DNA of 64,000 nt, taken from positions 62,001-126,000 of the forward strand of contig NZ_LT629735.1 in the NCBI RefSeq assembly GCF_900104925.1, read 5' to 3'. Positions 1 through 64,000 of this stretch are shown here, one piece after another. The position numbers were made by a program, and so were the translations under genes. The notes beneath the pieces were generated by a model. The model saw only the letters and a program-made list of their open reading frames with translations, was not told the DNA's origin and did not search any database. This DNA comes from Opitutus sp. GAS368 (GTDB taxonomy: Bacteria > Verrucomicrobiota > Verrucomicrobiia > Opitutales > Opitutaceae). The first letter of the stretch is position 1. Every line of letters begins with the position of its first letter.

Positions 1-1533
<1,533 letters not shown>

Positions 1534-1559
1534 GGTGGTGACTTTAGATGGGTGAAACT

Positions 1560-1581
1560 GTAGCGGCGGCCTGTGACCGCC
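1560..1581. repeat. Half copy of the GTAGCGGCGG palindromic repeat
   Basis: The bases match one arm of the perfect palindrome at 6942-7003 (gtagcggcggtctatgaccg type, here with a one-base difference). The second arm is missing, so this looks like a decayed or truncated copy in the 81-base gap upstream of acnA. Confidence 0.5.
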
Positions 1582-1614
1582 GTCCGGCGCTCATGGAGCG
1601 CCGCAAGAAATGCG

Positions 1615-2088
1615 TTACTTGGCGAGCGCAGCCTTGACGGCGTTGAAGTTCGGCAGGTCCTTCGGCGTCGGCGTCTGTTCGGCGTATTTGATGACGCCGT
1701 CCCGGCCGATGACGAACGCCGCGCGCGCGGAGGTGTCGCCCACGCCGGCCAGGTTCGGGAACACGACGTCGTAGGCCTTGGTGACGGTCTTGTTGAGGTC
1801 GGAAAGCAGGGGCACGGTGATCTTGCTGCTTTTCGCCCAGGCTTCCTGGGCGAACGGGCTGTCGACGCTGATGCCGTAGACTTCCGCGCCCAGGCCGGTG
1901 TAGCCGCTCAGGCCGTTCGAGATGTCGCACATCTCCTGCGTGCAGGTGCCGGTGTAGGCCAGCGGGAAGAACAGCAGCACGGTCTGTTTCTTGCCGAAAT
2001 TGTCGCTCAACCTGACGTCCTTGAGGCCGTCCGCGGTCTTGGTCTTGAGGGTGAAATCAGGCGCTTTGGCGCCAACGACGAGGGGCAT
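1615..2088 (-). CDS. Peroxiredoxin of the AhpC/TSA superfamily (BCP/AhpE-like)
   Basis: Thiol peroxidase that reduces hydrogen peroxide or organic hydroperoxides in the cytoplasm. The protein has 157 residues from the ATG at 2088 (MPLVVGAKAPDFTL). Upstream in-frame codons exist but encode a low-quality extension, and MPLVVGAKAPDF is the normal family start. The peroxidatic cysteine is C49 in PLAYTGTCTQEMC. C54 five residues later has the spacing of the resolving cysteine in BCP/PrxQ proteins. The rest (YGISVDSPFAQEAW, LLSDLNKTVTKAYDV) resembles AhpE-type proteins. It is transcribed alone. The 288-base gap on its 5' side holds two repeat blocks and is shared with tyrS. Confidence 0.9.
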   Translation of the reverse strand: MPLVVGAKAPDFTLKTKTADGLKDVRLSDNFGKKQTVLLFFPLAYTGTCTQEMCDISNGLSGYTGLGAEVYGISVDSPFAQEAWAKSSKITVPLLSDLNKTVTKAYDVVFPNLAGVGDTSARAAFVIGRDGVIKYAEQTPTPKDLPNFNAVKAALAK

Positions 2089-2235
2089 AAAGTCGGGAGT
2101 TGAAGGCTGGATTGGGCGGACGGCGGGCCGTCGCCAGGAACCCGGTAAGTAGAGCCGCCCGCGCTTCCCGGGCAACCCATTTCAGGTAGGTATCAAGCGG
2201 CTTACTAAATTGGCAGCGACGCCCATAAGCTCATC

Positions 2236-2306
2236 TGTAGGGTCGGCGCTAGTCGCCGGACCGGACCGCATGCGCAGAAGGTCCGCCGACCAGCGGCGAC
2301 CCTACA
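2236..2306. repeat. Imperfect palindromic repeat (TGTAGGGTCG family)
   Basis: The ends tgtagggtcg and cgaccctaca are reverse complements and the interior contains further short dyads (gtcgccgga/ tccgccgac). It lies in the divergent gap between the peroxiredoxin and tyrS. A related copy is at 41700-41777. Confidence 0.75.
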
Positions 2307-2320
2307 TTCAGGCCCCTCCC

Positions 2321-2352
2321 CTTGTCACTTGTCACTTGTCACTTGTTCACTT
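2321..2352. repeat. Tandem heptamer repeat CTTGTCA
   Basis: Four to five consecutive units of cttgtca/cttgttca lie 25-56 bases before the tyrS start codon. A related CTTGTCAC-rich stretch overlaps the pyrR stop just before pyrB (61761-61790). Function is unknown. It could be a leader motif or a slippage-prone repeat. Confidence 0.6.
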
Positions 2353-2376
2353 GCCGCCAATAACGGCGGCCACCTC

Positions 2377-3660
2377 ATGAGCGACATCCTTGCAGAACTT
2401 GAATGGCGCGGCCTCTACGCCGACTGCACCGACCGCGACGCCCTGGCCAAGCGCCTGGCCGAGGGCCCGACCACGCTCTACTGCGGTTTCGACCCCACGG
2501 CGGACTCGCTCCATGTCGGCAACCTCGTGCCGCTTTTCGCCCTCCGCCGCTTCCAACAATACGGCCACCTGCCTATCGCCCTCGCCGGCGGCGCCACCGG
2601 CATGGTCGGTGACCCCTCCGGCAAGTCCGACGAGCGCAACCTGCTCACGCCCGACCAGCTCCAGCACAACCTCGACTGTATCAAGCCGCAGCTCGCCCGC
2701 TTCCTCGACTTCTCCGGTGCCAAGAACCCCGCCCGCCTCGTCAACAACTACGACTGGACCGGCTCGGTCACCTTCCTCGAGTTCCTCCGCGACATCGGCA
2801 AGCACATCACCGTGAATTCCATGACTGCGAAGGATTCCGTCCGCTCGCGCATGGAGGACCGCAGCACCGGCATCAGCTTCACCGAGTTCAGCTACATGCT
2901 GCTGCAGGGTCATGATTTCTACCACCTGCGCAAAACCTTCAACTGCGAGCTGCAGGTCGGCGCCACCGACCAGTGGGGCAACATCACCGTCGGCACCGAG
3001 CTGACGCGCAAGAAGCTCGGCGCCACCGTCTGGGGCCTCGTCTTCCCGCTGCTCACCAAGGCCGACGGCTCGAAATACGGCAAGACCGCCACCGGCACCG
3101 TCTGGCTCGACGCCAAAAAGACCAGCCCCTACCGCTTCTACCAGTTCTTCGTGAACGCCGACGACGCCGACGTCGTCAAGCTCCTCAAGACCCTTACCTT
3201 CCTCCCCCAAGACGAAATCACCGCGCTCGAGAAGGAACTGAAGGCCAACCCGGGCGCCCGTGCCGCGCAGAAGGCCCTCGCGAAGGAGATGACCGTGCTG
3301 GTCCACGGCGCCGAGGCCCTCGCCGCCGCGCTCAAGGCCAGCGAAATCCTTTTCGGCGGCTCGCTCGACGGCATCACCGAGGACATCTTCAACGACGTCG
3401 CCGGCGAGGTGCCGACCAAGGACCTGGAGAAGGTGAAGCTCGAGGGCACCGGTTCGCCCATCGCCGACCTCATCGTTCATTCCGGCCTGGAAAGTTCCAA
3501 GGGCGCCGCGCGCAAGGCCCTCGAGGCCGGCGGCATCTATCTGAACAACGTCCGCGTCCCCGACCACACCAGGGCGGTCACGTCCGCGGACCTGCTGTTC
3601 GGCAAGTATCTCCTGCTCCGCAAGGGCAAGAAGAGCTACGCGGTGCTGACGGCAAAATAG
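2377..3660 (+). CDS. tyrS: Tyrosyl-tRNA synthetase
   Basis: Class I aminoacyl-tRNA synthetase that charges tRNA-Tyr in the cytoplasm. The protein has 427 residues, the usual length for the TyrRS type with a C-terminal S4 domain. The HIGH-class motif is HVGN (residues 46-49), the KMSKS-class motif is KYGKT (233-237), and the tyrosine pocket GATDQWGNI is intact. The last about 65 residues (GAARKALEAGGIYLNN onward) form the S4 RNA-binding domain. The ATG at 2377 (MSDILAELEWRGL) is chosen over an in-frame start at 2329 because the additional residues come from the heptamer repeat and do not belong to the family. A monocistronic unit preceded by repeats. Confidence 0.96.
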   Translation: MSDILAELEWRGLYADCTDRDALAKRLAEGPTTLYCGFDPTADSLHVGNLVPLFALRRFQQYGHLPIALAGGATGMVGDPSGKSDERNLLTPDQLQHNLDCIKPQLARFLDFSGAKNPARLVNNYDWTGSVTFLEFLRDIGKHITVNSMTAKDSVRSRMEDRSTGISFTEFSYMLLQGHDFYHLRKTFNCELQVGATDQWGNITVGTELTRKKLGATVWGLVFPLLTKADGSKYGKTATGTVWLDAKKTSPYRFYQFFVNADDADVVKLLKTLTFLPQDEITALEKELKANPGARAAQKALAKEMTVLVHGAEALAAALKASEILFGGSLDGITEDIFNDVAGEVPTKDLEKVKLEGTGSPIADLIVHSGLESSKGAARKALEAGGIYLNNVRVPDHTRAVTSADLLFGKYLLLRKGKKSYAVLTAK

Positions 3661-3721
3661 ACCGGTCTCCGCCGTCAAAACCCGCCTTGCCAAGGCATCC
3701 TTCCCGGCTAGATTCCGCGCC

Positions 3722-3934
3722 ATGACATTGCTGCAGGTTAAGCGCAAAGTGAAGGCGTGGCCCCGCTCCGAGCGGCTCGCCCTTTCCGCTTATCTAAAGC
3801 ATCTCTCCCGGGCCGAGAGCGAATCCAACAAGCGGTCGCTGGATGCAGCGGCCGGTCTCATGGCCCAAGGTGAGAAGGTGACACGCGCGCAATTGCTGCG
3901 CCTGCACAAGTCACTCCGGGCCGCCGGAGTCTGA
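3722..3934 (+). CDS. Small hypothetical protein, 70 residues
   Basis: I do not recognise a named family. The protein is predicted helical and basic, beginning MTLLQVKRKVKAWPRSERL and containing the block LSAYLKHLSRA. This WP-x(0-2)-ER-x-L-x-AYL-x-HLSR pattern resembles small antitoxin-like or addiction-module component proteins, but I cannot assign it. It starts 61 bases after the tyrS stop on the same strand and has no toxin-like partner beside it. The codon usage is GC-rich at third positions like its neighbours, which supports a real gene. Convergent with the zinc peptidase gene downstream. Confidence 0.6.
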   Translation: MTLLQVKRKVKAWPRSERLALSAYLKHLSRAESESNKRSLDAAAGLMAQGEKVTRAQLLRLHKSLRAAGV

Positions 3935-3981
3935 TGCCGTTTGCCTGTTCCGCTCCTTCGCGTTTCCGCGATTGTCCGGTC

Positions 3982-4755
3982 TTAGAAATTCTTCGCGGTC
4001 TTCGCCCAGAAGGCCTCGTCGATCTGCGGGCAGAACGCCTTCAGCTCGTCCTTCAGCACGTTCAGCTTGCCCGTGAGGAAGCTGTCCTTCTGGAGCAGCA
4101 GGCGGACGGTCAGGTTGTTCGTCATGATGGCGGCGAAAAGTTCCGCGCGATCCTCGGGCACGGACTTGCGCGAATAATTTGAGACGAAACCCGCCGCCGG
4201 ATGGGAGGCCCAGTTCGCGACGGGGGCGCCGGTTTCGGCCGCGCCATAGGCGGAACCCGGCGCACCGGCCGCCACCCACTCGCGATTGTCGCGGATGTCA
4301 CGCTCGCCGTGCAGGGCATAGTCGATGAAGTGGAAGAATTCGTGGTGCAGCGTGCGGCGGCGGTGCGGCTCGTCGCCGATCTCGGTCGAGGAATCCATGT
4401 AGATGGTCGCGTTCTTCTCCACCGCCACGCCGGCGATGCGATGCCCGTTCGCCTTGAGGTCGCGGCAGAACACAATGCGTTTCAGGCCCGACAGCTTGAC
4501 GAGCTCGGGCGGGTATTTGGCAAACTCCTTGCGCAGGAAATACAGCACCATGTCCACATTCCGCACCCCGGAATTCCGCGCCGTGATGGCCCCGTCGGAT
4601 TCGGCGACGGGATAGGGCTCATCGTCCGCCACCAGCTCGATCTCATAGTCTTTCTGATACTGCGCCTTCGTTTGCTCGAAGAGTGCGCTGCCCGGCGCGG
4701 CGGCCAATCCGATGGCCGACACCAACAAGAAGGGCGCCATCCGGAGAGTGTGCAT
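3982..4755 (-). CDS. Exported putative zinc metallopeptidase
   Basis: The protein has 257 residues with an N-terminal signal peptide (MHTLRMAPFLL then a hydrophobic core, small residues and likely cleavage near AAAPGSA, residue 24). The zinc site is HEFFH at residues 138-142, followed by a third-ligand candidate in the EDRAE segment (200-204) of the conserved SNYSRKSVPEDRAELFA block. This arrangement is that of the putative zinc-binding peptidase group common in Verrucomicrobiota (compare PF15887). Substrate unknown. An in-frame ATG five codons downstream (MAPFLL) would also preserve the signal peptide. The gene sits 53 bases after the VOC gene on the same strand, so co-transcription is possible. 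Confidence 0.8.
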   Translation of the reverse strand: MHTLRMAPFLLVSAIGLAAAPGSALFEQTKAQYQKDYEIELVADDEPYPVAESDGAITARNSGVRNVDMVLYFLRKEFAKYPPELVKLSGLKRIVFCRDLKANGHRIAGVAVEKNATIYMDSSTEIGDEPHRRRTLHHEFFHFIDYALHGERDIRDNREWVAAGAPGSAYGAAETGAPVANWASHPAAGFVSNYSRKSVPEDRAELFAAIMTNNLTVRLLLQKDSFLTGKLNVLKDELKAFCPQIDEAFWAKTAKNF

Positions 4756-4808
4756 GGCGGATAGGAAGCGCCCACTGCGCCGGAGTCGATTAAAACCGAC
4801 GGCGGCGC

Positions 4809-5210
4809 TCACATGCCCGCCGGCGGTTGCCAGAGCTCGAGACGGTTGCCTTCGCCGTCCTTGATCCAGGCGAACTGGCCGTATTCCGACTTCTGGATCC
4901 CCTTCGGGTCGATCCATACGCGTTCCTTCTTCAGCGCCGCCAGCACTTTTTTCAGGTTGGCGACCCGGTAGTTGACCATGTGGCCCTGCTTGCCCGGGCC
5001 GAAATGCTTCGTGTCGGAATCCATGACGCTCCAGATGGTCATGCCCTTCTTCTTCGGATTCTTCACGTCGCGCCACTCGAACGACCAGCCGAACCACTGG
5101 TCGTCGATGGGCAGACCAAGATGCTTCTTATACCAGCCGGCGAGCTTCTTCGTGTTCTTCGCCTTGAAGAAAAATCCGCCCAGGCCGGTGACACGTTGTT
5201 TGGCTTTCAT
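4809..5210 (-). CDS. VOC (glyoxalase/bleomycin resistance-like) family protein
   Basis: The 133-residue protein has the babbab-type VOC fold signature: GGFFFKAKNTKKLAGWYKK near the N-terminus, a middle strand with VMDSDTKHFG, and the C-terminal metal-side strand IKDGEGNRLELWQPP that includes the conserved E-L-W. Such small single-domain VOC proteins bind a metal and a small substrate, but the reaction cannot be inferred here. Neighbours: four bases downstream of the stop of the 109-residue membrane protein gene, so the two are likely in one transcript. Confidence 0.85.
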   Translation of the reverse strand: MKAKQRVTGLGGFFFKAKNTKKLAGWYKKHLGLPIDDQWFGWSFEWRDVKNPKKKGMTIWSVMDSDTKHFGPGKQGHMVNYRVANLKKVLAALKKERVWIDPKGIQKSEYGQFAWIKDGEGNRLELWQPPAGM

Positions 5211-5214
5211 CTGT

Positions 5215-5544
5215 TCAATTGAGCGGCGGCTGGTTCGGCTCGAATTCGAGTTCGAGGCCGCCGATCCATTTCGCGAGCAGGTTGTAGACCGCCGCGCTGA
5301 TCACGCCGAAGACAAAGCCCATGGCCGCATAGAAAAACGGCAGCAGCACCATGAAGCCGACGCCCATGCCAAACATGAACGGCAGGGCCGGCATCGCGCC
5401 GCCGCCTTGCTGGCGGGCCGCGAAGCTGCCCATGGCCATGAAAAGGAGCATGAAGGGAACGAACAGCAGGGAAAGCAGGCCGTAGAAGGCCGCCAGCATC
5501 TTGCCCGCCTGCAACGGCGCGATGCGCTTCAGTTTCAGTTGCAT
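5215..5544 (-). CDS. Small integral membrane protein, 109 residues
   Basis: Two long hydrophobic segments are visible, about residues 16-42 (LAAFYGLLSLLFVPFMLLFM) and 55-92 (MFGMGVGFMVLLPFFYAAMGFVF), separated by a glycine-rich loop. The N-terminus MQLKLKRIAPLQAGKM and the C-terminal NLLAKWIGGLELE segment resemble DUF3566-like small transmembrane proteins (tentative). Function unknown. It is followed after four bases by the VOC gene. Confidence 0.8.
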   Translation of the reverse strand: MQLKLKRIAPLQAGKMLAAFYGLLSLLFVPFMLLFMAMGSFAARQQGGGAMPALPFMFGMGVGFMVLLPFFYAAMGFVFGVISAAVYNLLAKWIGGLELEFEPNQPPLN

Positions 5545-5578
5545 GCCGCCACGCTAGCGGTCGCGACGGCGAGCCATT

Positions 5579-5899
5579 TCAGGCCCGGGCCGTCAGCTTC
5601 AAACCGACGATGCCGGCGACGATGAGCAGCATGCACAGCAGGCGCGCCACGGTGGCCGGTTCCTTGAACAGGATCATGCCGAGCACCGCCGTTCCGACCG
5701 CGCCGATGCCCGTCCAGATGGCGTAGCTGGTCCCGAGCGGCAGCCCGCGCACTGCCTGCGCCAGGCACCAGAAACTCGCCAGCATCAGCAGCACCGTGGC
5801 GACACCCGGCCAGAGCTTGGTAAAGCCGTCGGCGTATTTCAGGCCGATGGCCCAGGCGATCTCCAAGACACCGGCAATAATCAACCAGATCCAAGGCAT
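5579..5899 (-). CDS. sugE: SMR-family small multidrug/guanidinium exporter (SugE/Gdx type)
   Basis: A 106-residue, four-helix inner-membrane protein. The essential membrane glutamate is E13 in MPWIWLIIAGVLEIAW, and the family motif PLGTSYAIWTGIGAVG is intact. The last helix ends in a small basic tail. Members work as antiparallel dimers that exchange cations (guanidinium or quaternary ammonium) for protons. I looked upstream for a guanidine riboswitch and saw none: the upstream region is a palindromic repeat. The gene is 34 bases before the membrane protein gene on the same strand. Confidence 0.93.
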   Translation of the reverse strand: MPWIWLIIAGVLEIAWAIGLKYADGFTKLWPGVATVLLMLASFWCLAQAVRGLPLGTSYAIWTGIGAVGTAVLGMILFKEPATVARLLCMLLIVAGIVGLKLTARA

Positions 5900-5907
5900 A
5901 ATGAATT

Positions 5908-5984
5908 TAACCCAGAGGACACGGAGGGCACCGAGGCAAGCCGTGAGATTTCAACCTCGGTGTCCTCGGCGAACTCTGTGTTTA
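5908..5984. repeat. Palindromic repeat (CAGAGGACACGGAGG family)
   Basis: Inverted arms cagaggacacggagggcacc and its approximate reverse complement around 5955-5984 fill the gap between sugE and opcA. The far end contains the TAA stop codon of opcA (5982-5984). A relative of this family lies at 20636-20724. Confidence 0.7.
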
Positions 5985-6938
5985 AAAAAACATCGCCTCG
6001 CTCAGCGCCGCCTCCTGCGCCAGGAAGTGCGCACCGGCCACGAGCGAGGTCCGGCCCGTGCCGAGATCGCCGGTGAACTCGGCGTGATCCTTGCTCAGGT
6101 CGGCCGCCCACTTGAAGACCTTCCTCGGCTCGGCGTAGGCGAAGGCCATCGAGAGGCAGCCGGGGCAGTCCACCGGCGTGACCGCGAAGGCCACCGGACC
6201 GGCGCCGGCGCGGGTCAGGCCCTTCTTGACCCAGCCGAGCAGGCAGCTGGCCTCGGCGGCAAACTGCGCGCGGTGGCGGATGGTGACCGTCTGCAACCCG
6301 GTCGTGATGAGCGCCGGGGCGTAGCGGCTGAGGAATTGCCCGAGGTTCTGCCGGAGCGGCAGCGTGCGGGTGTAGGCCAGGTCGCGCACCGCCGCGATGT
6401 TCGGCCAGGGGAAGGTGAACGCGTCCGCCGGCGCCACGGCGCTGTCGAAGAGGACGCGTTTCGAGCGGGTCAGCAGGTAGCCGTAGTCGGCCAGCCGCTT
6501 GGCCGCGGAAAAGCCATGGCCCCAGTAGTAGAGCGGCATGTCGGTCGAGAGGCACACCGAGACCTGGTTTTCCAGGTAGCCGCGCGCCGCCATGGTGTAG
6601 TGCAGGATGACGAACTCGACGCAGCGCGTGTCGTTCTTCGATTTGCCGAGGAAGCACTCGCCGTAGATCTTCGCCCGGATCTCGGTCGGCGCCTTCTCCC
6701 CGAAGTCCGGGCATAGCACCACGACCCGCGCCGGGTAGCGCTGGGCGAACTTCAGCGTGTTCTGGAACTGTTCCTGGGCGTCCGCCGGATTCGAGTTGGA
6801 CCCGAGGTGCAACACGAGGTTGAGCTGCACGGCGCGGCTCTCCTTGGCCGGCGAGTCGGCCCAGAGTTTCTTGAACCCGGCCGAGATGCCGCCGACGGGC
6901 ACCTCCTGTCCGGGCAGAGCGTCAAAGACGGCGGGCAT
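5982..6938 (-). CDS. opcA: OpcA-family glucose-6-phosphate dehydrogenase assembly protein
   Basis: A 318-residue cytoplasmic protein that in cyanobacteria and actinobacteria promotes oligomerisation or activation of glucose-6-phosphate dehydrogenase. The sequence shows the family's alpha/beta layout, with RYPARVVVLCPDF, an ECFLGKSKND segment and a late LTRAGAGPVAFAVTPVDCPG block. Position directly after zwf on the same strand (90-base gap filled by a palindrome) supports the call. The ATG at 6938 is used. Its stop codon falls inside the repeat at 5908-5984, so the original C-terminus may have been altered. Confidence 0.82.
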   Translation of the reverse strand: MPAVFDALPGQEVPVGGISAGFKKLWADSPAKESRAVQLNLVLHLGSNSNPADAQEQFQNTLKFAQRYPARVVVLCPDFGEKAPTEIRAKIYGECFLGKSKNDTRCVEFVILHYTMAARGYLENQVSVCLSTDMPLYYWGHGFSAAKRLADYGYLLTRSKRVLFDSAVAPADAFTFPWPNIAAVRDLAYTRTLPLRQNLGQFLSRYAPALITTGLQTVTIRHRAQFAAEASCLLGWVKKGLTRAGAGPVAFAVTPVDCPGCLSMAFAYAEPRKVFKWAADLSKDHAEFTGDLGTGRTSLVAGAHFLAQEAALSEAMFF

Positions 6939-6941
6939 GAC

Positions 6942-7003
6942 TGTAGCGGCGGTCTATGACCGCCGTTGAGGGCGCACGTCGGCGGTCATAGACCGCCGCT
7001 ACA
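6942..7003. repeat. Perfect-arm palindromic repeat (TGTAGCGGCGG family)
   Basis: Arms of about 25 bases (tgtagcggcggtctatgacc and its exact reverse complement) surround a 12-base centre. The element lies between zwf and opcA, so their mRNA would carry a strong hairpin. A half copy is at 1560-1581. Confidence 0.85.
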
Positions 7004-7028
7004 GGAGCAGACAAAGCAATCAAACGGT

Positions 7029-8570
7029 TCACGGCTCCCTCCACGAATGGCCGTTCGCAGCGAGCAGGGCCTCGGCCGACGGCGGGCCCCAGGCGCCGGA
7101 GGCGTAGGTGTCGAGGCCGGTGCGGCCTTGGGCGGCCCAGTGCTCGAGGATCGGCGTGCAGAGCTGCCACGAGCGCTCGGTCTCGTCGCCCCGGATGAAG
7201 AGCGTGCCGTCGCCGATCATGGCGTCGAGCACGAGGCGCTCGTAGGCCTCGGGCGTGTTGGAGCCGAAGGTCGTGGCGTATTTGAAGTTCATCTTCACCG
7301 GCTGCGTGCGCGTCTCGAGGCCGGGGATCTTGGCGTTGAGAATGAGGCTCAGGCCCTCGTCGGGCTGGATCTGGAACGCCAGCGTGTTGGCCGCGAGCAT
7401 CGAGCGGTCGGTCTCGGCGAAGAGGCTGCCGGGCGTGCGCTTGAAGCGGACGGCGATCTCGCTCACGCGGCGCGCGAGGTGCTTGCCGGAGCGCAGGTAG
7501 AACGGCACGCCCTGCCAGCGCCAGTTGTTGATGCTCAGGCGGAGCGCGGCGAAGGTCTCGGTGGCCGACGCCGGCGAGACGTCCTTCTCCTGCAGGTAGC
7601 CCGGCACGGGCTTGCCGCCGATGACGCCGGCGCCGTATTGGGCGCGGGCCACGTCGGGGTTGGCGCCGTCGAGCCGGAGCGGCTGGATGGCCTTGAGCAC
7701 CTTCACCTTCTCGTCGCGGACGGACTCGGCGTCCATCGAGACGGGCGGCTCCATCGCGGTGAGGGCGAGGAGCTGCATGGTGTGGTTCTGGATCATGTCG
7801 CGCAGGCAGCCGCTCTGCTCGTAGTAGCCGGCGCGGGCCTCCACGCCAACCTGCTCGGCCACGGTGATCTGCACGTGGTCGATGAAGTTGCGGTTCCAGA
7901 TCGGCTCGAAGATCGCATTGGCGAAGCGCTGCACGAGCAGGTCCTGCACGGTCTCCTTGCCGAGGTAGTGGTCGATGCGGAAGACCTGCGACTCGTCGAA
8001 GACCGTCGTCAGCTCGAGGTTGAGCGCCTGGGCGCTGGCGAGGTCGCGGCCGAAGGGTTTTTCGATGATGCACTTCGACTGGTGGCGCTGGCGCAGGTAG
8101 CGCGCGGCCAGCCCGCTGGCCCCGAGGTTCTGGATGATGGGGGCGAAGACCGTCGGCGGCGTGGAGATGTAGAACAGCGACTGGAGTTCCTGGCCGATCT
8201 CCTTCTCGAGGCCGGCGATACGGGCGCCGAGGCGGTCGTAGGCGGGCTTTTCGTCGTAGCCGCCGCTCACGTAGAGCGTGCGGGCGGCCAGGCGGGCCCA
8301 GACGTCCGGGCTCGGCTCGCGGCGGGAAAACTCCTTGATGGCATCGGCCGCCATTTTCTGGAACTCGGCGTCGGGAATCGCCTTCCGGCCGAAGCCGATG
8401 AGGTAGAAATCCGCCGGCAGCAGGCCGTCATGCGCCAGGTTGTAGATCGCGGGGATGAGCTTGCGGGCGGTCAGATCGCCGGAGGCGCCGAAGATGATGA
8501 TCACCGTCGGCGGGGAGCCGCGGTGCTTGCTGAGGCCATGCAAAAACGGGTGGCGGGTTTCTTCAGCCAT
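7029..8570 (-). CDS. zwf: Glucose-6-phosphate 1-dehydrogenase
   Basis: Oxidises glucose 6-phosphate to 6-phosphogluconolactone with NADP, the first step of the oxidative pentose phosphate pathway. The protein has 513 residues, normal for the family. The dinucleotide-binding motif GASGDLT is at residues 28-34 and the active-site block RIDHYLGKE is near residue 198. Later conserved parts include SGCLRDMIQNH and the GDGTLFIRGDE region. The start MAEETRHPFLHGLSKHRG is the only good candidate. It forms an operon with opcA downstream. Confidence 0.96.
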   Translation of the reverse strand: MAEETRHPFLHGLSKHRGSPPTVIIIFGASGDLTARKLIPAIYNLAHDGLLPADFYLIGFGRKAIPDAEFQKMAADAIKEFSRREPSPDVWARLAARTLYVSGGYDEKPAYDRLGARIAGLEKEIGQELQSLFYISTPPTVFAPIIQNLGASGLAARYLRQRHQSKCIIEKPFGRDLASAQALNLELTTVFDESQVFRIDHYLGKETVQDLLVQRFANAIFEPIWNRNFIDHVQITVAEQVGVEARAGYYEQSGCLRDMIQNHTMQLLALTAMEPPVSMDAESVRDEKVKVLKAIQPLRLDGANPDVARAQYGAGVIGGKPVPGYLQEKDVSPASATETFAALRLSINNWRWQGVPFYLRSGKHLARRVSEIAVRFKRTPGSLFAETDRSMLAANTLAFQIQPDEGLSLILNAKIPGLETRTQPVKMNFKYATTFGSNTPEAYERLVLDAMIGDGTLFIRGDETERSWQLCTPILEHWAAQGRTGLDTYASGAWGPPSAEALLAANGHSWREP

Positions 8571-8629
8571 ACGTGGGAAAACTCGGCCCGATGGGAAGCT
8601 CCCGCAAGGCTATTTAATCGCCGGGCGTG

Positions 8630-9112
8630 TCATCCGCCGGCCATCTCGTCCAGCGAGCCGCTCTGGCGGGCGACATGGTAGCCCTTGGGGAAGAGCGGCG
8701 CGTTCTCAAAGTGCATCACCTGCGCGGGGAGCCGGTCGCTGAGCGTGACTTCGGCGACGTCGAAGCGAAAGGTGCGGGGCGGACTCGCCAGCGCCGCCAG
8801 GTAGGCGTGCACCGCGCGACGCAGCGCGCGCTTCTTGCGCTCGTCCACCGCCGAGAAACCCGCCACCCGCGCGCCCTCGGCGCGGGCCTTGACCTCGACG
8901 AACACCAGCACCTCGCCGTCGCGGCACACCAGGTCGATCTCGTCGCGCCGGTCGCGCGGACTGCGCCAGTTCCGGGTCACGATGGCGAAGCCGTGGCGCT
9001 CCTGCAGGTAGTCCGCCGCCGCCTGCTCGCCCCGGGCCCCGGCCTCCGCGCGGGCCGTGGGGGCCCTGCGACGCACAACCTTGCTCCAGACCTCTTTGAG
9101 CCAGCCAAGCAT
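8630..9112 (-). CDS. YraN/UPF0102 family predicted endonuclease
   Basis: The 160-residue protein has the predicted PD-(D/E)XK nuclease core of the family: [15 protein letters not shown], then [17 protein letters not shown], then the ExK element [12 protein letters not shown]. The family is distantly related to Holliday-junction resolvases but has no established role. The ATG at 9112 (MLGWLKEVW) is preferred, because an in-frame start at 9157 would add residues from the divergent promoter region. It lies 59 bases upstream of zwf on the same strand and diverges from the GspE-type gene. Confidence 0.85.
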
Positions 9113-9227
9113 TTGCAATTCGCCCTCGACCACGTTAAAAATTGCCCTTACAAGCAAGCGCGTTTTTCAAACCACCGTCGCCGTTTCCCGCGGCCCCGGC
9201 CGGCGGCCCTCCTCCACCTCCCCTCTC

Positions 9228-11477
9228 ATGGCTACCTCCAGCAATCTCACCGGCACGCTCCGCCGCTCCCTGCTCATCAAGGTCATCTCCAAGCCGGCCC
9301 CGAGCAAGGAGGATGTCAACACCGTCATCGAGTTGACCTCGAGCAAGGTCGTCGAGTCGCTGCAGGCGCAGTCCATGACGATGTATCTCGTCGAAGCGGG
9401 CGAGATTGCGTTCAAGCAGGTGTATTACTCGCCCACCCTCTGGGGCACCGACAAGACCAAGGAGATGCAATTCAAGGAAACGCAGAAGAAACTGCTGACC
9501 CTGAAGCTGCCCGCCGGCACCGGCAACGTCGGCAAGGTCATCCAGACCGGCGAACCGCTTTTCTTCAGCGGCAAGGGCGCTGACGCCGCCTCGCTCAAGA
9601 AGATGGACGTCGGTTTCGAGGTCCACTCCATGCTCACGGTGCCGCTGAAGACGAACATCGTCATCGGCGCCATCCAGGTGCTCAACAAGGAGCCTTCCGC
9701 CGGCACCGGCGGCTCGTTCACCCCCAAGGACCTCAGTGTCCTCCTCGAGGTGGCCGAATACTCCTCCACCCTCATCCAGCGCATGCTGGACCCGAAGTTC
9801 CAGCTCACGCCCGAGGACACGGCCAAATTCATCTCCAAGTTCACCGAGCTCCCCCTCATCTCCAAGATCGAGGACGTCGAGATCGACGAGAAGCTTGTCG
9901 AGATCACCGGTGATGCCGTCATCCGTCGCGAGGCGATCTTCCCCTACAAGAAGACCGGCGCGAACTCCTGCTCGGTGCTGATGACCAACCCGCTGGATTA
10001 CGCCAAGCGCGAGGCGTTCTCCCAGGCCACCGAGATGTCGATCGACGACGTCAAGGTCATCCCCGCCAGCCTCCTCGACGCCCTGCTCAAGAAGTGTTTC
10101 GGCGAGAAGGCCGGCGCCGCCGCCAAGGCCGGCGAGGCCGCCACCGAGGTCGACATCGACGAGGTGAAGGACCTCATCTCCGGCGCCTACACGGAGGGCG
10201 GCGGCGGCGAGGTCAAGGCCGCCGATCTCGAGAGCGAGGACTCCGCCCCCATCATCCAGCTCACCAACCGCATCATCGAGGACGCCTACGTCTCCGGTGC
10301 ATCCGACATTCACATCGAGCCGATGGAAAAGGACCTCGTGGTCCGCTACCGCGTGGACGGCATGTGCGCCGAGAAGATGCGCCTCCCGAAGCAGGTCGCC
10401 TTCGCCATGGTCGCCCGCCTGAAGATCATGTGCAACCTGGACATCTCCGAGCGCCGGTTGCCGCAGGACGGCCGCATCGTCTTCAAGAAGTTCACAAAGA
10501 AAAACATCGATATCGACTTGCGCGTCGCCACCGGCCCGATGAACCACGGCGAGAAGGTGGTCATGCGTATCCTCGACAAGGCCAAGTCCACCCTGCCCCT
10601 GCCCCAGCTCGGTTTCTCGGAGGAGAATCTCGCCAAGTATCGCGACTGCGTGCGGCAGCCCTACGGGATGATCCTGCACTGCGGCCCGACCGGCTCCGGC
10701 AAGTCCATGACGCTTTACGCGGCGCTCGCCGAGATCAACACGCCCGACGTCAACATCCAGACCGCCGAGGACCCGATCGAATACACGCTGCCCGGCCTCA
10801 ATCAGATGCAGATGAACAAGCAGATCGGCCTCGATTTCCAACGGGCGCTCCGCTGCTACCTGCGCATGGATCCCGACATCATCCTCGTGGGCGAAATCCG
10901 CGACAAGGAAACCGCCCAGATCGCCTGCGAAGCGGCGCTCACCGGCCACTTGCTCGTCTCCACCCTCCACACCAACGACGCGCCGTCCACGGTGTCCCGC
11001 ATGGGTGAAATGGGCATCGAGCCCTTCAACATCTCCGCGGCGCTCGTGTGCGTGTGCGCCCAGCGCCTCCTCCGCCGCGTCTGCAAGAACTGCAAGGTGA
11101 AATACAAGCCCGAGGGCCGCGAGTGGGAGATCCTCCAGAAGGCCCTCGACCTCAAGGAAGTTCCCGAGATCTTCAAGGCCGCCCCGGGCGGCTGCCACAT
11201 CTGCAGCGGCAATGGCTACAAGGGCCGCGTCGGCATCCACGAACTCATGGTCAACTGCGAGGAAATCGTCGAGGCCATCAACAAGGAGGTCGAGGTCGCC
11301 GACCTGAAGCGCGTCTGCATGAAGTCCGGCATGAAGACCATGCACCAGGACTCCATGCTCAAGGTCAAGATGGGCCTCACCACCATGGAGGACGCCCTCT
11401 CGAACGTCCCCGCCGACATGATCGCGATGGACGGCGGCGGCGAGGCCGCCGAGCCCAAGGCCAAGAAAGGCCACTAA
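9228..11477 (+). CDS. GAF domain-containing GspE/PilB-type assembly ATPase
   Basis: A cytoplasmic hexameric ATPase that powers type IV pilus or type II secretion assembly. The protein has 749 residues. Residues about 20-180 look like a GAF sensor domain ([38 protein letters not shown]). A linker and an N1E-like part follow, then the T2SS ATPase with Walker A GPTGSGKS (486-493), the Asp/Walker B box [13 protein letters not shown] and the His box. A zinc-binding tetracysteine (CKNCKVKY then CHICSGNGY) typical of PilB/GspE is intact. The N-terminal GAF replaces the usual MshEN domain. ATG at 9228 preferred over an upstream in-frame start. Monocistronic, with a strong terminator. Confidence 0.93.
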
Positions 11478-11517
11478 CCATTCTCGCCCGAACTACCCCT
11501 CGGGCGGGCAAGCAAAG

Positions 11518-11543
11518 AGGCGCGATCCGCAAGGGTCGCGCCT
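11518..11543 (+). terminator. Rho-independent terminator after the GspE-type gene
   Basis: A stem of about 11 base pairs (aggcgcgatcc with gggtcgcgcct) has a four-base loop and is followed by a T-rich stretch. A second short hairpin (cctttcgg/cgaaagg) follows at 11546-11566. Confidence 0.75.
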
Positions 11544-11642
11544 TTGCCTTTCGGGAGCCGAAAGGCATCCGCCGTAGCCTCAGTGAGGCGAAGGCGGATC
11601 TTCCACTTCCGCCGGCAATCCCTGGCCGACTGCAACGACCCC

Positions 11643-14600
11643 TTACGAATTCACCGGCGCGCTCGGCGCCGCCGCCCGCACCGAGTCGGCGATGGTCGTC
11701 GGCAGCACCTCGGGCTCGCCCTTGTGCTGGTCGAATCTCATCGAGAGCGTCTTCGACACGCCGCGCTCCTGCATCGTCACCCCGTAGATGGCGTCCGCCG
11801 AGGCGATCGTCGTCTTGTTGTGCGTGATGATGATGAATTGCGACTCCTTCACGAACTGCTTCAGCAGGTTGATGAAACGGTGGATGTTCGACTCGTCGAG
11901 CGGCGCGTCGAGCTCGTCGAGCAAGCAGAAGGGCGACGGCTTCACCATGTAGAGCGCGAAGAGCAGCGCCACCGCGGTGAGCGTCTTCTGGCCGCCGGAG
12001 AGGAGCGTGATGCCCTTGAGCTTGGTGCCCGGGGGCTGCGCGACGATCTCGATGCCGCTCTCGAGCGGATCGTCGGCCGTCACCAGCTCGATCTCGGCCC
12101 GCCCGCCGCCAAACAGGATGTTGAACGTGTAGGCGAAATTCTTGCGGATCTGCTCGAAGGTCACCTTGAACTGCTCGAGCGAGGTCTGGTTGATGTCGTC
12201 GATGGCCTTGAGCAGCTGCGCCTTCGCGCCGGCGAGGTCGTCGCTCTGCGTCTTGAGGAACTCGTAGCGCTGCTTCAGCTCGGAATATTCCTCGATGGCC
12301 ACGAGGTTCACCGCGCCCATCGCGCCGATGCGCTGGCGGAGCGCGTCCACCTCGGCCTTGAGTCCGTCCCAATTGGTCGAGTCGAGCGCGGCCAGGTCGG
12401 CCTCGGTCGCTTCGCCCTTGGGCTCCCCTTTCTTCTTCCGGCGCTTCTTCTCTGTAGGGGCGTCGCTTGCCGACGCCCGGGCGCCGTCCAACGGCGCCCC
12501 TACACTGGAAGATGCCGCTTCATCTTCCTCATCCAAATCCAGGTCCTTGATCCCCTCGGGCTCGTCGTCGGCGCGCCAGAGCAGCTGCTTCCAGTCCTGC
12601 GCGGCGATGTCGGCATTGAACTCGCGCGTCACTTCCTCGGTCAGGAACTGCACCCGGGCGCGGGTCTCGGCGACCTTCACCTCGTGCTTTCCCAGCTCGG
12701 CCTGCGAGGTCTCGGCCTCGCTGCGGATGGAGGTCAGGCCGTTCTCCACGGCGGAAATTTCGCTCTCAATGGTCGACAGCTCGCTGCGGACCGACTCGAC
12801 GTTGGCCTGGGCAACGGCGAGGGTCTTGACGATTTCCTCGGCCCGGCGCTTCTGGTCCGTGGTTTCGCCCGCCAGCACCGCCACCTGCTCGGACCAGGTC
12901 TCGAGCTCGATCTGCCGCTGGGTGATGAGTTCCTCGAGCTGTTCGCCCCGACGCTCCATCTCGGTCAGGCCGCGGTCGAGCACCTCGACCTTCTGGCGGC
13001 GCTCCGCGAGCTCGAGGCGGGCCGAGGCCAGGATTTCCTTCTTCTGGTCCCGGTCGGCGCGTTTCTCGACGATGGTCACCTCGGTGGCGGCCAGCTTCTG
13101 CTTCTGGGCGGTGACGCCGGCCTCGGCCTCGGCCAGCTGGGCCTGTGCCTTCACCAGGCGGGACAGGGCCTCGTCATGATCGCGTTTGAGATTGCTGAGC
13201 TCGTTCTCCATCCGGGCGAGCCGGTTGCCGGCGTCGTCGTGCGCCTTCTGGGCGTTCTTTTCCTCGGTATGGATGGACGCGGCGGCCTGGGAGGTGGCGA
13301 GCACTTCCCGTCGCTTCTGCTCCAATGTCTGCTCGGCGGCGGCCAGCGCGGTGTTGAGCTGGTCGATGACGGCCCGCTGCTCATCGTGCGTCTTCTGCTC
13401 GGAAACGACCGCCTTGCCCGTCTCCCGGAGGTCGACCTCGCGCTGGACGATGCTGTTGGCCGGCTTCTTGTGGTGGCCGCCGTAAATCAGACCGCGCCGG
13501 TCCACGAGGTCGCCCTTCGGCGTCGCCACCATGAGGAAGCTGAACGCGGGATTGGCCTTCCAGAACTCCAGGAAGGCGCCCAGATCCTCCGCCAGATAGC
13601 AGGCGGAGAGGATCGAGGCGGCGGGGTGCGACGGGTCCAGGTTGGCCACCGCTTCCGTGGCCGGCTTGAGACCGGCCGGAAGCTGATCGAGACCTGAAAC
13701 CTGAGACCTGAAACCTGAGACTTGGAGACAGACGCTGCCGATCTTGTCGGTTTCGAGCTGGGCGAGAATCTTCTGGGCCGTGTCAAGGTCGGAGACCGAG
13801 ATGGCTTCGACCGAGGCGCCGAGGAGCGCCTCGACCGCCTTGGCGTAGTCGGCCCGGACCTCGAGCCCCTGCGTGATGGGGGTGAACTTCTGCTCGCCGA
13901 ACAGCGAAGTGAAACGGCCCTGGAGGATCGCCTTGGCGCCCTCGCCGAAGCCTTCCCACTTCTCCTGCAGCTGCTGGAGCAGCTTCAGGCGGGCGGTCTT
14001 CTGGGCCAGGTTGCGGTCGATCTCCTGCAGCTTGCGCTGCGCGTCGCGGAATTCCTGGGTGGCCTTCTGCAGGGCGGCCTGCGCGGCCTGCGCCTCGTTG
14101 TTCGAGCGGCTCTGCTCGGCCCGGGCCTCCTCGACCCGGCCGCGCACCTGCGTCAGCGCGGCGGCGGCGGCCTCGACGGCGGCGCGCAGCTCGGCGAGCT
14201 CGGTGGAAAGCTGGTCGAACTTGTTCTGGCTCGTGCGGGCGTCCACCTCGAGGCCGGAGCTCTCGGTGCGGTGGCGGGCCACGGCGCTCTCGAGCTGCAG
14301 CAGGTGGAATTTGTCCTGGTTGAGCTGCTGCTCGGCCTTGGTCAGCTCGCCCTCGGTGACGGCCAGCTCGCGGTTGCGGTCCTGGAAGACGGCGTCGGAG
14401 CTGCCGAGCATGGTCAGCTGCATCTGCTTGTCCTGCGCGCCGGTGTCCACCTGCGTGGCGAGTTCCCGGCGCTGCATTTCCAGTTCGGAGAGGTCGTCCT
14501 TGCCGGCGTCGATGCGCTCGGTGAGGCCGGTGCGCTTCACCTCCGCCAAGCTGGCGGCGTTCTCGGCGGACTCCTTCTGCGAGCGGAGGTCGAACACGCC

Positions 14601-15464
14601 CTGCTGGGCATCCTGCACGCGCTGGTTGAGCGAAGCGCGGGCGGCCTTCTTCCCGTCGAGCGACCGGGTGCGCTCCTCGAGCGAGGAGCGGCGGGTGTCG
14701 GCGGCGTCGCGGAGCGCGGCCACGCGGCCGTCGAGGTCGGCGAGCGCCGTGCTGAGCAGGCCGAACTGGTGGCCGCTCTGGGCCAGCGCGAGGTGACGCA
14801 GGCGGAAACTGAGGCGCTTGTAGCGCATGGCCTTCGCGGCCTGGCGCTTCAACGAACCAATCTGGCGGGCGACTTCGGTGATGACGTCGGACACGCGGGC
14901 CAGGTTCTGCTCGGTGAGCGAGAGCTTGTTCATCGCTTCGCGGCGCTGGCTCTTGTATTTCGTGATGCCGGCGGCCTCCTCGAACACCACGCGGCGCTCC
15001 TCGGGCTTCGACGACAGGATCTGGTCGATCTGGCCCTGCGCCATGATCGAGTAGCTGGTCCGGCCGACGCCGGTGTCCATGAAAAGCTTGTGAATGTCCT
15101 TCAGGCGGCAGGGCTGGCCGTTGAAGAAATACTCGCCCTGACCGTCGCGGGCCACGCGGCGCATGATCTCGATCTCGTGGAAGTCGCTGCCGAGCTGCTG
15201 CTCGCACTCGGTCAGCAGCAGCGCGACCTCGGAGAACTGGGCGGCCTTGCGCGTGTCCGCGCCCTCGAAGATGACATCCTGCATCTTGCCGCCGCGGAGG
15301 GCCTTGGCGCTCTGCTCGCCCAACACCCAGCGGATGGCATCGGCGATGTTGCTCTTGCCGCAGCCGTTGGGGCCGACGATGGCCGTGACGCCCGGCTGGA
15401 AACTGAGAGTGGTGTTGTCGGCAAAGCTTTTGAAGCCGTGCAGTTTTAGCGCCTTAAGATGCAT
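11643..15464 (-). CDS. smc: Chromosome segregation protein SMC
   Basis: A coiled-coil ABC-type ATPase that condenses and segregates the chromosome. The protein has 1273 residues. Walker A GPNGCGKS is at 31-38, the hinge lies around 510-680, and the signature LSGGQ (about 1156) and Walker [12 protein letters not shown] (about 1178) are at the C-terminus, with two long coiled coils between. The start [14 protein letters not shown] at 15464 is the conserved N-terminus. Two segments look inserted: residues about 580-591 in the hinge come from a 33-base repeat, and about 987-1004, in a charged linker before the C-terminal head, come from a 52-base palindromic repeat. Both keep the frame open. It converges on the GspE-type gene. 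Confidence 0.96.
12453..12504. repeat. Palindromic repeat (TGTAGGGGCG) inside the smc coding sequence
   Basis: The ends tgtaggggcg and cgcccctaca are exact inverted copies and match intergenic repeats of this window such as 23039-23108 and 21874-21926. In smc it encodes the segment [19 protein letters not shown] between an acidic and a lysine-rich stretch. Confidence 0.85.
13691..13723. repeat. ACCTGAGACCTGAAACCTG repeat inside the smc hinge region
   Basis: Tandem units of gacctgaaacct/gagacctgaa identical in type to intergenic copies at 23281-23310, 26857-26888 and 26981-27012. On the smc strand it encodes residues reading [11 protein letters not shown]. Confidence 0.85.
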
Positions 15465-15666
15465 TGAATGGTGAAATATCTCCCCGCAGCTTGCTGCGGG
15501 TTTTTGCGGGGAAATTAGGACACCGTCCGTGAGGACGGCGTTCAACTTAAAGGGCAAACTAGAGGCAGCGCATTTCCGCGGTGCAATGGAAAAAGCGTGT
15601 TATTCCCCTCTCAAAAATTGCGCCCAATCGCGATTTTGGGCTGGTCAATGAGAGGGCAGATGGCTG

Positions 15667-15747
15667 GTAGGGCGAATCCTCCGGATGAGCCGTCAGGATG
15701 CTATCGCCTCTTCCAGGCAACGGCTCGTCGGGACGACTCGCCCCACC
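15667..15747. repeat. Palindromic repeat (GTAGGGCGAATCCTCCGG family)
   Basis: Left arm gtagggcgaatcctccggat and a right arm cggctcgtcgggacgactcg pair approximately. The same element type occurs at 26159-26209. It occupies the middle of the 393-base gap between smc and the MFS gene, where I otherwise see only short GC hairpins (around 15482-15512, ccccgcagcttgctgcgggg type). Confidence 0.75.
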
Positions 15748-15857
15748 TTTCGGCCCAGCAGGAAATATGATATTTTCGGGACATGGGCCATGCGGCCACC
15801 TACTGGCTGGCGCCGGCCGCTTGCCTGCCGGACCGGGCTGGGCTATGGAAAAGGGCC

Positions 15858-17312
15858 ATGGCCAGCGCCCAACCCACCCCCTCCCTCGACCAGACCAAGC
15901 GGTTCATGCCGTGGTTGGTGGCCGTGGCGCTGTTCATGGAGAACCTGGACGCCACCATCGTGAACACGGCCGTCCCGACCATGGCGGCCAGCCTCGAGGT
16001 GACCCCGCTGAGCCTCAAGGGCGTGCTGACCAGCTACACCCTCTGCCTGGCGGTGTTCATCCCGATCAGCGGTTGGATGGCCGACCGCTTCGGCACCAAG
16101 CGGGTGTTCACGTGGGCGGTCTGCCTGTTCACCCTCGGGTCGCTGGCCTGCGGTTTGGCGCTCAACAGCCCCATGCTGGTCGCCGCCCGCGTCATCCAGG
16201 GAATCGGTGGGGCGATGATGACCCCCGTCGGCCGGCTGGCGCTGGTGCGCACCTTCCCGAAGTCCGAGATGCTGAATGCGATGAACTTCGTCGTCATCCC
16301 CGCCCTCATCGGCCCCCTGCTCGGGCCGTTCATGGGCGGCGTCATCGTTCACCTGCTGCCGTGGCGTTCCATTTTCTTCGTCAACCTGCCCATCGGTCTG
16401 CTCGGCCTGTGGCTCATCAAGCGCCACATGCCGGACTACCGCGACGAGGCCGTGGCGCCGCTCGACCGGTGGGGCTTCCTGCTCTTCGGCAGCGGCATCG
16501 CCCTGCTGTCCTACGTGCTGGAGATCTTCGGCGAACACCGCCTGACAGTCGGCCCCATCCTCGGCCTGCTCGCCGTGTCCTTGGCCCTGCTTGGCGCGTA
16601 TTACCGTCATGGCACCCGCGTGCCCAACCCGGTGATGCGGCTCAGCCTGTTCCAGATCCGCACCTTCAACGTCGCCGTGCTAGGCGGCATCATCACACGG
16701 CTGGGCGTCGGCGGCATGCCGTTTTTGCTGCCCCTGCTCTACCAGATCGGCCTCGGCCACCCGCCGTGGCAGGCGGGCCTCCTGACCATGCCCCAGGCCG
16801 CCGCCGCCATCGCCATGAAGGTGATGAGCAAGGGCATCCTCGCCCGCTTCGGCCACCGCCGCGTGTTAACCGTCAACACCGTGGGCTTTGGCCTGACCAT
16901 GGCGGCGTTCTCGCTCGTCGGCCCCGACACGCCCATCTGGACCATCCTGCTGCTGAGTTTCACGCAAGGGCTGTTCTCGGCCCTGCAGTTCACCGGTATG
17001 AACACGCTGGTCTACGCCGACATCAGCGACCGCGACGCCAGCATGGCCAACAGCATCGCCAGCACGGCCCAGATGATGGCACTCAGCTTCGGCGTGGCCT
17101 TTGCCTCGCTGGTCACGGCCTGGTTCGTGGGCGACATTCCCCAGTCGGACCGCCTCCACTTCATGAGCGCGCTGCACCACGCCTTCATCGCCCTCGGCAG
17201 TGCGACGATCATCGCCTCGCTGATGTTCTGGCGGCTGCGCGCCGACGACGGCAACAACGTCAGCAACCGCCAGGCCGAACCCACGTCGCCCGAAACGGCC
17301 GAGGCGGCTTAG
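15858..17312 (+). CDS. MFS transporter, DHA2-like drug:H+ antiporter
   Basis: An inner-membrane protein of 484 residues with 12-14 predicted helices. Helix 1 carries ENLDATIVNTAVPTM, close to the DHA2 motif D1. The loop 2-3 motif A appears as GWMADRFGTKRVF, and helix 5 has the antiporter motif C-like run PALIGPLLGPFMGG. Such proteins export hydrophobic compounds in exchange for protons, but the substrate is not predictable. The ATG at 15858 (MASAQPTPSLDQ) is preferred over 15783. It converges with and overlaps the GNAT gene by four bases at the stop codons. Confidence 0.9.
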   Translation: MASAQPTPSLDQTKRFMPWLVAVALFMENLDATIVNTAVPTMAASLEVTPLSLKGVLTSYTLCLAVFIPISGWMADRFGTKRVFTWAVCLFTLGSLACGLALNSPMLVAARVIQGIGGAMMTPVGRLALVRTFPKSEMLNAMNFVVIPALIGPLLGPFMGGVIVHLLPWRSIFFVNLPIGLLGLWLIKRHMPDYRDEAVAPLDRWGFLLFGSGIALLSYVLEIFGEHRLTVGPILGLLAVSLALLGAYYRHGTRVPNPVMRLSLFQIRTFNVAVLGGIITRLGVGGMPFLLPLLYQIGLGHPPWQAGLLTMPQAAAAIAMKVMSKGILARFGHRRVLTVNTVGFGLTMAAFSLVGPDTPIWTILLLSFTQGLFSALQFTGMNTLVYADISDRDASMANSIASTAQMMALSFGVAFASLVTAWFVGDIPQSDRLHFMSALHHAFIALGSATIIASLMFWRLRADDGNNVSNRQAEPTSPETAEAA

Positions 17313-17743
17313 TCGCGTTCCAGCCGCTTGCCCAGGCTGATGGCGCCCTCGACGCTGAAGCCGATGGCCTCGTAGAAGGCGATGACGTCCTTGTTCCCGG
17401 GCCGCACCTGCAGGTTGATCTTGGGGCAGCCCGCGGCACGGAGCACCCGCTCCGCCTCGGTCATCAACGCCCGCCCCAGCCCACTGCGGCGCTGCGCGGG
17501 ATCGACCGCGAGGTAATTGATCCAGCCACGATGCCCTTCGTAGCCGGCCATCACCGCGCCGACGATCCGCCCATTCTGCTCTGCCACGAAAAACCATTCC
17601 GGATTCACGCGCAGCTTCCGGGCGATGTCCTTCTTCGGGTCGTTCTGGGGCCGCACCAGGCCGCACGCACGCCACAGCGCGATGACCGCCACCTCGTCAA
17701 AAGGAGTAAAAGGACGGATACGCATGATGGTCTGGCCGGACAT
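17309..17743 (-). CDS. GNAT family acetyltransferase (YpeA-like)
   Basis: A 144-residue N-acetyltransferase. The acetyl-CoA binding motif A is LAVDPAQRRSGLGRALM, followed by motif B INLQVRPGNKDVIAFYEAIGF. The N-terminus MSGQTIMRIRPFTPFDEVAV fits the YpeA group; an internal ATG (MRIRPF) is an alternative start. Substrate unknown. It shares a four-base convergent overlap with the MFS gene. Confidence 0.9.
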   Translation of the reverse strand: MSGQTIMRIRPFTPFDEVAVIALWRACGLVRPQNDPKKDIARKLRVNPEWFFVAEQNGRIVGAVMAGYEGHRGWINYLAVDPAQRRSGLGRALMTEAERVLRAAGCPKINLQVRPGNKDVIAFYEAIGFSVEGAISLGKRLERD

Positions 17744-17751
17744 TTTATTTA

Positions 17752-17832
17752 ACCACGGATTACACGGATGAACACGGATTGAATTCCGAATGACTGGTTC
17801 CCCATCCGTGACTATCCGTGAAATCGGTGGTC
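17752..17832. repeat. Palindromic repeat (ACCACGGATTACACGGAT family)
   Basis: Left arm accacggattacacggatg and right arm ending ccgtgaaatcggtggt are reverse-complementary with few mismatches. It fills the gap between the GNAT and FAD-oxidase genes. Relatives are at 28055-28170, 46248-46416 and 62773-62903. Confidence 0.85.
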
Positions 17833-17842
17833 AAAAAAACGC

Positions 17843-19306
17843 TCACTTATGATCCCACGGCAGATGCAGCTTCAGCTTCGGGTATTTCCAGATGCGGACT
17901 ACCGAGAACATCTTCCCCGGATTCAGAATGCCGCGGGGATCGAGCGCCTGCTTGACGGCCTGCATGGCGCGGACCTGCGCCGGGCTGTGCTGCAAGCGCA
18001 GGAAGGGCGTCTTCGCCAGGCCGATGCCGTGCTCGCCGGAGATGGCGCCGCCGAGTGACACGACCATCTCCATGAGCTTCTGCACCGCGGCCTCGGCCGC
18101 CTTGGTCTCGGCCGGGTTGTCGCGATGATACATGATGTTCACGTGCAGGTTGCCGTCGGCGAGGTGTCCGAAGGTCGGGATGGGCAGCTTGGACTGCCGC
18201 TTCAGCTGCGTGATGAACCGCGCGAACTTCTCGTAGTTGCGCATCGGGACGACGATGTCCTCGTTCAGCTTCGAGTCGCCGAGCTCGAACATGGCGCCGG
18301 AGCACTTGCGCCGGACTTCCCACAGTTCCTCGACCTCGGCGCGACTGTGCGCCTCCTTGTAGGCCCAGGTATGCGATTGGGCCCACGCCAGCACTTCCAA
18401 CTTCAGATCGTCCACCTCCGCCAGGGAACCCGCCAGCTCAAGCAGGATCACCGGCCGGACAACCCTGTCCTGAATCCAATCGAAGGGCTGCCTGGGAAAC
18501 ACCATCTTGTCCGTGGCCCGCTCGGCGCAAAGCACGCTCTCGCGATCCAAAAACTCGCAGATCGCCGGCTGCACCCGCGCGCGGAAAAGCGCCTTGGCCG
18601 CCTTGAAGGCCGCCACCTCGTCCGCGAAAGCCGTCAGCAGCGTCCACCGCGCCGCAGGCATGGGCACAAGCTTGAGCACGGCGCCGGTGACGACGCCGAG
18701 CATGCCCTCGCTGCCGATCCAGAGGTCACGCAGGTTGAAGCCCGCGGCAAATTTCTTGGTGGCGGTCCCCCACTCCACAAACTCGCCTGTCGGCAGGAAG
18801 CCGCGCAGGGAGATGACAAAGTCGCGCGTCACGCCATATTTGCCGCCGTGCATGCCGCCGGCGTTGCAGGCGATGTTGCCGCCGATGGTGCAATACTCCT
18901 TCGACGACGGATCGGGCGGATAGAACCAACCCTTCGCCGCCGCGGCGCGCTGGACGGCCGCGTTGGTCGCCCCGGCACCGACGTGCGCCATGCCGGCATC
19001 AGCGTCGATCCGCACGGCCTTCAGCTTCATCATGTCGATCACCCAGCCGCCGCGCACCGGCGCCGCCGAGCCCATCAGGGTCGTGCCGCGCCCGCGCACC
19101 GTGACCGGCACGCGGTGTTTGTTGGCCAGCTCCAGCACCGGCCCGATGTCCTTTTCCGCCCGGGGCGTGATGACCGCTTCCGGCAGGAACGAGATTTTGC
19201 TGCTGTCGAATGACGCAGCCCAACAGCCCTCTTTCGAGGTGTCGACGCGAGCGCCCAGGCGCTTCCTCAACTGCCGGGTGGCAAGGGCATGTGACTTGGC
19301 GGACAT
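17843..19306 (-). CDS. FAD-binding oxidoreductase, GlcD/D-lactate dehydrogenase type
   Basis: A 487-residue flavoprotein that probably oxidises a D-2-hydroxyacid such as D-lactate or glycolate. The N-terminal PCMH-type FAD domain shows VTVRGRGTTLMGSAAPVRGG and GGNIACNAGGMHGGKYG. The C-terminal FAD-oxidase domain shows GHLADGNLHVN and GEHGIGLAK. It stands alone, without the iron-sulphur subunit of GlcDEF-type complexes, so it resembles single-subunit D-lactate dehydrogenases. It is divergent from a 2-hydroxyacid dehydrogenase gene, which supports a role in hydroxyacid metabolism. Confidence 0.88.
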   Translation of the reverse strand: MSAKSHALATRQLRKRLGARVDTSKEGCWAASFDSSKISFLPEAVITPRAEKDIGPVLELANKHRVPVTVRGRGTTLMGSAAPVRGGWVIDMMKLKAVRIDADAGMAHVGAGATNAAVQRAAAAKGWFYPPDPSSKEYCTIGGNIACNAGGMHGGKYGVTRDFVISLRGFLPTGEFVEWGTATKKFAAGFNLRDLWIGSEGMLGVVTGAVLKLVPMPAARWTLLTAFADEVAAFKAAKALFRARVQPAICEFLDRESVLCAERATDKMVFPRQPFDWIQDRVVRPVILLELAGSLAEVDDLKLEVLAWAQSHTWAYKEAHSRAEVEELWEVRRKCSGAMFELGDSKLNEDIVVPMRNYEKFARFITQLKRQSKLPIPTFGHLADGNLHVNIMYHRDNPAETKAAEAAVQKLMEMVVSLGGAISGEHGIGLAKTPFLRLQHSPAQVRAMQAVKQALDPRGILNPGKMFSVVRIWKYPKLKLHLPWDHK

Positions 19307-19353
19307 GTATGAGCCTGTTTACAGACGATACCGGCAATCCTCCAAGCATTTCT

Positions 19354-19535
19354 TTAGCCGCAAAAAAGCGCAAGAGGATGTATTGCCCCAACACCCAAAG
19401 TGCGTCTATAGGCGCATCGAAGTATTGTCCTGCCCTTGTCGAAAACCCGGACGCCAAAGCCCTCCACTCTCGTCGCATCTATAGATGCGATTTCAAGCCA
19501 CCAAAACCCTATGCCCACTTGCGCCTTTTGCGGCC
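19354..19535. repeat. Palindromic element with a second element inside
   Basis: Outer arms tttagccgcaaaaaagcgca (from 19354) and cttgcgccttttgcggcc (to 19535) are inverted. Inside, gcgtctataggcgc (about 19402) and gcatctatagatgc (about 19475) look like ends of a second element. The whole block fills most of the 357-base gap between the FAD-oxidase and the 2-hydroxyacid dehydrogenase. The rest of this gap shows no convincing gene. Confidence 0.55.
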
Positions 19536-19663
19536 AACCTGTCTTGGTGTCAGGGTTCGGCTTACATGACAGACTCTCCACAAGTTTCGCTTTGAATGTC
19601 CCGGTTTTTGGCTCTCAACTCTCAACCTTCACGTTTCAACTGCGCGCCTCAGCGCGCCCCTCC

Positions 19664-20629
19664 ATGACCCGCGTCCTCCTCACGACCACCTCCTTCCAAG
19701 ACACGCCCGGCATCCACCACGACATGCTGGCCAAGGCCGGCTTCGAAATTGTCCGCGAGCGCGGCCCCCTGTCCGAGGCCCGCATGCTCGGGCTGGCCGG
19801 GCAGTTCGACGCCTACCTCTGCGGCGACGATGCCCTGACCCGCGCGGTCATCCAAAAATCCCTCCCGCGCCTCAAGGTCATCTCCAAATACGGCATCGGC
19901 CTCGACAAGATTGACGTCAAGGCCGCCACCGACCTCAAGGTCCCCGTCCTCTTCACCCCGGGCGTCAACCATACCACCGTCGCCGAACACACCTTCGCCC
20001 TCATGCTCGCCGCCGTGCGCAACCTCGTCGTCGAGGCCAACCACGTCGCCGCCGGCCGCTGGACGCGCATCACCGGCAACGAGGTCTGCGGCAAGACGCT
20101 CGCCATCGTCGGTTTCGGCCGCATCGGCAAGGAAGTCGCCATCCGCGCCCGCGCCTTCGGCCTCAAGGTCATCGGGTATGGCAACTACTGGGACGAGGAC
20201 TTCGCGCGCTGGCATGACATCGAGCGCGTCGAGCAGCTCGACGACGTCCTCAAGCGTGCCGACATCATCTCGCTGCACACCAAGCTCACGCCCGCCACCA
20301 AAGGCCTGATCAACGCCAGGAACTTCCCGCTCATCAAGCAGGGCGCCGTCATCGTCAACACCGGCCGCGGCGAACTCGTCGACCTCACCGCCCTCGTCGC
20401 CGCCCTCAAGTCCAAGCAACTCCTCGCCTATGCCGCCGATGTCCTCGACCAGGAACCGCCGCCCGCCGACCACCCGCTGCTCGGCCTGCCGAACGTCATC
20501 CTCACGCCGCACATCGGCTCGCGCACCCACGAGAGCGTCCAGCGCCAGGCCAGCTGCGCCGTGGAAAATCTGACCCTCTTCCTCGCCGGCAAGAAGCCGA
20601 TTGCCCAGGCCAACGAAGTTAAATCCTAA
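19664..20629 (+). CDS. D-isomer-specific 2-hydroxyacid dehydrogenase (SerA-like)
   Basis: A 321-residue NAD-dependent dehydrogenase. The Rossmann motif is GFGRIGKEVA, the catalytic arginine is in NTGRGELVD, and the Glu/His pair is in EPPPADHPLLGLPNVILTPH. The substrate loop KYGIGLDKIDVKAA is typical of phosphoglycerate dehydrogenase-like enzymes, but no ACT domain is present, so it is not a standard SerA. The ATG at 19664 (MTRVLLTTTSF) is preferred over an in-frame start far upstream, whose extension is repeat sequence. It is followed after 115 bases by the Ldh-type dehydrogenase. Confidence 0.88.
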   Translation: MTRVLLTTTSFQDTPGIHHDMLAKAGFEIVRERGPLSEARMLGLAGQFDAYLCGDDALTRAVIQKSLPRLKVISKYGIGLDKIDVKAATDLKVPVLFTPGVNHTTVAEHTFALMLAAVRNLVVEANHVAAGRWTRITGNEVCGKTLAIVGFGRIGKEVAIRARAFGLKVIGYGNYWDEDFARWHDIERVEQLDDVLKRADIISLHTKLTPATKGLINARNFPLIKQGAVIVNTGRGELVDLTALVAALKSKQLLAYAADVLDQEPPPADHPLLGLPNVILTPHIGSRTHESVQRQASCAVENLTLFLAGKKPIAQANEVKS

Positions 20630-20635
20630 TCATTG

Positions 20636-20724
20636 TCACTGAGACCACAGAGCCCTCACAGAGATCACTGAGCCCGTGTTTTCCTCCGTGCCCTCTGTGT
20701 CATCTCCGTGTCCTCTGTGACTTA
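20636..20724. repeat. Palindromic repeat (CACAGAG/CTCTGTG family)
   Basis: Left portion ttgtcactgagaccacagag and right portion ctctgtgtcatctccgtgtc with ctctgtgac form an imperfect inverted repeat. It fills the gap between the two dehydrogenase genes. Confidence 0.65.
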
Positions 20725-20744
20725 AAAATAAAACATCTTTTCCC

Positions 20745-21845
20745 ATGCCCGAACAATTCTTCATCGTCCCCGAAAAGCAGCACAACGACCTGGTCCAAGC
20801 CGCCTATCAACACCGCGGCTTCCATGCCGATGAAGCCGCCGAGGGTGCCCGCTTCTGCGCCGAGGCCTCGCGCCACGGCATCCGCACGCACAACGGCATC
20901 AAGGCCCTCCACCTCGACCATCTCTTCGGCTCCGGCTCGAAGGGCTGCGTGCCAGGCGCGCAGATCGTCGAGAAGCCGTCGAAGTTCGAGGCCGCCAAGA
21001 TCTGGAACGCCAACAAGAAGCTCGGCCAGTCCACCGCCTACCGCGCCATGGCCGAGGCCATCCGCCTCGCGGACAAATACGGCGTCGGCACCGTGTCCGT
21101 GGACAACGCCTTCCACTACCTCTGGGGCGGCGGCTACGTGATGGACGCCGCGAAGAAGGGCTACATCGCCTACACCAACTGCACCGCGGCGCTCGCCGAA
21201 GTCGTGCCGTTCGGCGGCAAGTTCCCGACGCTCGGTACCAACCCGCATTCCTGGGGCTTCCCCACCACCGATGCCGTCGGCTACCCGATCGTCATCGACT
21301 GGGCCACGTCCGTCGTCGCCATGGGCCGCGTCCAGCAGCTCAAGCGCGAAGGTAAACCGTTGCCGCCGCTCGCCGCCGTGGACAAGGACGGCAACCCGAC
21401 GACCGACCCGAACCTCGCCACCTTCCTCCTGCCCTTCGGTGCGCACAAGGGCTACGGCCTCTCGCTCATCAACGAGATCGTCGGCAGCTTTATCGGCGGC
21501 TCGCTGCCGACCATCCGCAACCGCTGGGACCAGGTCGGCGTCGGCGACAAGGGCACCTGCGTGTTCTTCTTCCAAGTCATCCATCCCGACGCCATCAACG
21601 CCGGCGCCTTCGCCAAGGGCCGCAACCAGTCGCAGAACGTCAAGGCCGTCATCCAAGACGTCCTCGGCCACGGCAACGAAAAGTCCATGCTCCCCGGCCA
21701 GCTCGAAGCCCAGTGGGCCGCGCACACCGCCAAGGCCGGCGGCCTGCTCTTCAGCGCCGCCGAGATCACCGCCTTCAGCGAACTCGCCACCGAGGTCAGA
21801 CAGCCCCTGTGGAAGCCCGAGTCGTTCAAGACGGTGACGATCTGA
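20745..21845 (+). CDS. Ldh family (malate/L-lactate type 2) NAD(P)-dependent oxidoreductase
   Basis: A 366-residue protein of the Ldh_2 family, which is unrelated to classical lactate dehydrogenase and includes malate, ureidoglycolate, sulfolactate and 2,3-diketogulonate dehydrogenases. Characteristic blocks are SRHGIRTHNGIKAL, GTVSVDNAFHYLWGG, GTNPHSWGFPT (active site) and AHKGYGLSLINEI. The substrate is not predictable. The last 26 codons are duplicated about 1 kb downstream (22814-22892). Confidence 0.88.
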   Translation: MPEQFFIVPEKQHNDLVQAAYQHRGFHADEAAEGARFCAEASRHGIRTHNGIKALHLDHLFGSGSKGCVPGAQIVEKPSKFEAAKIWNANKKLGQSTAYRAMAEAIRLADKYGVGTVSVDNAFHYLWGGGYVMDAAKKGYIAYTNCTAALAEVVPFGGKFPTLGTNPHSWGFPTTDAVGYPIVIDWATSVVAMGRVQQLKREGKPLPPLAAVDKDGNPTTDPNLATFLLPFGAHKGYGLSLINEIVGSFIGGSLPTIRNRWDQVGVGDKGTCVFFFQVIHPDAINAGAFAKGRNQSQNVKAVIQDVLGHGNEKSMLPGQLEAQWAAHTAKAGGLLFSAAEITAFSELATEVRQPLWKPESFKTVTI

Positions 21846-21846
21846 A
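21768..21846. repeat. Direct repeat, copy 1: 3' end of the Ldh-family gene
   Basis: These 79 bases, ending with the stop codon of the Ldh-family gene, recur at 22814-22892 with about nine mismatches, in the same orientation. The two copies frame the nucleotidyltransferase module. Confidence 0.9.
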
Positions 21847-21926
21847 GGTAGGGCGCGGACTCCGCTCCGCGCCGGTAGGGCCGTTGCCCCCAACGGTCCG
21901 GACGCTGGGGGCGAGCGCCCCTACCG
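21847..21926. repeat. Two adjacent palindromic repeats (GGTAGGGCG family)
   Basis: Block one, 21847-21873, is a gcgcggactccgctccgcgc hairpin. Block two, 21874-21926, has ends ggtagggccg and cgcccctacc. They lie between the Ldh-family stop and the nucleotidyltransferase stop and probably act as a transcription barrier. Confidence 0.75.
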
Positions 21927-21973
21927 CCAAAATCCTCTTTTGGGGCCCAGCTCCCGTTGGGCCGCGGCCCACT

Positions 21974-22507
21974 TCATTTCAGCGGCAACGCGAGCCCCAG
22001 CCGGACCAGTTCGCGATCCAACCACGGGCGATCCAGCTCCGCTCCGAGCGTCGCCAGCATGGCTCGCACATCTCGCAGGTGCTTTTCCCCGCCGCTCTCG
22101 CGGTGGAAGAGGAGCTTGTGCAAGATGATCGCCTCCGGTGCCGCCACCCAGACCTTGCGACCCGCCACTTCGATGCTGCGGCGGCGCTCAAACCACGTCC
22201 GTTGGTCCGCCGGCAGCGGATAGAGATCGGCCTTGGTCATTCCCTCCAGCGCAATGACATTGAGGTGGGCGCCATGGGCCCGGCCCGCTTCCGTCTGAAT
22301 CGTATCAAGGGGCGGCACATAAAACGTCTTTTCCGGAAAAGCCGCCAGCAGTCGGGGCGCATCGTTTGCTCCGATCTGGATGACCACGTCCAAGTCATTT
22401 GTGGCGCGCGGCTCGCCATAGATGGATGAAGCGACCGAGCCGACCAGCGCATAGGGGATGCCCGCCCGCTCCAACGGATCGATAAACTGAAACAGCCAGT
22501 CCCACAT
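21974..22507 (-). CDS. Nucleotidyltransferase-fold protein (DUF6036/AbiEii-like)
   Basis: A 177-residue protein with the minimal nucleotidyltransferase signature: GS at residues 23-24 in ALVGSVASSIYG and the metal-binding pair D38/D40 in NDLDVVI. The later part (ADQRTWFERRRSIEVAG, then PEAIILHKLLFHRESGGEKHLRDVRAML) is the helical half seen in DUF6036 and AbiEii-type proteins. Some relatives in this fold are toxins that modify RNA or protein. It follows a small gene after 12 bases on the same strand, which suggests a two-gene module of toxin-antitoxin type (inference). Both lie between the two copies of the Ldh 3' end. Confidence 0.82.
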   Translation of the reverse strand: MWDWLFQFIDPLERAGIPYALVGSVASSIYGEPRATNDLDVVIQIGANDAPRLLAAFPEKTFYVPPLDTIQTEAGRAHGAHLNVIALEGMTKADLYPLPADQRTWFERRRSIEVAGRKVWVAAPEAIILHKLLFHRESGGEKHLRDVRAMLATLGAELDRPWLDRELVRLGLALPLK

Positions 22508-22519
22508 TGCCGGGTAACC

Positions 22520-22765
22520 TCAGTCCCGGGCCGAAAGCCACCAGCGACGCAGCTCGGCCCGTCGTTCATCAGCGGATAGCTCCGGTCGGCGGGCCGCCAG
22601 TTCGGCTTCCTTCAGGCCCTGCAAGGTCCGGTTGAGGCGGTCCACCGCCGCGAGCTTCTTCTCGGGCGAAGCCGCCCGGTAAAGCGCGACCAAGCGCGCA
22701 TCAAGCGGGGCCTCCGGCCGCAAATCCGGCCGGATCTCATGGACGGCTTCGATGGACGGCTTCAT
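22520..22765 (-). CDS. Small helical protein paired with the nucleotidyltransferase
   Basis: An 81-residue protein from the ATG at 22765 (MKPSIEAVHEI; an in-frame ATG at 22795 is possible but less likely). It is charged and helical, with the core SPEKKLAAVDRLNRTLQGL and a C-terminal ARRPELSADERRAELRRWW. From memory, small proteins of this layout, with an early EKL block and a late R-x-x-P-x-x-S-x-x-E block, are often encoded beside nucleotidyltransferase-fold genes; function is unknown. It is the first gene of the pair and would fit the antitoxin position. Confidence 0.7.
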   Translation of the reverse strand: MKPSIEAVHEIRPDLRPEAPLDARLVALYRAASPEKKLAAVDRLNRTLQGLKEAELAARRPELSADERRAELRRWWLSARD

Positions 22766-22813
22766 GCCCCGCACCCTAGCGCGCAGCAGTGGCACGACAA
22801 GCCATTTGCACCC

Positions 22814-22892
22814 ACCGCCTTCAACGAACCCGCCACCGAGGCCAGGCAGCCGCTGTGCAAGCCCGAGTTGTTCAAGACGATGACGATCTAAA
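22814..22892 (+). pseudogene. Orphan 3' fragment of an Ldh-family gene (direct repeat, copy 2)
   Basis: In the same orientation as the Ldh-family gene, this 79-base segment translates to a relative of its last 25 residues (TAFNEPATEARQPLCKPE versus TAFSELATEVRQPLWKPE) and ends in TAA. No upstream part of the gene is present. It is either the remnant of a tandem duplicate or the original gene end displaced by insertion of the module at 21847-22813. Confidence 0.85.
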
Positions 22893-23038
22893 AGACGAAA
22901 TCTGAAACTTGAGAGCTACGGATCGTTGCGCGGAGATGGCGCAACAAACCTGAGACAACTCGGGATTCAGGTCTTTTCTTTTGGAGGGCCCGCGTCCCTG
23001 CGGGCCGTTCAGGGGCGGGAACACAATTCCGCCTCTTG

Positions 23039-23108
23039 GTAGGGGCGGTTGCCCTCAACCGCCTTTCGGCGCCGTGTCCCAAGGGCCGTTGAGGGCAACG
23101 GCCCCTAC
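23039..23108. repeat. Palindromic repeat (GTAGGGGCGGTTG family)
   Basis: Arms gtaggggcggttgccctcaa and its near-complement ending gcaacggcccctac. Part of the 400-base gap between 22892 and the acyltransferase gene, which holds only repeats. Confidence 0.85.
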
Positions 23109-23111
23109 CAC

Positions 23112-23260
23112 TAGGGAGTGTTTTCAAACCCGGTTTGTCATCCTGAGCGGAGCGAAGGATCCATGGCAACGAAGGCCATATCGCGAACGAACGCATGGAT
23201 TCTTCACTTCGTTCAGAATGACAGGAAACGGATATTTGTTGGGTTTGAAAACACTCCCTA
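23112..23260. repeat. Nested element: TAGGGAGTGTTTTCAAACCC palindrome with a GTCATCCTGAG element inside
   Basis: The outer arms, 23112-23131 and 23241-23260, are perfect 20-base inverted copies. The interior 23137-23222 is a second palindromic element with ends gtcatcctgagcggagcgaa and cttcgttcagaatgac. Another copy of the inner element lies inside a different outer element at 46300-46381. Confidence 0.85.
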
Positions 23261-23280
23261 ATCTCCGCGGCCTGAACTTC

Positions 23281-23310
23281 AGGTCTCAGGTTTCAGCTCT
23301 CAGGTCTCTC
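23281..23310. repeat. GGTCTCAGGTTTCAG repeat copy at the 3' end of the acyltransferase gene
   Basis: Tandem aggtctcaggtttcag/ctctcaggtctc units, ending two bases before the stop codon of the acyltransferase/ligase gene. Same family as the copy inside smc. Confidence 0.75.
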
Positions 23311-23311
23311 C

Positions 23312-26104
23312 TCACGCTTCCGCCGTTTCCTTCGTCAGCTCGATCGCCAGCGTGCGAACGCCCTTGAGATCGGTCTTGCCGGTGCCGAGCATCGGGATCC
23401 TGTCCACCTTCCGCAGGATCTTCGGCACCCAGAGATTCGGCAGGCCGGACTCGAGCAGCTTCGAGCGCAGCTGTTCCAGCGTGATGTCCTGCGTCGTCAG
23501 CAGCACGAGCGCCTCGCCCTTGCTGGAATCGGGAATACCCGTGATGGCTGCGACAGGTCCGTCGTGCTGGTCCCAGCCGAAGAGATCGAGGATCCGCTGT
23601 TCGATCGTGCCGTGCGGCACCATCTCGCCGCCGATCTTGGAGAACCGCGACAGCCGGCCCTCGATGAACAGGAAGCCGTCGTGGTCGAAGCGCCCGAGGT
23701 CGCCCGTGATGAACCAGCCGTCCTTGAGCGCCGTCGCTGTCTTCTCCGGATCTTTGAGGTAGCCGGGAAACACATTCGCCCCGCGCAGCCAGAGCATGCC
23801 GGTCGAGGTCATGGGCAGTTCCTCGCCGGTGTCGGGGTCCACGATGCGCGCCGTCATGCCCGGCATCAGGCGGCCGACCGCGCCCTTGCGCTTGCCCAGC
23901 TGCTCCGCGGCGGTGGACGTCGTGATGGGCGGATTGTGCTGGTTGATGTTGGTCGCGGGCGTCGTCTCGGTCAGGCCGTAGCCCTGCAAAATCTCGATGC
24001 CGAACTGCCCGAGGAAGGCCTCGTAGAGATCCATCGTCAGTTTCTCCGCGCCGGTAACGACGAGGGTGAGCGACTTGAGTTCCTCCTTGCTGGCCTTCTT
24101 GAGGAATGGCCGCACGAAGGTCGGGGCGCCGAGCATGACGGTCGCCTGCTCCTGCTGGATGGCCTCGATGATCTTCTTGGTGTCGAGCGGGCTCGGCACG
24201 GTGACCACCATGCAGCCGCGCAGCAGCGGATACCACAGCGTCACGGTGAAGCCGAACGAATGGAACACCGGCAGGCACGCCATCAGCACGGCCGTGTCGG
24301 GCAGGATCGAGAGCGAGGAAATCTGCGCGCAGTTGGCGAAAAGGTTGCGGTGCGTGAGCACGACGCCCTTCGGTTCGCCCGAGCTGCCGCTGGTGAAGAG
24401 CAGCGCGGCCTCCTCGTTGTCGCCCTGCTTGGGCAGGCCGAGCAGGTTGGCCACCCACTGGTTCGGCAGCAGCCACGCCGCGAGCAGCCACGGCAGGATG
24501 GCGATTTTGCCGCCCGCGGCCTCGATGGCCTGCTTCAGGTCGAGCGTGTTGGCGGGAAACGGGAAATTCGGCACCTTGGCCCGCATGGCGTCGGCCGTGA
24601 TGACGGTGTCGATCTCGCCCAGCTTGAGCGAGGCCTCGATGGCGGTCCTGCCAGCGGTGAAGTTGAGGTTGACCGGCACCTTGTCGGCAAAGGCGACGGC
24701 AAGGTTGGCGATGTGCGCCCCGGCGCCCGGCGGCAGCACGATGCCGATGCGTTTCCCCGGGACGGTCTTCCGGAGGTAACGCGACAACGTCGCCGCCACC
24801 GCGAGCAACTGCGCGGCGGAAACCGCCCGGCGCTCGGCGGTGCGGTCCACGAGCTCGATGTGCCGCGGGCGCTTGGCGAGCGAGCGGACGATCTCGCGGC
24901 CGAGGTGGCGCTTGAGCATCGGCCGCTCCTGGAAAGCCTCCTCGCCCACGTCGAGCATGGCCTTGCGCATGTGCGCGACATCGGCCTTTTCGCTCGGGAT
25001 CGGCGGGCCGAACACGACGCACACGTGCGTCGGCATCAGGCGCGGCGACTTCCAGAGGTAGCGGTTGCCAGCGAAGGAATAGACCGAGCCCCACAGGCCG
25101 TCGATCGCCGCCGGCACCACCGGGACCTTCGCGTGCTGGACGATGGTCTCGAACCCGCGGCGCAGCTCCATCAGCTGCCCGGTGCGCGAGATGGCGCCCT
25201 CGGGGAAGACGCAGACCAGTTCGCCCGCCTGCAGGGCGTCCCAGGCGAGGCGGATGCCCTTCAGGGGCTTGTTGGGATTGACCGGGATGACCCCCGCGGC
25301 GCGGAAGAGGTAGCGCACGACCGGGCTTTTCGCGAAGCCCGCGAAGGCCACGAAGCGCAGCGGCCGCGGCGAGGCGATCTGCAGCACGACGGCGTCCACA
25401 TAGGACAGGTGGTTGCACAGCACCAGCGCGCCGCCCGCCGGCACGTTCACCGTGCCCAGCGCCTTCACGCGGTAGAACAGCGCACCGATGAGGCGCATCA
25501 CGGCGCACACCGTCTGGTGCGGCAGGTGATACAGCGCGAACAGGGTCATGAACAGCGTAAGCCCGGCCAGCAGGCGAAACTGCCGGAACGGCTGCCAGTT
25601 CAATCCCGCCGGTGTGGCCAGCAAACAATACAATGCCGCGCCTACTGCCACCGCCCCCAATGCCGGTATGGCGAGTGCCACCAAGGCGCGCACCGCGCCG
25701 CCCGCATTCCCCCGCACATAACTGAACAGCGGCACCAGAAACAACCCGCAGCCAAAACCCGCCACCCCAAACCACCAGGCGAACGCCAAGTCGTGCCCAT
25801 CACGACCCAGCGTCGCCAGCGCGGCAATGAGCACGATGCCGCCGAGCGGCACGAGGCCGAGCTCGGGCCCGCGACGTGAAACAAGGCCCGCGGCTCCCGC
25901 CCCAAGGACCACTCCCACACCCGCACCGGCAAGCCATAAGCCCAGGTTCCATCGTAGGAGAAACAGTCCGAGATAAGCGCCCAGCCCGAAGAAAAACATG
26001 ATGCCGTAGGTCGTGCGCCGCAGCGGACTGTCCCGCCACAATTCGGCCACCAAGCTTGCCGGCGGCAAAGGCCGCGCCGTCAACGGGACATGTGGGGATT
26101 TCAT
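23312..26104 (-). CDS. MFS-like/acyltransferase/AMP-ligase fusion (Aas-type lysophospholipid acyltransferase)
   Basis: A 930-residue membrane protein with three parts. Residues 1 to about 240 are hydrophobic with several helices (RTTYGIMFFFGLGAYLGLF onward). About 240-440 is a PlsC-type acyltransferase with the catalytic NHLSYVD and the FPEGAISRTG substrate motif. About 460-930 is an AMP-forming acyl ligase with LLFTSGSSGEPKGV, the GYGLTETTP motif and ITGDLGRFDHDGF. It would activate a fatty acid, load it to ACP and reacylate lysophosphatidylethanolamine, as E. coli Aas does. Start at ATG 26104 (MKSPHVPLTARPLPP). Confidence 0.9.
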   Translation of the reverse strand: MKSPHVPLTARPLPPASLVAELWRDSPLRRTTYGIMFFFGLGAYLGLFLLRWNLGLWLAGAGVGVVLGAGAAGLVSRRGPELGLVPLGGIVLIAALATLGRDGHDLAFAWWFGVAGFGCGLFLVPLFSYVRGNAGGAVRALVALAIPALGAVAVGAALYCLLATPAGLNWQPFRQFRLLAGLTLFMTLFALYHLPHQTVCAVMRLIGALFYRVKALGTVNVPAGGALVLCNHLSYVDAVVLQIASPRPLRFVAFAGFAKSPVVRYLFRAAGVIPVNPNKPLKGIRLAWDALQAGELVCVFPEGAISRTGQLMELRRGFETIVQHAKVPVVPAAIDGLWGSVYSFAGNRYLWKSPRLMPTHVCVVFGPPIPSEKADVAHMRKAMLDVGEEAFQERPMLKRHLGREIVRSLAKRPRHIELVDRTAERRAVSAAQLLAVAATLSRYLRKTVPGKRIGIVLPPGAGAHIANLAVAFADKVPVNLNFTAGRTAIEASLKLGEIDTVITADAMRAKVPNFPFPANTLDLKQAIEAAGGKIAILPWLLAAWLLPNQWVANLLGLPKQGDNEEAALLFTSGSSGEPKGVVLTHRNLFANCAQISSLSILPDTAVLMACLPVFHSFGFTVTLWYPLLRGCMVVTVPSPLDTKKIIEAIQQEQATVMLGAPTFVRPFLKKASKEELKSLTLVVTGAEKLTMDLYEAFLGQFGIEILQGYGLTETTPATNINQHNPPITTSTAAEQLGKRKGAVGRLMPGMTARIVDPDTGEELPMTSTGMLWLRGANVFPGYLKDPEKTATALKDGWFITGDLGRFDHDGFLFIEGRLSRFSKIGGEMVPHGTIEQRILDLFGWDQHDGPVAAITGIPDSSKGEALVLLTTQDITLEQLRSKLLESGLPNLWVPKILRKVDRIPMLGTGKTDLKGVRTLAIELTKETAEA

Positions 26105-26158
26105 GCGGGGTGAACGTTTCAAACAGTGCGACCCGCCTGACGCGGGGCAAGACCTTTG

Positions 26159-26209
26159 GTAGGGCGAATCCTCCGGATGAGCCGCGACTCGTCGGGACGA
26201 CCGCCCTAC
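26159..26209. repeat. Palindromic repeat (GTAGGGCGAATCC family) that supplies a stop codon
   Basis: Ends gtagggcgaatcctccggat and cgaccgccctac. The TAG of the TOPRIM-like gene (26206-26208 on the minus strand) lies in its right end. Same type as 15667-15747. Confidence 0.8.
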
Positions 26210-26844
26210 CCAACTTTCCAGCTCCGCAAATCCCGCGCGAGACAACCGAAGCCCTGGGGGAAATCATTCTCCAACCGGCGCACGTCGCCGTGGTGCCGGC
26301 TCACCTCCTGCACCATCCGCTTCATTTCAAACGGCAACGCGGGCCGCTCCGTGCCGTAGACCCGCCGCTTCAGCTCGCGCCGGGTGTAGGGCAGCCGGCC
26401 GGACGCCATCCCGTCCACCCACGCCTGCTCCGTGACCGACGTGTCCCGCCCGCAGAGCAGCCAGGCCTCGAGCGCCGGCACGCACACGCCCACCGCCCGC
26501 AGCACCCGGTCGCGACCGCGGGCCGGAGGCAGGTTCTTGAGGGTCCGCCGGAAAACCGCCCGCAGCCGGCAGATCCGACAATAGGGATGATAATAACCCG
26601 GCGCCTCGTGCTCCGCCGAGTGCACCGGCGAGTCGTCCGAGTCCACCACGACGACCAGCCCGTCGGCATTGGTGTTGAAATGCAGGTGCCGGAGGATGGC
26701 AGGCAGCACCAGCTCGACCGACGGCCAGCCCCGGGCCCGCAGCGACGGCGAGATCTGGTTGAACCCCTGCCCGATCACATAGCCGACCAGCACGCGCAAC
26801 GCCGCCTCATCCGCCGGTGACTCACTGAGGATCGCGATATTCAT
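26206..26844 (-). CDS. TOPRIM-like protein paired with an ABC-type ATPase
   Basis: A 212-residue protein with no assigned name. The N-terminus MNIAILSESPADEAALRVLV gives the conserved glutamate (E8) and VVVVDSDDSP gives an acidic DxDD cluster (D68, D70, D71), together the TOPRIM layout seen in OLD, RloB/DUF4276 and AriB proteins. A cysteine/histidine group (HPYCRIC, 86-92) follows. The C-terminal half is basic. It lies 184 bases downstream of an ATPase gene on the same strand, with an inverted repeat between. Start at ATG 26844, because the earlier in-frame start reads repeat sequence. The stop codon is provided by a palindromic repeat. Likely nuclease effector (inference). Confidence 0.72.
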   Translation of the reverse strand: MNIAILSESPADEAALRVLVGYVIGQGFNQISPSLRARGWPSVELVLPAILRHLHFNTNADGLVVVVDSDDSPVHSAEHEAPGYYHPYCRICRLRAVFRRTLKNLPPARGRDRVLRAVGVCVPALEAWLLCGRDTSVTEQAWVDGMASGRLPYTRRELKRRVYGTERPALPFEMKRMVQEVSRHHGDVRRLENDFPQGFGCLARDLRSWKVG

Positions 26845-26856
26845 CGCGATCCGGAA

Positions 26857-27012
26857 AACCTGAAACCTGAGACCTGAGACCTGAAACCAATGCATCCGGA
26901 AACATTGCCGGATAGCCTGAGTCGAAAGTGGCGAACGCGGGTTGCCGGCGACGATATTGAAAGGAGCGAGGGCATCTAATTTTCAGGTCTCAGGTTTCAG
27001 GTCTCAGGTCTC
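26857..27012. repeat. Inverted-repeat element with ACCTGAGACCTGAAACC ends
   Basis: Left end 26857-26888 and right end 26981-27012 are inverted copies of the acctgaaacctgagacct unit, with about 92 bases between them that show no gene. It separates the ATPase and TOPRIM-like genes and carries no obvious terminator. Confidence 0.8.
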
Positions 27013-27028
27013 CGTGAGCGCTTCGCGC

Positions 27029-28036
27029 TCACTCCCCCGGCACGCCGCCCAGGATGCCGCTATACCACAGGTCGCCGAGGTGCGTCTCTTTCATCAGGTC
27101 CAGCAGGTCGGTGCGCTCCGACAGCCGCATGAAGGTGGCCGCGTTGCCCGACTTGCTGGCGAGCACGACCTCGTCCGGATGCTCCTTGAACAGGTCGAGC
27201 AGGTAAGGCGAATGCGTCGTCGTGACGACCTGTACCGGCACACGCTCCATGCCCGCGTCCTTCGGGTAACTCAGCCGGTAAAGCGCATCCCGCACCTCGC
27301 GCAGCATGCGCGGGTGCACGCCGCGGTCAGCCTCCTCGAGACACACCACCGTCGGCGGCGCCGGGGTGTGCGCCAGGGTGAGCGTGGCGAGCAGATAGAG
27401 CGTGCCTTGGGACAGGCTGTCAGCGGCGATGCGCTCATCGCCACCGGCCAGCCGCGCGACCAGTTCCACGCGGCCGTCGCCGGCGTCGCGAAAATCCAGC
27501 CCGCCGAACTCCGGCAGGATCCGGCAGAAGTCCTCTTCCAGCGCCTTCAGCGCGACCGAAGCCTGCTCGCGCCGCAGCGCGAGCACGGCGGCGAGGTTGC
27601 CGGCATTGGACGCCAGCTCGGCGCCATCGCTGCGCTTGGCCGGCACCGCCATGGCGTAATGATCGAACAGGTAGGCGCGGATGCCCTGCAGCTTGGTGCG
27701 CAGTTCCGCCCACTGGCCTTCCCCGGCGATGCCCGGTGGATGGTCGACAACCAACAGGTTGCAAACGAGTTCGTCGGAGGTGCAGCCCAGCGTCACCCGG
27801 ACGTTCTGGAACGGCGGGACGAAATGAAACTCGATCTGCGGGCCCGCGGGCTTCTGGCCCTGGAGATCGTGGCCGTGCACCACCGGCAGCCCCGCGAGCG
27901 TGCGCAACCGCAGCAACGCCTGGATGAGGCTGGTCTTGCCGCTGCCGTTGGGACCGATGAAGAGATTGAATGGCTCCAGCCGCACCGCCGCCGAGCGCAG
28001 GGCCTTGAAGTTCCGGAAATGGACGGCGGCGATCAT
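27029..28036 (-). CDS. AAA/ABC-type ATPase (RecF/OLD-like) of a two-gene module
   Basis: A 335-residue cytoplasmic ATPase. Walker A is GPNGSGKTS (28-36) in the start block MIAAVHFRNFKALRSAAVRLEP, typical of AAA_15/AAA_21 proteins. The signature is SLSQGT (about 207), Walker B is VVCLEEADRGVHPRM, and the H-loop is TTTHSPYLLDL. There is no coiled-coil insertion, so it is compact like AriA-class and DUF2813-class ATPases rather than SMC proteins. The gene order ATPase then TOPRIM-like protein matches that of PARIS, OLD and Gabija-like defence modules (inference; no named family confirmed). Flanked on both sides by repeats. Confidence 0.83.
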   Translation of the reverse strand: MIAAVHFRNFKALRSAAVRLEPFNLFIGPNGSGKTSLIQALLRLRTLAGLPVVHGHDLQGQKPAGPQIEFHFVPPFQNVRVTLGCTSDELVCNLLVVDHPPGIAGEGQWAELRTKLQGIRAYLFDHYAMAVPAKRSDGAELASNAGNLAAVLALRREQASVALKALEEDFCRILPEFGGLDFRDAGDGRVELVARLAGGDERIAADSLSQGTLYLLATLTLAHTPAPPTVVCLEEADRGVHPRMLREVRDALYRLSYPKDAGMERVPVQVVTTTHSPYLLDLFKEHPDEVVLASKSGNAATFMRLSERTDLLDLMKETHLGDLWYSGILGGVPGE

Positions 28037-28054
28037 GGACTAATCGATCCAGGT

Positions 28055-28170
28055 AACCACGAATGAACACGAATTAACACGAATTAACACGAATGAAATC
28101 AATGAACCCGATCCATCGGACAGCGGCATCCGTCTCCTCAATTCGTGTCTATTCGTGTCCATTCGTGGTT
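28055..28170. repeat. Palindromic repeat (ACCACGAATGAACACGAATT family)
   Basis: Left taaccacgaatgaacacgaa with tandem acacgaatta units; right ends cgtgtccattcgtggtt. It fills the gap between the aldo/keto reductase and the ATPase. Confidence 0.85.
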
Positions 28171-28179
28171 CTCGTCCCA

Positions 28180-29169
28180 TCAATACGGCCCGCGGATGTG
28201 GGCGGCGACCTCGCGTTCGTAGAAGGCCGCGAGCTTCACGTGCCGGTCGGCGCCGAGCGGGGCGAGCACCGAGGCCCGCGCATTCGCCAGCGCCTGGGCC
28301 GGGTTGCGCGCGCCGGGAATGAGCACGCTCACCGCTTCGAAATCGAGGCACCAGCGTAGCGAGAATTCCGCCATCGTCATGCCCGCCGGCACGAGCGGCT
28401 TGAGCGCATCGGCCAAGGCCACGCCCTTCTCGAACGGCAGGCCGGCGAAGGTTTCGCCGACATTGAACTGCTGGCCGTCGCGGTTGAAGTTGCGGTGGTC
28501 GTTCGCCGGGAACTTCGTCTGCGCGGTCATCTTGCCGCCGAGGAGCCCGCTCGCGAGCGGCAGGCGGACGATGAGCGCCACGCCGCTGCGGCGGGCGGCG
28601 TCGAAGAGCGTGTGGACGGGCTTTTGCCGGAAGAGGTTGAAGATGATCTGGAGCGCGGCGCAACCGGGCTGGGCGCAACACCACAGCGCCTCGTCCATGG
28701 CCTCGACGCTGGCACCGTAGGCCCGGATCTTCCCCTCGCGCTGCAGCTCGGCCAGCCAGCCGAACAGCTCGCCGCGCCTGAGCACCTCCGGCGGCACGCA
28801 ATGGAACTGCGTCAGATCGAGCGCCTCGATCCCCAGGCGCTTCAGCGAGTCTTCGGTGTGCTTCCGCACGACCTCACGGGTGAAGTTCTTCGGCCAGCCG
28901 GGGTCGCCGCGCCGGCCGAGCTTGGTGGCGACAAAGACCCGGTCGCGCAACTTCGCCTCGCGGAGAAATTTCCCGATGAGCGTCTCGCTCCGGCCGTCGC
29001 CATAAACATCGGCCGTGTCGAAGAAGGTCGTGCCGGCCTCGTAGGCCGCGCGCAGCGTGGCCAGCGCCGCCTCGTCGGTGACATCGCCCCACCCGCCGCC
29101 GAGTTGCCAAGTGCCGAGGCCGATTTCGCTGACAAGCCGGCCCGTTTTGCCGAAAATGCGTGAATTCAT
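28180..29169 (-). CDS. Aldo/keto reductase
   Basis: A 329-residue NADP-dependent oxidoreductase with the TIM-barrel family's landmarks: GLGTWQLGGGWG, FDTADVYGDGRSE with catalytic Asp and Tyr, the VATKLGR lysine and the LDLTQFHCV histidine, plus the nucleotide-binding VSVLIPGARNPAQ near the end. The ATG at 29169 (MNSRIFGKTGRLVSEIG) is preferred to an in-frame start 12 codons upstream. Substrate not predictable. It precedes the ATPase module on the same strand but is separated by a repeat, so a link is doubtful. Confidence 0.93.
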   Translation of the reverse strand: MNSRIFGKTGRLVSEIGLGTWQLGGGWGDVTDEAALATLRAAYEAGTTFFDTADVYGDGRSETLIGKFLREAKLRDRVFVATKLGRRGDPGWPKNFTREVVRKHTEDSLKRLGIEALDLTQFHCVPPEVLRRGELFGWLAELQREGKIRAYGASVEAMDEALWCCAQPGCAALQIIFNLFRQKPVHTLFDAARRSGVALIVRLPLASGLLGGKMTAQTKFPANDHRNFNRDGQQFNVGETFAGLPFEKGVALADALKPLVPAGMTMAEFSLRWCLDFEAVSVLIPGARNPAQALANARASVLAPLGADRHVKLAAFYEREVAAHIRGPY

Positions 29170-29222
29170 CGCGGGCAGTGTTGGTAGAATGGGGACAGAC
29201 GACAAGCCCCGGCTGTCACCCG

Positions 29223-29273
29223 GTAGGGACTTGCCTTGACCACGCCCGGGCGCCGGCGAGCGGCGCCCCTACA
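29223..29273. repeat. Palindromic repeat (GTAGGGACTTG / CGGCGCCCCTAC)
   Basis: The ends are gtaggg and gcccctaca; the interior has gcgccggcgagcggcgc. It lies between the aldo/keto reductase start and the AsmA-like stop. Weaker palindrome than its relatives. Confidence 0.6.
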
Positions 29274-29311
29274 ACCCAAGCGCGGAACGGAGTCCGCGCT
29301 CCACCTTCAAC

Positions 29312-32300
29312 TCAATTGTCCGGGGTCAGCAGGTCGGTCAGCTTGCTGGCGGCGAGCCGCGCGAAATAGGCCGTGGGGTCGGGCCGCAGGAGCGTGCCGC
29401 CAAACGTGACCGCTTCCTTCGCCTTCGCGTAGTCCAGTTCGTCGCGGGCCCCGCTGAGGGCGCGCAGCTTGCCGAGCTGCTCCTCGATCTTGCCGCGCGC
29501 GGCCAGCGCGAGCGAGGCCTTGAGCGGCTGCTCCAACAGCGGCTTGTCCGCCGCATAGGTGACCGTGCCCTTCCCGACCAGCCGGATCTCGGGCGCGACG
29601 AGGCTGATGTCCTCCAGCGCCACGTTGAGCGATTCGTCGCGCGTCAGTTTCACGCTCAACTGGTCGTAGTTGAACTCGCCGAGCGCCTGCGCCAGCTGGT
29701 CGACAACGTAGGCCGACCCGGCGACCTTTTCCACCACCTTGCTGGAACCGAACAGCGAGCCGACGAGATCCACGGCCTTGGTGGCCATCGAGACCTTGTT
29801 GGTGGTGCGTTGCAGGCCGCGGAAGACGCCCGCCCGGCTGGTCAGCTCAAACGAGCCGCGGCTGCGCTCCAGGGTGCGGCTCAGTGTCTCGCCGGTGCCC
29901 GTGAAATTCCCGGCCACGGTGAAAACACCCTCGACCGTCGGCGGCTTGGCCGGCTCGAGCGCCTTGAAGAGCTTGCCCGCGTCGAATTCGGTCAGGGCGA
30001 AGTTCCCCGTCAGCTCATAGGGTGACGCGCCCTTGGTGAAACTGAGGAGCGCCTTCGCCGCGAAGCGGCCTTTTTCGCCGAAGGCGGCCTCGAGCTTCTG
30101 CAGCGTGACGTCCGCCGACTCGATGACGACCTGGCCGGTCAGCCCGGTCATCGCCCAGTCGGCGCCGCGGACGACGTACTTCACGTCCAGGCCCAGCCGG
30201 CCGGTGAAATGCGACCAGGGCGGCGCGATGTCCGCGACGAGCGGCGCCGGGGCCGCAGCCACGGTTTCGGCCGGTTTCGCGCCGGCCGCCGTGGCCGGGG
30301 CCGCAAAGACGCCGAGCACCGCCAGGACGTCGGCCAGCTCCACGTGTTCGCCGGTCAGCCCGCCGCTGATCGCGAACCCGCGACCCGCCGGCGTGAGGTC
30401 CAGGGAGAAATTCAAATCGGACCGCTGGCCCCCCCGGTCGAGGAGGAGCGGCGCCTGCACGCTGAACCTCCCATCCGCCTGGGCCACGGCGCGGAAGCTG
30501 AGGTTGGCCACCGGCAGGGTTGCGCCGGTGCCCGCCGCCACCAAGCCGTTGACCGTCAGACGGGCCTCGATCTGCCGGGCCGAACCGAGGGCCACGCGCA
30601 CCTCGCCGCTGGCCCGCCCCGCCGAAACGGCCTGCGCGCCGGCAAAAATCGGCTGCGTGGCGAGCGCCGGCACCTCGAGCGTGAAGCTCAACGCACCCTG
30701 CAAGCCGGTGCCGGGAGCATGGGTCGCCTCGCCCTTGGCCGTCAGCAAAAGGTCCCCCGCGGCGTTGCGCACCGTGATGTCCCCCGTCTGGAAACGCGCG
30801 TTGGCGCCGCCCGCCAGTTCAAACACCGGCCGGGCCTCGAAGCTCAGGCCGGCGAGCGCCGGCTGCCGCTGCTCCGTGAGCGAAACCTCGGCCAACTTGA
30901 ATGCCGCCGGCGAACGCACGGTCAGCTTGTCCCCGTCCAGCGCGAGCACCAATTCGCCCTGGGTCACGACCCCGCCAAGCTTCGTGCCCGGGAGGGTCAG
31001 CGGCAGCGCGGCCAGGGGCATGCGGTCGAGCGTCACGCGCAGCAACTCGACGGCGCCAACGGTCCCGGCCACCTCGGCGCGACGGGTGGCGAGATCAAAG
31101 GTGAACGGCCGGAGCGCGGCGACCTTGCAGAGATCGTGCCCGGCGACATCCGTCACCCCGGCCCGCAGCTGGTGCAGCTCCAGCTTTTCCCCCGCCAGCG
31201 TGAAGTCCGCCTCGCCGGCCGCCTTGACGCGCCCGAGGGGCAGCCACGGGGCCAGCAGCGTCGGCAGGTCCGCCGCATATTTGGCGACGACGGAGACGGA
31301 CGGATCGGGTCCGACCGGCAGCGCGACCCTGGCCTGCGCCGACAGCGTGTCCCCCGCCGGGGTTTGCAGGGTGAAGTCGCTGACGACCGCCGTGAGCTCC
31401 TTCGCCGTCAACACGGCTTCAAAGCCCAGCGTGACGTCCGCCTTGATCAGGAGCGGGACGCCGGCCTGGACGACATTCAGCTGCCCGACACGCAGCGGTT
31501 GCACGGCGCGCAGCAGCACGCGGTCGGCCTCGCCGGTGATCGCCAGCTGGCCGGTGATCATCCCGCCGGACACATCGGCGGTATGCACGAACGGCCGCAC
31601 CCACGCCAGGGGCAGGCCGTGGAGCGTCAGGGTCAGGGCCTCGCCGGGCGCCGCGCCACCGACCTGCAGGCGGCGTTCCTTGAAATTGATCTCGGCGGCG
31701 CGCGCCGCCGACAGCTCGAGCACGGGCGCCTCGCCCGCCAGCGAAACCTTGAGCTCGTTCAACCGTGCGACACCGTCCGCCTCGGCCAGATCGAACTGCG
31801 CCGCGATCTTGACGGGACCAAGCGCCCGCCAGGCGGGTTCGAGCGTTTCCAGCCCGCTGACGTCCGCCGCCAGGCCACCCTGGAGGCTGGCGGCGGCGGT
31901 CGAGGGATTGAAAGCGAAGCGCCCCTCCCCGCGGGCGTTGAACTCGGGCAGCGCGGCGCCAAGGAAGAACGGCTCCACCTGGGCGGTGTGCGCCAGCACC
32001 TTCCACTCCCCGGCGTATTCCTTGCCGCCCGCCGGCAGCACGGCGTGCACCGTCAGCAGATTCCCGGCGACGCCCCCGATGAGCGTGTCCACGCTGAGCT
32101 CGTAGCTTTCGCCGGCGGAAGTTTCCTCGAGCGCGGCCGTGGCCTTCAACTGTTCCTGCCCGGAAAGATTCCTGCCCTCCGCATCCACGACCGCGGTCAG
32201 CCCGACGCGCCCGAAGGTCCGGTGATCGGTCTCTCGCAGGCGCAAGGTGACCGTGGCGCGGAGCGTGGCCACGTGGGCCTCGGCCGCGGGGTTCTTCAGG

Positions 32301-32854
32301 GTCGTGGCCAGGACCAGCGTCCCCTCCTGCCCCGGCGCCAGCTGGCCGCCGGTGACCTTGTATTCCACCGCGACCGGCGGGCTTCCGGCCGACCCGGGCA
32401 GCAGGACCCGGCCCTCGAGAAGGCAGTCACCCAGCACGAGTTCAAACGGGAGCTCGACCTGCCCCAGCAGGCCCGGCGCCGCCGCGGGCACGCCGGCGGC
32501 GGCGGCCCCGGCTTTGGGGCGCGAAATCCGGCTGGCATCCACCAGCAGGCCGCGGCCGGTCAGCCGGCCGACGGCGAGGCGACGGCTGAACGCCAATGAC
32601 CAGAGCGAGTAGTCCGCGTCCAACTGCCCGAGCTCGACCGTGAGGCCGTTTTTCTCGAGCTTCACACCCGCCAGGCTGATCCGGCTCAAGCCGGCGGCGA
32701 CGGTCGCCGCCTCAAACTTGAGTCCCGGCGTGCCGCGCACGACGCGCAGCACCGCCCAGCGTTGCACCGCCGGCACAAGGGCCACCCCGCCGGCCACGAG
32801 GACCAGCGCGAGGAAGACGCCGAGGATGATGAGCAGCAAGCGGGCCGGCTTCAT
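29312..32854 (-). CDS. AsmA-like/TamB-like envelope protein, 1180 residues
   Basis: A single N-terminal transmembrane segment (MKPARLLLIILGVFLALVLVAGGV) is followed by more than 1100 residues of beta-rich, repetitive sequence of alternating hydrophobic residues. The last 250 residues (GNFTGTGETLSRTLERS, GSFELTSRAGVFRG, then VDLVGSLFGSSKVVEK) match the C-terminal region of AsmA-family proteins. These long beta-groove proteins are thought to bridge the periplasm and move lipid between membranes. No partner genes are close. The usual length for the family varies widely, so this size is not odd. Confidence 0.8.
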   Translation of the reverse strand: MKPARLLLIILGVFLALVLVAGGVALVPAVQRWAVLRVVRGTPGLKFEAATVAAGLSRISLAGVKLEKNGLTVELGQLDADYSLWSLAFSRRLAVGRLTGRGLLVDASRISRPKAGAAAAGVPAAAPGLLGQVELPFELVLGDCLLEGRVLLPGSAGSPPVAVEYKVTGGQLAPGQEGTLVLATTLKNPAAEAHVATLRATVTLRLRETDHRTFGRVGLTAVVDAEGRNLSGQEQLKATAALEETSAGESYELSVDTLIGGVAGNLLTVHAVLPAGGKEYAGEWKVLAHTAQVEPFFLGAALPEFNARGEGRFAFNPSTAAASLQGGLAADVSGLETLEPAWRALGPVKIAAQFDLAEADGVARLNELKVSLAGEAPVLELSAARAAEINFKERRLQVGGAAPGEALTLTLHGLPLAWVRPFVHTADVSGGMITGQLAITGEADRVLLRAVQPLRVGQLNVVQAGVPLLIKADVTLGFEAVLTAKELTAVVSDFTLQTPAGDTLSAQARVALPVGPDPSVSVVAKYAADLPTLLAPWLPLGRVKAAGEADFTLAGEKLELHQLRAGVTDVAGHDLCKVAALRPFTFDLATRRAEVAGTVGAVELLRVTLDRMPLAALPLTLPGTKLGGVVTQGELVLALDGDKLTVRSPAAFKLAEVSLTEQRQPALAGLSFEARPVFELAGGANARFQTGDITVRNAAGDLLLTAKGEATHAPGTGLQGALSFTLEVPALATQPIFAGAQAVSAGRASGEVRVALGSARQIEARLTVNGLVAAGTGATLPVANLSFRAVAQADGRFSVQAPLLLDRGGQRSDLNFSLDLTPAGRGFAISGGLTGEHVELADVLAVLGVFAAPATAAGAKPAETVAAAPAPLVADIAPPWSHFTGRLGLDVKYVVRGADWAMTGLTGQVVIESADVTLQKLEAAFGEKGRFAAKALLSFTKGASPYELTGNFALTEFDAGKLFKALEPAKPPTVEGVFTVAGNFTGTGETLSRTLERSRGSFELTSRAGVFRGLQRTTNKVSMATKAVDLVGSLFGSSKVVEKVAGSAYVVDQLAQALGEFNYDQLSVKLTRDESLNVALEDISLVAPEIRLVGKGTVTYAADKPLLEQPLKASLALAARGKIEEQLGKLRALSGARDELDYAKAKEAVTFGGTLLRPDPTAYFARLAASKLTDLLTPDN

Positions 32855-32936
32855 GAACGGTGGATTAACGACACGCGAGTGTGACGGAGGTTGCGCGCCC
32901 CGGGCGACTCAGAAAAGAACCGCCGGGCGCAAAAAA

Positions 32937-32958
32937 AAGGCCGCCCCGGGGCGGCCTT
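32937..32958 (-). terminator. Terminator of the marR-RND-tolC operon
   Basis: On the minus strand, a perfect aaggccgcccc/ggggcggcctt hairpin is followed directly by eight T residues. It lies 22 bases after the tolC-type stop codon. Confidence 0.9.
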
Positions 32959-32980
32959 GGCTGTGGAGCCCGGAGGCCTG

Positions 32981-34357
32981 TCACTTGGCGGGATATTTCA
33001 CCTCGCCCACGGGCCGCATCTCGTCGGACAGACCCATGGCCCGGCGGACCGTGGCGACCGCCACATCGTAGGTGTAGTAGGCCTGGATCTGATTGAGGCG
33101 GGCGGTAGTGAGGTCGGTCTGTGCGGTCAGCACATCGAGCTGGGTCGCCGTGCCCGCGCTGTAGCGCGCGTTGGCCAGGCGGACGGCCTCCTCGGCCTGC
33201 TCGATGACCTTCTTCGAGGCCTCGGCCAGTTCGGTCGCCTGCTGGAAGGTGGAGATCGCGCGGCGAACCTCGACATCGACGGACAGCTGGGTCGCGGCCA
33301 GCGCGAGTTTCGCCTGCTCGAGAAACGAACGGGCCTGCATGACCCGGCCGGCCGTGGCGCGGCCGTCAAAGACATTCCACGAGGACGCCAGGCCGACGGT
33401 CCAACCATCCCGATCGCCCGGAAACCCGTTCGAACCGGCGGCCTTCTTCCAATCATAGGCGCCGAAGAGCGCGAGGTTCGGGAAATAGCCGGCGCGGTTC
33501 GAAATCACGCTTTGCTCGGCCGCCGTCGTGAGCTGCTGGAGGCGCTTCAGGTCGGGCCGCTGTTCGCGCGCGGTGGCGAGCGCGGACCGCAAATCGAAGC
33601 TGGCGGGCGTGAAATCCAAGGTGCCGACAAACTCGGGGATCTTGGTGACATTGGGTTCGTTGGCGGTCACGAAGCCGAGGGACTGGCGCAGGGTCTCGAT
33701 GGAGAGCCGGTAGTCGTTGCGCGCCGTGATCAACGCCGGCTGGGCGTTGGCCAGGGCGACCTCGGCGCGAAGCACCTCGAAGTTCGACACGGTGCCGGCC
33801 TCGAAGCGGTTCTTCACGTCCTGCAGCTGGCGCTGGAGGAGCTCGACGTTCTGCTCCTCCACCTTGATCTTCTCCCGGCTGAGGATGACGGTGTAGAAGC
33901 GCGTGCGGACATCGAGCAGCGCGTCGTTGATGACGGCCTGCAGGGCAAGCACGGCCGCATCGAGGGTGAGCTGCTGGCTCTTCACACTGGCGACCACCCC
34001 GCCGCCGGCGTAAAGGGTCTGCTTGGCGGTGATGTTGAAGGACCAGTAGCGGTCCTCGCCGGTCGGACCGACGGCGACGGCATTGCGCTGGTAACCGCCG
34101 GTGGCGGAGACGTTCGGGATCTCCGCGGAGCGGACCTGGAGGACCACGCCCTCCTGCTGCCGGATGCTCTCCTTGGCCTGCCGGATGGTGAAGTTGTTAT
34201 CGAGCGCGAACGCCAGGGCATAAGGCAGGTCCAGGGCATCAGGCACGGGGAAGTTCGGGTCGGGCTTGCCGTCATTGAGCTGGGCGCGGGCGGCGGGCCC
34301 AACCAGCAGGCTCGTGGCGAAAAGAAACGGGAGGAAGCGGCGCATAGGAAAGTTCAT
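32981..34357 (-). CDS. TolC-family outer membrane efflux protein
   Basis: A 458-residue exported protein: signal peptide MNFPMRRFLPFLFATSLLVG ending near ARA, then two repeats of the OEP domain with coiled-coil helices (SIRQQEGVVLQVRSAEIPNVSA, EQNVELLQRQLQDVKNRFEAGTVSNFEVLRAEVAL and the second half with SAGTATQLDVLTAQTDLTTARLN). Forms the outer-membrane channel for the RND pump encoded immediately upstream (16 bases). The start at 34345 (MRRFLPF) is an alternative that keeps the same signal peptide. Confidence 0.92.
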   Translation of the reverse strand: MNFPMRRFLPFLFATSLLVGPAARAQLNDGKPDPNFPVPDALDLPYALAFALDNNFTIRQAKESIRQQEGVVLQVRSAEIPNVSATGGYQRNAVAVGPTGEDRYWSFNITAKQTLYAGGGVVASVKSQQLTLDAAVLALQAVINDALLDVRTRFYTVILSREKIKVEEQNVELLQRQLQDVKNRFEAGTVSNFEVLRAEVALANAQPALITARNDYRLSIETLRQSLGFVTANEPNVTKIPEFVGTLDFTPASFDLRSALATAREQRPDLKRLQQLTTAAEQSVISNRAGYFPNLALFGAYDWKKAAGSNGFPGDRDGWTVGLASSWNVFDGRATAGRVMQARSFLEQAKLALAATQLSVDVEVRRAISTFQQATELAEASKKVIEQAEEAVRLANARYSAGTATQLDVLTAQTDLTTARLNQIQAYYTYDVAVATVRRAMGLSDEMRPVGEVKYPAK

Positions 34358-34373
34358 GAAAGGAAATGGCGGG

Positions 34374-37300
34374 TCACTTGGCAAGAACGGGCTCGGCGAC
34401 GAGGGCGGATTCCGGAACCTTGCGGGCGGAGTGATCGGCCGCGATGAGCATATAGAACGCCGGCACGACGAAGAGCGTGAAGATCGAGCCGACGGCCATG
34501 CCCACGACGAGCACCCAGCCGATGCTGTTACGGGCGGCGGCGCCGGGACCGGTCACGAAGATGAGCATGAGGTGACCAAAGACGGTGGCGGCGGAGGTCA
34601 TGAGCACGGGGCGCAGGCGGGTCGCGGCGGCGCGCCGGATGGCCTCGAGCTTGGCGACCCCCTGCTCCTGGAGCGAGTTGGCGAACTCGACGACCAGGAT
34701 GCCATTCTTCGAAATGAGGCCCACGAGGGTGATCAGGCCGATCTGGGAGTAGATGTTCAGCGAGGTCTTGCCCAGAAAGACCGGCAGCATGGCGCCGACG
34801 ATGGCCAGCGGCGCGGAGCCCAGCAGGATGACAAACGGGTCGCGGAAGCTGTTGAACTGCGCCGCGAGCACGAGGAAGATCAGCAGCAGCGCGAGCAGGC
34901 CGGTGCGCCAGAGGGCGTTGCCCTCGTAGCGCAACTGGCGCGACTGGCCGCCGTAGTCGATGGAATAGCCCGCGGGCAGGATCTCGGCCGCCTTGGCCTC
35001 GAGCTTCTTGAGCGCGTTGTCCACGCTGGGACCGGCGCCGATGATCTTGACGGAATTGAGCTGCTGGAAGCGGTTGAGCGAGCGCGGCTGCACCGTGCGC
35101 TTGAGCGTGGCGATGGTCGAGAGCGGGATGAGCAGGCCGTTGGGCCCGCGCACATGGTAGTTGAGCAACTGGTCGGGATTGAGGCGCTGGCCGCGCTCAA
35201 CCTGCGGGATGACACGGTAGCTCTGACCGTCGTTGACGAAGCGGTTGACGTAACCGCCGCCCAGCATCGAGCCGAGATCGCGCGCCACGTCGCTGAGGTT
35301 GAGCCCCATCGAGGCGACCTTGTCCTTGTCGATCTGAATCTCGACCTGCGGGAGGTCGAACTTCAGGTCGCTGTCGGCGAAGTAGAAGGTCGGCGCCCCG
35401 CCGCCGGCGTTGGCCTCGGTGTTGGCGTAGAGCACGAGCTTCTGGGCATACTCCATCATCTCGCTGTGCTCGGCCGTCGAGCGAAGCACGAGTTCGACGT
35501 CATACTGGCCGCCGGAGGGCAGCGGCGGCGGCGTCTGCGTGAAGACATTCAGGCCCGCGACCTGCGAAGAAGGCCCCTGCAGCGACTGCATGATCTGGAC
35601 CGAGTTGCGTTTCCGCTCCGACCAGGGCTTCAGCAGAATGCCGGAAAAGCCGAAGTTCGGCCCGGTGACCTGGAACGAGGTGTCATATTCGGGCACGCTC
35701 TCGAAGATCTTCTGAACCTGTTTCGCGAAGATGATGTTCTGGTCGATGGTCGCGGTGGGCGCCGGCAGCAGCGCGCTGAACACCACGCCCTGGTCCTCGA
35801 TCGGCGCGAGTTCCTTCTGGGCGAACATGCCGAACGGCACCAACAGCAGCGCGAGCAGGCCGGCCCCGATGATGACGTATTGCACCCAGGCGAACCGGCG
35901 GCCCATCAGGTAATCAAGCACCACGACCGCCAGGGCGGCCACGATGATGACGAAGGCGATGCCGCCGGCCAGCGGGCCGGCCATCGCCTTCAGGCTGCCG
36001 CCCTCGAAAGCGACGAAGGCCAGGGCGACGAGCCAGAACGGAATCCAGACGACGAACGACCAGTAGAACACCGACCACGAAGCGCGCCGTTCCTCCCGCG
36101 GCAACAGCATCCGGCCCAGGACGTGCTCGTAGCGGTTGCGCAGGCGGTCGAACAGGTGGTTGATCTTGCCGCTGAGGCCCTGCTCCTCGTGCGCATGGTC
36201 CTTGAGCAGGTAGGCGCTCATCATCGGCGAGAGCGTGAGGGCGACGAAGCCCGACACCGCCACGGCGCCGGCGAGCGTCATGGCGAACTCCCGGAACAGC
36301 GCGCCGGTGAGACCGCCCTGGAAGGCGATCGGGGCGTAGACGGTGGCCAGCGTGATCGTCATCGAGATGACGGGGCCAACCAGCTCGCGCGCCCCGAGGA
36401 TGGCGGCATCGACCGGCGACCGGCCCTCGCGGATGTGGCGCTCGATGTTCTCGACGACGACGATGGCGTCGTCGACCACGATGCCGACCGCGAGCACGAC
36501 GGCGAGGAGCGTGAGCAGGTTGATCGTGAAGCCGAAGGCGAGCATCAGGAAGAGCGCGCCGACGAGGGAAAGCGGCATGGCCACGATCGGGATCAGGACC
36601 GAGCGCAGCGAGCCCATGAAGAGGAAGATGACCACGGTGACGATGGCCAGGGTCTCGAGCAGGGTGTGCACGATCTCGTGCAACGCATCGTCGATGTATT
36701 GCGTGGCGTCGTAGGCGATGGTGCCGTTGAGGCCGGCGGGCAGGCCGCGCTCGATCTCGGGCATGACCTCGCGCACGCGCTTGATGACCTCGACGGTGCT
36801 CTCGTTCGGCAGCACCCAGATGCCCATGAAGGTGGCCGTCTTGCCGCCGAAGCGGACCTCGGTGTTGTAGTCCTCCGCGCCGAGCACGACGTCGGCCACG
36901 TCGGCCAGACGGATGATGGTGCCGTTCTTCTCGGCCACGACCAGCTTGCGGAATTGGTCGACGTTCTTGAGGTCGGTGTTGGCGACGAGGCTGATGCTGA
37001 GCATCGAGCCCTTGGTCGAGCCGACGGCGGCGAGGGCGTTGTTGGCCGCGAGGGCCTGGCGGACGTCGGCCGGGCTGATGCCGTGGGCGGCGAGCAGGTC
37101 GGGCTTCAGCCACACGCGCATGGCGAAGACGCGGCCGCCGAGGATGTCGGCGCGCTGCACGCCCTTGACGGCCGAAAGCCGCGGCTGGACGAGGCGGGCG
37201 AGATAGTCGGTGATCTGGTTCTGGTCGAGCGTGTCCGACGAGAACCCGAGATACATCGACGCGAACTGGTTGTCGCTGGACTGCACCGAGATGGTGGGCG

Positions 37301-37682
37301 TCTCGGCCTCGGGCGGCAGCTGGTTGCGGACGGCGTCGATCTTGGAGCTGATCTGGGTGAGCGCGGCGTTGGTGTCGTAATTGAGCCGGAGGTAGACGTT
37401 GATGTTGCTGGCGCCCGCGGCGCTGGACGACTCGATGTAGTCGATGCCGTCGGCGCTGGCCACGGCGCGCTCGAGCTGCGTGGTGATGTAGCCGCGGACC
37501 GTGTCGGCGCTCGCCCCGAAGTAAATCGTGCTGACGTTGACGACAGCGCTGTCGCTGCGGGGATACTGGCGGGTGTTGAGCTTGAAGTAGGCCACGAGGC
37601 CCACGACGAGAATGACGGCGTTCACCACCAGCGCGATGACCGGCTTGCGGATGAAGAGGTCGGTGAAACTTTTGGAGAGCAT
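34374..37682 (-). CDS. RND-family efflux pump (AcrB/MexF type)
   Basis: The 1102-residue inner membrane pump has 12 helices and two large periplasmic loops. Helix 1 begins MLSKSFTDLFIRKPVIALVV, the proton-relay aspartates are in VVLAVGIVVDDAIVVVENIERH and the relay lysine is in LVGLISKNGILVVEFAN. It is slightly longer than AcrB (about 1050) because of an added membrane-side segment between about 500 and 610 (ERRASWSVFYWSFVVWI onward). Exports drugs or other amphiphiles in exchange for protons with its adaptor and TolC partners. Confidence 0.95.
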   Translation of the reverse strand: MLSKSFTDLFIRKPVIALVVNAVILVVGLVAYFKLNTRQYPRSDSAVVNVSTIYFGASADTVRGYITTQLERAVASADGIDYIESSSAAGASNINVYLRLNYDTNAALTQISSKIDAVRNQLPPEAETPTISVQSSDNQFASMYLGFSSDTLDQNQITDYLARLVQPRLSAVKGVQRADILGGRVFAMRVWLKPDLLAAHGISPADVRQALAANNALAAVGSTKGSMLSISLVANTDLKNVDQFRKLVVAEKNGTIIRLADVADVVLGAEDYNTEVRFGGKTATFMGIWVLPNESTVEVIKRVREVMPEIERGLPAGLNGTIAYDATQYIDDALHEIVHTLLETLAIVTVVIFLFMGSLRSVLIPIVAMPLSLVGALFLMLAFGFTINLLTLLAVVLAVGIVVDDAIVVVENIERHIREGRSPVDAAILGARELVGPVISMTITLATVYAPIAFQGGLTGALFREFAMTLAGAVAVSGFVALTLSPMMSAYLLKDHAHEEQGLSGKINHLFDRLRNRYEHVLGRMLLPREERRASWSVFYWSFVVWIPFWLVALAFVAFEGGSLKAMAGPLAGGIAFVIIVAALAVVVLDYLMGRRFAWVQYVIIGAGLLALLLVPFGMFAQKELAPIEDQGVVFSALLPAPTATIDQNIIFAKQVQKIFESVPEYDTSFQVTGPNFGFSGILLKPWSERKRNSVQIMQSLQGPSSQVAGLNVFTQTPPPLPSGGQYDVELVLRSTAEHSEMMEYAQKLVLYANTEANAGGGAPTFYFADSDLKFDLPQVEIQIDKDKVASMGLNLSDVARDLGSMLGGGYVNRFVNDGQSYRVIPQVERGQRLNPDQLLNYHVRGPNGLLIPLSTIATLKRTVQPRSLNRFQQLNSVKIIGAGPSVDNALKKLEAKAAEILPAGYSIDYGGQSRQLRYEGNALWRTGLLALLLIFLVLAAQFNSFRDPFVILLGSAPLAIVGAMLPVFLGKTSLNIYSQIGLITLVGLISKNGILVVEFANSLQEQGVAKLEAIRRAAATRLRPVLMTSAATVFGHLMLIFVTGPGAAARNSIGWVLVVGMAVGSIFTLFVVPAFYMLIAADHSARKVPESALVAEPVLAK

Positions 37683-37719
37683 GGGGAGGCCTCGGTTGGT
37701 TGTCGGAGGAATGCGGGCC

Positions 37720-38841
37720 TCAGGTATTGGCCGGCTTGGGCGCGGGATCGCTCGTGGGCTGGTAGGTGTTGTTCACCTGGACGGACATGCCGTTGCGCAG
37801 CTTGAAGACCCCCGCGATGACGATCTGCTCCCCGGGCTTGATCCCTTCCTCGACGGTGATGAGGTCGCCGCGGGTGTCGCCGAGCTTCACGAACTGCTGG
37901 CGAACCCCGAGGTATTCCGCGCCGTCGGGGCCTTTCATCTTCTCGACGATGAAGACGGAGTTGCCATACGGCGCATAGTTGATGGCGGTGGCGGGCACCA
38001 CGATCCGCGGGGCGCCGGTCGGGAGTTCAACCTCGACCTGGGCAAACATGCCGGCCCGCAGCTTTTCCTCGGGGTTGGCCAGCTTGGCCTGCACGGAGAT
38101 GTTGCGCGTGGATGGATCGACCTCGGAGTTGATGGCGGAAAGGCCACCCTCGAACAGCCGGCCCGCGAACGCATCGATGCTGACGGAAACCTTCTGGCCG
38201 AGGGAGAGGTCGGACAGCTGCTGCTGCGGCACATTGAAATTCACGTAGATCGGGTCGAGCTTCTGGAGCGGGACCATGTCCTTGCCGCGGGGCACGAACT
38301 GACCGACGTTGACCACGCGGATGCCCACGCGACCGTCGAAGGGCGCGCGCACCTGTTTCTTGGCGATCTGGGCCTGCAAGGCGGCGGCGTTGGCCGCACT
38401 CTGCTTCAGGGTGGCCTCGGCCAGGTCCAGGTCGGACTTGGAATTGCTCTTTTGCGCCCAGAGATCCTTGGCGCGCTCGTAATTGAGCCGGGCGAGGTCG
38501 GCCTGCGCCTCGGCCGAGGCCAGTTGCGCCTGCTCGACGCTGGCGTCGAGCTCGACCAGCAGGTCGCCGGCCTTCACGGCCGTGCCGCTGTCGGCCACGA
38601 TGCGCGACACGATGCCATCGGCGTCGGCGCTGAGCGTCGCGCCCTCGACCGGCGCCAGCGTGCCGATGGCCTTGAGATACGAGTGCCATTCCATCGGCTT
38701 GGCTTCGGCCGTGGTGACCGCGGCCGGCGGCGGCACATGCGAGACCGAGGACATCTGCTTGATCTGGGCGACCTTGATGGCGCCGAGCGTGAGGACAACG
38801 ACGGCAAAGCCGCCCGTGGCGATGAGGAATTTTTTAAGCAT
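37720..38841 (-). CDS. RND efflux periplasmic adaptor (membrane fusion protein)
   Basis: The 373-residue adaptor has an N-terminal membrane anchor (MLKKFLIATGGFAVVVLTLG), a lipoyl-like domain (GTLAPVEGATLSADADGIVSRI and VRAPFDGRVGIR), an alpha hairpin between them (about 110-155, ASVEQAQLASAEAQADLARL), and a beta-barrel region (VDPSTRNISVQAKLANPEEKLRAGMFAQVEV). It joins the pump to the outer-membrane channel. It lies 37 bases before the pump gene. Confidence 0.94.
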   Translation of the reverse strand: MLKKFLIATGGFAVVVLTLGAIKVAQIKQMSSVSHVPPPAAVTTAEAKPMEWHSYLKAIGTLAPVEGATLSADADGIVSRIVADSGTAVKAGDLLVELDASVEQAQLASAEAQADLARLNYERAKDLWAQKSNSKSDLDLAEATLKQSAANAAALQAQIAKKQVRAPFDGRVGIRVVNVGQFVPRGKDMVPLQKLDPIYVNFNVPQQQLSDLSLGQKVSVSIDAFAGRLFEGGLSAINSEVDPSTRNISVQAKLANPEEKLRAGMFAQVEVELPTGAPRIVVPATAINYAPYGNSVFIVEKMKGPDGAEYLGVRQQFVKLGDTRGDLITVEEGIKPGEQIVIAGVFKLRNGMSVQVNNTYQPTSDPAPKPANT

Positions 38842-38878
38842 AGCGTGGAGGGATGTTGGATCGAAGCGGGAAAAGGGA

Positions 38879-39457
38879 TCAGCCGACGGACGCGGCCTCG
38901 CGCCGGGGATTGAGGACGGCGGCCTGCTGCTGGACCTTGCCGAGGAGACGGACGAGCGTCTTGCGCTCGGCCTCGGTCAGCGGGGCCATGATGGCGGCGA
39001 TGGCCTTGAAGTGGCCGGGCAGGAATTCCATCAGGAACTTTTCGCCACGCGGCGTGAGGAGCACCGACATCTGCCGGCGGTCCACCGGGTCGGGCTCGCG
39101 CTTGACGTAGCCGTCGCGCTCCAAGGTATCGATCAGTCCGGTCATCGTAGCCCGGGTGACACCGGCGGCGTCCGCCAGTTCGGCCGGCGTGCGCGGGCCG
39201 GCGACACAGGGCTCCGCGCCCAGCAGGGCCGCGGCCCGGGGCTGGACGCTGCGCCAGAGCAGCATCAGCACTCCGAAGCGGCCGTGGGAAATGTTGTGCC
39301 CCGCCAGGCTGCGGTCCGACACGCCGAACACCTCGTCGCCCGTGTGGAGCAGGTGCAGGAACGCCTCGGCCGCCGACGGATCAAGGTCGGGAAACTCCTT
39401 GGCGGCCTCGAGGAGGCATTCGTAGCGCGGCAGGTCTTTGAGCAGGAGATGAGGCAT
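38879..39457 (-). CDS. MarR-family transcriptional regulator of the RND operon
   Basis: A 192-residue regulator with the winged helix TPAELADAAGVTRATMTGLIDTLERDGYVKREPDPVDRR (about 95-135), the MarR signature. The N-terminal helices (residues 1-60) are longer than in MarR itself and probably part of the dimer interface. As first gene of the operon, 37 bases before the adaptor, and with palindromes just upstream, it very likely represses its own operon until a ligand binds. Confidence 0.92.
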   Translation of the reverse strand: MPHLLLKDLPRYECLLEAAKEFPDLDPSAAEAFLHLLHTGDEVFGVSDRSLAGHNISHGRFGVLMLLWRSVQPRAAALLGAEPCVAGPRTPAELADAAGVTRATMTGLIDTLERDGYVKREPDPVDRRQMSVLLTPRGEKFLMEFLPGHFKAIAAIMAPLTEAERKTLVRLLGKVQQQAAVLNPRREAASVG

Positions 39458-39473
39458 TTATCGGAGGAATCGA

Positions 39474-39525
39474 AACTATCAGGCGCCTGAAAGTTAGCCG
39501 CCTAACGAATTTTGCAAGGATAGTT
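39474..39525 (-). promoter_or_regulatory. Operator region with three dyads upstream of marR
   Basis: Three nested or neighbouring inverted repeats: aactatc (39474-39480) with gatagtt (39519-39525), the perfect palindrome tcaggcgcctga (39479-39490), and gttagccgcctaac (39493-39506). They start 17 bases before the marR start codon, a typical place for autoregulation. This AT-rich stretch stands out from the GC-rich surroundings. Confidence 0.65.
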
Positions 39526-39568
39526 TTGTGAAATTCAGCGAACGGCTGGTTTTACGCGCCAAACAAAC

Positions 39569-39588
39569 AACCGGCCCCGGGGCCGGTT
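39569..39588 (-). terminator. Terminator after transketolase
   Basis: On the minus strand, the perfect palindrome aaccggccccggggccggtt is followed by TTGTTTGTTT. It lies 26 bases beyond the tkt stop. Confidence 0.85.
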
Positions 39589-39613
39589 GAAAATACTGCG
39601 CCTAAATCCTGGC

Positions 39614-41602
39614 TTACAGTGACTTGGCCGCCGCGACGACGGCCTCGGCCGTGATGCCGAGTTCCTTCATGGCGATGTTACCGGGAGCGCTGAGGCCGAA
39701 GCGGTCAATGCCGACGACCTTGCCGTCGAGGCCGACATACTTGCTCCAGAGGGCGGTTACCCCCGCCTCGATCGCCACGCGCTTCCGGCACGACGAAGGC
39801 AGGATCGCCTCGCGATAGGACGCGGGCTGGGCATCGAAGCGCAGGAACGAAGGTATCGAGACCACGCGGGCGCCGCCGCCCAGCGCCTTGGCCGCCGCAA
39901 CAGCCCACTGCACCTCGCTGCCGCTCGCGAGCAGGATGTGGGTGAGCGGGGCGGTTTCCTGGAGGAGGATGTAGCCGCCCTTGAGCACGCCGGCGCGCCG
40001 TTCGTGCGGCGTGCAATCGTTGAGCATCGGCACCGCCTGGCGCGTGAGCGCGAGCAGCGTCGGGCCGTCGACGCGTTCCATCGCCGCGGCAAAGGCGCCG
40101 GCGGTCTCCTCCGGATCCGCGGGGCGGATAACGTCGAAGTTCGGGATCAGGCGCAGGGCGGAAACGGTTTCCACCGGCTGGTGGGTCGGGCCGTCCTCGC
40201 CCACTCCGATGGAATCATGCGTGTAGATATAGACGACCGGCAGCTTGGACAGCGCCGCGAGGCGCATCGCGGGACGCGAGTAGTCGGCGAACACGAGGAA
40301 CGTCGCGCACGACGCGCGGAAGATGCCGTCGTAGGCGACGCCGTTGCTGATGGAGGCCATCGCGTGCTCGCGGATGCCGTAGCGCAGGTTGCGGCCGGCG
40401 CGGTTGGTCTTGTCGAAATCCTTGTCGGCGGCGATGTAGTTGAGCGTCGAGCCGTGGAGGTCGGCCGAGCCGGAGATCAGCAGGGGCAGCTCGGCCGCGA
40501 CGGGCTGCAGCACGTCCTTGCCAGCGGCGCGCGTGGCGAGCTTGGCGTCGGCCGGGAACAGCGGGATTTTTTCCAGGAGGTGCGCGGCGCTCGGGGTCTG
40601 GCCGGCGCCGTCGAGGAGCGCGGCCTTGGCGGGGTGGGCCTCGCGCCAGGCGGCGAAGGCCTTCTTCCATTTGCCGTGGGCGCGCTTGAGGCGCTTCTTG
40701 TGGTCGGCGAAGTAGGCGCGGACCTGCTCGCTCACGTAGAAATGCTCTTCGGGCAGCGCGAGGCCGCGGCGGGCGCTGTCGGCGAACTTCGCCCCACCCT
40801 CGCCGTGGCCCTTGGAGGTGCCGGCGACCTCGGGAATGCCCTTGGCGATGAGGGTGCGCGCGATGATGAGCTGCGGCTTGCCGGTCTTGGCCTTCTTGGC
40901 CTTGTTGATGGCCTTGAAGATCGCCTCCAGGTCGTTGCCGGCGGCGACGGTCTGCACGTCCCAGTGCATCGCCTTGAAACGCAGCGCGGTGTTCTCGCTC
41001 TGCGTCTTGTCCGCCATGGCGTCGAGCGTGACGTCGTTCGAGTCGTAGATGAGGATGAGGTTGTCGAGGCCCTGGTGGCCGGCGAACTCGCACGCCTCCA
41101 TGGCGACGCCTTCCTGCATGCAGCCGTCGCCCGCGAGACAGATGACGTGGTGGTTGAAGATCTCGTGGCCCGGCGCGTTGAAGCGCGCGGCCAGCATCTG
41201 GCCGGACATGGCCAGGCCGACGGAGTTGCCGATGCCCTGCCCCAGCGGGCCGGTGGTGCACTCGACGCCGGGCGTCTCATGGAACTCAGGATGGCCGGGC
41301 GTCTTGCTGTGGAGGACGCGGAAGTTGCTGACCTCCTGGATCGACAGGTCGTAGCCGCTCAGGTGGAGCCAGCTGTAGAGGAACATCGAGCCGTGGCCGG
41401 CGGAGAGCACGAAGCGGTCGCGATTGAGCCAGCGCGGCTCGTCGGGGTTGTGGACCAGCACGTGCCCGTAGAGCACGGCGCCGATCTCCGCGCAGCCCAA
41501 CGGCAGACCGAGGTGGCCGGAGGAACTCTTGTGGACGGCGTCAATGGCGAGGCCACGGGCCTGGTTGGCGGCTTGGGCGAGAATCTCAGTCTGGAGTTTC
41601 AT
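39614..41602 (-). CDS. tkt: Transketolase
   Basis: Thiamine diphosphate enzyme that moves two-carbon ketol units in the non-oxidative pentose phosphate pathway. The 662-residue protein shows the substrate histidine region [11 protein letters not shown], the TPP motif [18 protein letters not shown], and the pyrimidine domain with [15 protein letters not shown] and [14 protein letters not shown]. The ATG at 41602 ([17 protein letters not shown]) is preferred over an in-frame ATG at 41635. Monocistronic with its own terminator. It complements zwf/opcA elsewhere in the window. Confidence 0.96.
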
Positions 41603-41699
41603 GGAAAAGTGTGAGCGAAATGTGTGAATGTTCATTTACGCTGCGGGCGGACGGCGTGCAAAGCCCAATTTTTGGGCATAAAAATCCGGCCGATCGCTT

Positions 41700-41777
41700 G
41701 TAGGGTCGGCGCTCGCGCCGACCTCGTCAGCGACCGCCTCTGCCGTGGCTGAAGGTCGGCCCAAGGGCCGACCCCAC
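41700..41777. repeat. Palindromic repeat (GTAGGGTCGGCG family)
   Basis: Two hairpins, gtagggtcggcgctcgcgcc (from 41700) and ggtcggcccaagggccgacc (to 41777); the outer ends gtagggtc/gaccccac pair imperfectly. Relative of 2236-2306. It lies in the 239-base gap between tkt and rplS. Confidence 0.75.
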
Positions 41778-41795
41778 AAGGTGCACCAAAGAAAA

Positions 41796-41818
41796 GGGCG
41801 GGATCAGTGATCCCGCCC
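41796..41818 (-). terminator. Terminator of the rpsP-trmD-rplS operon
   Basis: On the minus strand, a perfect 11-base-pair stem (gggcgggatca with tgatcccgccc) is followed by TTTTCTTT. It lies 23 bases beyond the rplS stop. Confidence 0.85.
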
Positions 41819-41841
41819 ACAGAAAACAAATTGCCTGAGAC

Positions 41842-42213
41842 TCAGGCCTTGGCGGCCTCGGAGTCGTAGCGCTTCTCCTTGACGGCCATGGCGGCCTTGC
41901 CGGAGCGGTCGCGGAGGTAGTAGAGGCGGGCCCTGCCCGGCTCGGAATCCTTCTCGACCTCGATCTTCTCGAGGTTCGGGGAGTTCACCGGGAACACGCG
42001 CTCGACGCCCTCGCCGTAGCTGATGCGGCGGACGGTGAAGGTCTCGTGGATGCCGCTGCCCTTGTGGGCGATGACGACGCCGGCGAAAACCTGCACGCGC
42101 TCCTTGTCACCCTCGCGGACCTTGGTGTGCACGCGGACACCGTCGCCGACTTTGAACGGCGCAACTTTATGTTTCACCTGGTTGGCGGTGATTTCTTGGA
42201 TGATGGGATTCAT
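41842..42213 (-). CDS. rplS: 50S ribosomal protein L19
   Basis: A 123-residue ribosomal protein at the subunit interface. Family blocks are present: VGDGVRVHTKVREGDKERVQ, FAGVVIAHKGSGIHETFTVRR, GVERVFPVNSPNLEKIEV and the C-terminal RARLYYLRDRSGKAA. It lies nine bases after trmD in the classical order. Confidence 0.97.
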   Translation of the reverse strand: MNPIIQEITANQVKHKVAPFKVGDGVRVHTKVREGDKERVQVFAGVVIAHKGSGIHETFTVRRISYGEGVERVFPVNSPNLEKIEVEKDSEPGRARLYYLRDRSGKAAMAVKEKRYDSEAAKA

Positions 42214-42222
42214 GGCTGGGAG

Positions 42223-42891
42223 TTATTTGAGTAAATCTGGTCTGACTTGCTGCGTTTTTTCCACCTGCTGCGCGTGCCGCCACTTCTCGATCTCGCCGTG
42301 GTTGCCCGAAAGGAGCACTTCCGGCACGGACATGCCGCGATAAACGGCGGGACGCGTGTATTGAGGAAAGTCGAGCAACTTGCTGGTGAAGCTTTCTGTC
42401 GTCAACGACTTTTCTTCCCCGAGCACCCCGGGGATGAAACGGGCCAGCGCATCGATGACCACCGCCGCCGCAAGTGTGCCGTTGGTAAGCACATAATCCC
42501 CGATGCTGATCTCCTGATCGATGATTTTTTCCCGGATCCTCTGGTCGATTCCCTCGTAATGGCCGCTCAAAAGCACGAGGTGTTTTTGCTGGGAGAGTTC
42601 GAGGGCCAGGGCCGGCGAAAGCGGCGTGCCGTCGGGCGTCAGGTAGATGCGCCGGCAGCCCGGGGTCGAAACCTGCTCGATGGCGTCGAAGACCGGTTCG
42701 CACTTCAGCACCATGCCGGCGCCGCCGCCAAAGGGCCGGTCGTCGGTCGTCTTGTGCTTGTCGGTCGCCCAGTCGCGCAGGTTGTGCACCTTGATCTCGA
42801 GCAGCTTCGCCTCCTGGGCGCGGCCCAGCATGCTCTCGGACAGGAAGCCGTCGATCATGGGGGGAAACAGCGTCAGGACGTCGATGCGCAT
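42223..42891 (-). CDS. trmD: tRNA (guanine-N1)-methyltransferase
   Basis: Methylates G37 of tRNAs with S-adenosylmethionine, preventing frameshifts. The protein has 222 residues. The SPOUT trefoil knot is visible in LVLLSGHYEGIDQR and SIGDYVLTNGTLAAAVVIDALARFIPG; the N-terminal MRIDVLTLFPPMIDGFLSES and GGGAGMVLKCEPVF are canonical. In most bacteria rimM precedes trmD; here the preceding gene is rpsP, separated by a palindromic element. Confidence 0.96.
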   Translation of the reverse strand: MRIDVLTLFPPMIDGFLSESMLGRAQEAKLLEIKVHNLRDWATDKHKTTDDRPFGGGAGMVLKCEPVFDAIEQVSTPGCRRIYLTPDGTPLSPALALELSQQKHLVLLSGHYEGIDQRIREKIIDQEISIGDYVLTNGTLAAAVVIDALARFIPGVLGEEKSLTTESFTSKLLDFPQYTRPAVYRGMSVPEVLLSGNHGEIEKWRHAQQVEKTQQVRPDLLK

Positions 42892-42901
42892 GGAAGAGGA
42901 A

Positions 42902-43011
42902 TTTACACGAAGGTCGCAAAGATCGCCAAGGCCCGAAATGAAAAGGCCCCGGAATGATCCGAGGCCGGTTGCACCACGGACGCCTTCGCGTCCTTTGCGA
43001 TCTTGGTGTAG
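42902..43011. repeat. MITE-like element, empty relative of the GxxExxY element
   Basis: Ends tttacacgaaggtcgcaaag (from 42902) and tttgcgatcttggtgta (to 43010) are inverted and match the ends of the element at 52765-53232. The interior has no gene. On the minus strand its centre contains a ggcctcgg/ccggggcc stem followed by TTTT, which resembles a terminator between rpsP and trmD. Confidence 0.85.
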
Positions 43012-43015
43012 ATAA

Positions 43016-43273
43016 TCAGGCTGTGGCGGCCGCGGCCCGCTTGGCGCGCTTGATCATCGAGTGCATGGTCGCGGTGGGCTTGGCGCCCTTCGAGACCCAG
43101 TAATCGACACGGTCGAGCTTGATGGTCAGCATGTTGCCCTTGGCGCGGGGATTGTAGGAGCCGAGCTGTTCGACGGCGTCACCATCGCGGCGGGAGCGCT
43201 CCTCGGCGACGACCACGCGGTAGTGCGGTTCGTTCTTGGTGCCGACGCGGGAAAGACGGATTTTGAGTGCCAT
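43016..43273 (-). CDS. rpsP: 30S ribosomal protein S16
   Basis: An 85-residue ribosomal protein with the family's MALKIRLSRVGTKNEPHYRVVVAEERSRRDG start and GSYNPRAK block. The ATG at 43273 is chosen because it begins the conserved MALKIRL; upstream in-frame codons belong to the antisense of ychF. First gene of the operon; the divergent ychF shares the 129-base promoter region. Confidence 0.97.
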   Translation of the reverse strand: MALKIRLSRVGTKNEPHYRVVVAEERSRRDGDAVEQLGSYNPRAKGNMLTIKLDRVDYWVSKGAKPTATMHSMIKRAKRAAAATA

Positions 43274-43327
43274 TTGATGTATCTGGTTGCTTAACGGGAG
43301 ACGGAATTGCGGTTGGAAAAGGGGCAG

Positions 43328-43356
43328 AATGGACGGAACAACTTTGCCCTTGTCAA
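43328..43356 (-). promoter_or_regulatory. Possible sigma-70 type promoter of rpsP
   Basis: On the minus strand, TTGACA (43351-43356) and TCCATT (43328-43333) are spaced by 17 bases, about 55 bases before the rpsP start. The -35 box is perfect, the -10 box weak. Confidence 0.4.
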
Positions 43357-43402
43357 GCCCCCAGTGCCACCCCTGCATCCGACCCTTAACGCACTCAATT
43401 TT

Positions 43403-44506
43403 ATGCTCAAAGCCGGTATCGTCGGTCTCCCCAATGTGGGCAAGTCCACCCTCTTTAACGCCCTGACCCGCAGCCGCAAGGCCGAGGCTGCCAACTACCC
43501 GTTTTGCACGATCGATCCGAACGTCGGCGTGGTGATCGTCCCCGACGAGCGCGCCTACGTCCTCCAGAAAATCGCCAAAACGAACGTCGTCGTGCCCGCC
43601 GCCATCGAATTCGTGGACATCGCCGGCCTGGTGGCCGGGGCCAGCAAGGGCGAAGGCTTGGGCAACCAGTTTCTCGCCACCATCCGCGAGGTCGACGCCA
43701 TCGTGCAGGTCGTGCGGTGCTTTGAGGACAGCGACGTCGTCCACACCATGGGTGGCGTGGACCCGGTCCGCGACATCGAGGTCATCACGACCGAACTCGT
43801 GCTGGCCGACCTCGACGCCGTCGCCAAGCGCATGACCAAGACCCAGAAGAACGCCAAGGCCGGCGACAAGGAAGCCGTCATCGAGCTGGCGCTGCTGCAA
43901 AAGCTTGAGCCGCACCTCAACGCCGGCAAGACCGCCAACACCCTGCCCGCCACGCCCGAGGAGATTGTCCTGATGAAGCTGTTCCAGCTGCTCACGGCGA
44001 AGCCCGTGCTCTTCGCGTGCAATGTCGCCGAGTCCGACCTCGCGACCGCCGGGCAGAACAAGTTTGTCCAGAAGGTCGCGGAGTATGTCCGCACGCATCA
44101 CGACGCCGCCTATGTGCCGATCAGCGCCAAGATCGAAGCCGAGCTCATCGACCTGCCGCCGGAGGAGGCGAAGGCGTTCCTCAAGGATCTCGGGGTCGAT
44201 GACTCCGGCGTGTCCTCGCTCATCAAGGGCACCTATGCGCTGCTCGGTCTGATGACCTACTTCACGGCCGGCGAGAAGGAAGTGCGCGCCTGGACGATCA
44301 GGAAAGGCTGGAAGGCGCCGCAGGCCGCCGGCGTCATCCACACCGATTTCGAGAAGGGCTTCATCAAGGCCGAGATCGTTTCCTACAGCGATCTCACCCG
44401 GCTTGGCTCCGTCGCCGCCGCCCGTGAGGCCGGCAAATACCGGCTGGAGGGCAAGGAATACGTCTTCGCCGACGGCGACGTGGCCTTGTTCCGGTTCAAC
44501 AACTGA
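43403..44506 (+). CDS. ychF: Ribosome-binding ATPase YchF
   Basis: A 367-residue OBG-family P-loop protein that prefers ATP. The G1 motif is GLPNVGKSTLFN (8-19), G3-like FVDIAGLVAGASKGEGLGN follows, the G4 is in ACNVAESD, and the C-terminal TGS domain begins around TYFTAGEKEVRAWTIRKG. The ATG at 43403 is chosen over 43307, because the extension does not fit the family start MLKAGIVGLPNVGKS. Monocistronic, divergent from the rpsP operon. Confidence 0.96.
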   Translation: MLKAGIVGLPNVGKSTLFNALTRSRKAEAANYPFCTIDPNVGVVIVPDERAYVLQKIAKTNVVVPAAIEFVDIAGLVAGASKGEGLGNQFLATIREVDAIVQVVRCFEDSDVVHTMGGVDPVRDIEVITTELVLADLDAVAKRMTKTQKNAKAGDKEAVIELALLQKLEPHLNAGKTANTLPATPEEIVLMKLFQLLTAKPVLFACNVAESDLATAGQNKFVQKVAEYVRTHHDAAYVPISAKIEAELIDLPPEEAKAFLKDLGVDDSGVSSLIKGTYALLGLMTYFTAGEKEVRAWTIRKGWKAPQAAGVIHTDFEKGFIKAEIVSYSDLTRLGSVAAAREAGKYRLEGKEYVFADGDVALFRFNN

Positions 44507-44669
44507 CGCGATGCCCGACCGCAGAGGGCATGGTTTTGCCGCAACCATGGCTGGGCCTTGCCGCCAACGCATTGGGTCTTGATAACGTCGCGTAAAACCC
44601 CGGGTGGATGACCTCATCTGGATTGCATCCAACCCATTGGCGAGAATAGGATTTCCGGTGGAGAAGAGC

Positions 44670-45650
44670 ATGCCCGGTCCCTTATTCACTGCCAGTGCGC
44701 GCCCTCCGTCGACCAGCCCACGACGGCTGCTTCGGCACGTTTTCGCGGTGCTGTTTGCCACCCAGATCATGAGCAGCACCCTCCCGGGGGCCATTGTCTA
44801 TTGGGATACAAACGGCACCACCGCGGGCGCCGGTGGCCCCACGCCCAGCGGCACTTGGTCCACCGCAAATGGTGCGGCCAACAAGCGCTGGAGCACCAGT
44901 TCCGCCGGCACCGCCACCACCTCCAGCTGGACATCGGGCAACGACGCCGTCTTCAGCGCCGGCACCGACGCCACCGGGGCATTCACTGTCACGGTCAGCG
45001 GCACGCAGAATGTTTCCAGTATCACGGTCAATCTTGGTTCTCCCACGCTGTCGTCCGGCAACATCAACTTCAGCACTGCCACGCCCAACGTCCTGGTCGC
45101 CGCCGGCAGCACGCTCACTTTCGGCAGCGCGCTGACCAGCACCAGCAACAATCTCACCCTCGGCAGCTCCGCTTTCACCGGCACGACCGTCTTTTCCGCC
45201 AACACCTCCCTCAGCGGCACTGTCACGCTCGCCGGCGGCACCCTGACGCTCGGCGGCACCAGCTCAACCTTCGGCACACTGAACGTGACGGGAAACAGCA
45301 CCATCGACTTCGCCGGCACCAACACCCTCAACGTCACCACGCTTACCATCAGCGCGGGTGTCACCCTCACTATCCAGAACTGGACCCGGGCCTCGGACTT
45401 CTTCTACGCCACCAACTGGACCGGGGCGACGCCGAATGTCATGGGCAGCGCGCCGATGAACCAGGTCACCTTCAACGGCTTCACCGCCAGCCAGACCGGC
45501 TGGGATTCCTACGACAACCAGATCCGACCCAACGTCCCAGAGGCGCGGACCTACGGCGCGCTCCTGCTCGGCGCGCTCACGACTGTCTTCGTGGGGCGCC
45601 GGCTAATGCGTCGCCCCGCCGGCCACGCGGACATCCCGCCGGATTTTTAG
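44670..45650 (+). CDS. PEP-CTERM-type exported protein with beta-strand repeats
   Basis: A 326-residue secreted protein. An N-terminal signal region ([24 protein letters not shown]) is followed by a Thr/Ser/Gly-rich domain beginning with [14 protein letters not shown], of the kind associated with autotransporter-like beta helices in Verrucomicrobiota. The C-terminus shows the sorting tripartite: VPEAR, a hydrophobic helix [16 protein letters not shown], then RRLMRR. This is the PEP-CTERM signal (here with VPEA in place of VPEP), expected to be processed by an exosortase. The ATG at 44670 has a GGTGGAG ribosome site; an earlier in-frame ATG at 44604 lacks one. Its 3' end overlaps pcp by 48 bases, convergent. 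Confidence 0.8.
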
Positions 45651-46253
45651 CGCCACCGCGAGCACCACCGCGATCGCCGCTGTCATTGTATCGAGCGGCA
45701 GGCTGGGTTGCCCCGGCTTCGCTTGTTCCGGCAGGAACGGCACGTGGATGAACCCGCCGCGCACTTTCTTCCGGTCCTGCAGGGCGTGCATCAGGCCGTA
45801 GAAAACGTGGTTGCAGACGAAGGTGCCCGCCGTCTGCGACACCGTCGCCGGGATGCCGCGGCGGCGCAGCTCCTCCGTGATGGCCTTGATGGGCAGCGAG
45901 GACCAATACGCCGCCGGCCCGCCGCGCACGATGGGCCGGTCGACCGGCTGCCGCCCGGCGTTGTCGGCGATGCGCGCGTCGTCCACGTTGATCGCCACGC
46001 GCTCCGGCGTGATCTCGGCCCGCCCGCCCGCCTGCCCGGTGCAAATGACCAGCACCGGTTTCGTCGCGCGGATCTGCTTCTTCAACTCCGCGATCGCCGC
46101 ACCGAACACGCACGGCAGCAGCGCGCCGACTACGCGGTGCCCGGCGATGACCGTGCCGTGCAGCTGCCGGGCGATCTCGCCCGAGGGGTTGACCGACTCG
46201 CCGCCGAACGGCTCGAACCCGGTGAGGAGGACGGTTTTCGATTTCTTAGCCAC
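45603..46253 (-). CDS. pcp: Pyroglutamyl-peptidase I
   Basis: A 216-residue cysteine peptidase (C15) that removes N-terminal 5-oxoproline from peptides. The catalytic triad is visible: E80 in [20 protein letters not shown]147 in [11 protein letters not shown] and H170 in [12 protein letters not shown]. It follows DUF979 in the 5-oxoproline cluster and would feed it with pyroglutamate. The GTG start (46251-46253) lies in the end of a palindromic element that fills the whole upstream gap, so the native start and ribosome site may have been replaced. Confidence 0.94.
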
Positions 46254-46416
46254 GGATTACACGGATGGCTACGGATGGGAAAACAAGCAACTCCGGTCTG
46301 TCATCCTGAGCGCAGCGAAGGATCCAGCCTGATGCTCGAAGGCGGTCATCCTGATGGATTCTTCGCCCGGCTCAGAATGACAATCATAGGCCAATCCATC
46401 CGTGTAATCCGTGGCG
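46248..46416. repeat. Nested element: CACGGATTACACGGAT palindrome with a GTCATCCTGAG element inside
   Basis: Outer arms agccacggattacacggatg (from 46248) and catccgtgtaatccgtggcg (to 46415). Inside, 46300-46381 is a copy of the GTCATCCTGAG element also found at 23137-23222. The block covers the gap between DUF979 and pcp and includes the pcp start codon. Confidence 0.85.
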
Positions 46417-46420
46417 CAAA

Positions 46421-47383
46421 TCAAAATCGATACACACACAGATACATGATGACCACATTGGCGCTGAGGATGCTGAGCGCAATCGGCGCCTGCGCCTTGA
46501 TGACCGCGTTCTTGTCCTTCAACTCCAGCAGCATGGCCGGCACGAGGTTGAAGTTGGCCGCCATCGGCGTGAGCAACGTCCCGCAGTAGCCTGAGAGCAT
46601 GCCGATGGCCGCCATGATGGCCGGGTTGCCATGGTGCAGCTGCACGATGAAAGGCAGCCCGATCCCGAGCGTGATGACGGGAAACGCCGCGAAAGCGTTG
46701 CCCATGCAGATCGTGAACAGCGCCATGCCCGCGCAATACGCCACCACCGCGACGAACGGGAACTGCGTCGGCAGCGCGTGCGCGGCAAGGTCGGCCACGA
46801 CCGGACCCACCCCGGCCTTGGAGAAGATGCCACCCAGCGCCGCGAGCATCTGCGGCAGGATCAACGCCCAACCGATGGTCTGCACGAGCCGGCCGCCCTC
46901 CCCGACCGGCACCTCCACCCGGGCGCCGGTCAACCGGAGCGCCATGCCCGCGGCCACCACCGCCCCGAGACAGACCGACGTTACCGTCGTATTGGTGGAA
47001 TCCAGCAGCCACCAATCGTCCCAATGGAGCTTGCTCAGCAAAAGTGTGCCCACCACCGCCGTGCCCGGAATCAACAGGGCGGGCCGAAAGATCCGGTTCC
47101 CCAGCCGGTCGGCCGAGGCGGTGCGCTCCGCGAGCGAGGTGCCGGCTTTTTCCGCGAAACCCATCTGCTTGGTGGCCGCCAGACCCACCATCGCGAGCAT
47201 CATGTAGCCGACCGCCGTGGAGGGCAGTGATTTTCCCACCAGAAAGGTGACGGCTAGCAGACCCCAGAAGAGGGCCGACCCCCAGCGCTTCGGATGGGTG
47301 CGGTCGGCCGCGATCTGTGCCGCCACGATCAGCAGAAACAGGCCCGCGATCACATAAAAGACTTCCAGGTTCAGGAGCTTCAC
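46421..47383 (-). CDS. DUF979 family membrane protein, probable 5-oxoproline transport partner
   Basis: A 320-residue inner membrane protein with about nine hydrophobic segments. I chose the GTG at 47383 (reading VKLLNLEVFYVIAGLFLLI), which overlaps the DUF969 stop by four bases, a translational-coupling arrangement. Conserved stretches include PFVAVVAYCAGMALFTICMGNAFAAFPVIT and GMLSGYCGTLLTPMAANFN. DUF969 and DUF979 genes commonly sit together and near 5-oxoprolinase genes. A role in 5-oxoproline uptake is inferred from this context. Confidence 0.88.
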   Translation of the reverse strand: MKLLNLEVFYVIAGLFLLIVAAQIAADRTHPKRWGSALFWGLLAVTFLVGKSLPSTAVGYMMLAMVGLAATKQMGFAEKAGTSLAERTASADRLGNRIFRPALLIPGTAVVGTLLLSKLHWDDWWLLDSTNTTVTSVCLGAVVAAGMALRLTGARVEVPVGEGGRLVQTIGWALILPQMLAALGGIFSKAGVGPVVADLAAHALPTQFPFVAVVAYCAGMALFTICMGNAFAAFPVITLGIGLPFIVQLHHGNPAIMAAIGMLSGYCGTLLTPMAANFNLVPAMLLELKDKNAVIKAQAPIALSILSANVVIMYLCVYRF

Positions 47384-48069
47384 GGCGCCGGTTCCTTTTT
47401 CGCTTCGGCGGCGTCGCGCGCGATGCGCTTGTCGAGCACCCGGGCCCGCCAGACCAGACAGCCGAACGCCACGAGCGCCGTGGGGATGCCCCACAGCGAG
47501 AGCGCCCAGAGTCCCACGTCATAGCCTTGGGCCTGCAGCGTTCCCTGGATGAGCAGCACCGCGCCCACGGCGAAGACCGTGTCCTCGCCGAAGAAATTCC
47601 CGATGTTCTCCGCCGCGGCGGCGTGCGCGCGGATCGCCTCGCTGGTCTTCTCCGGCAGGTCGCCGTGTCGGGCCCGCGCGGCGCCCTCCGCCATCGGGGA
47701 AACCAGCGGCCGCACCATCGGGGCGTGCCCGCCGATGTTCACTCCAAACGCGATCGAGATCTGCCGCACCGCCGTGTAGAAGATCAGCACGCGGCCGGCC
47801 GTCGCCGCCCGGGAGCGCCGGATGATCGTCTCCGCCCGCTCCCGCAGGCCGTAACGTTCCAGCAGGCCGACGACCGGCAGCATGAGCACGACCGTCAGGG
47901 TCATATAGCGGTTTTCCACAAAATACTTTCCGAACAATTCCATGATCTCGTTGAAGGACATCCCCGCCACCAACCCGGTCGCAATGCCCGCCACCATCAC
48001 CACCAGCAGCGTGTTGAACCGCAGGGCGAACCCGAGTGCCACCACGAGAATGCCGATGAGCTTGATCAT
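47380..48069 (-). CDS. DUF969 family membrane protein, probable 5-oxoproline transport partner
   Basis: A 229-residue membrane protein with about six segments. Family landmarks are MIKLIGILVVALGFALRFN, GLLERYGLRERAETIIRR and FGVNIGGHAPMVRPLVSPMAEGAA. It overlaps pxpA upstream and DUF979 downstream, each by four bases, so the three are tightly coupled. Confidence 0.9.
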   Translation of the reverse strand: MIKLIGILVVALGFALRFNTLLVVMVAGIATGLVAGMSFNEIMELFGKYFVENRYMTLTVVLMLPVVGLLERYGLRERAETIIRRSRAATAGRVLIFYTAVRQISIAFGVNIGGHAPMVRPLVSPMAEGAARARHGDLPEKTSEAIRAHAAAAENIGNFFGEDTVFAVGAVLLIQGTLQAQGYDVGLWALSLWGIPTALVAFGCLVWRARVLDKRIARDAAEAKKEPAP

Positions 48070-48812
48070 GCGCCGCAGGCCTTGATTTCAATGCCGGCGG
48101 TGGCCAGCTCCCGCCGCAGCCGCCGGGCGAACTCCACCGGATGCGCCCCGTCGCCGTGCAGGCAGACCGTGTCGGCCGTGATGGCCACGTCGGTGCCGTC
48201 GGTCGCGCGCACCTTGCCTTCGCGCACCATCCGCAACACCTGCGCCACGGCCGCGTCCTCGTCCGTGATCAGCGCGTTCGCCTGCGTGCGCGGCGTGAGC
48301 GAGCCATCGGCCTGGTAGGTGCGGTCGGCAAAGACCTCGCTCGCCACCGGCAGTCCGCAGGCCTCGGCCACCGCGATGAGCTGGCTGCCGGCCAACCCGA
48401 ACAGGATCAGCCGCGGATCGACCTCATAGACCGCATCCACCACGGCCCGGGCCAGCGCCGCTTCGCGCGCCGCCATGTTGTAGAGCGCTCCGTGCGCCTT
48501 GACGTGGACCAGCCGCGCGCCGGCCCCACGGGCGATCAGCTGCAACTGCAGGACTTGGTCATGAACCAATCCGTGCACCCCGGCGGGCGTCACGACCAGC
48601 TCGCGCCGGCCGAAATTCGTGCGGTCGGCAAACCCCGGGTGCGCGCCGATGGCGACGCCGTGTTTTTTCGCCCGCGCCACCGTCGCCCGCATCGTCGCCT
48701 CGTCGCCGGCGTGCGCCCCGCACGCGATGTTGGCCGAGGTGATGAGCGGCATCAGCTCCGCGTCGTGGCCGGCGCCCTCCCCGAGATCGCAGTTGAGGTC
48801 GACGCGCGGCAT
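48066..48812 (-). CDS. pxpA: 5-oxoprolinase subunit A (LamB/YcsF family)
   Basis: A 248-residue subunit of the ATP-dependent 5-oxoprolinase PxpABC, which opens 5-oxoproline to glutamate. The start MPRVDLNCDLGEGAG and the blocks SANIACGAHAGDEATM, GAHPGFADRTNFGRR and VKAHGALYN are conserved. It lies three bases after the pxpC stop and overlaps DUF969 by four bases. Confidence 0.95.
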   Translation of the reverse strand: MPRVDLNCDLGEGAGHDAELMPLITSANIACGAHAGDEATMRATVARAKKHGVAIGAHPGFADRTNFGRRELVVTPAGVHGLVHDQVLQLQLIARGAGARLVHVKAHGALYNMAAREAALARAVVDAVYEVDPRLILFGLAGSQLIAVAEACGLPVASEVFADRTYQADGSLTPRTQANALITDEDAAVAQVLRMVREGKVRATDGTDVAITADTVCLHGDGAHPVEFARRLRRELATAGIEIKACGA

Positions 48813-48815
48813 GGT

Positions 48816-49805
48816 TCAGCCCGTCAGCCGGGCCAGGCCCATGCGCACCCGCGCCAGATCGCGTTCGCGCGCGAGATAGATGTCATGCGCCGCCGCCAGC
48901 GTGGTTTCCTCAAAGCGCACCTTGTCCCCGGGGCGCATCTGCGTGAAGCGCCCGAGATCGGCCGTCACCACCGCCGCCAGCCGCGGATAACCCCCGATCG
49001 ATTGCCGGCTCGGCAGCAGCACGATGGGCTGGCCGGCGGGCGGCACCTGCACGGTGCCGGCGTTGACTGACGACGAGATCATTTCCCGCGGGGTCAGCAG
49101 CGGCAGCTCCGGTCCGCTCAACCGCACGCCCATCCGGTCGGCCTCCTTGGTGACCGTCCACTCGGCCGCAAAAAAAGCGCGCTGTGCCTCCTTGGCAAAC
49201 CAGTCGCACTCGGGCCCGCGCAGCGCGCGCACGACGCCGGGCCGCGCCGGCTTGCCCATCGTCTCGGGCCGCACGGTCCAGGTTACCGCCCGTTTTTGCC
49301 CGGCCGTCAGCGACGCCAGGATTTGTTGCGCCCACGGTGTCGGCGCGAAAAGCTTCAAGACGTCGCCCGCGACCAGCGGCCGCCCCTGGTGTCCGCCGAT
49401 GCCGGCGCGCCGGTAGGTCGTGCGGCTGCCCATGACCAGCGGCACGTCGATCCCGCCCGCGATGGCCAGCCACGCCCGCAGGCCGCTCCGGGCCAGTCCG
49501 AAGCTCACCACCTCGCCCGCCGCGAGGCGCACCGCGCGGTCCCGCGGCAGCGGCTGGCCGCTCACGCGGGCATCGAAATCCGCCCCGCCCCACGCGATCA
49601 GCGTGTCCTGGTCGAACACGAGGTCCGCGCCGGTCTGCGCCATTTCCAGCAAGGCGGCGTTGTCGTCGTTGCCGGCGCAGAGATTGGCCGCCCGCGCGGC
49701 AAACGTGTCGAGCGCGCCGCCCACCACGACGCCGTATTGCTGGTAGCCGGGCCGGCCGAGGTCCTGCACCGTGGTCAGCAGGCCGGGTTTGCGGATGCGC
49801 ATCAT
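48816..49805 (-). CDS. pxpC: 5-oxoprolinase subunit C (KipA, biotin-dependent carboxyltransferase-like)
   Basis: A 329-residue subunit that works with PxpB. It opens with MMRIRKPGLLTTVQDLGRPGYQQYGVVVGGALD and carries AAEWTVTKEADRMGVRLSGP and GTVQVPPAGQPIVLLPSRQSIGGYPRLA, family blocks. The first ATG (49805) overlaps the pxpB stop by four bases; a second ATG follows immediately. Confidence 0.94.
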   Translation of the reverse strand: MMRIRKPGLLTTVQDLGRPGYQQYGVVVGGALDTFAARAANLCAGNDDNAALLEMAQTGADLVFDQDTLIAWGGADFDARVSGQPLPRDRAVRLAAGEVVSFGLARSGLRAWLAIAGGIDVPLVMGSRTTYRRAGIGGHQGRPLVAGDVLKLFAPTPWAQQILASLTAGQKRAVTWTVRPETMGKPARPGVVRALRGPECDWFAKEAQRAFFAAEWTVTKEADRMGVRLSGPELPLLTPREMISSSVNAGTVQVPPAGQPIVLLPSRQSIGGYPRLAAVVTADLGRFTQMRPGDKVRFEETTLAAAHDIYLARERDLARVRMGLARLTG

Positions 49806-50506
49806 GACCGCGCCTCCTGCCGGGCGAATTCCTCCGGCGTGATGGCGCGGAACTTCACGTGATCGCCCGCCGCGAGCAGCACGGGCGGGGTCTGCTCCGG
49901 CCGGAAAATCCGGAGCGGCGTGCGGCCGATCAGGTTCCAGCCGCCGGGCGTCGCGAGCGGATAGATGCCGGTCTGTTCGCCGCCGATGCCGACCGAGCCG
50001 GGCGGCACCGTCATCCGCGGCTTCGCGTGCCGGGGCGTGTGCAGTTCCTTCGGCAGGCCGCCGAGGTAGGGAAAGCCCGGCGCGAAGCCGATGAGGTGCA
50101 CGAGATAGTCCGCCTTGGCGTGGCGCTTGATGACTTCCTCCGGCGACAATTTCGCCTGGGCCGCCACCCGCGCGAGGTCGGGTCCGAACTCGCCGCCATA
50201 GCAGACGGGGATTTCCACGACGCGCGGTTTCGTCTTCTCCGTCTTCGGCGGATTCTTCAGCCGCCCGCGCACCTGCGCCCCGAGCCAGTCGGCGATGCCC
50301 TGCGCGGGCGCGCCCGCCTGCACCGCGGCCCACGGGTCGTAGAAGAGCGTGACCGTGGTGTAGGCCGGCACGAGTTCGCTGACCGCCGGCAGGGGCGCCG
50401 CCGCCAGCGCCCGCCACGCCGCCTGCACGCGCCGGTGCGTGGACTCGTCGATGACGGTCCCCACTTCGAGCACCAGGGCGTTGTCGCCGAGTGGCGTGAT
50501 CTGCAT
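49802..50506 (-). CDS. pxpB: 5-oxoprolinase subunit B (KipI)
   Basis: A 234-residue subunit and first gene of the 5-oxoproline cluster. Landmarks are MQITPLGDNALVLEVG at the N-terminus, HLIGFAPGFPYLGGLP, and PPGSVGIGGEQTGIYPLATPGGWNLIGRTP. The ATG at 50506 is used, as an in-frame ATG at 50545 adds residues outside the family start. The 437-base upstream gap contains only repeats and must hold the cluster promoter. Confidence 0.94.
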   Translation of the reverse strand: MQITPLGDNALVLEVGTVIDESTHRRVQAAWRALAAAPLPAVSELVPAYTTVTLFYDPWAAVQAGAPAQGIADWLGAQVRGRLKNPPKTEKTKPRVVEIPVCYGGEFGPDLARVAAQAKLSPEEVIKRHAKADYLVHLIGFAPGFPYLGGLPKELHTPRHAKPRMTVPPGSVGIGGEQTGIYPLATPGGWNLIGRTPLRIFRPEQTPPVLLAAGDHVKFRAITPEEFARQEARS

Positions 50507-50580
50507 GGCTACTTGCCTAATTGCTGGCGGATGATTGGCAGCCAAAATCTCGCGGGATCTATCTGTTGGCGCCCGCCTTT

Positions 50581-50838
50581 GGTAGGCCGGGGTTTATCCC
50601 CGGCAGCTTGCGTGATGCCGTCGGACATAAAGAATCCCCGGGGCATTTGATCAAACCCACCATGCCCGTTTCCTTTCATTTTTGTAGGAGCCTGCTTGCA
50701 GGCGATTCTACGGTTGGTCCGTGGGCGGGACGGGGGCGGGCGTTCCGAATCGCCTGCAAGCAGGCTCCTACATTCCGATCAAGCTGGAGCCAAGCTCCGG
50801 GGTATGGGACCTACGGGGAATAAAGCCCGACCTGCACC
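50581..50838. repeat. Weak outer palindrome around a GTAGGAGCCTGCTTGCAGG element
   Basis: ggtaggccggggtttatccc (from 50581) and a diverged ggggaataaagcccgacctg (to about 50838) look like outer arms. Within the 437-base gap I see no gene. Confidence 0.45.
50683..50772. repeat. Palindromic repeat with perfect 24-base arms (TGTAGGAGCCTGCTTGCAGG)
   Basis: Arms 50683-50706 and 50749-50772 are exact reverse complements; the centre of 42 bases is GC-rich. Repeats with this arm sequence are common REP-like elements in several phyla. Confidence 0.9.
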
Positions 50839-50943
50839 AAGACCGTGGGCAAAATCTCGCAACTAATCGCCCCGCCCCGTCCGCCTCATAGATTTTAGTT
50901 AGGGTTGCGGTTGTCCGGGGAATGCTAGAGTGAACCCCTGCCC

Positions 50944-51603
50944 ATGTCCCTCCGCTCCCCTGCCTGCGCCGCCGTGCTGACCCTGCTCCTGCTGGGCGGC
51001 TGCCGCGACCGTGAGATCACGGCCTACCGCGCACCGAAGGATCCCGTGGCGACCGTGCCCCCGTCCACCGCCGGCTCGGCCAACACCAACGACTTGCCCC
51101 GCGGCCATCCGTCGGTCGGCGTGCCCTCCGAAGCCTTGGCGAAGGAGGGCGACACCATGGCGGCCACCACCGTGCCCACCGGCGGCGACAGCCTCGTCTG
51201 GACCGCTCCCGCGGCCTGGACCGTCAAGGCGAACGGCCCGATGCGCAAGGGCAGCTATGCGGTCAAGGGCAACGGCACGGAGGCCGATCTTTCCATCACC
51301 GCCTTCCCCGGCGACACCGGCGGCCTGCTCGCCAACCTCAACCGCTGGCGCGGCCAGGTTTCCCTGCCGCCCCTGGCCGAGGCCCAACTGGGCGCCAGCG
51401 TTGAACATCTCGATCTCGGCACCCTCCATGCCGACGTCGTGGACTTCGCCGGCTCCGCCAACGGCGCCCCCACCCGCCTGGTCGGCGCCGTCGTCCCGCT
51501 CAACGGCGAGACCTGGTTCTTCAAGCTGCTGGGCCCCGACGCGCTCGTGGCGCAGGAAAAACCCGCGTTCCTCGAGTTCCTCCGCACCGTGCGCCCGCGC
51601 TGA
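50944..51603 (+). CDS. Predicted lipoprotein upstream of resB
   Basis: A 219-residue protein with a lipoprotein signal (MSLRSPACAAVLTLLLLGGC, lipobox LLGGC with C20). The mature part has a low-complexity Pro/Thr linker to about residue 75 followed by a compact domain (SLVWTAPAAWTVKANGPMRKGSYAV, then DLSITAFPGDTGGLLANLNRWRGQV, then FFKLLGPDALVAQEKPAFLEFLRTV). It resembles other small lipoproteins placed before resB/ccsA and ends two bases before the resB start. Function unknown; a role in cytochrome biogenesis is inferred. Confidence 0.82.
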   Translation: MSLRSPACAAVLTLLLLGGCRDREITAYRAPKDPVATVPPSTAGSANTNDLPRGHPSVGVPSEALAKEGDTMAATTVPTGGDSLVWTAPAAWTVKANGPMRKGSYAVKGNGTEADLSITAFPGDTGGLLANLNRWRGQVSLPPLAEAQLGASVEHLDLGTLHADVVDFAGSANGAPTRLVGAVVPLNGETWFFKLLGPDALVAQEKPAFLEFLRTVRPR

Positions 51604-51605
51604 GC

Positions 51606-52763
51606 ATGAGCCCCGTCGTCAGGCAATTCCGCGACTTCTTCGTCTCGCTCAAGCTGACGGTCGTGCTGCTCGCGCTGTCGATCGTGCTGATCTTCTGGGC
51701 GACGCTCGCGCAGGTGCAGCTCGGCATCTGGGGCGTGCAGGAGAAATTCTTCCACGCCTTCTTCGTGCTGGAGAAGATCCCCGGCACCGGCATCCCCGTG
51801 CCGGTCTTCCCCGGCGGCTATTTCCTCGGCGGCCTGCTGCTCATCAACCTCGTCGCCGCGCATATCTACCGCTTCCGGCTCGAATGGAAAAAGGCCGGCA
51901 TCCAGCTCACGCACCTCGGGCTCATCCTCCTCTTGCTCGGCGAGCTGTTCACCAGCCTCCTGCAGGTCGAGAGCAACATGCGCCTCGATGAGGGTGAGAC
52001 CAGGCATTACTCCGAAAGCTACCGGACCAACGAGCTCGCCATCCTTGACACGACCAGCCCGGACTACAACGAGGTCGTCGCCATCCCCGAGGCCGTGCTC
52101 TCCGACGGCGGCGCCATCCAGCACCCGAAGCTGCCGTTCCAGGTCCGCATCCGCGACTACTACCCCAACGCCGCCCTGCAGATGCGCGACCAGGTGCCCA
52201 ATGCCGCGCCGGCCCTCGCCACCGCCGGCATCGGCCCGCGCATCGCCGTCATTCCGCTGCCGTTGACCTACAAGCAGGACGAGCGCAACGCGCCCGCGGC
52301 CAACATCGAGTTCGTCGGCCCCGAGGGCACGCTCGGCACCTGGCTCGTGTCGCCGTTGCTCGGCATGCCGCAGAAGTTCGACTACGCCGGCCGCACCTGG
52401 GAGTTCTCCCTCCGCTTCAAGCGCTACTACCACCCGTTCGCCGTCACGCTGCTCAAGTTCACCCACGAGGTCTACGCCGGCACCGAGATCCCGAAGAATT
52501 TCTCCAGCCGCATCCGCCTCCAGACCGACGACGCCCGCCAGGACCGCGAGGTGCTCATCTACATGAACAACCCGCTGCGGCACGCCGGCCTGACCTTCTA
52601 CCAGGCGGGTTTCGACAATGACGACAAGACCACGATCCTCCAGGTCGTGCGCAACCCGAGCTGGGTGCTGCCCTACGTCTCCTGCATCATGATGGGCCTC
52701 GGCCTGCTCATCCAGTTCGGTTTCCACCTCACCGGCTTCATGCGCAAGCGGAGCCAGAGCTGA
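51606..52763 (+). CDS. resB: Cytochrome c biogenesis protein ResB (Ccs1-like)
   Basis: The 385-residue inner membrane protein has hydrophobic helices at about 12-38, 65-82, 95-120 and 350-375, with a large external domain between the third and fourth. The start MSPVVRQFRDFFVSLKLTVVLLAL and the late YMNNPLRHAGLTFYQAGFDNDD are family landmarks. ResB with CcsA forms the system II haem transport and attachment complex. The operon is interrupted after it by the element at 52765-53232. Confidence 0.93.
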   Translation: MSPVVRQFRDFFVSLKLTVVLLALSIVLIFWATLAQVQLGIWGVQEKFFHAFFVLEKIPGTGIPVPVFPGGYFLGGLLLINLVAAHIYRFRLEWKKAGIQLTHLGLILLLLGELFTSLLQVESNMRLDEGETRHYSESYRTNELAILDTTSPDYNEVVAIPEAVLSDGGAIQHPKLPFQVRIRDYYPNAALQMRDQVPNAAPALATAGIGPRIAVIPLPLTYKQDERNAPAANIEFVGPEGTLGTWLVSPLLGMPQKFDYAGRTWEFSLRFKRYYHPFAVTLLKFTHEVYAGTEIPKNFSSRIRLQTDDARQDREVLIYMNNPLRHAGLTFYQAGFDNDDKTTILQVVRNPSWVLPYVSCIMMGLGLLIQFGFHLTGFMRKRSQS

Positions 52764-52764
52764 G

Positions 52765-53232
52765 TTTACACCAAGATCGCAAAGATCGCTGAGCAATGCA
52801 TCCGAACTACTCCAAGGCCAATACCCTTTCCGCCAAGGTCATTGGTGCGGCTATTGAGGTGCATCGGCACAAAGGGCCGGGTTTGATCGAAAGCATCTAT
52901 GAACGATGTCTCGTCCATGAACTCCAGTTGCAAAAAATCGCCTCGGTCAGCCAGCTCCTGGTGCCCATCGAATACAAGGGATTGGTTTTCGAGGAGCCGC
53001 TTCGCTTGGACGTCTATGTTGAGGGCTGCCTGATTGTGGAAAACAAGGTCGTCGAGAAAATCCTGCCCATCCACAAAGCACAGCTCTTGTCCTACATGAA
53101 GCTGCTGGATGCGCCACTCGGCCTTCTGATCAATTACCATGAACCTCTGCTGAAAGATGGCGTCGTGCGCTTGATCCTTCCCGGTGCCGATCAACCCTGA
53201 ACCCTTTGCTGTCTTTGCGTCCTTGGTGTAAA
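52765..53232. mobile_element. Palindrome-ended element carrying a GxxExxY gene
   Basis: Left end ttacaccaagatcgcaaaga (from 52766) and right end tttgcgtccttggtgtaaa (to 53232) are inverted and lie directly at the two ends of the GxxExxY gene. An empty element with nearly the same ends is at 42902-43011. It sits between resB and ccsA, leaving one base after the resB stop and two bases before the ccsA start codon. No target duplication is obvious. Confidence 0.7.
52796..53200 (+). CDS. GxxExxY family protein (PD-(D/E)XK nuclease-like)
   Basis: A 134-residue protein with the diagnostic G29-x-x-E32-x-x-Y35 in GPGLIESIYERCL, and the nuclease-like D72 with VENK (E82, K84) in RLDVYVEGCLIVENKVVEKI. 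The late GLLINYHEPLLKDGV is also typical. This family (PF13366) has no established function. The base composition is clearly lower in GC than its neighbours, consistent with transfer. It lies inside a palindrome-ended element in the cytochrome operon. Confidence 0.9.
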   Translation: MHPNYSKANTLSAKVIGAAIEVHRHKGPGLIESIYERCLVHELQLQKIASVSQLLVPIEYKGLVFEEPLRLDVYVEGCLIVENKVVEKILPIHKAQLLSYMKLLDAPLGLLINYHEPLLKDGVVRLILPGADQP

Positions 53233-53234
53233 TA

Positions 53235-55157
53235 ATGAAACGTTTCCTTCCAGTCTTGGTGCTCGTCCTGACCGCCGGCTGGCTGGCGTCCACGCTGCGC
53301 CCGCCGCAAAACACCGGTGAGTTCGACCTCGTCGCCTTCGGCCGCCTGCCCGTGCTGGTCAACGGCCGCCTCAAGCCGCTCGACACCGTCGCCCGCACCT
53401 CACTGCTCATGCTGCAGGGCCGCCAGCGCGTCAGCGACCCGACCAAGCCCGTGCCGCTCGTCGCCACGCCCATCGAATGGCTGGCCGATGTGCTCTTCAA
53501 CCCGGCCAAGGCGGACGCCTACCCGACCTTCCGCCTCAGCGCCACCGACTCACCCGAGCTGCTCACGCTGATGGGGCTGACCGACGCGGAAACCAAGATC
53601 ACCTATACCGACCCGGTGATGCGCACGCTTGCCGTCGCCGATTTCGTGCCGGGCACCCGCACCCGCTTCTCGTTCAACCAGCTCCAGCCCAAGCTGCCCG
53701 AGCTCGAACGGCAGGCGCAGCTCGCCGAGCCGGTCGATCCGCAGGCGCGCACCCAGTTTCAGAAGGCTGTCGTCCAGTTGCGCGACCGTGTCATCCTCTA
53801 CCAGCGCCTCAAGCACAGCGTGCAGCTGCCCGACTCGCCCGCGTTCCTGACCGAGATCGTCCAGTTCCAGCAAAGCCTGCCGGCGGGCATCGCCGCCGTC
53901 CGCGCCAAAGAGAAGGGCGAGGCGTACGACGAGGCCGCCTTCAAGGCCATGCTCGCCGCCGCCCAGCGTTTCGACGACATGGGCAAGTTCGGTTACCTGC
54001 TGACCGTGCCGCCCGACGCGGGCGAGAAGAACCTCACCGCGTGGAAGACCGCCGGCACCGCCCTGCTCGAGACCTTCGAGACCGGCACCATCAACCCCAA
54101 CGTCATGGCCTACGCCGCCCTCGGCGCCGCCTGGCGCAACCACGAAGCCGGCCAGTTCAACGAGATCGTCCGCCTCTTTCGCGAGCAACTCGGCAAGCGC
54201 TTCGACGCGCAGCTGCTGAAGAGCGACGTCGAGGTGCGCTTCAACGCCGCCGAGCCCTTCTACAAGGGCATCATCCTCTATGCCCTCGCCTTCCTGTGCG
54301 CCATCATCTCGTGGCTCATCTGGCCCGACGTGCTGGGCAAATCGGCGTTTTACCTGGTGGGCCTGGCTTGGCTCCTCGCCACCGCCGGCATCATCACGCG
54401 CATGTGGCTCGAGGGCCGCCCGCCGGTGACCAACCTCTACTCCTCGGCGCTCTTTGTCGGCTGGGGCGCCGTCGCCCTGTGCCTGCTGCTCGAGCGAATC
54501 TACCGGAACGGCATCGGTTCCGCCGCGGCCGGCATGGTCGGCTTCATCACACTCATCATCGCCCACATGCTGTCGCTCAGCGGCGACACGCTCGAGATGA
54601 TGCGCGCGGTGCTCGACACCAACCTCTGGCTCGCCACGCACGTCGTCGTCGTGACCACCGGCTACGCCTCGACCTTCCTCGCCGGGTTTCTCGCCCTCAT
54701 CTACGTTTTCCGCGGCGTGTTCACCAAGTCGCTCGACAAGGCCACGGCCGAGGCGCTGACGCGCATGGTCTACGGCATCGTGTGCTTCGCCACGCTCTGC
54801 AGCCTCGTCGGCACCGTCCTCGGCGGCATCTGGGCCGACCAGTCGTGGGGCCGCTTCTGGGGCTGGGATCCGAAGGAGAACGGCGCGGTCATGATCGTCC
54901 TCTGGAACGCCATCGTCCTCCACGCCCGCTGGGGCGGCCTCGTCAAGCAGCGCGGCCTGATGTGCCTCGCGATCGCCGGCAACATCATCACGAGCTGGAG
55001 CTGGTTCGGCACCAACATGCTCGGCGTCGGCCTCCACAGCTACGGTTTCATGGACGCCGCCTTCTGGTGGCTCATCATCTTTGTCGCCAGCCAGCTCGCA
55101 CTCATCGCCCTCGCCCAGCTCCCGCTGGCCAGGTGGCGCAGCTTTCGAACGGCCTGA
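53235..55157 (+). CDS. ccsA: Cytochrome c biogenesis protein CcsA/CcsB with extended N-terminal region
   Basis: A 640-residue membrane protein. A signal-anchor (MKRFLPVLVLVLTAGWLAS) leads into an about 330-residue external domain, then eight helices with the haem-binding tryptophan-rich motif WGRFWGWDPKENGAVM (about 535) and flanking histidines. It exports and attaches haem together with ResB. The ATG lies two bases after the end of the inserted element, so its ribosome site is provided by repeat sequence. Confidence 0.93.
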   Translation: MKRFLPVLVLVLTAGWLASTLRPPQNTGEFDLVAFGRLPVLVNGRLKPLDTVARTSLLMLQGRQRVSDPTKPVPLVATPIEWLADVLFNPAKADAYPTFRLSATDSPELLTLMGLTDAETKITYTDPVMRTLAVADFVPGTRTRFSFNQLQPKLPELERQAQLAEPVDPQARTQFQKAVVQLRDRVILYQRLKHSVQLPDSPAFLTEIVQFQQSLPAGIAAVRAKEKGEAYDEAAFKAMLAAAQRFDDMGKFGYLLTVPPDAGEKNLTAWKTAGTALLETFETGTINPNVMAYAALGAAWRNHEAGQFNEIVRLFREQLGKRFDAQLLKSDVEVRFNAAEPFYKGIILYALAFLCAIISWLIWPDVLGKSAFYLVGLAWLLATAGIITRMWLEGRPPVTNLYSSALFVGWGAVALCLLLERIYRNGIGSAAAGMVGFITLIIAHMLSLSGDTLEMMRAVLDTNLWLATHVVVVTTGYASTFLAGFLALIYVFRGVFTKSLDKATAEALTRMVYGIVCFATLCSLVGTVLGGIWADQSWGRFWGWDPKENGAVMIVLWNAIVLHARWGGLVKQRGLMCLAIAGNIITSWSWFGTNMLGVGLHSYGFMDAAFWWLIIFVASQLALIALAQLPLARWRSFRTA

Positions 55158-55167
55158 GGGAAATCGT

Positions 55168-55220
55168 CGCGGGCGAGTTCGCCCGCGCTCCAATTTGGAG
55201 CCACGGCGACCTCGCCGTGG
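55168..55220. repeat. Triple hairpin block between ccsA and recN
   Basis: Three adjacent palindromes: cgcgggcgagttcgcccgcg (55168-55187), gctccaatttggagc, and ccacggcgacctcgccgtgg (55201-55220). No T-run follows, but the block lies between convergent genes and may stop both transcripts. Confidence 0.75.
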
Positions 55221-55226
55221 GAAAGC

Positions 55227-56888
55227 CTACCCCTTCAGCAGTTCCTCGGCGTGGGCCACGGCGCTCTTGGCGTTGCGATCGCCGAGCATGCGCGCGAGTT
55301 CGCCAACGCGTCCCTTGCGGTCGCCATGGATGGGCTCGATCCCGACCGACGCCCGGTCGCCGCTCTGGTCCTTCGTGACGACAAAATGATTCGCGGCCTG
55401 CGCGGCCACCTGCGGCAGGTGTGTCACGCACAGCACCTGGTGCCGCTCGGCGATGTCGGCCATCTTCTCGCCGACAATGCGGCCGATCTCGCCGCCGACG
55501 TTGGCATCCACCTCGTCGAACACCAGCAGCGGCACGTCGTCGATCTCGGCCAGCACGGCCTTGAGCGCCAGCATCACGCGCGCGAGTTCGCCGCTCGACG
55601 CGATCCGGTGCAGTGGCAGCGGCGGTTCGCCAACGTTCGGGGAAAACAGGAATTCCACACCGCCATCACCGTAAGGCCCCAGCTCCGGCAGCGGCGTCAG
55701 TGACACACGGAAATCCGCCTTCTTGAAGCCGAGCTGGACGATCACCTTGGCCGCGGTCTTCGCCAGCTGCAGGGCCGCCTTCTCGCGGGTCGCGCGCAAC
55801 TCGGCCGCGGCCTTCTTCGCCGCCTTCAGGGCGTCGGCCACCTGCTTCTCGAGCTTGGCGAGCGAACCCTCGACGTCGCCCTGCAGCTCCAGCTTGCGGC
55901 GCATCTCGTCGCGCGCCGCGAGCACCGCCTCGACCTTCGCGCCGTATTTGCGCTTCAGCTCGAGCCAGGAGTTCATCTTGCCCTGCAGCGCCTCGGCCTG
56001 CTCGGGATCGAAATTCAGGGACGATGCCAGCGACGCGAACTCCGCGTCGAGGTCGCCGAGTTCCACCGCCACCGACTGCAGGCGGTCGGCCAGTGGCTTG
56101 CTGGCGGCGTCGAGCGACTCCAGTTGCCGCGCCTCGCGCAAGATCGCCGACAGGCGGCCGAGCAGACCGTCCTCGCCGCTGAGCCCGTGGTTCAGGCCGG
56201 ACGCAAGCGAGATGATCTCCTGCGCGCTGTTCTGCCGTTGGAAGTCGCGCTCGAGTTCCGCGATGGCTTCCTCGGTCAGGTCGAGGGCGTCGACTTTGCC
56301 GAGCTGGATCTTCAGGAATTCGATCTGGTCGGCGGACAGTTTCTCCGCCCCGAGCAGCCGCTCGCGCTCGTCCACCAGGTCGCGCCAGAGGCGGTAGGTC
56401 TTCTGGTATTGGTCGAGCGCCGCCTCGTTTTTGGCAAAGAGATCGAGCAGCTCGCGCTGGCAGCCCTCCTTGAGCAGCCGGCGCGGCTCGCCCGGACCGT
56501 GGAAATCGATCCAGTATTCGCCGAGCTCCTGCAGCGCGGCCAAGGTCGCCATGCTGCCGTTGACGGAAATCCGGGGCGCCTTGTCACGTGGCAGGCTGCG
56601 CTTGAGGATGAGCACGCCGTCATCGCACGGCGGCAGGTCGAGCCGGGTGAGCGCCGCGTCGAGCTTGCGGCTGTCGGCGAAGAACAGCGCGGCCTCGACC
56701 TCGGTGGCGGGCGCGCCCTGCCGGATGATGGTCTTGTCCGCCCGGGCGCCGGCCAGCAGGGACAGCGCGCCGAGCAGGATGCTCTTGCCCGCGCCGGTCT
56801 CGCCCGTCACCGCCGTGAAGCCGGTCTCGAAATCCAGCTCGACCTCGGCGAGGAGGGCCAGGTTGCGGATGCGGAGCGACTGCAGCAT
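55227..56888 (-). CDS. recN: DNA repair protein RecN
   Basis: A 553-residue SMC-like ATPase for double-strand break repair. Walker A is GETGAGKS (29-36) in the start MLQSLRIRNLALLAEVELDFETGF; the coiled coil covers about 160-370; the signature ASSGELARVMLALKA and Walker B VFDEVDANVGG, then VTHLPQVAAQA, are conserved. The ATG at 56888 is the family start, and an in-frame ATG 65 codons upstream would overlap the divergent tetR promoter. Confidence 0.96.
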   Translation of the reverse strand: MLQSLRIRNLALLAEVELDFETGFTAVTGETGAGKSILLGALSLLAGARADKTIIRQGAPATEVEAALFFADSRKLDAALTRLDLPPCDDGVLILKRSLPRDKAPRISVNGSMATLAALQELGEYWIDFHGPGEPRRLLKEGCQRELLDLFAKNEAALDQYQKTYRLWRDLVDERERLLGAEKLSADQIEFLKIQLGKVDALDLTEEAIAELERDFQRQNSAQEIISLASGLNHGLSGEDGLLGRLSAILREARQLESLDAASKPLADRLQSVAVELGDLDAEFASLASSLNFDPEQAEALQGKMNSWLELKRKYGAKVEAVLAARDEMRRKLELQGDVEGSLAKLEKQVADALKAAKKAAAELRATREKAALQLAKTAAKVIVQLGFKKADFRVSLTPLPELGPYGDGGVEFLFSPNVGEPPLPLHRIASSGELARVMLALKAVLAEIDDVPLLVFDEVDANVGGEIGRIVGEKMADIAERHQVLCVTHLPQVAAQAANHFVVTKDQSGDRASVGIEPIHGDRKGRVGELARMLGDRNAKSAVAHAEELLKG

Positions 56889-57028
56889 GACGGGATAAGG
56901 GCACAAAACCCGGCCGGGTTTCAAGCGGCGTATGGCCCGGAAGGTCATTTTCTTTGCCCTGCCGCCCAAGCAGTTGCCCGCGCCACGGGCGACCCGCCTG
57001 AAATTCCGCTTGCGGGCGGATTTAACGA

Positions 57029-57048
57029 ATGCAAGTGGTTGCTTGCAT
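57029..57048 (+). promoter_or_regulatory. Operator palindrome of the TetR-type regulator
   Basis: atgcaag (57029-57035) and cttgcat (57042-57048) form a perfect dyad with a six-base centre, ending directly at the start codon of the regulator gene. This position fits autorepression of the tetR-emrB-emrA operon. Confidence 0.65.
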
Positions 57049-57675
57049 ATGAAGGTTGTGTCCGCCTCACCCGCCACCGGCACCCGCCAGCGTCTGCTCG
57101 CCGCCGCCAGCCGGGTTTACGCCCGCGCCGGGCTGACCGGTGCCACCACCCGCGCGATCGCGGCGGAGGCCGGGGTCAATGAAGTCACGCTGTTCCGCCA
57201 CTTCAAGAGCAAGGACCGTCTCCTCGCCGCCGTCGTCGGCGAGAACTTCGGCGGGCGGCGCGCGGCGCGGCGGACCGCCCCGCCCGTCCCGACCGCCGAC
57301 TTGCGCGCCGATCTCGCCGCGCTGACCGGCGCCTACGAGGCGCTGCTGACCGCCAATTGGCCGCTGGTCCGTGCGATGCTCGGGGAAATGCACCATCAAC
57401 TCAACGAAACCCACGAGAAGCAGGTCTTTCGCGCCGTTTTCCTGCCGCTCAAGGAGGCGGTGGTCAGCCGCATCGAGACCGCACAGCGGGCGGGCCGGAT
57501 CCAGCGCGACCAGCGCCCTGATCTGTTGTCCGAGCTGCTGCTCGGCGCCATTTTCACCGGGGTCCTGCGCCGCTCGATCCCGCACCTGAAGATCGATTAT
57601 TCCGCCGCCACCTATCGCGAGGCCGCGGTCGCCATGTTCCTTTCGGGCTTCGCGACGGCGCCGGTCCAGCCATGA
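57049..57675 (+). CDS. TetR/AcrR-family regulator of the EmrAB-type operon
   Basis: A 208-residue regulator. The helix-turn-helix (about 10-55) reads TRQRLLAAASRVYARAGLTG, TTRAIAAEAGVNEVTLFRHFKSK; the rest is the ligand-binding helical domain. The ATG at 57049 (MKVVSASPATGTRQR) is chosen because it follows the palindrome; a start at 56932 would read through it. It overlaps the transporter gene by four bases (ATGA). Confidence 0.92.
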   Translation: MKVVSASPATGTRQRLLAAASRVYARAGLTGATTRAIAAEAGVNEVTLFRHFKSKDRLLAAVVGENFGGRRAARRTAPPVPTADLRADLAALTGAYEALLTANWPLVRAMLGEMHHQLNETHEKQVFRAVFLPLKEAVVSRIETAQRAGRIQRDQRPDLLSELLLGAIFTGVLRRSIPHLKIDYSAATYREAAVAMFLSGFATAPVQP

Positions 57676-59315
57676 GCGCCGGCCCCGCCCTCTATGGCTC
57701 CGACCGGAGCCTGCTCTCCCCCGTCGCGGCCCGGCTGGCGGACCGCGGCCTGCTCAAGTGGATGATCGCGATCACCGCCGCGCTTGGCGCCATCCTGGAG
57801 ATCATCGACACGAGCATCGTCAACGTCGCCATGCCCGACATCCAGGGCAACCTCGGCTCCACGCTCTCCGAGGTGGGCTGGGTCTCGACCGCCTACGCCT
57901 GCGCCAACGTCGTCATGATCCCGCTGACCGCGTGGCTGAGCGACCATTTCGGCCGCCGGCAATACCTGCTGTTCTCCCTCATCGGCTTCACCGGCGCGTC
58001 GGTGCTCTGCGGCCTGGCCGGCAACCTGCCCATGTTGATCCTCGCCCGCGTGCTGCAGGGTCTGTGCGGCGGCGGCCTGCTGGCCAAGGGCCAGTCGATC
58101 CTCTTTGAAACATTCGACCGGCACGAGCAGCCGGCGGCGCAGGCCATCTTCGGCATCGGCGTGATCGCGGGGCCGGCCTTCGGACCCGTGCTCGGCGGCT
58201 GGCTGACCGACACGCTCGGCTGGCGCTGGATTTTCTTCATCAACCTGCCCGTCGGCATCATCGCCGTGCTCATGACCGCCGCTTTCCTGCCGCGCGACGA
58301 GGCGCGCCACGGGCCGGAACGCCGCGTGGACTGGCTTGGCATCGGCCTGCTCACCGTCGGGCTCGCGTGCTTCCAGACGATGCTCGAGGAAGGCCAGTCG
58401 GAGGACTGGTTCAGCTCGAACTTCATCCTGGCCACCGCCGCGGGCGCGGCCCTCGGGCTCGGGCTGTTCGTCTGGCACGAGCTGCGCATCGGGCATCCGG
58501 CGGTCGACCTCCGTGTGCTGCGGCACCGCGCGCTGGCGGCGGGCAGCCTCTACTCGCTGGTGCTGGGCATGGGGCTCTATGGCGTGATGTTTGCCGTGCC
58601 GATCTTCGTGCAGAACTACCTGCATTTCACCGCGGCGCAGAGCGGCTTCCTGCTCATGCCCGGCGCGTTCGCGTCGGCCGTGACCATGATCGCGATGGGC
58701 CGCGTCTCCGGCCGGGTCGACGCCCGCCTGCTCATCGCGGGCGGCGCCCTCGTCACCGTGGCCACCGCGGTGCTGCTGGCGGACATCAACCCGTCGACCG
58801 GCACCGGCTCGCTGTTCTGGCCGCTCATCCTGCGCGGCCTGGGCGGCGTGATGATGTTCATCCCTCTCTCGCTCGCCACGCTGGGCGACCTGCCGAAAAA
58901 GGACATCGCCGCCGGCTCGGGCTTCTACAACCTCACCCGCCAGCTGGGGAGTAGCATCGGCATTGCCCTGATCACAACCGCCCTCGCCCACCGCGAGGCC
59001 CTCCACCGCGCCATCCTGGTCGAGAAACTGGCGCCGCCCGGCGGCAGTCCGGTCACCCAGATCAGGATGTTCGGCTCGGCCCTGACCACCCGCCTGCAGC
59101 TTTTCGACTTCAGCTTCATCTTTCACTCGGGGGACCCGGTCCGCGCCCAGCACCAGGGTCTGCAACTGCTCGACCGCACCATCGATTCCCAGGCCCTGCT
59201 GCTCTCGTTTGCCGATGTCTTCGCCTACGTCGCCCTCGCCTTTGTCGCCACCCTGCCGCTGCTGCTGCTGCTCGGCAAGGGCCGCAAGCGCGAAGCCGTC
59301 GTCGACGTCCATTGA
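57672..59315 (+). CDS. DHA2-family MFS multidrug exporter (EmrB type)
   Basis: A 547-residue inner membrane protein with 14 predicted helices. The DHA2 motif IIDTSIVNVAMPDI, motif A WLSDHFGRRQYLL and motif C GIGVIAGPAFGPVLGGWLTD are intact. The partner EmrA-type protein follows after 22 bases; no outer membrane channel gene is in this operon, so a TolC elsewhere would be needed. Confidence 0.94.
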   Translation: MSAGPALYGSDRSLLSPVAARLADRGLLKWMIAITAALGAILEIIDTSIVNVAMPDIQGNLGSTLSEVGWVSTAYACANVVMIPLTAWLSDHFGRRQYLLFSLIGFTGASVLCGLAGNLPMLILARVLQGLCGGGLLAKGQSILFETFDRHEQPAAQAIFGIGVIAGPAFGPVLGGWLTDTLGWRWIFFINLPVGIIAVLMTAAFLPRDEARHGPERRVDWLGIGLLTVGLACFQTMLEEGQSEDWFSSNFILATAAGAALGLGLFVWHELRIGHPAVDLRVLRHRALAAGSLYSLVLGMGLYGVMFAVPIFVQNYLHFTAAQSGFLLMPGAFASAVTMIAMGRVSGRVDARLLIAGGALVTVATAVLLADINPSTGTGSLFWPLILRGLGGVMMFIPLSLATLGDLPKKDIAAGSGFYNLTRQLGSSIGIALITTALAHREALHRAILVEKLAPPGGSPVTQIRMFGSALTTRLQLFDFSFIFHSGDPVRAQHQGLQLLDRTIDSQALLLSFADVFAYVALAFVATLPLLLLLGKGRKREAVVDVH

Positions 59316-59337
59316 TCCGCCCGCCCCTTTCAAAACC

Positions 59338-60486
59338 ATGAACGCCCAATCGACCGAATCTCCCGCCCACGCCGCGCCCGCGGCGCCGCCGCATCATGCC
59401 GCCCGCCGCCGCACCAAGGGCGCTTCCTTCTGGAAGCCCGCGCTGCTCGGCCTCGCCGGCCTCGCGCTCGTCCTCTGGCTGGGCCGGCTCGGGGTTCACG
59501 CCTACCGCTATGTCGGGACCGACGATGCCTACCTGGCGGGACACCTCCACCAGATCGGCCCGCAACTCGAGGGCCAGGTGAAGGAAGTGCTGGTCCGGGA
59601 CAACCAGACCGTGCAAGCGGGCGACATACTTGTGCGGCTGGACCCGCTTGAGTTCGAGCTCGCCGTGCAGAAAAGCCGGGCGGCGCTGGAACAGGCCCAG
59701 GCCGCGGAAAGCCAGACCCGCGCCACCGCCGCGCAATCCGACACGCAGGTCGCGGAGGCCGAGGCCCGCGTCAAGCAGGCCGGGGCGCAGCAGGCGCAGT
59801 CCGCCGCGCAGCTCGAGCTCGCCCGCCTGACGCTCAAGCGCAACGAGCAGCTCTTCGCCCGGGGCGGCGTGGTCTCGCAGGCGGACCTCGACAACGCCCG
59901 CAGCGCCTTCCAGGCCGCCGAGGCGGCCGACAGCGCCAGCCAGGCCAACGTCACCGCCGACGAATCCGGCGTCGCCTCGGCCCGGGCCGCGCAGAAATCG
60001 GCCTATGCCCAGATTGCCGTCGCCACGGCCAGCACGGACGTCGCCAAGTCCGCGCTGCGTGATGCGGAGCGCAAGCTGGGCTACGCCACCATCACCGCCC
60101 CGACCGCCGGCCGCATCGGCAACAAGGCCGTCGAGGCCGGCAATCACGTGCTGCCCGGCCAGATTCTCCTCATGCTGGCCGAATCCTCCCCGTGGATCAT
60201 CGCCAATTTCAAGGAGACCCAGCTCGCCGGCCTCGCTCCCGGCCAGGACGTGGAGGTCACCGTCGATGCCCTGTCCGGTGAGACATTGCACGGCCGGATC
60301 GACAGCCTCTCGCCCGCCAGCGGCGCACAATTCGCCCTGCTGCCACCCGACAACGCCACCGGCAACTTCAACAAGGTCGTCCAGCGCGTCCCCGTGAAGA
60401 TTCTGCTCGATCCCGCCAGCCTCGCGCAACTCGGCGACCGGCTCAGGTTTGGCTATTCGGTCGTCGTGGACGTCCGGGTGCGCTGA
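59338..60486 (+). CDS. EmrA-type membrane fusion protein (HlyD family)
   Basis: A 382-residue adaptor with a Pro/Ala/His-rich cytoplasmic start, one membrane helix (LLGLAGLALVLWLGRLG, about 37-53), the lipoyl halves VGTDDAYLAGHLHQIGPQLEGQV and TITAPTAGRIGNKAVEAG, and a long alpha hairpin rich in Ala/Gln (about 105-240). The C-terminal beta-barrel part includes PGQDVEVTVDAL. The ATG at 59338 is used; earlier in-frame codons lie in emrB. Confidence 0.93.
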   Translation: MNAQSTESPAHAAPAAPPHHAARRRTKGASFWKPALLGLAGLALVLWLGRLGVHAYRYVGTDDAYLAGHLHQIGPQLEGQVKEVLVRDNQTVQAGDILVRLDPLEFELAVQKSRAALEQAQAAESQTRATAAQSDTQVAEAEARVKQAGAQQAQSAAQLELARLTLKRNEQLFARGGVVSQADLDNARSAFQAAEAADSASQANVTADESGVASARAAQKSAYAQIAVATASTDVAKSALRDAERKLGYATITAPTAGRIGNKAVEAGNHVLPGQILLMLAESSPWIIANFKETQLAGLAPGQDVEVTVDALSGETLHGRIDSLSPASGAQFALLPPDNATGNFNKVVQRVPVKILLDPASLAQLGDRLRFGYSVVVDVRVR

Positions 60487-60553
60487 TACCGGGCCGATAA
60501 TTTTCCTTGCACGGACGGCCCGCGTTCGTGCTTAGTTGCCGCTCGGTTTTTTT

Positions 60554-60630
60554 GGACCTTTAGCTCAGTTGGTTAGAGCGTTTCCTTGACATGGAAAAGG
60601 TCACTGGTTCGAGTCCAGTAAGGTCCACCA
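60554..60630 (+). tRNA. tRNA-Val (anticodon GAC)
   Basis: The cloverleaf folds fully: acceptor ggacctt/aaggtcc, D arm gctc...gagc, anticodon stem tttcc/ggaaa with loop ttgacat (anticodon GAC, valine), T arm actgg-ttcgagt-ccagt, and an encoded CCA end (60628-60630). A weak promoter (TTGCAC at 60507, TTAGTT at 60532) lies upstream. Between it and pyrR lie only repeats. Confidence 0.96.
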
Positions 60631-60945
60631 TCCTCCGCTCGTGAGGAGCACCGCGAAGGATGTCCTCCGAAGCCTCGGTGTAGGAGGACATTAATGCGGT
60701 TTCGGCCAAGGCTTCAGACGGCAGGCCATCCGCGCCAGCCCTTCACCCGAAGGGCTTTTTGTTGCCCGGCGTCAGGAGGTTTCGCGCCATTTTCCCCGCC
60801 GGGCGGCGTCGGATCGCTCCGCCCCGGTATGCCCCACCCACAATCAACCGGATTTTTGGCCACAAAAAACGCAAAATTGGTCCATCCTGCCTGCACAAAT
60901 CTCCTGGGCACCCATAGGTGCCTTGTGAATCTATTCCGCTGTCCG

Positions 60946-61052
60946 GTAGTGGGTCAGTTTGATGTAGGTCGGGGTTTATGCCGACATTCCACGCGCCCGG
61001 TCGGGGATAAACCCCGACCTACCACACCGCAGAAACCAAACTGACCCACTAC
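60946..61052. mobile_element. Inserted palindromic element with a 10-base target duplication
   Basis: The ends gtagtgggtcagttt and aaactgacccactac are exact 15-base inverted repeats. The sequence ccgctgtccg occurs directly before (60936-60945) and directly after (61053-61062), the mark of a transposition event into the outer element. No transposase is encoded. Confidence 0.88.
60964..61022. repeat. Innermost palindrome (GTAGGTCGGGGTTTAT family)
   Basis: Arms gtaggtcggggtttatgccg (60964) and the near-complement ataaaccccgacctac (to 61022) surround about 14 bases. A half relative is at 50581-50604. Confidence 0.85.
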
Positions 61053-61200
61053 CCGCTGTCCGTTTTTGCGTTTTTTGTGCTTTTTGTGGCCATCCGTTCC
61101 GTCTGGCTTGTCACCATTCCCTCGACCGGCTTCGCTTAATCACCCCATTTGAGCCTTTGCGCTGGACGGCCCTCATGCCGGCCCTCAAAACCTTGGGCTC

Positions 61201-61770
61201 GTGGCCACCCCCCCGAAGCACGACGCCAAAGCGATAGACCAAGCCATCGAGCGCGTTGCTTCCGCCATTGCCGCCCGGCACGCCCGGACCGACCGCCTGC
61301 TGCTCCTCGGCATCGCCAACGGCGGCATCGTCCTCGCCGCGCGCCTCGTCGACCGCCTGAAAAAGGCCGGCCTCAAGCCCGGCACCGGCACGATCGACAT
61401 CTCCTTCCACCGCGACGACATCGGCCGCAACCCGATCCCGAAGGAATTCTCGCCGACCATCATCCCTCACGACGTCAACGGCGCGACCGTGATCCTCGTG
61501 GACGACGTCCTCTACTCCGGCCGCACCGTGAAGGCCGCGCTTGACGAACTCTTCGACCACGGCCGCCCCACCCGCGTCGAGCTGGCCGTCCTTGTGGACC
61601 GCGGCGGCCGCCGGCTGCCGATCGCCGCCGATTACATCGGCCTGGGCGTCACCGCCACCGAGGACGAGAAGGTGGAGGTGCACCTTCCGGCCAATCAAGC
61701 GGGAGCTGACCAAATCGTCGTCCTGCGGCTCGCCAATCGAAAATCCGCCCGCCCGCTTCCTGTCACTTGA
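61201..61770 (+). CDS. pyrR: PyrR-type bifunctional regulator/uracil phosphoribosyltransferase
   Basis: A 189-residue phosphoribosyltransferase-fold protein. The PRPP loop is [18 protein letters not shown] (97-114) and the basic block FHRDDIGRN (69-77) is typical of PyrR. In Gram-positive bacteria PyrR binds pyr mRNA; here I could not find a PyrR binding loop upstream, so it may act as a uracil phosphoribosyltransferase or in another way. Start is GTG at 61201. It lies 28 bases before pyrB. Confidence 0.92.
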
Positions 61771-61798
61771 CCCTTGTCACTTAACACTTCTCTCCGCC

Positions 61799-62749
61799 GT
61801 GCCCTGGCATCGTAAACATTTTCTCACCATTGAGGAGCTCAGCCGTACCGAGATCGAGCAGGTGCTGGCCACCGCCGGCGCGTTCCGCCGCATCCTCGAT
61901 CGCAAGGTCAAGAAGGTCCCCGCCCTCCGCGGCAAGACCATCGTCAACCTCTTCCTCGAGCCGAGCACGCGCACCCGCATCTCCTTCGAGATGGCCGCCA
62001 AGCTCCTCAGCGCCGAGGTCATCTCCTTCGACGCCGCCTCCTCCAGCACAACCAAGGGCGAAACCCTCCGCGACACCGCGCAGAACATCCAGGCGCTCAA
62101 CGCCGACATGATCGTCCTCCGCCACTCGGCCAGCGGCTCGCCGCTCTACCTCAGCCGCGTCCTCGGCATCCCGGTCGTCAACGCCGGGGATGGCGCCCAC
62201 GAGCACCCGACGCAGGCCCTGCTCGACGTCTTCACGATGCGCGAGAAGCTCGGCAACCTGAAGGGCCGCAAGGTGGTCATCCTCGGCGATATCCTCTTCA
62301 GCCGCGTGGCGCGCTCGAACATCCACGCGCTCACCAAGCTCGGCGCCGACGTCACCATCGTCGGCCCGTCCACCCTCGTGCCGCACTGGTTCGAGTCCCT
62401 CGGCGTGAAGGTTTCGCACAATCTCCGCTCCGCCCTGGCCGACGCCGACGTCGTGATGCTGCTCCGCATCCAACATGAGCGCCAGGCCGCCGGCCATTTC
62501 CCGTCCGTCGGCGAATACACCAGCATGTTCGGCCTCAACAAGACCCGCGCCGAGTGGATCAAGCCCGACGCCATCATCATGCACCCGGGCCCGATCAACC
62601 GCGGCGTCGAGATTGACAGCGATCTCGCCGACTCCCCGCGCAGCGTGATCCTGCAACAGGTGACCAATGGGATCGCCGTCCGCATGGCCGTCCTCTACCT
62701 CTGCGCCGGCGGCCAGCCCGAACACGTCACGACTCCATTGAGTGATTGA
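61799..62749 (+). CDS. pyrB: Aspartate carbamoyltransferase catalytic subunit
   Basis: A 316-residue enzyme for the second step of pyrimidine synthesis. The carbamoyl phosphate loop STRTR is at 56-60, HPTQALLD near residue 137, and the catalytic block [12 protein letters not shown] near 160. The start codon is GTG (61799-61801), giving [14 protein letters not shown]; no earlier start matches the family. It forms an operon with pyrR and pyrC. Confidence 0.96.
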
Positions 62750-62772
62750 ATCTCAACCAACCAAACTTTCTC

Positions 62773-62903
62773 ACCACGGATTACACGGATAGAGTCCAAG
62801 GCAGGGTTAACCACTAATGAACACTAAGACCTCACTAATTAGTGGCCCATTAGTGTGGATTAGTGGTGACCAACCATCCGTGTTAATCAGTGAAATCCGT
62901 GGT
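62773..62903. repeat. Nested element: CACGGATTACACGGAT palindrome with a CCACTAATGAACACTAA palindrome inside
   Basis: Outer arms accacggattacacggat (from 62773) and gaaatccgtggt (to 62903). Inner arms ccactaatgaacactaa (62811-62827) and ttagtgtggattagtgg (62850-62866) are inverted. It fills the gap between pyrB and pyrC. Confidence 0.85.
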
Positions 62904-62911
62904 TAAATAAA

Positions 62912-64000
62912 ATGAGTCTACTCTGGATCAAACACGGCCGCGTCATCGATCCCGCCACCAAGCGGGACAAGGTCGGCGACGTTTTCATCGCCGACGGCAA
63001 GATCGCGGCCAGCCTCACCGCCGCGCAGAAGAAGTCCGCCAAGGTCATCGATGCCAAGGGCCTCGTCGTGTGCCCGGGCCTCGTGGACATCCACGTGCAT
63101 TTCCGCGAGCCGGGCCAGACGCACAAGGAGACCATCCTCACCGGTTCGCAGGCCGCGGCCGCCGGCGGGTTCACCACCGTCGTCTGCATGCCCAACACCT
63201 CGCCGGTCGCCGACAACGCCGGCACAATCGAGCTGATCAACAACGCCGCGCGCAAGGCCGCCGTCCATGTCTACCCGACCGGCTGCATCACCGTCGGCAT
63301 GAAGGGCCAGCAGCTCGCCCCGCATGGCTCGCTCAAGAAGGCCGGCGTCGTGGCCATCACCGACGACGGCCTGTGCGTCGAGAGCAACCAGCTCATGCGC
63401 AACGCGGTCGAATATGCCAAGATGTTCGACCTGCCCGTGCTCGACCACTGCCAGGACGAGTCCCTGACCAAGGGCGCCGTCATGAACGAGGGCACCGTCT
63501 CGACCCGCCTCGGCCTCAAGGGCTGGCCGCACGCCGCCGAGGACATCATCGTTGCGCGCAACATCATCCTCTCCGCCTACTCCGGCGCCCACATCCACAT
63601 GCAGCACATCAGCTCGGCCATGTCGGTCGGGCTCATGCGCCGTGCGAAGAAGGACGGCATCAACGTGACGGCCGAGGCCACGCCGCATCACATTGCGCTG
63701 ACCGAGGAAACGCTCGGCACCTACGACACCAACTTCAAGATGAACCCGCCGCTGCGCACCGAGCAGGATCGCAAGGCGATCATCGCCGGCCTGCGCGACG
63801 GCACACTCGATTGCATCGGCACCGACCACGCCCCGCACGCGCCGGACGAGAAGGACAAGGAATTCGATTTCGCCCCCAACGGCATCACCGGGCTCGAGAC
63901 CGCCCTGCCCGTGTGCCTCGACGTGCTCGTGCGGCAAAACAAGTTCAAGCTGCCCTTCGTCATCGACCTGATGACCCGCAAGGCCGCCAACCTCCTCAAG
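62912..64000 (+). CDS. pyrC: Dihydroorotase, C-terminal end cut by the window edge
   Basis: The reading frame from the ATG at 62912 (MSLLWIKHGRVIDPATKR) is open to the window edge, giving 363 codons of a usual about 425-430. The metal-binding HVH is at H61/H63 in PGLVDIHVHFREPG, and the catalytic aspartate is in CIGTDHAPHAP (about 305). It is of the type I (PyrC/AllB-like amidohydrolase) class. Third gene of the pyr operon, separated from pyrB by a nested repeat. The start codon lies eight bases after this repeat. Confidence 0.95.
   Translation, partial: MSLLWIKHGRVIDPATKRDKVGDVFIADGKIAASLTAAQKKSAKVIDAKGLVVCPGLVDIHVHFREPGQTHKETILTGSQAAAAGGFTTVVCMPNTSPVADNAGTIELINNAARKAAVHVYPTGCITVGMKGQQLAPHGSLKKAGVVAITDDGLCVESNQLMRNAVEYAKMFDLPVLDHCQDESLTKGAVMNEGTVSTRLGLKGWPHAAEDIIVARNIILSAYSGAHIHMQHISSAMSVGLMRRAKKDGINVTAEATPHHIALTEETLGTYDTNFKMNPPLRTEQDRKAIIAGLRDGTLDCIGTDHAPHAPDEKDKEFDFAPNGITGLETALPVCLDVLVRQNKFKLPFVIDLMTRKAANLLK

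Follow-up and report, generated by a model that had tools for sequence, protein, structure and literature searches.

The closest described counterparts of the elements reported here are the REP/REPIN repeats with their RAYT genes, and TIRtrons (PMC3733652; PMC3116915). PMC3733652 reports pairs of GTAG-tagged REP repeats and RAYT, and also RAYT genes that carry long terminal inverted repeats. Such systems resemble ours in that a single enzyme gene is flanked by inverted repeats, short copies without the gene are numerous between genes, and a genome has several types, each paired with an enzyme of its own. They differ in that RAYT is a Y1/HUH transposase, whereas the GxxExxY enzyme is a predicted PD-(D/E)XK nuclease, and in that the ends of GxxExxY elements are iteron arrays that lack the GTAG tag. 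The intervening sequences (IVS) of 23S rRNA are similarly built. In PMC4990558, the Coxiella IVS, a relative of S23 elements described below, combines an S23 gene with a 28-bp terminal stem; 23S rRNA IVS share with GxxExxY elements a length of about 430 nt and a single small gene between terminal inverted repeats. GxxExxY elements, by contrast, lie between protein genes, encode another protein family and bear no sign of selection on an RNA stem.

MITEs and their parent IS offer a further comparison, as GxxExxY elements also include short gene-less inverted-repeat elements whose ends are shared with a gene-bearing copy. Unlike MITE/IS pairs, GxxExxY elements encode neither a DDE nor another known transposase, and no target-site duplication was found. 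Nucleases of the PD-(D/E)XK fold make cuts in several mobile elements, namely TnsA of Tn7, the EDxHD homing endonucleases and R2 retrotransposons. These have a partner (a DDE transposase, an intron and a reverse transcriptase, respectively), whereas the GxxExxY element encodes none, and to our knowledge no nuclease of this fold class is the sole enzyme of a transposon. In the open-licence full-text literature we found no description of a role for PF13366/TIGR04256 and no paper that links GxxExxY genes to repeat-ended elements, although an account elsewhere is possible. Here we suggest, from sequence comparison, that the GxxExxY nuclease probably drives a family of very small mobile elements that has so far escaped notice.

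Results

A GxxExxY gene between inverted iteron arms

The window, by which we mean the whole 64,000-nucleotide stretch of Opitutus sp. GAS368 DNA analysed here, has the following features around its GxxExxY gene.

51606..52763, plus strand: ResB family gene, upstream flank (ORF and profile match)
52765..53232, plus strand: GxxExxY element with CGCAAAG-type iterons, 468 nt (inverted-repeat scan)
52765..52793, plus strand: left arm; three iterons of about 9 nt, CACCAAG, CGCAAAG and CGCTGAG, read by eye; inverted repeat in the scan
52796..53200, plus strand: GxxExxY gene, 134 aa; predicted PD-(D/E)XK nuclease with E32, D72, E82xK84 and Q96xxxY100
53204..53232, minus strand: right arm, inverted; minus-strand CACCAAG, CGCAAAG and AGCAAAG, read by eye; inverted repeat in the scan
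53235..55157, plus strand: cytochrome c assembly gene (CcsA/CcsB type), downstream flank; score below the CcsB cut-off

The inverted-repeat scan gave the arms of the 468-nt element as TTTACACCAAGATCGCAAAGA and, for the other arm as its reverse complement, TTTACACCAAGGACGCAAAGA. Both arms open with TTTACACCAAG, continue with two further units of about 9 bases, and face each other. The element starts 1 nt past the end of the ResB-family gene and ends 2 nt short of the start of the cytochrome c assembly gene; its sole ORF between the arms is the 134-aa GxxExxY. The first-pass annotation had proposed that this gene lies within an inverted-repeat element, and both the arms and the ORF bear this out.

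A profile search of the host genome (4.15 Mb in one contig) found 11 PF13366 genes. Nearly all have arms of their own, in many different sequences; the types read from the flanks include CACGAAT, CACGGAT, CACTAAT, CGCGGAT, CACAGAG, AACGGAG and others. We therefore rejected a single end family for all copies, since arms differ among copies within one genome.

Inverted arms accompany GxxExxY genes in the genus, the phylum and beyond

Arms were scored as the best local match between the 160 nt upstream of a gene and the inverted 260 nt downstream, with a threshold of 14. The genus yielded 115 PF13366 matches; 99 loci gave 103 hits, and removal of 8 partial or edge rows, which included all of genome G006, left 95 scored genes. 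Arms reached the threshold at 85 of these 95 genes (19 genomes); 457 of 8930 mispaired flanks did so as well, but none of the 222 other ORFs in these loci and none of 285 shuffled pairs. For 74 of the genus copies, the true partner flank ranked among the top three of 95. Arms are still visible by eye at low scorers such as L002 and L011. The first-pass annotation had counted it against its own reading if the ends were missing beside most other GxxExxY genes; inverted ends are present beside most of them, with a sequence that varies by copy.

Across the phylum, arms were found at 25 of 29 GxxExxY copies, and PF13366 itself was present in 173 of 288 sampled genomes. A set of named GTDB genomes from about a dozen phyla comprised 80 loci, from which 76 rows remained (five loci without a scored row, one contig-edge row removed, two loci with two rows each); arms were found at 63 of these copies, the other 13 falling below the threshold. 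The passing copies include ones from genomes that we take to be Planctomycetota, Verrucomicrobiota, Chloroflexota, Bacteroidota, Pseudomonadota, Desulfobacterota and Acidobacteriota and, equally by presumed assignment, Cyanobacteria, Hydrogenedentota, Nitrospinota, Cloacimonadota and Sumerlaeota, plus one presumed archaeal bin; many named genomes are metagenome bins, so that individual labels may be wrong. Among passing elements, 78 of 86 in the genus, 17 of 25 in the phylum and 48 of 63 in the named set have neither arm farther than 80 nt from the coding hit. The remaining 31, out of 174 in all, have a more distant arm, and some of these arms may be those of an adjoining element. No GxxExxY match was present among 50,697 phage records, plasmids had few (8 of 72,556), and three GxxExxY members had no match in PHROG.

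The GxxExxY protein resembles Cas4/RecB-type nucleases

The window protein scored 128.3 bits against TIGR04256 (cut-off 35) and 120 bits against PF13366 (cut-off 22); Pfam and NCBIfam scans returned these families alone and no Y1/HUH transposase. In an alignment of 77 sequences, all 45% or more identical to the window protein, no substitution occurs at E32, D72, E82 or K84, while Q96 and Y100 are conserved in 90% or more. A wider genus set of 41 sequences likewise has no variation at E32, D72 and K84 and hardly any at Y100, but E82, which is Asp in some, and Q96 are less strictly kept. The RecB/Cas4-type PD-(D/E)XK signature consists of a helix E, a D, a (D/E)xK and a QxxxY.

A structure model computed from the window protein and 76 relatives had a mean pLDDT of 95.3. 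Its top match among solved folds was 4ic1 (SSO0001), which we take to be a Cas4, with a Foldseek E of 7e-4, a Z of 9.3 and an rmsd of 4.5 over 102 aligned residues; other restriction-endonuclease-like folds followed in the match list. Rows with Z below 8 were not counted as relation. Weak Foldseek hits of the model included 3r3p and 9nl3, which we connect with the mobile-element enzymes of this fold named above. Searching the sequences of solved structures gave no hit. By its modelled fold and its E, D, ExK and QxxxY residues, the GxxExxY protein is predicted to resemble a Cas4/RecB-type PD-(D/E)XK nuclease.

Cas4 proper has four cysteines for an iron–sulphur cluster and CRISPR neighbours. The invariant and near-invariant columns of the 77-sequence alignment contain no cysteine, and the window copy is flanked by resB- and ccsA-type genes; we therefore rejected Cas4 proper. 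From Cas4/RecB nucleases in general, the GxxExxY protein differs in being a stand-alone protein of 134 aa without a conserved cysteine set, accompanied by iteron arms and not by CRISPR or helicase genes. PADLOC reported a weak Cas4 profile match in 15 of the 77 members and no profile match for the window protein; one GxxExxY member scored on a defence-associated nuclease profile. The median dN/dS was 0.061 (48 pairs, with shared members), and this purifying selection suggests that the protein is retained for its activity.

Arms are iteron arrays that follow the protein clade

The 174 passing elements have a median length of about 460 nt. At least three iterons were present in both arms of 153 of 174 true pairs, as opposed to 215 of 522 mispaired arms and 4 of 174 shuffled pairs; iteron spacing was mostly 8 to 10 in a scan window of 8 to 12 only. 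The loose motif [ACG]RCN[AGT]A[AGT] occurs four or more times in the arms of 154 of the 174 elements. Cross-arm identity of iterons was 0.84 within an element and 0.68 for mispaired arms subjected to the same picking. Random iterons from different elements, compared without picking, were 0.40 identical, a figure that exaggerates the contrast, as within-element iterons were picked for likeness and 0.68 is the fairer control. The difference between 0.84 and 0.68 suggests that the iterons of one element tend to change jointly.

Arm similarity was also correlated with protein identity (Mantel r 0.42, reached in 0 of 2000 permutations). Its median was 0.22 to 0.26 for proteins below 40% identity, 0.60 at 70–80% and 0.84 at 80–90%, a climb which indicates that gene and arms travel as a unit. 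An exploratory table paired Glu at residue 13 with G at iteron position 5 (32 of 32), Gly at residue 122 with G at position 7 (76 of 77) and Trp at residue 122 with T at position 7 (18 of 20); many columns were tested and clades were controlled in part only, so that these pairings serve as leads.

Gene-less elements with the same kinds of arms

The window also contains elements of the same build without a gene. Strand is undefined for the following entries.

5906..5985: gene-less element, CACGGAG/CACCGAG iterons (scan)
26858..27009: gene-less element of another class, with 7-nt iterons (ACCTGAN) (scan)
28055..28170: CACGAAT iterons, no gene; among own copies it matches GxxExxY element L010 best
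42901..43013: gene-less element, CGCAAAG type, between rpsP and trmD, 113 nt; terminator-like hairpin in the loop, by eye
46249..46415: CACGGAT iterons, no gene; among own copies it matches L011 best; TCATCCTGAG-type repeat inside
60861..61079: gene-less element, CACAAAA type; GTAG-type GTAGGTCGGGG REP inside
62773..62903: gene-less CACGGAT element that encloses a CACTAAT element (scan and nesting analysis)
62810..62867: CACTAAT element nested in 62773..62903; best own match, L005

The ends of the element at 52765-53232 had been likened in the first-pass annotation to those of the gene-less element next to trmD, and the likeness stands: the scan delimits the latter at 42901-43013, between the ribosomal S16 gene upstream and trmD downstream, and its arms score 0.62 per arm base against those of the gene-bearing copy. 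The accompanying proposal of an autonomous element with its MITE needs amendment. Gene and ends do form one unit, and gene-less copies with like ends exist, but there are many end families and not one.

In 464 kb of the host genome we counted 39 inverted-repeat pairs with iterons, against 3 in a first-order shuffle (a slightly looser count), and a stricter scan gave 23 elements against 0 in shuffled sequence; the element at 52765-53232 is itself absent from the stricter list. The density, context, relic and own-match tests leave out elements whose arm G+C exceeds 0.68 or that contain a GTAGGG motif. After filtering, 30 iteron elements of the genome remained, 28 of them without any trace of the gene and two with the whole gene. 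This sets them apart from MITEs and their parent insertion sequences, and we rejected the view that the gene-less copies are internally deleted gene-bearing ones, a protein relic being absent in 28 and the other two whole. Several gene-less elements sit in short stop-to-start gaps, others in wider ones.

The density of the 10-nt class was compared in one sample from each of four genomes, with 0 elements in shuffles. The own genome (G000), with 11 GxxExxY genes, had 16 in 464 kb, of which five are in the window picked for this finding, leaving 11 in 400 kb without it. G001, with one gene, had 1 in 320 kb; G002, also with one gene, had 2 rows in 400 kb; and G159, from the same family and with no GxxExxY gene, had 1 row in 328 kb. 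In G001, the iterons of the sole element are CACGGAA, and the single GxxExxY gene of that genome (L026) has arms of this type as well. By eye, the two rows of G002 and the one of G159 are unlike the arms of GxxExxY elements. G002 also has two gene-less CACAGAG elements, which were automatically classed as 7-nt and do not match the CGCAAAG type of its nuclease arms. When 18 gene-less elements of the own genome were compared with its own nuclease arms, the mean score was 0.64, against 0.55 for equally large random sets from other genomes, 125 of 5000 of which were as good; in a variant with 7-nt types, from which two score-filtered own copies were missing, 365 of 5000 were as good. Own gene-less elements thus show a modest preference for own nuclease arms.

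Elements are nested, and are present, absent or exchanged at shared junctions

Besides the CACTAAT element within the CACGGAT element at 62773-62903, three levels of nesting occur at L265:14329-14599, with CACTAAT arms outermost, CACGGAT within and, by eye, CACAGGAG-type arms innermost.

We then compared gene junctions across relatives. At three of them (resB-ccsA, gatA-gatB and rpsP-trmD), chosen for G000 having an element there, types were read by eye. The resB-ccsA junction in 17 genomes, our own included, holds three different nuclease elements, one gene-less 7-nt element and a relic, and elsewhere direct gene overlap or short spacers. Adjacent resB and ccsA genes without an element, which the first-pass annotation had pointed to as worth seeking, do therefore exist in relatives; its converse worry, ends conserved there without the gene, applies to none of the 16 relatives read, though in G006 the gene is split across two frames (L036), with arms still recognisable. 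The ccsA genes of G011 and G000 are 93% identical, yet the two genomes carry different elements, with nucleases only 49% identical. At gatA-gatB (19 genomes, with positions not reliable for G003 and G020), G000 and G007 have a nuclease element, other genomes gene-less elements of several types, and the rest none.

At rpsP-trmD, five arm types occur in six of 19 genomes, and the rest mostly have plain terminator-like sequence. G009 has a CGCGAAG-like gene-less element there, with no matching arm among its scored copies. The gene-less elements of this junction (42901-43013, L287-L305) contain a hairpin, CCTCGG..CCGGGG, with a T run, between arms of different types. As the hairpin recurs inside differing arms, and a similar one in G008 has no clear arms, the arms may frame or capture a host terminator.

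Between pyrB and pyrC, G018 and G004 carry an element, while G020, whose upstream flank shares 95% identity with the one in G018, has a 22-nt gap. The gap (L391) contains GGCCAC, resembling the outer arm end in G018; this may be a footprint of excision or a coincidence. Beside a 94% identical flank at a sugar-transporter junction, the element in G020 differs from the one in G005 and G018, and the nucleases are 30% identical. Elements are thus repeatedly gained, lost or swapped at the same junctions, and the empty sites could be deletions.

Such swapping of unrelated elements at one junction between near relatives is what would be expected if the nuclease were a homing or competition enzyme, cutting junctions or rival elements so that repair from transferred DNA replaces them, the arms marking and protecting self. 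The several types at each of the three junctions read and the lack of a target duplication fit this account too. Nevertheless we consider it quite improbable, as gene-less copies at many unrelated sites, and nesting, require movement to new sites, beyond homing alone.

Insertion context and the form of the arms

Orientation was scored for 59 of the 86 genus elements, those with both neighbours called within 400 nt by simple codon-score gene calls. In 52 of the 59, the element lies between two genes co-oriented with the nuclease gene, and the upstream gene is co-oriented in 58. In the median, the element begins 8 nt past the stop of the upstream gene, and its end lies 6 nt short of the start of the downstream gene. 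The sense orientation may come from selection for expression, not from the insertion route. Target-site duplications in the 174 elements were not clearly above those in mispaired flanks, in a test where element ends were set by arm similarity alone, which could hide a short duplication.

A location in operons, mostly in the sense orientation, would also suit arms that act in RNA, with the element as an operon spacer whose transcript stem is processed like 23S rRNA intervening sequences. The terminator-like hairpin seen by eye in the rpsP-trmD elements agrees with this, as does the Coxiella IVS with its 28-bp terminal stem and S23 gene (PMC4990558). Arm mismatches, however, comprise 141 wobble-type and 195 non-wobble transitions, a bias opposite to a G-U excess, which favours DNA over RNA as the recognised form; moreover, the encoded protein is predicted to be of a DNA-nuclease type. 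An RNA role of the arms is, in our view, very improbable.

Other gene-plus-ends systems in the genus

The S23/IVP (PF05635) genes of the genus (L012-L016, L362-L389) also lie inside inverted arms, here of 7-nt iterons (TAGCGAG, AGTTGAG, GACGGAG and others). Of 33 loci, five at contig edges were removed and L017, below the family cut-off, was left out; 17 of the 28 scored loci reach the same arm threshold, and several more have arms by eye.

The own genome has nine Y1 transposase-like matches. The best flank matches of these loci were GTAGGG-type repeats at four of the nine (L128, L132, L133 and L135) and bracketing iteron arms at none. Two copies, L128 and L129, have the same predicted protein, and AACGGAG-type and CACGGAT-type iteron-like sequences lie beside one of them. 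With GxxExxY, S23/IVP and RAYT each having their own ends, the genus seems to host three parallel gene-plus-ends systems. The analogy with RAYT/REP pairs drawn in the first-pass annotation accordingly holds for the logic of the system and fails for the enzyme class and the end sequences.

The presence of nine Y1 matches raises the question of whether the RAYT tyrosine transposases of the genome could themselves move the iteron elements as REPs, the more so as long terminal inverted repeats around RAYT genes have been reported (PMC3733652). We consider this extremely improbable, given that none of the nine loci is iteron-bracketed in its best flank match, that four have GTAGGG-type repeats instead, and that arm type tracks the GxxExxY clade.

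The S23/IVP elements bear on a different question, namely whether the nuclease is mere cargo on arms that are moved by an unknown trans factor, its role being, for instance, to retain the element or to act against invading DNA. A different gene in similarly built elements, the lack of the GxxExxY gene in 28 of 30 iteron elements, and the members that score on Cas4 or, in one case, defence-associated nuclease profiles would all suit a cargo role. Against this, arm type tracks the nuclease clade, the one of four sampled genomes that is richest in nuclease copies also has the highest element density, and the RAYT genes of the own genome have other ends. The lack of matches in 50,697 phage records and their scarcity on plasmids (8 of 72,556) also argue against it, and we regard a cargo role as unlikely.

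Discussion

A gene that is mostly bracketed by repeats, gene-less copies, and presence or absence of the element between genes together suggest that the nuclease is probably the mover. We lean towards the view that GxxExxY elements are a small mobile-element family whose nuclease binds the iterons and moves both its own element and, in trans, gene-less copies. Each gene-bearing copy encodes the GxxExxY protein alone, a predicted nuclease, between two inverted arms of about three iterons spaced some nine bases apart. Several nuclease molecules would bind the iterons of both arms, and the nuclease would cut at or near the element ends. The freed or copied element might then enter stop-to-start gaps of operons via repair, with no target-site duplication, while gene-less elements with matching iterons would be mobilised in trans. 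Protein and iterons diverge jointly, which would lead to many types per genome.

A bolder version of this model can be put forward tentatively, as quite possible if short of probable. The element would be self-sufficient and of a new chemical class, consisting of iteron ends and one Cas4/RecB-like nuclease, with no need of a DDE, HUH, tyrosine or serine recombinase. Its nuclease and iterons would diversify jointly under a readable recognition code, of which the exploratory pairings of residues 13 and 122 with iteron bases would be examples. Together with the S23-based sister system of 7-nt iterons, the family would have given rise to many of the palindromes found between genes in bacteria of different phyla.

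The link to repeat-ended elements gives PF13366/TIGR04256, a common family, a testable job, and it would explain a large set of intergenic palindromes. The iteron types linked to nuclease clades are a natural series of protein–DNA recognition pairs. Movement by a nuclease would add a chemistry to the few known ways of moving DNA and, if it is true that the nuclease alone drives movement, GxxExxY elements would represent a class of mobile element with a chemistry of its own, new to such elements.
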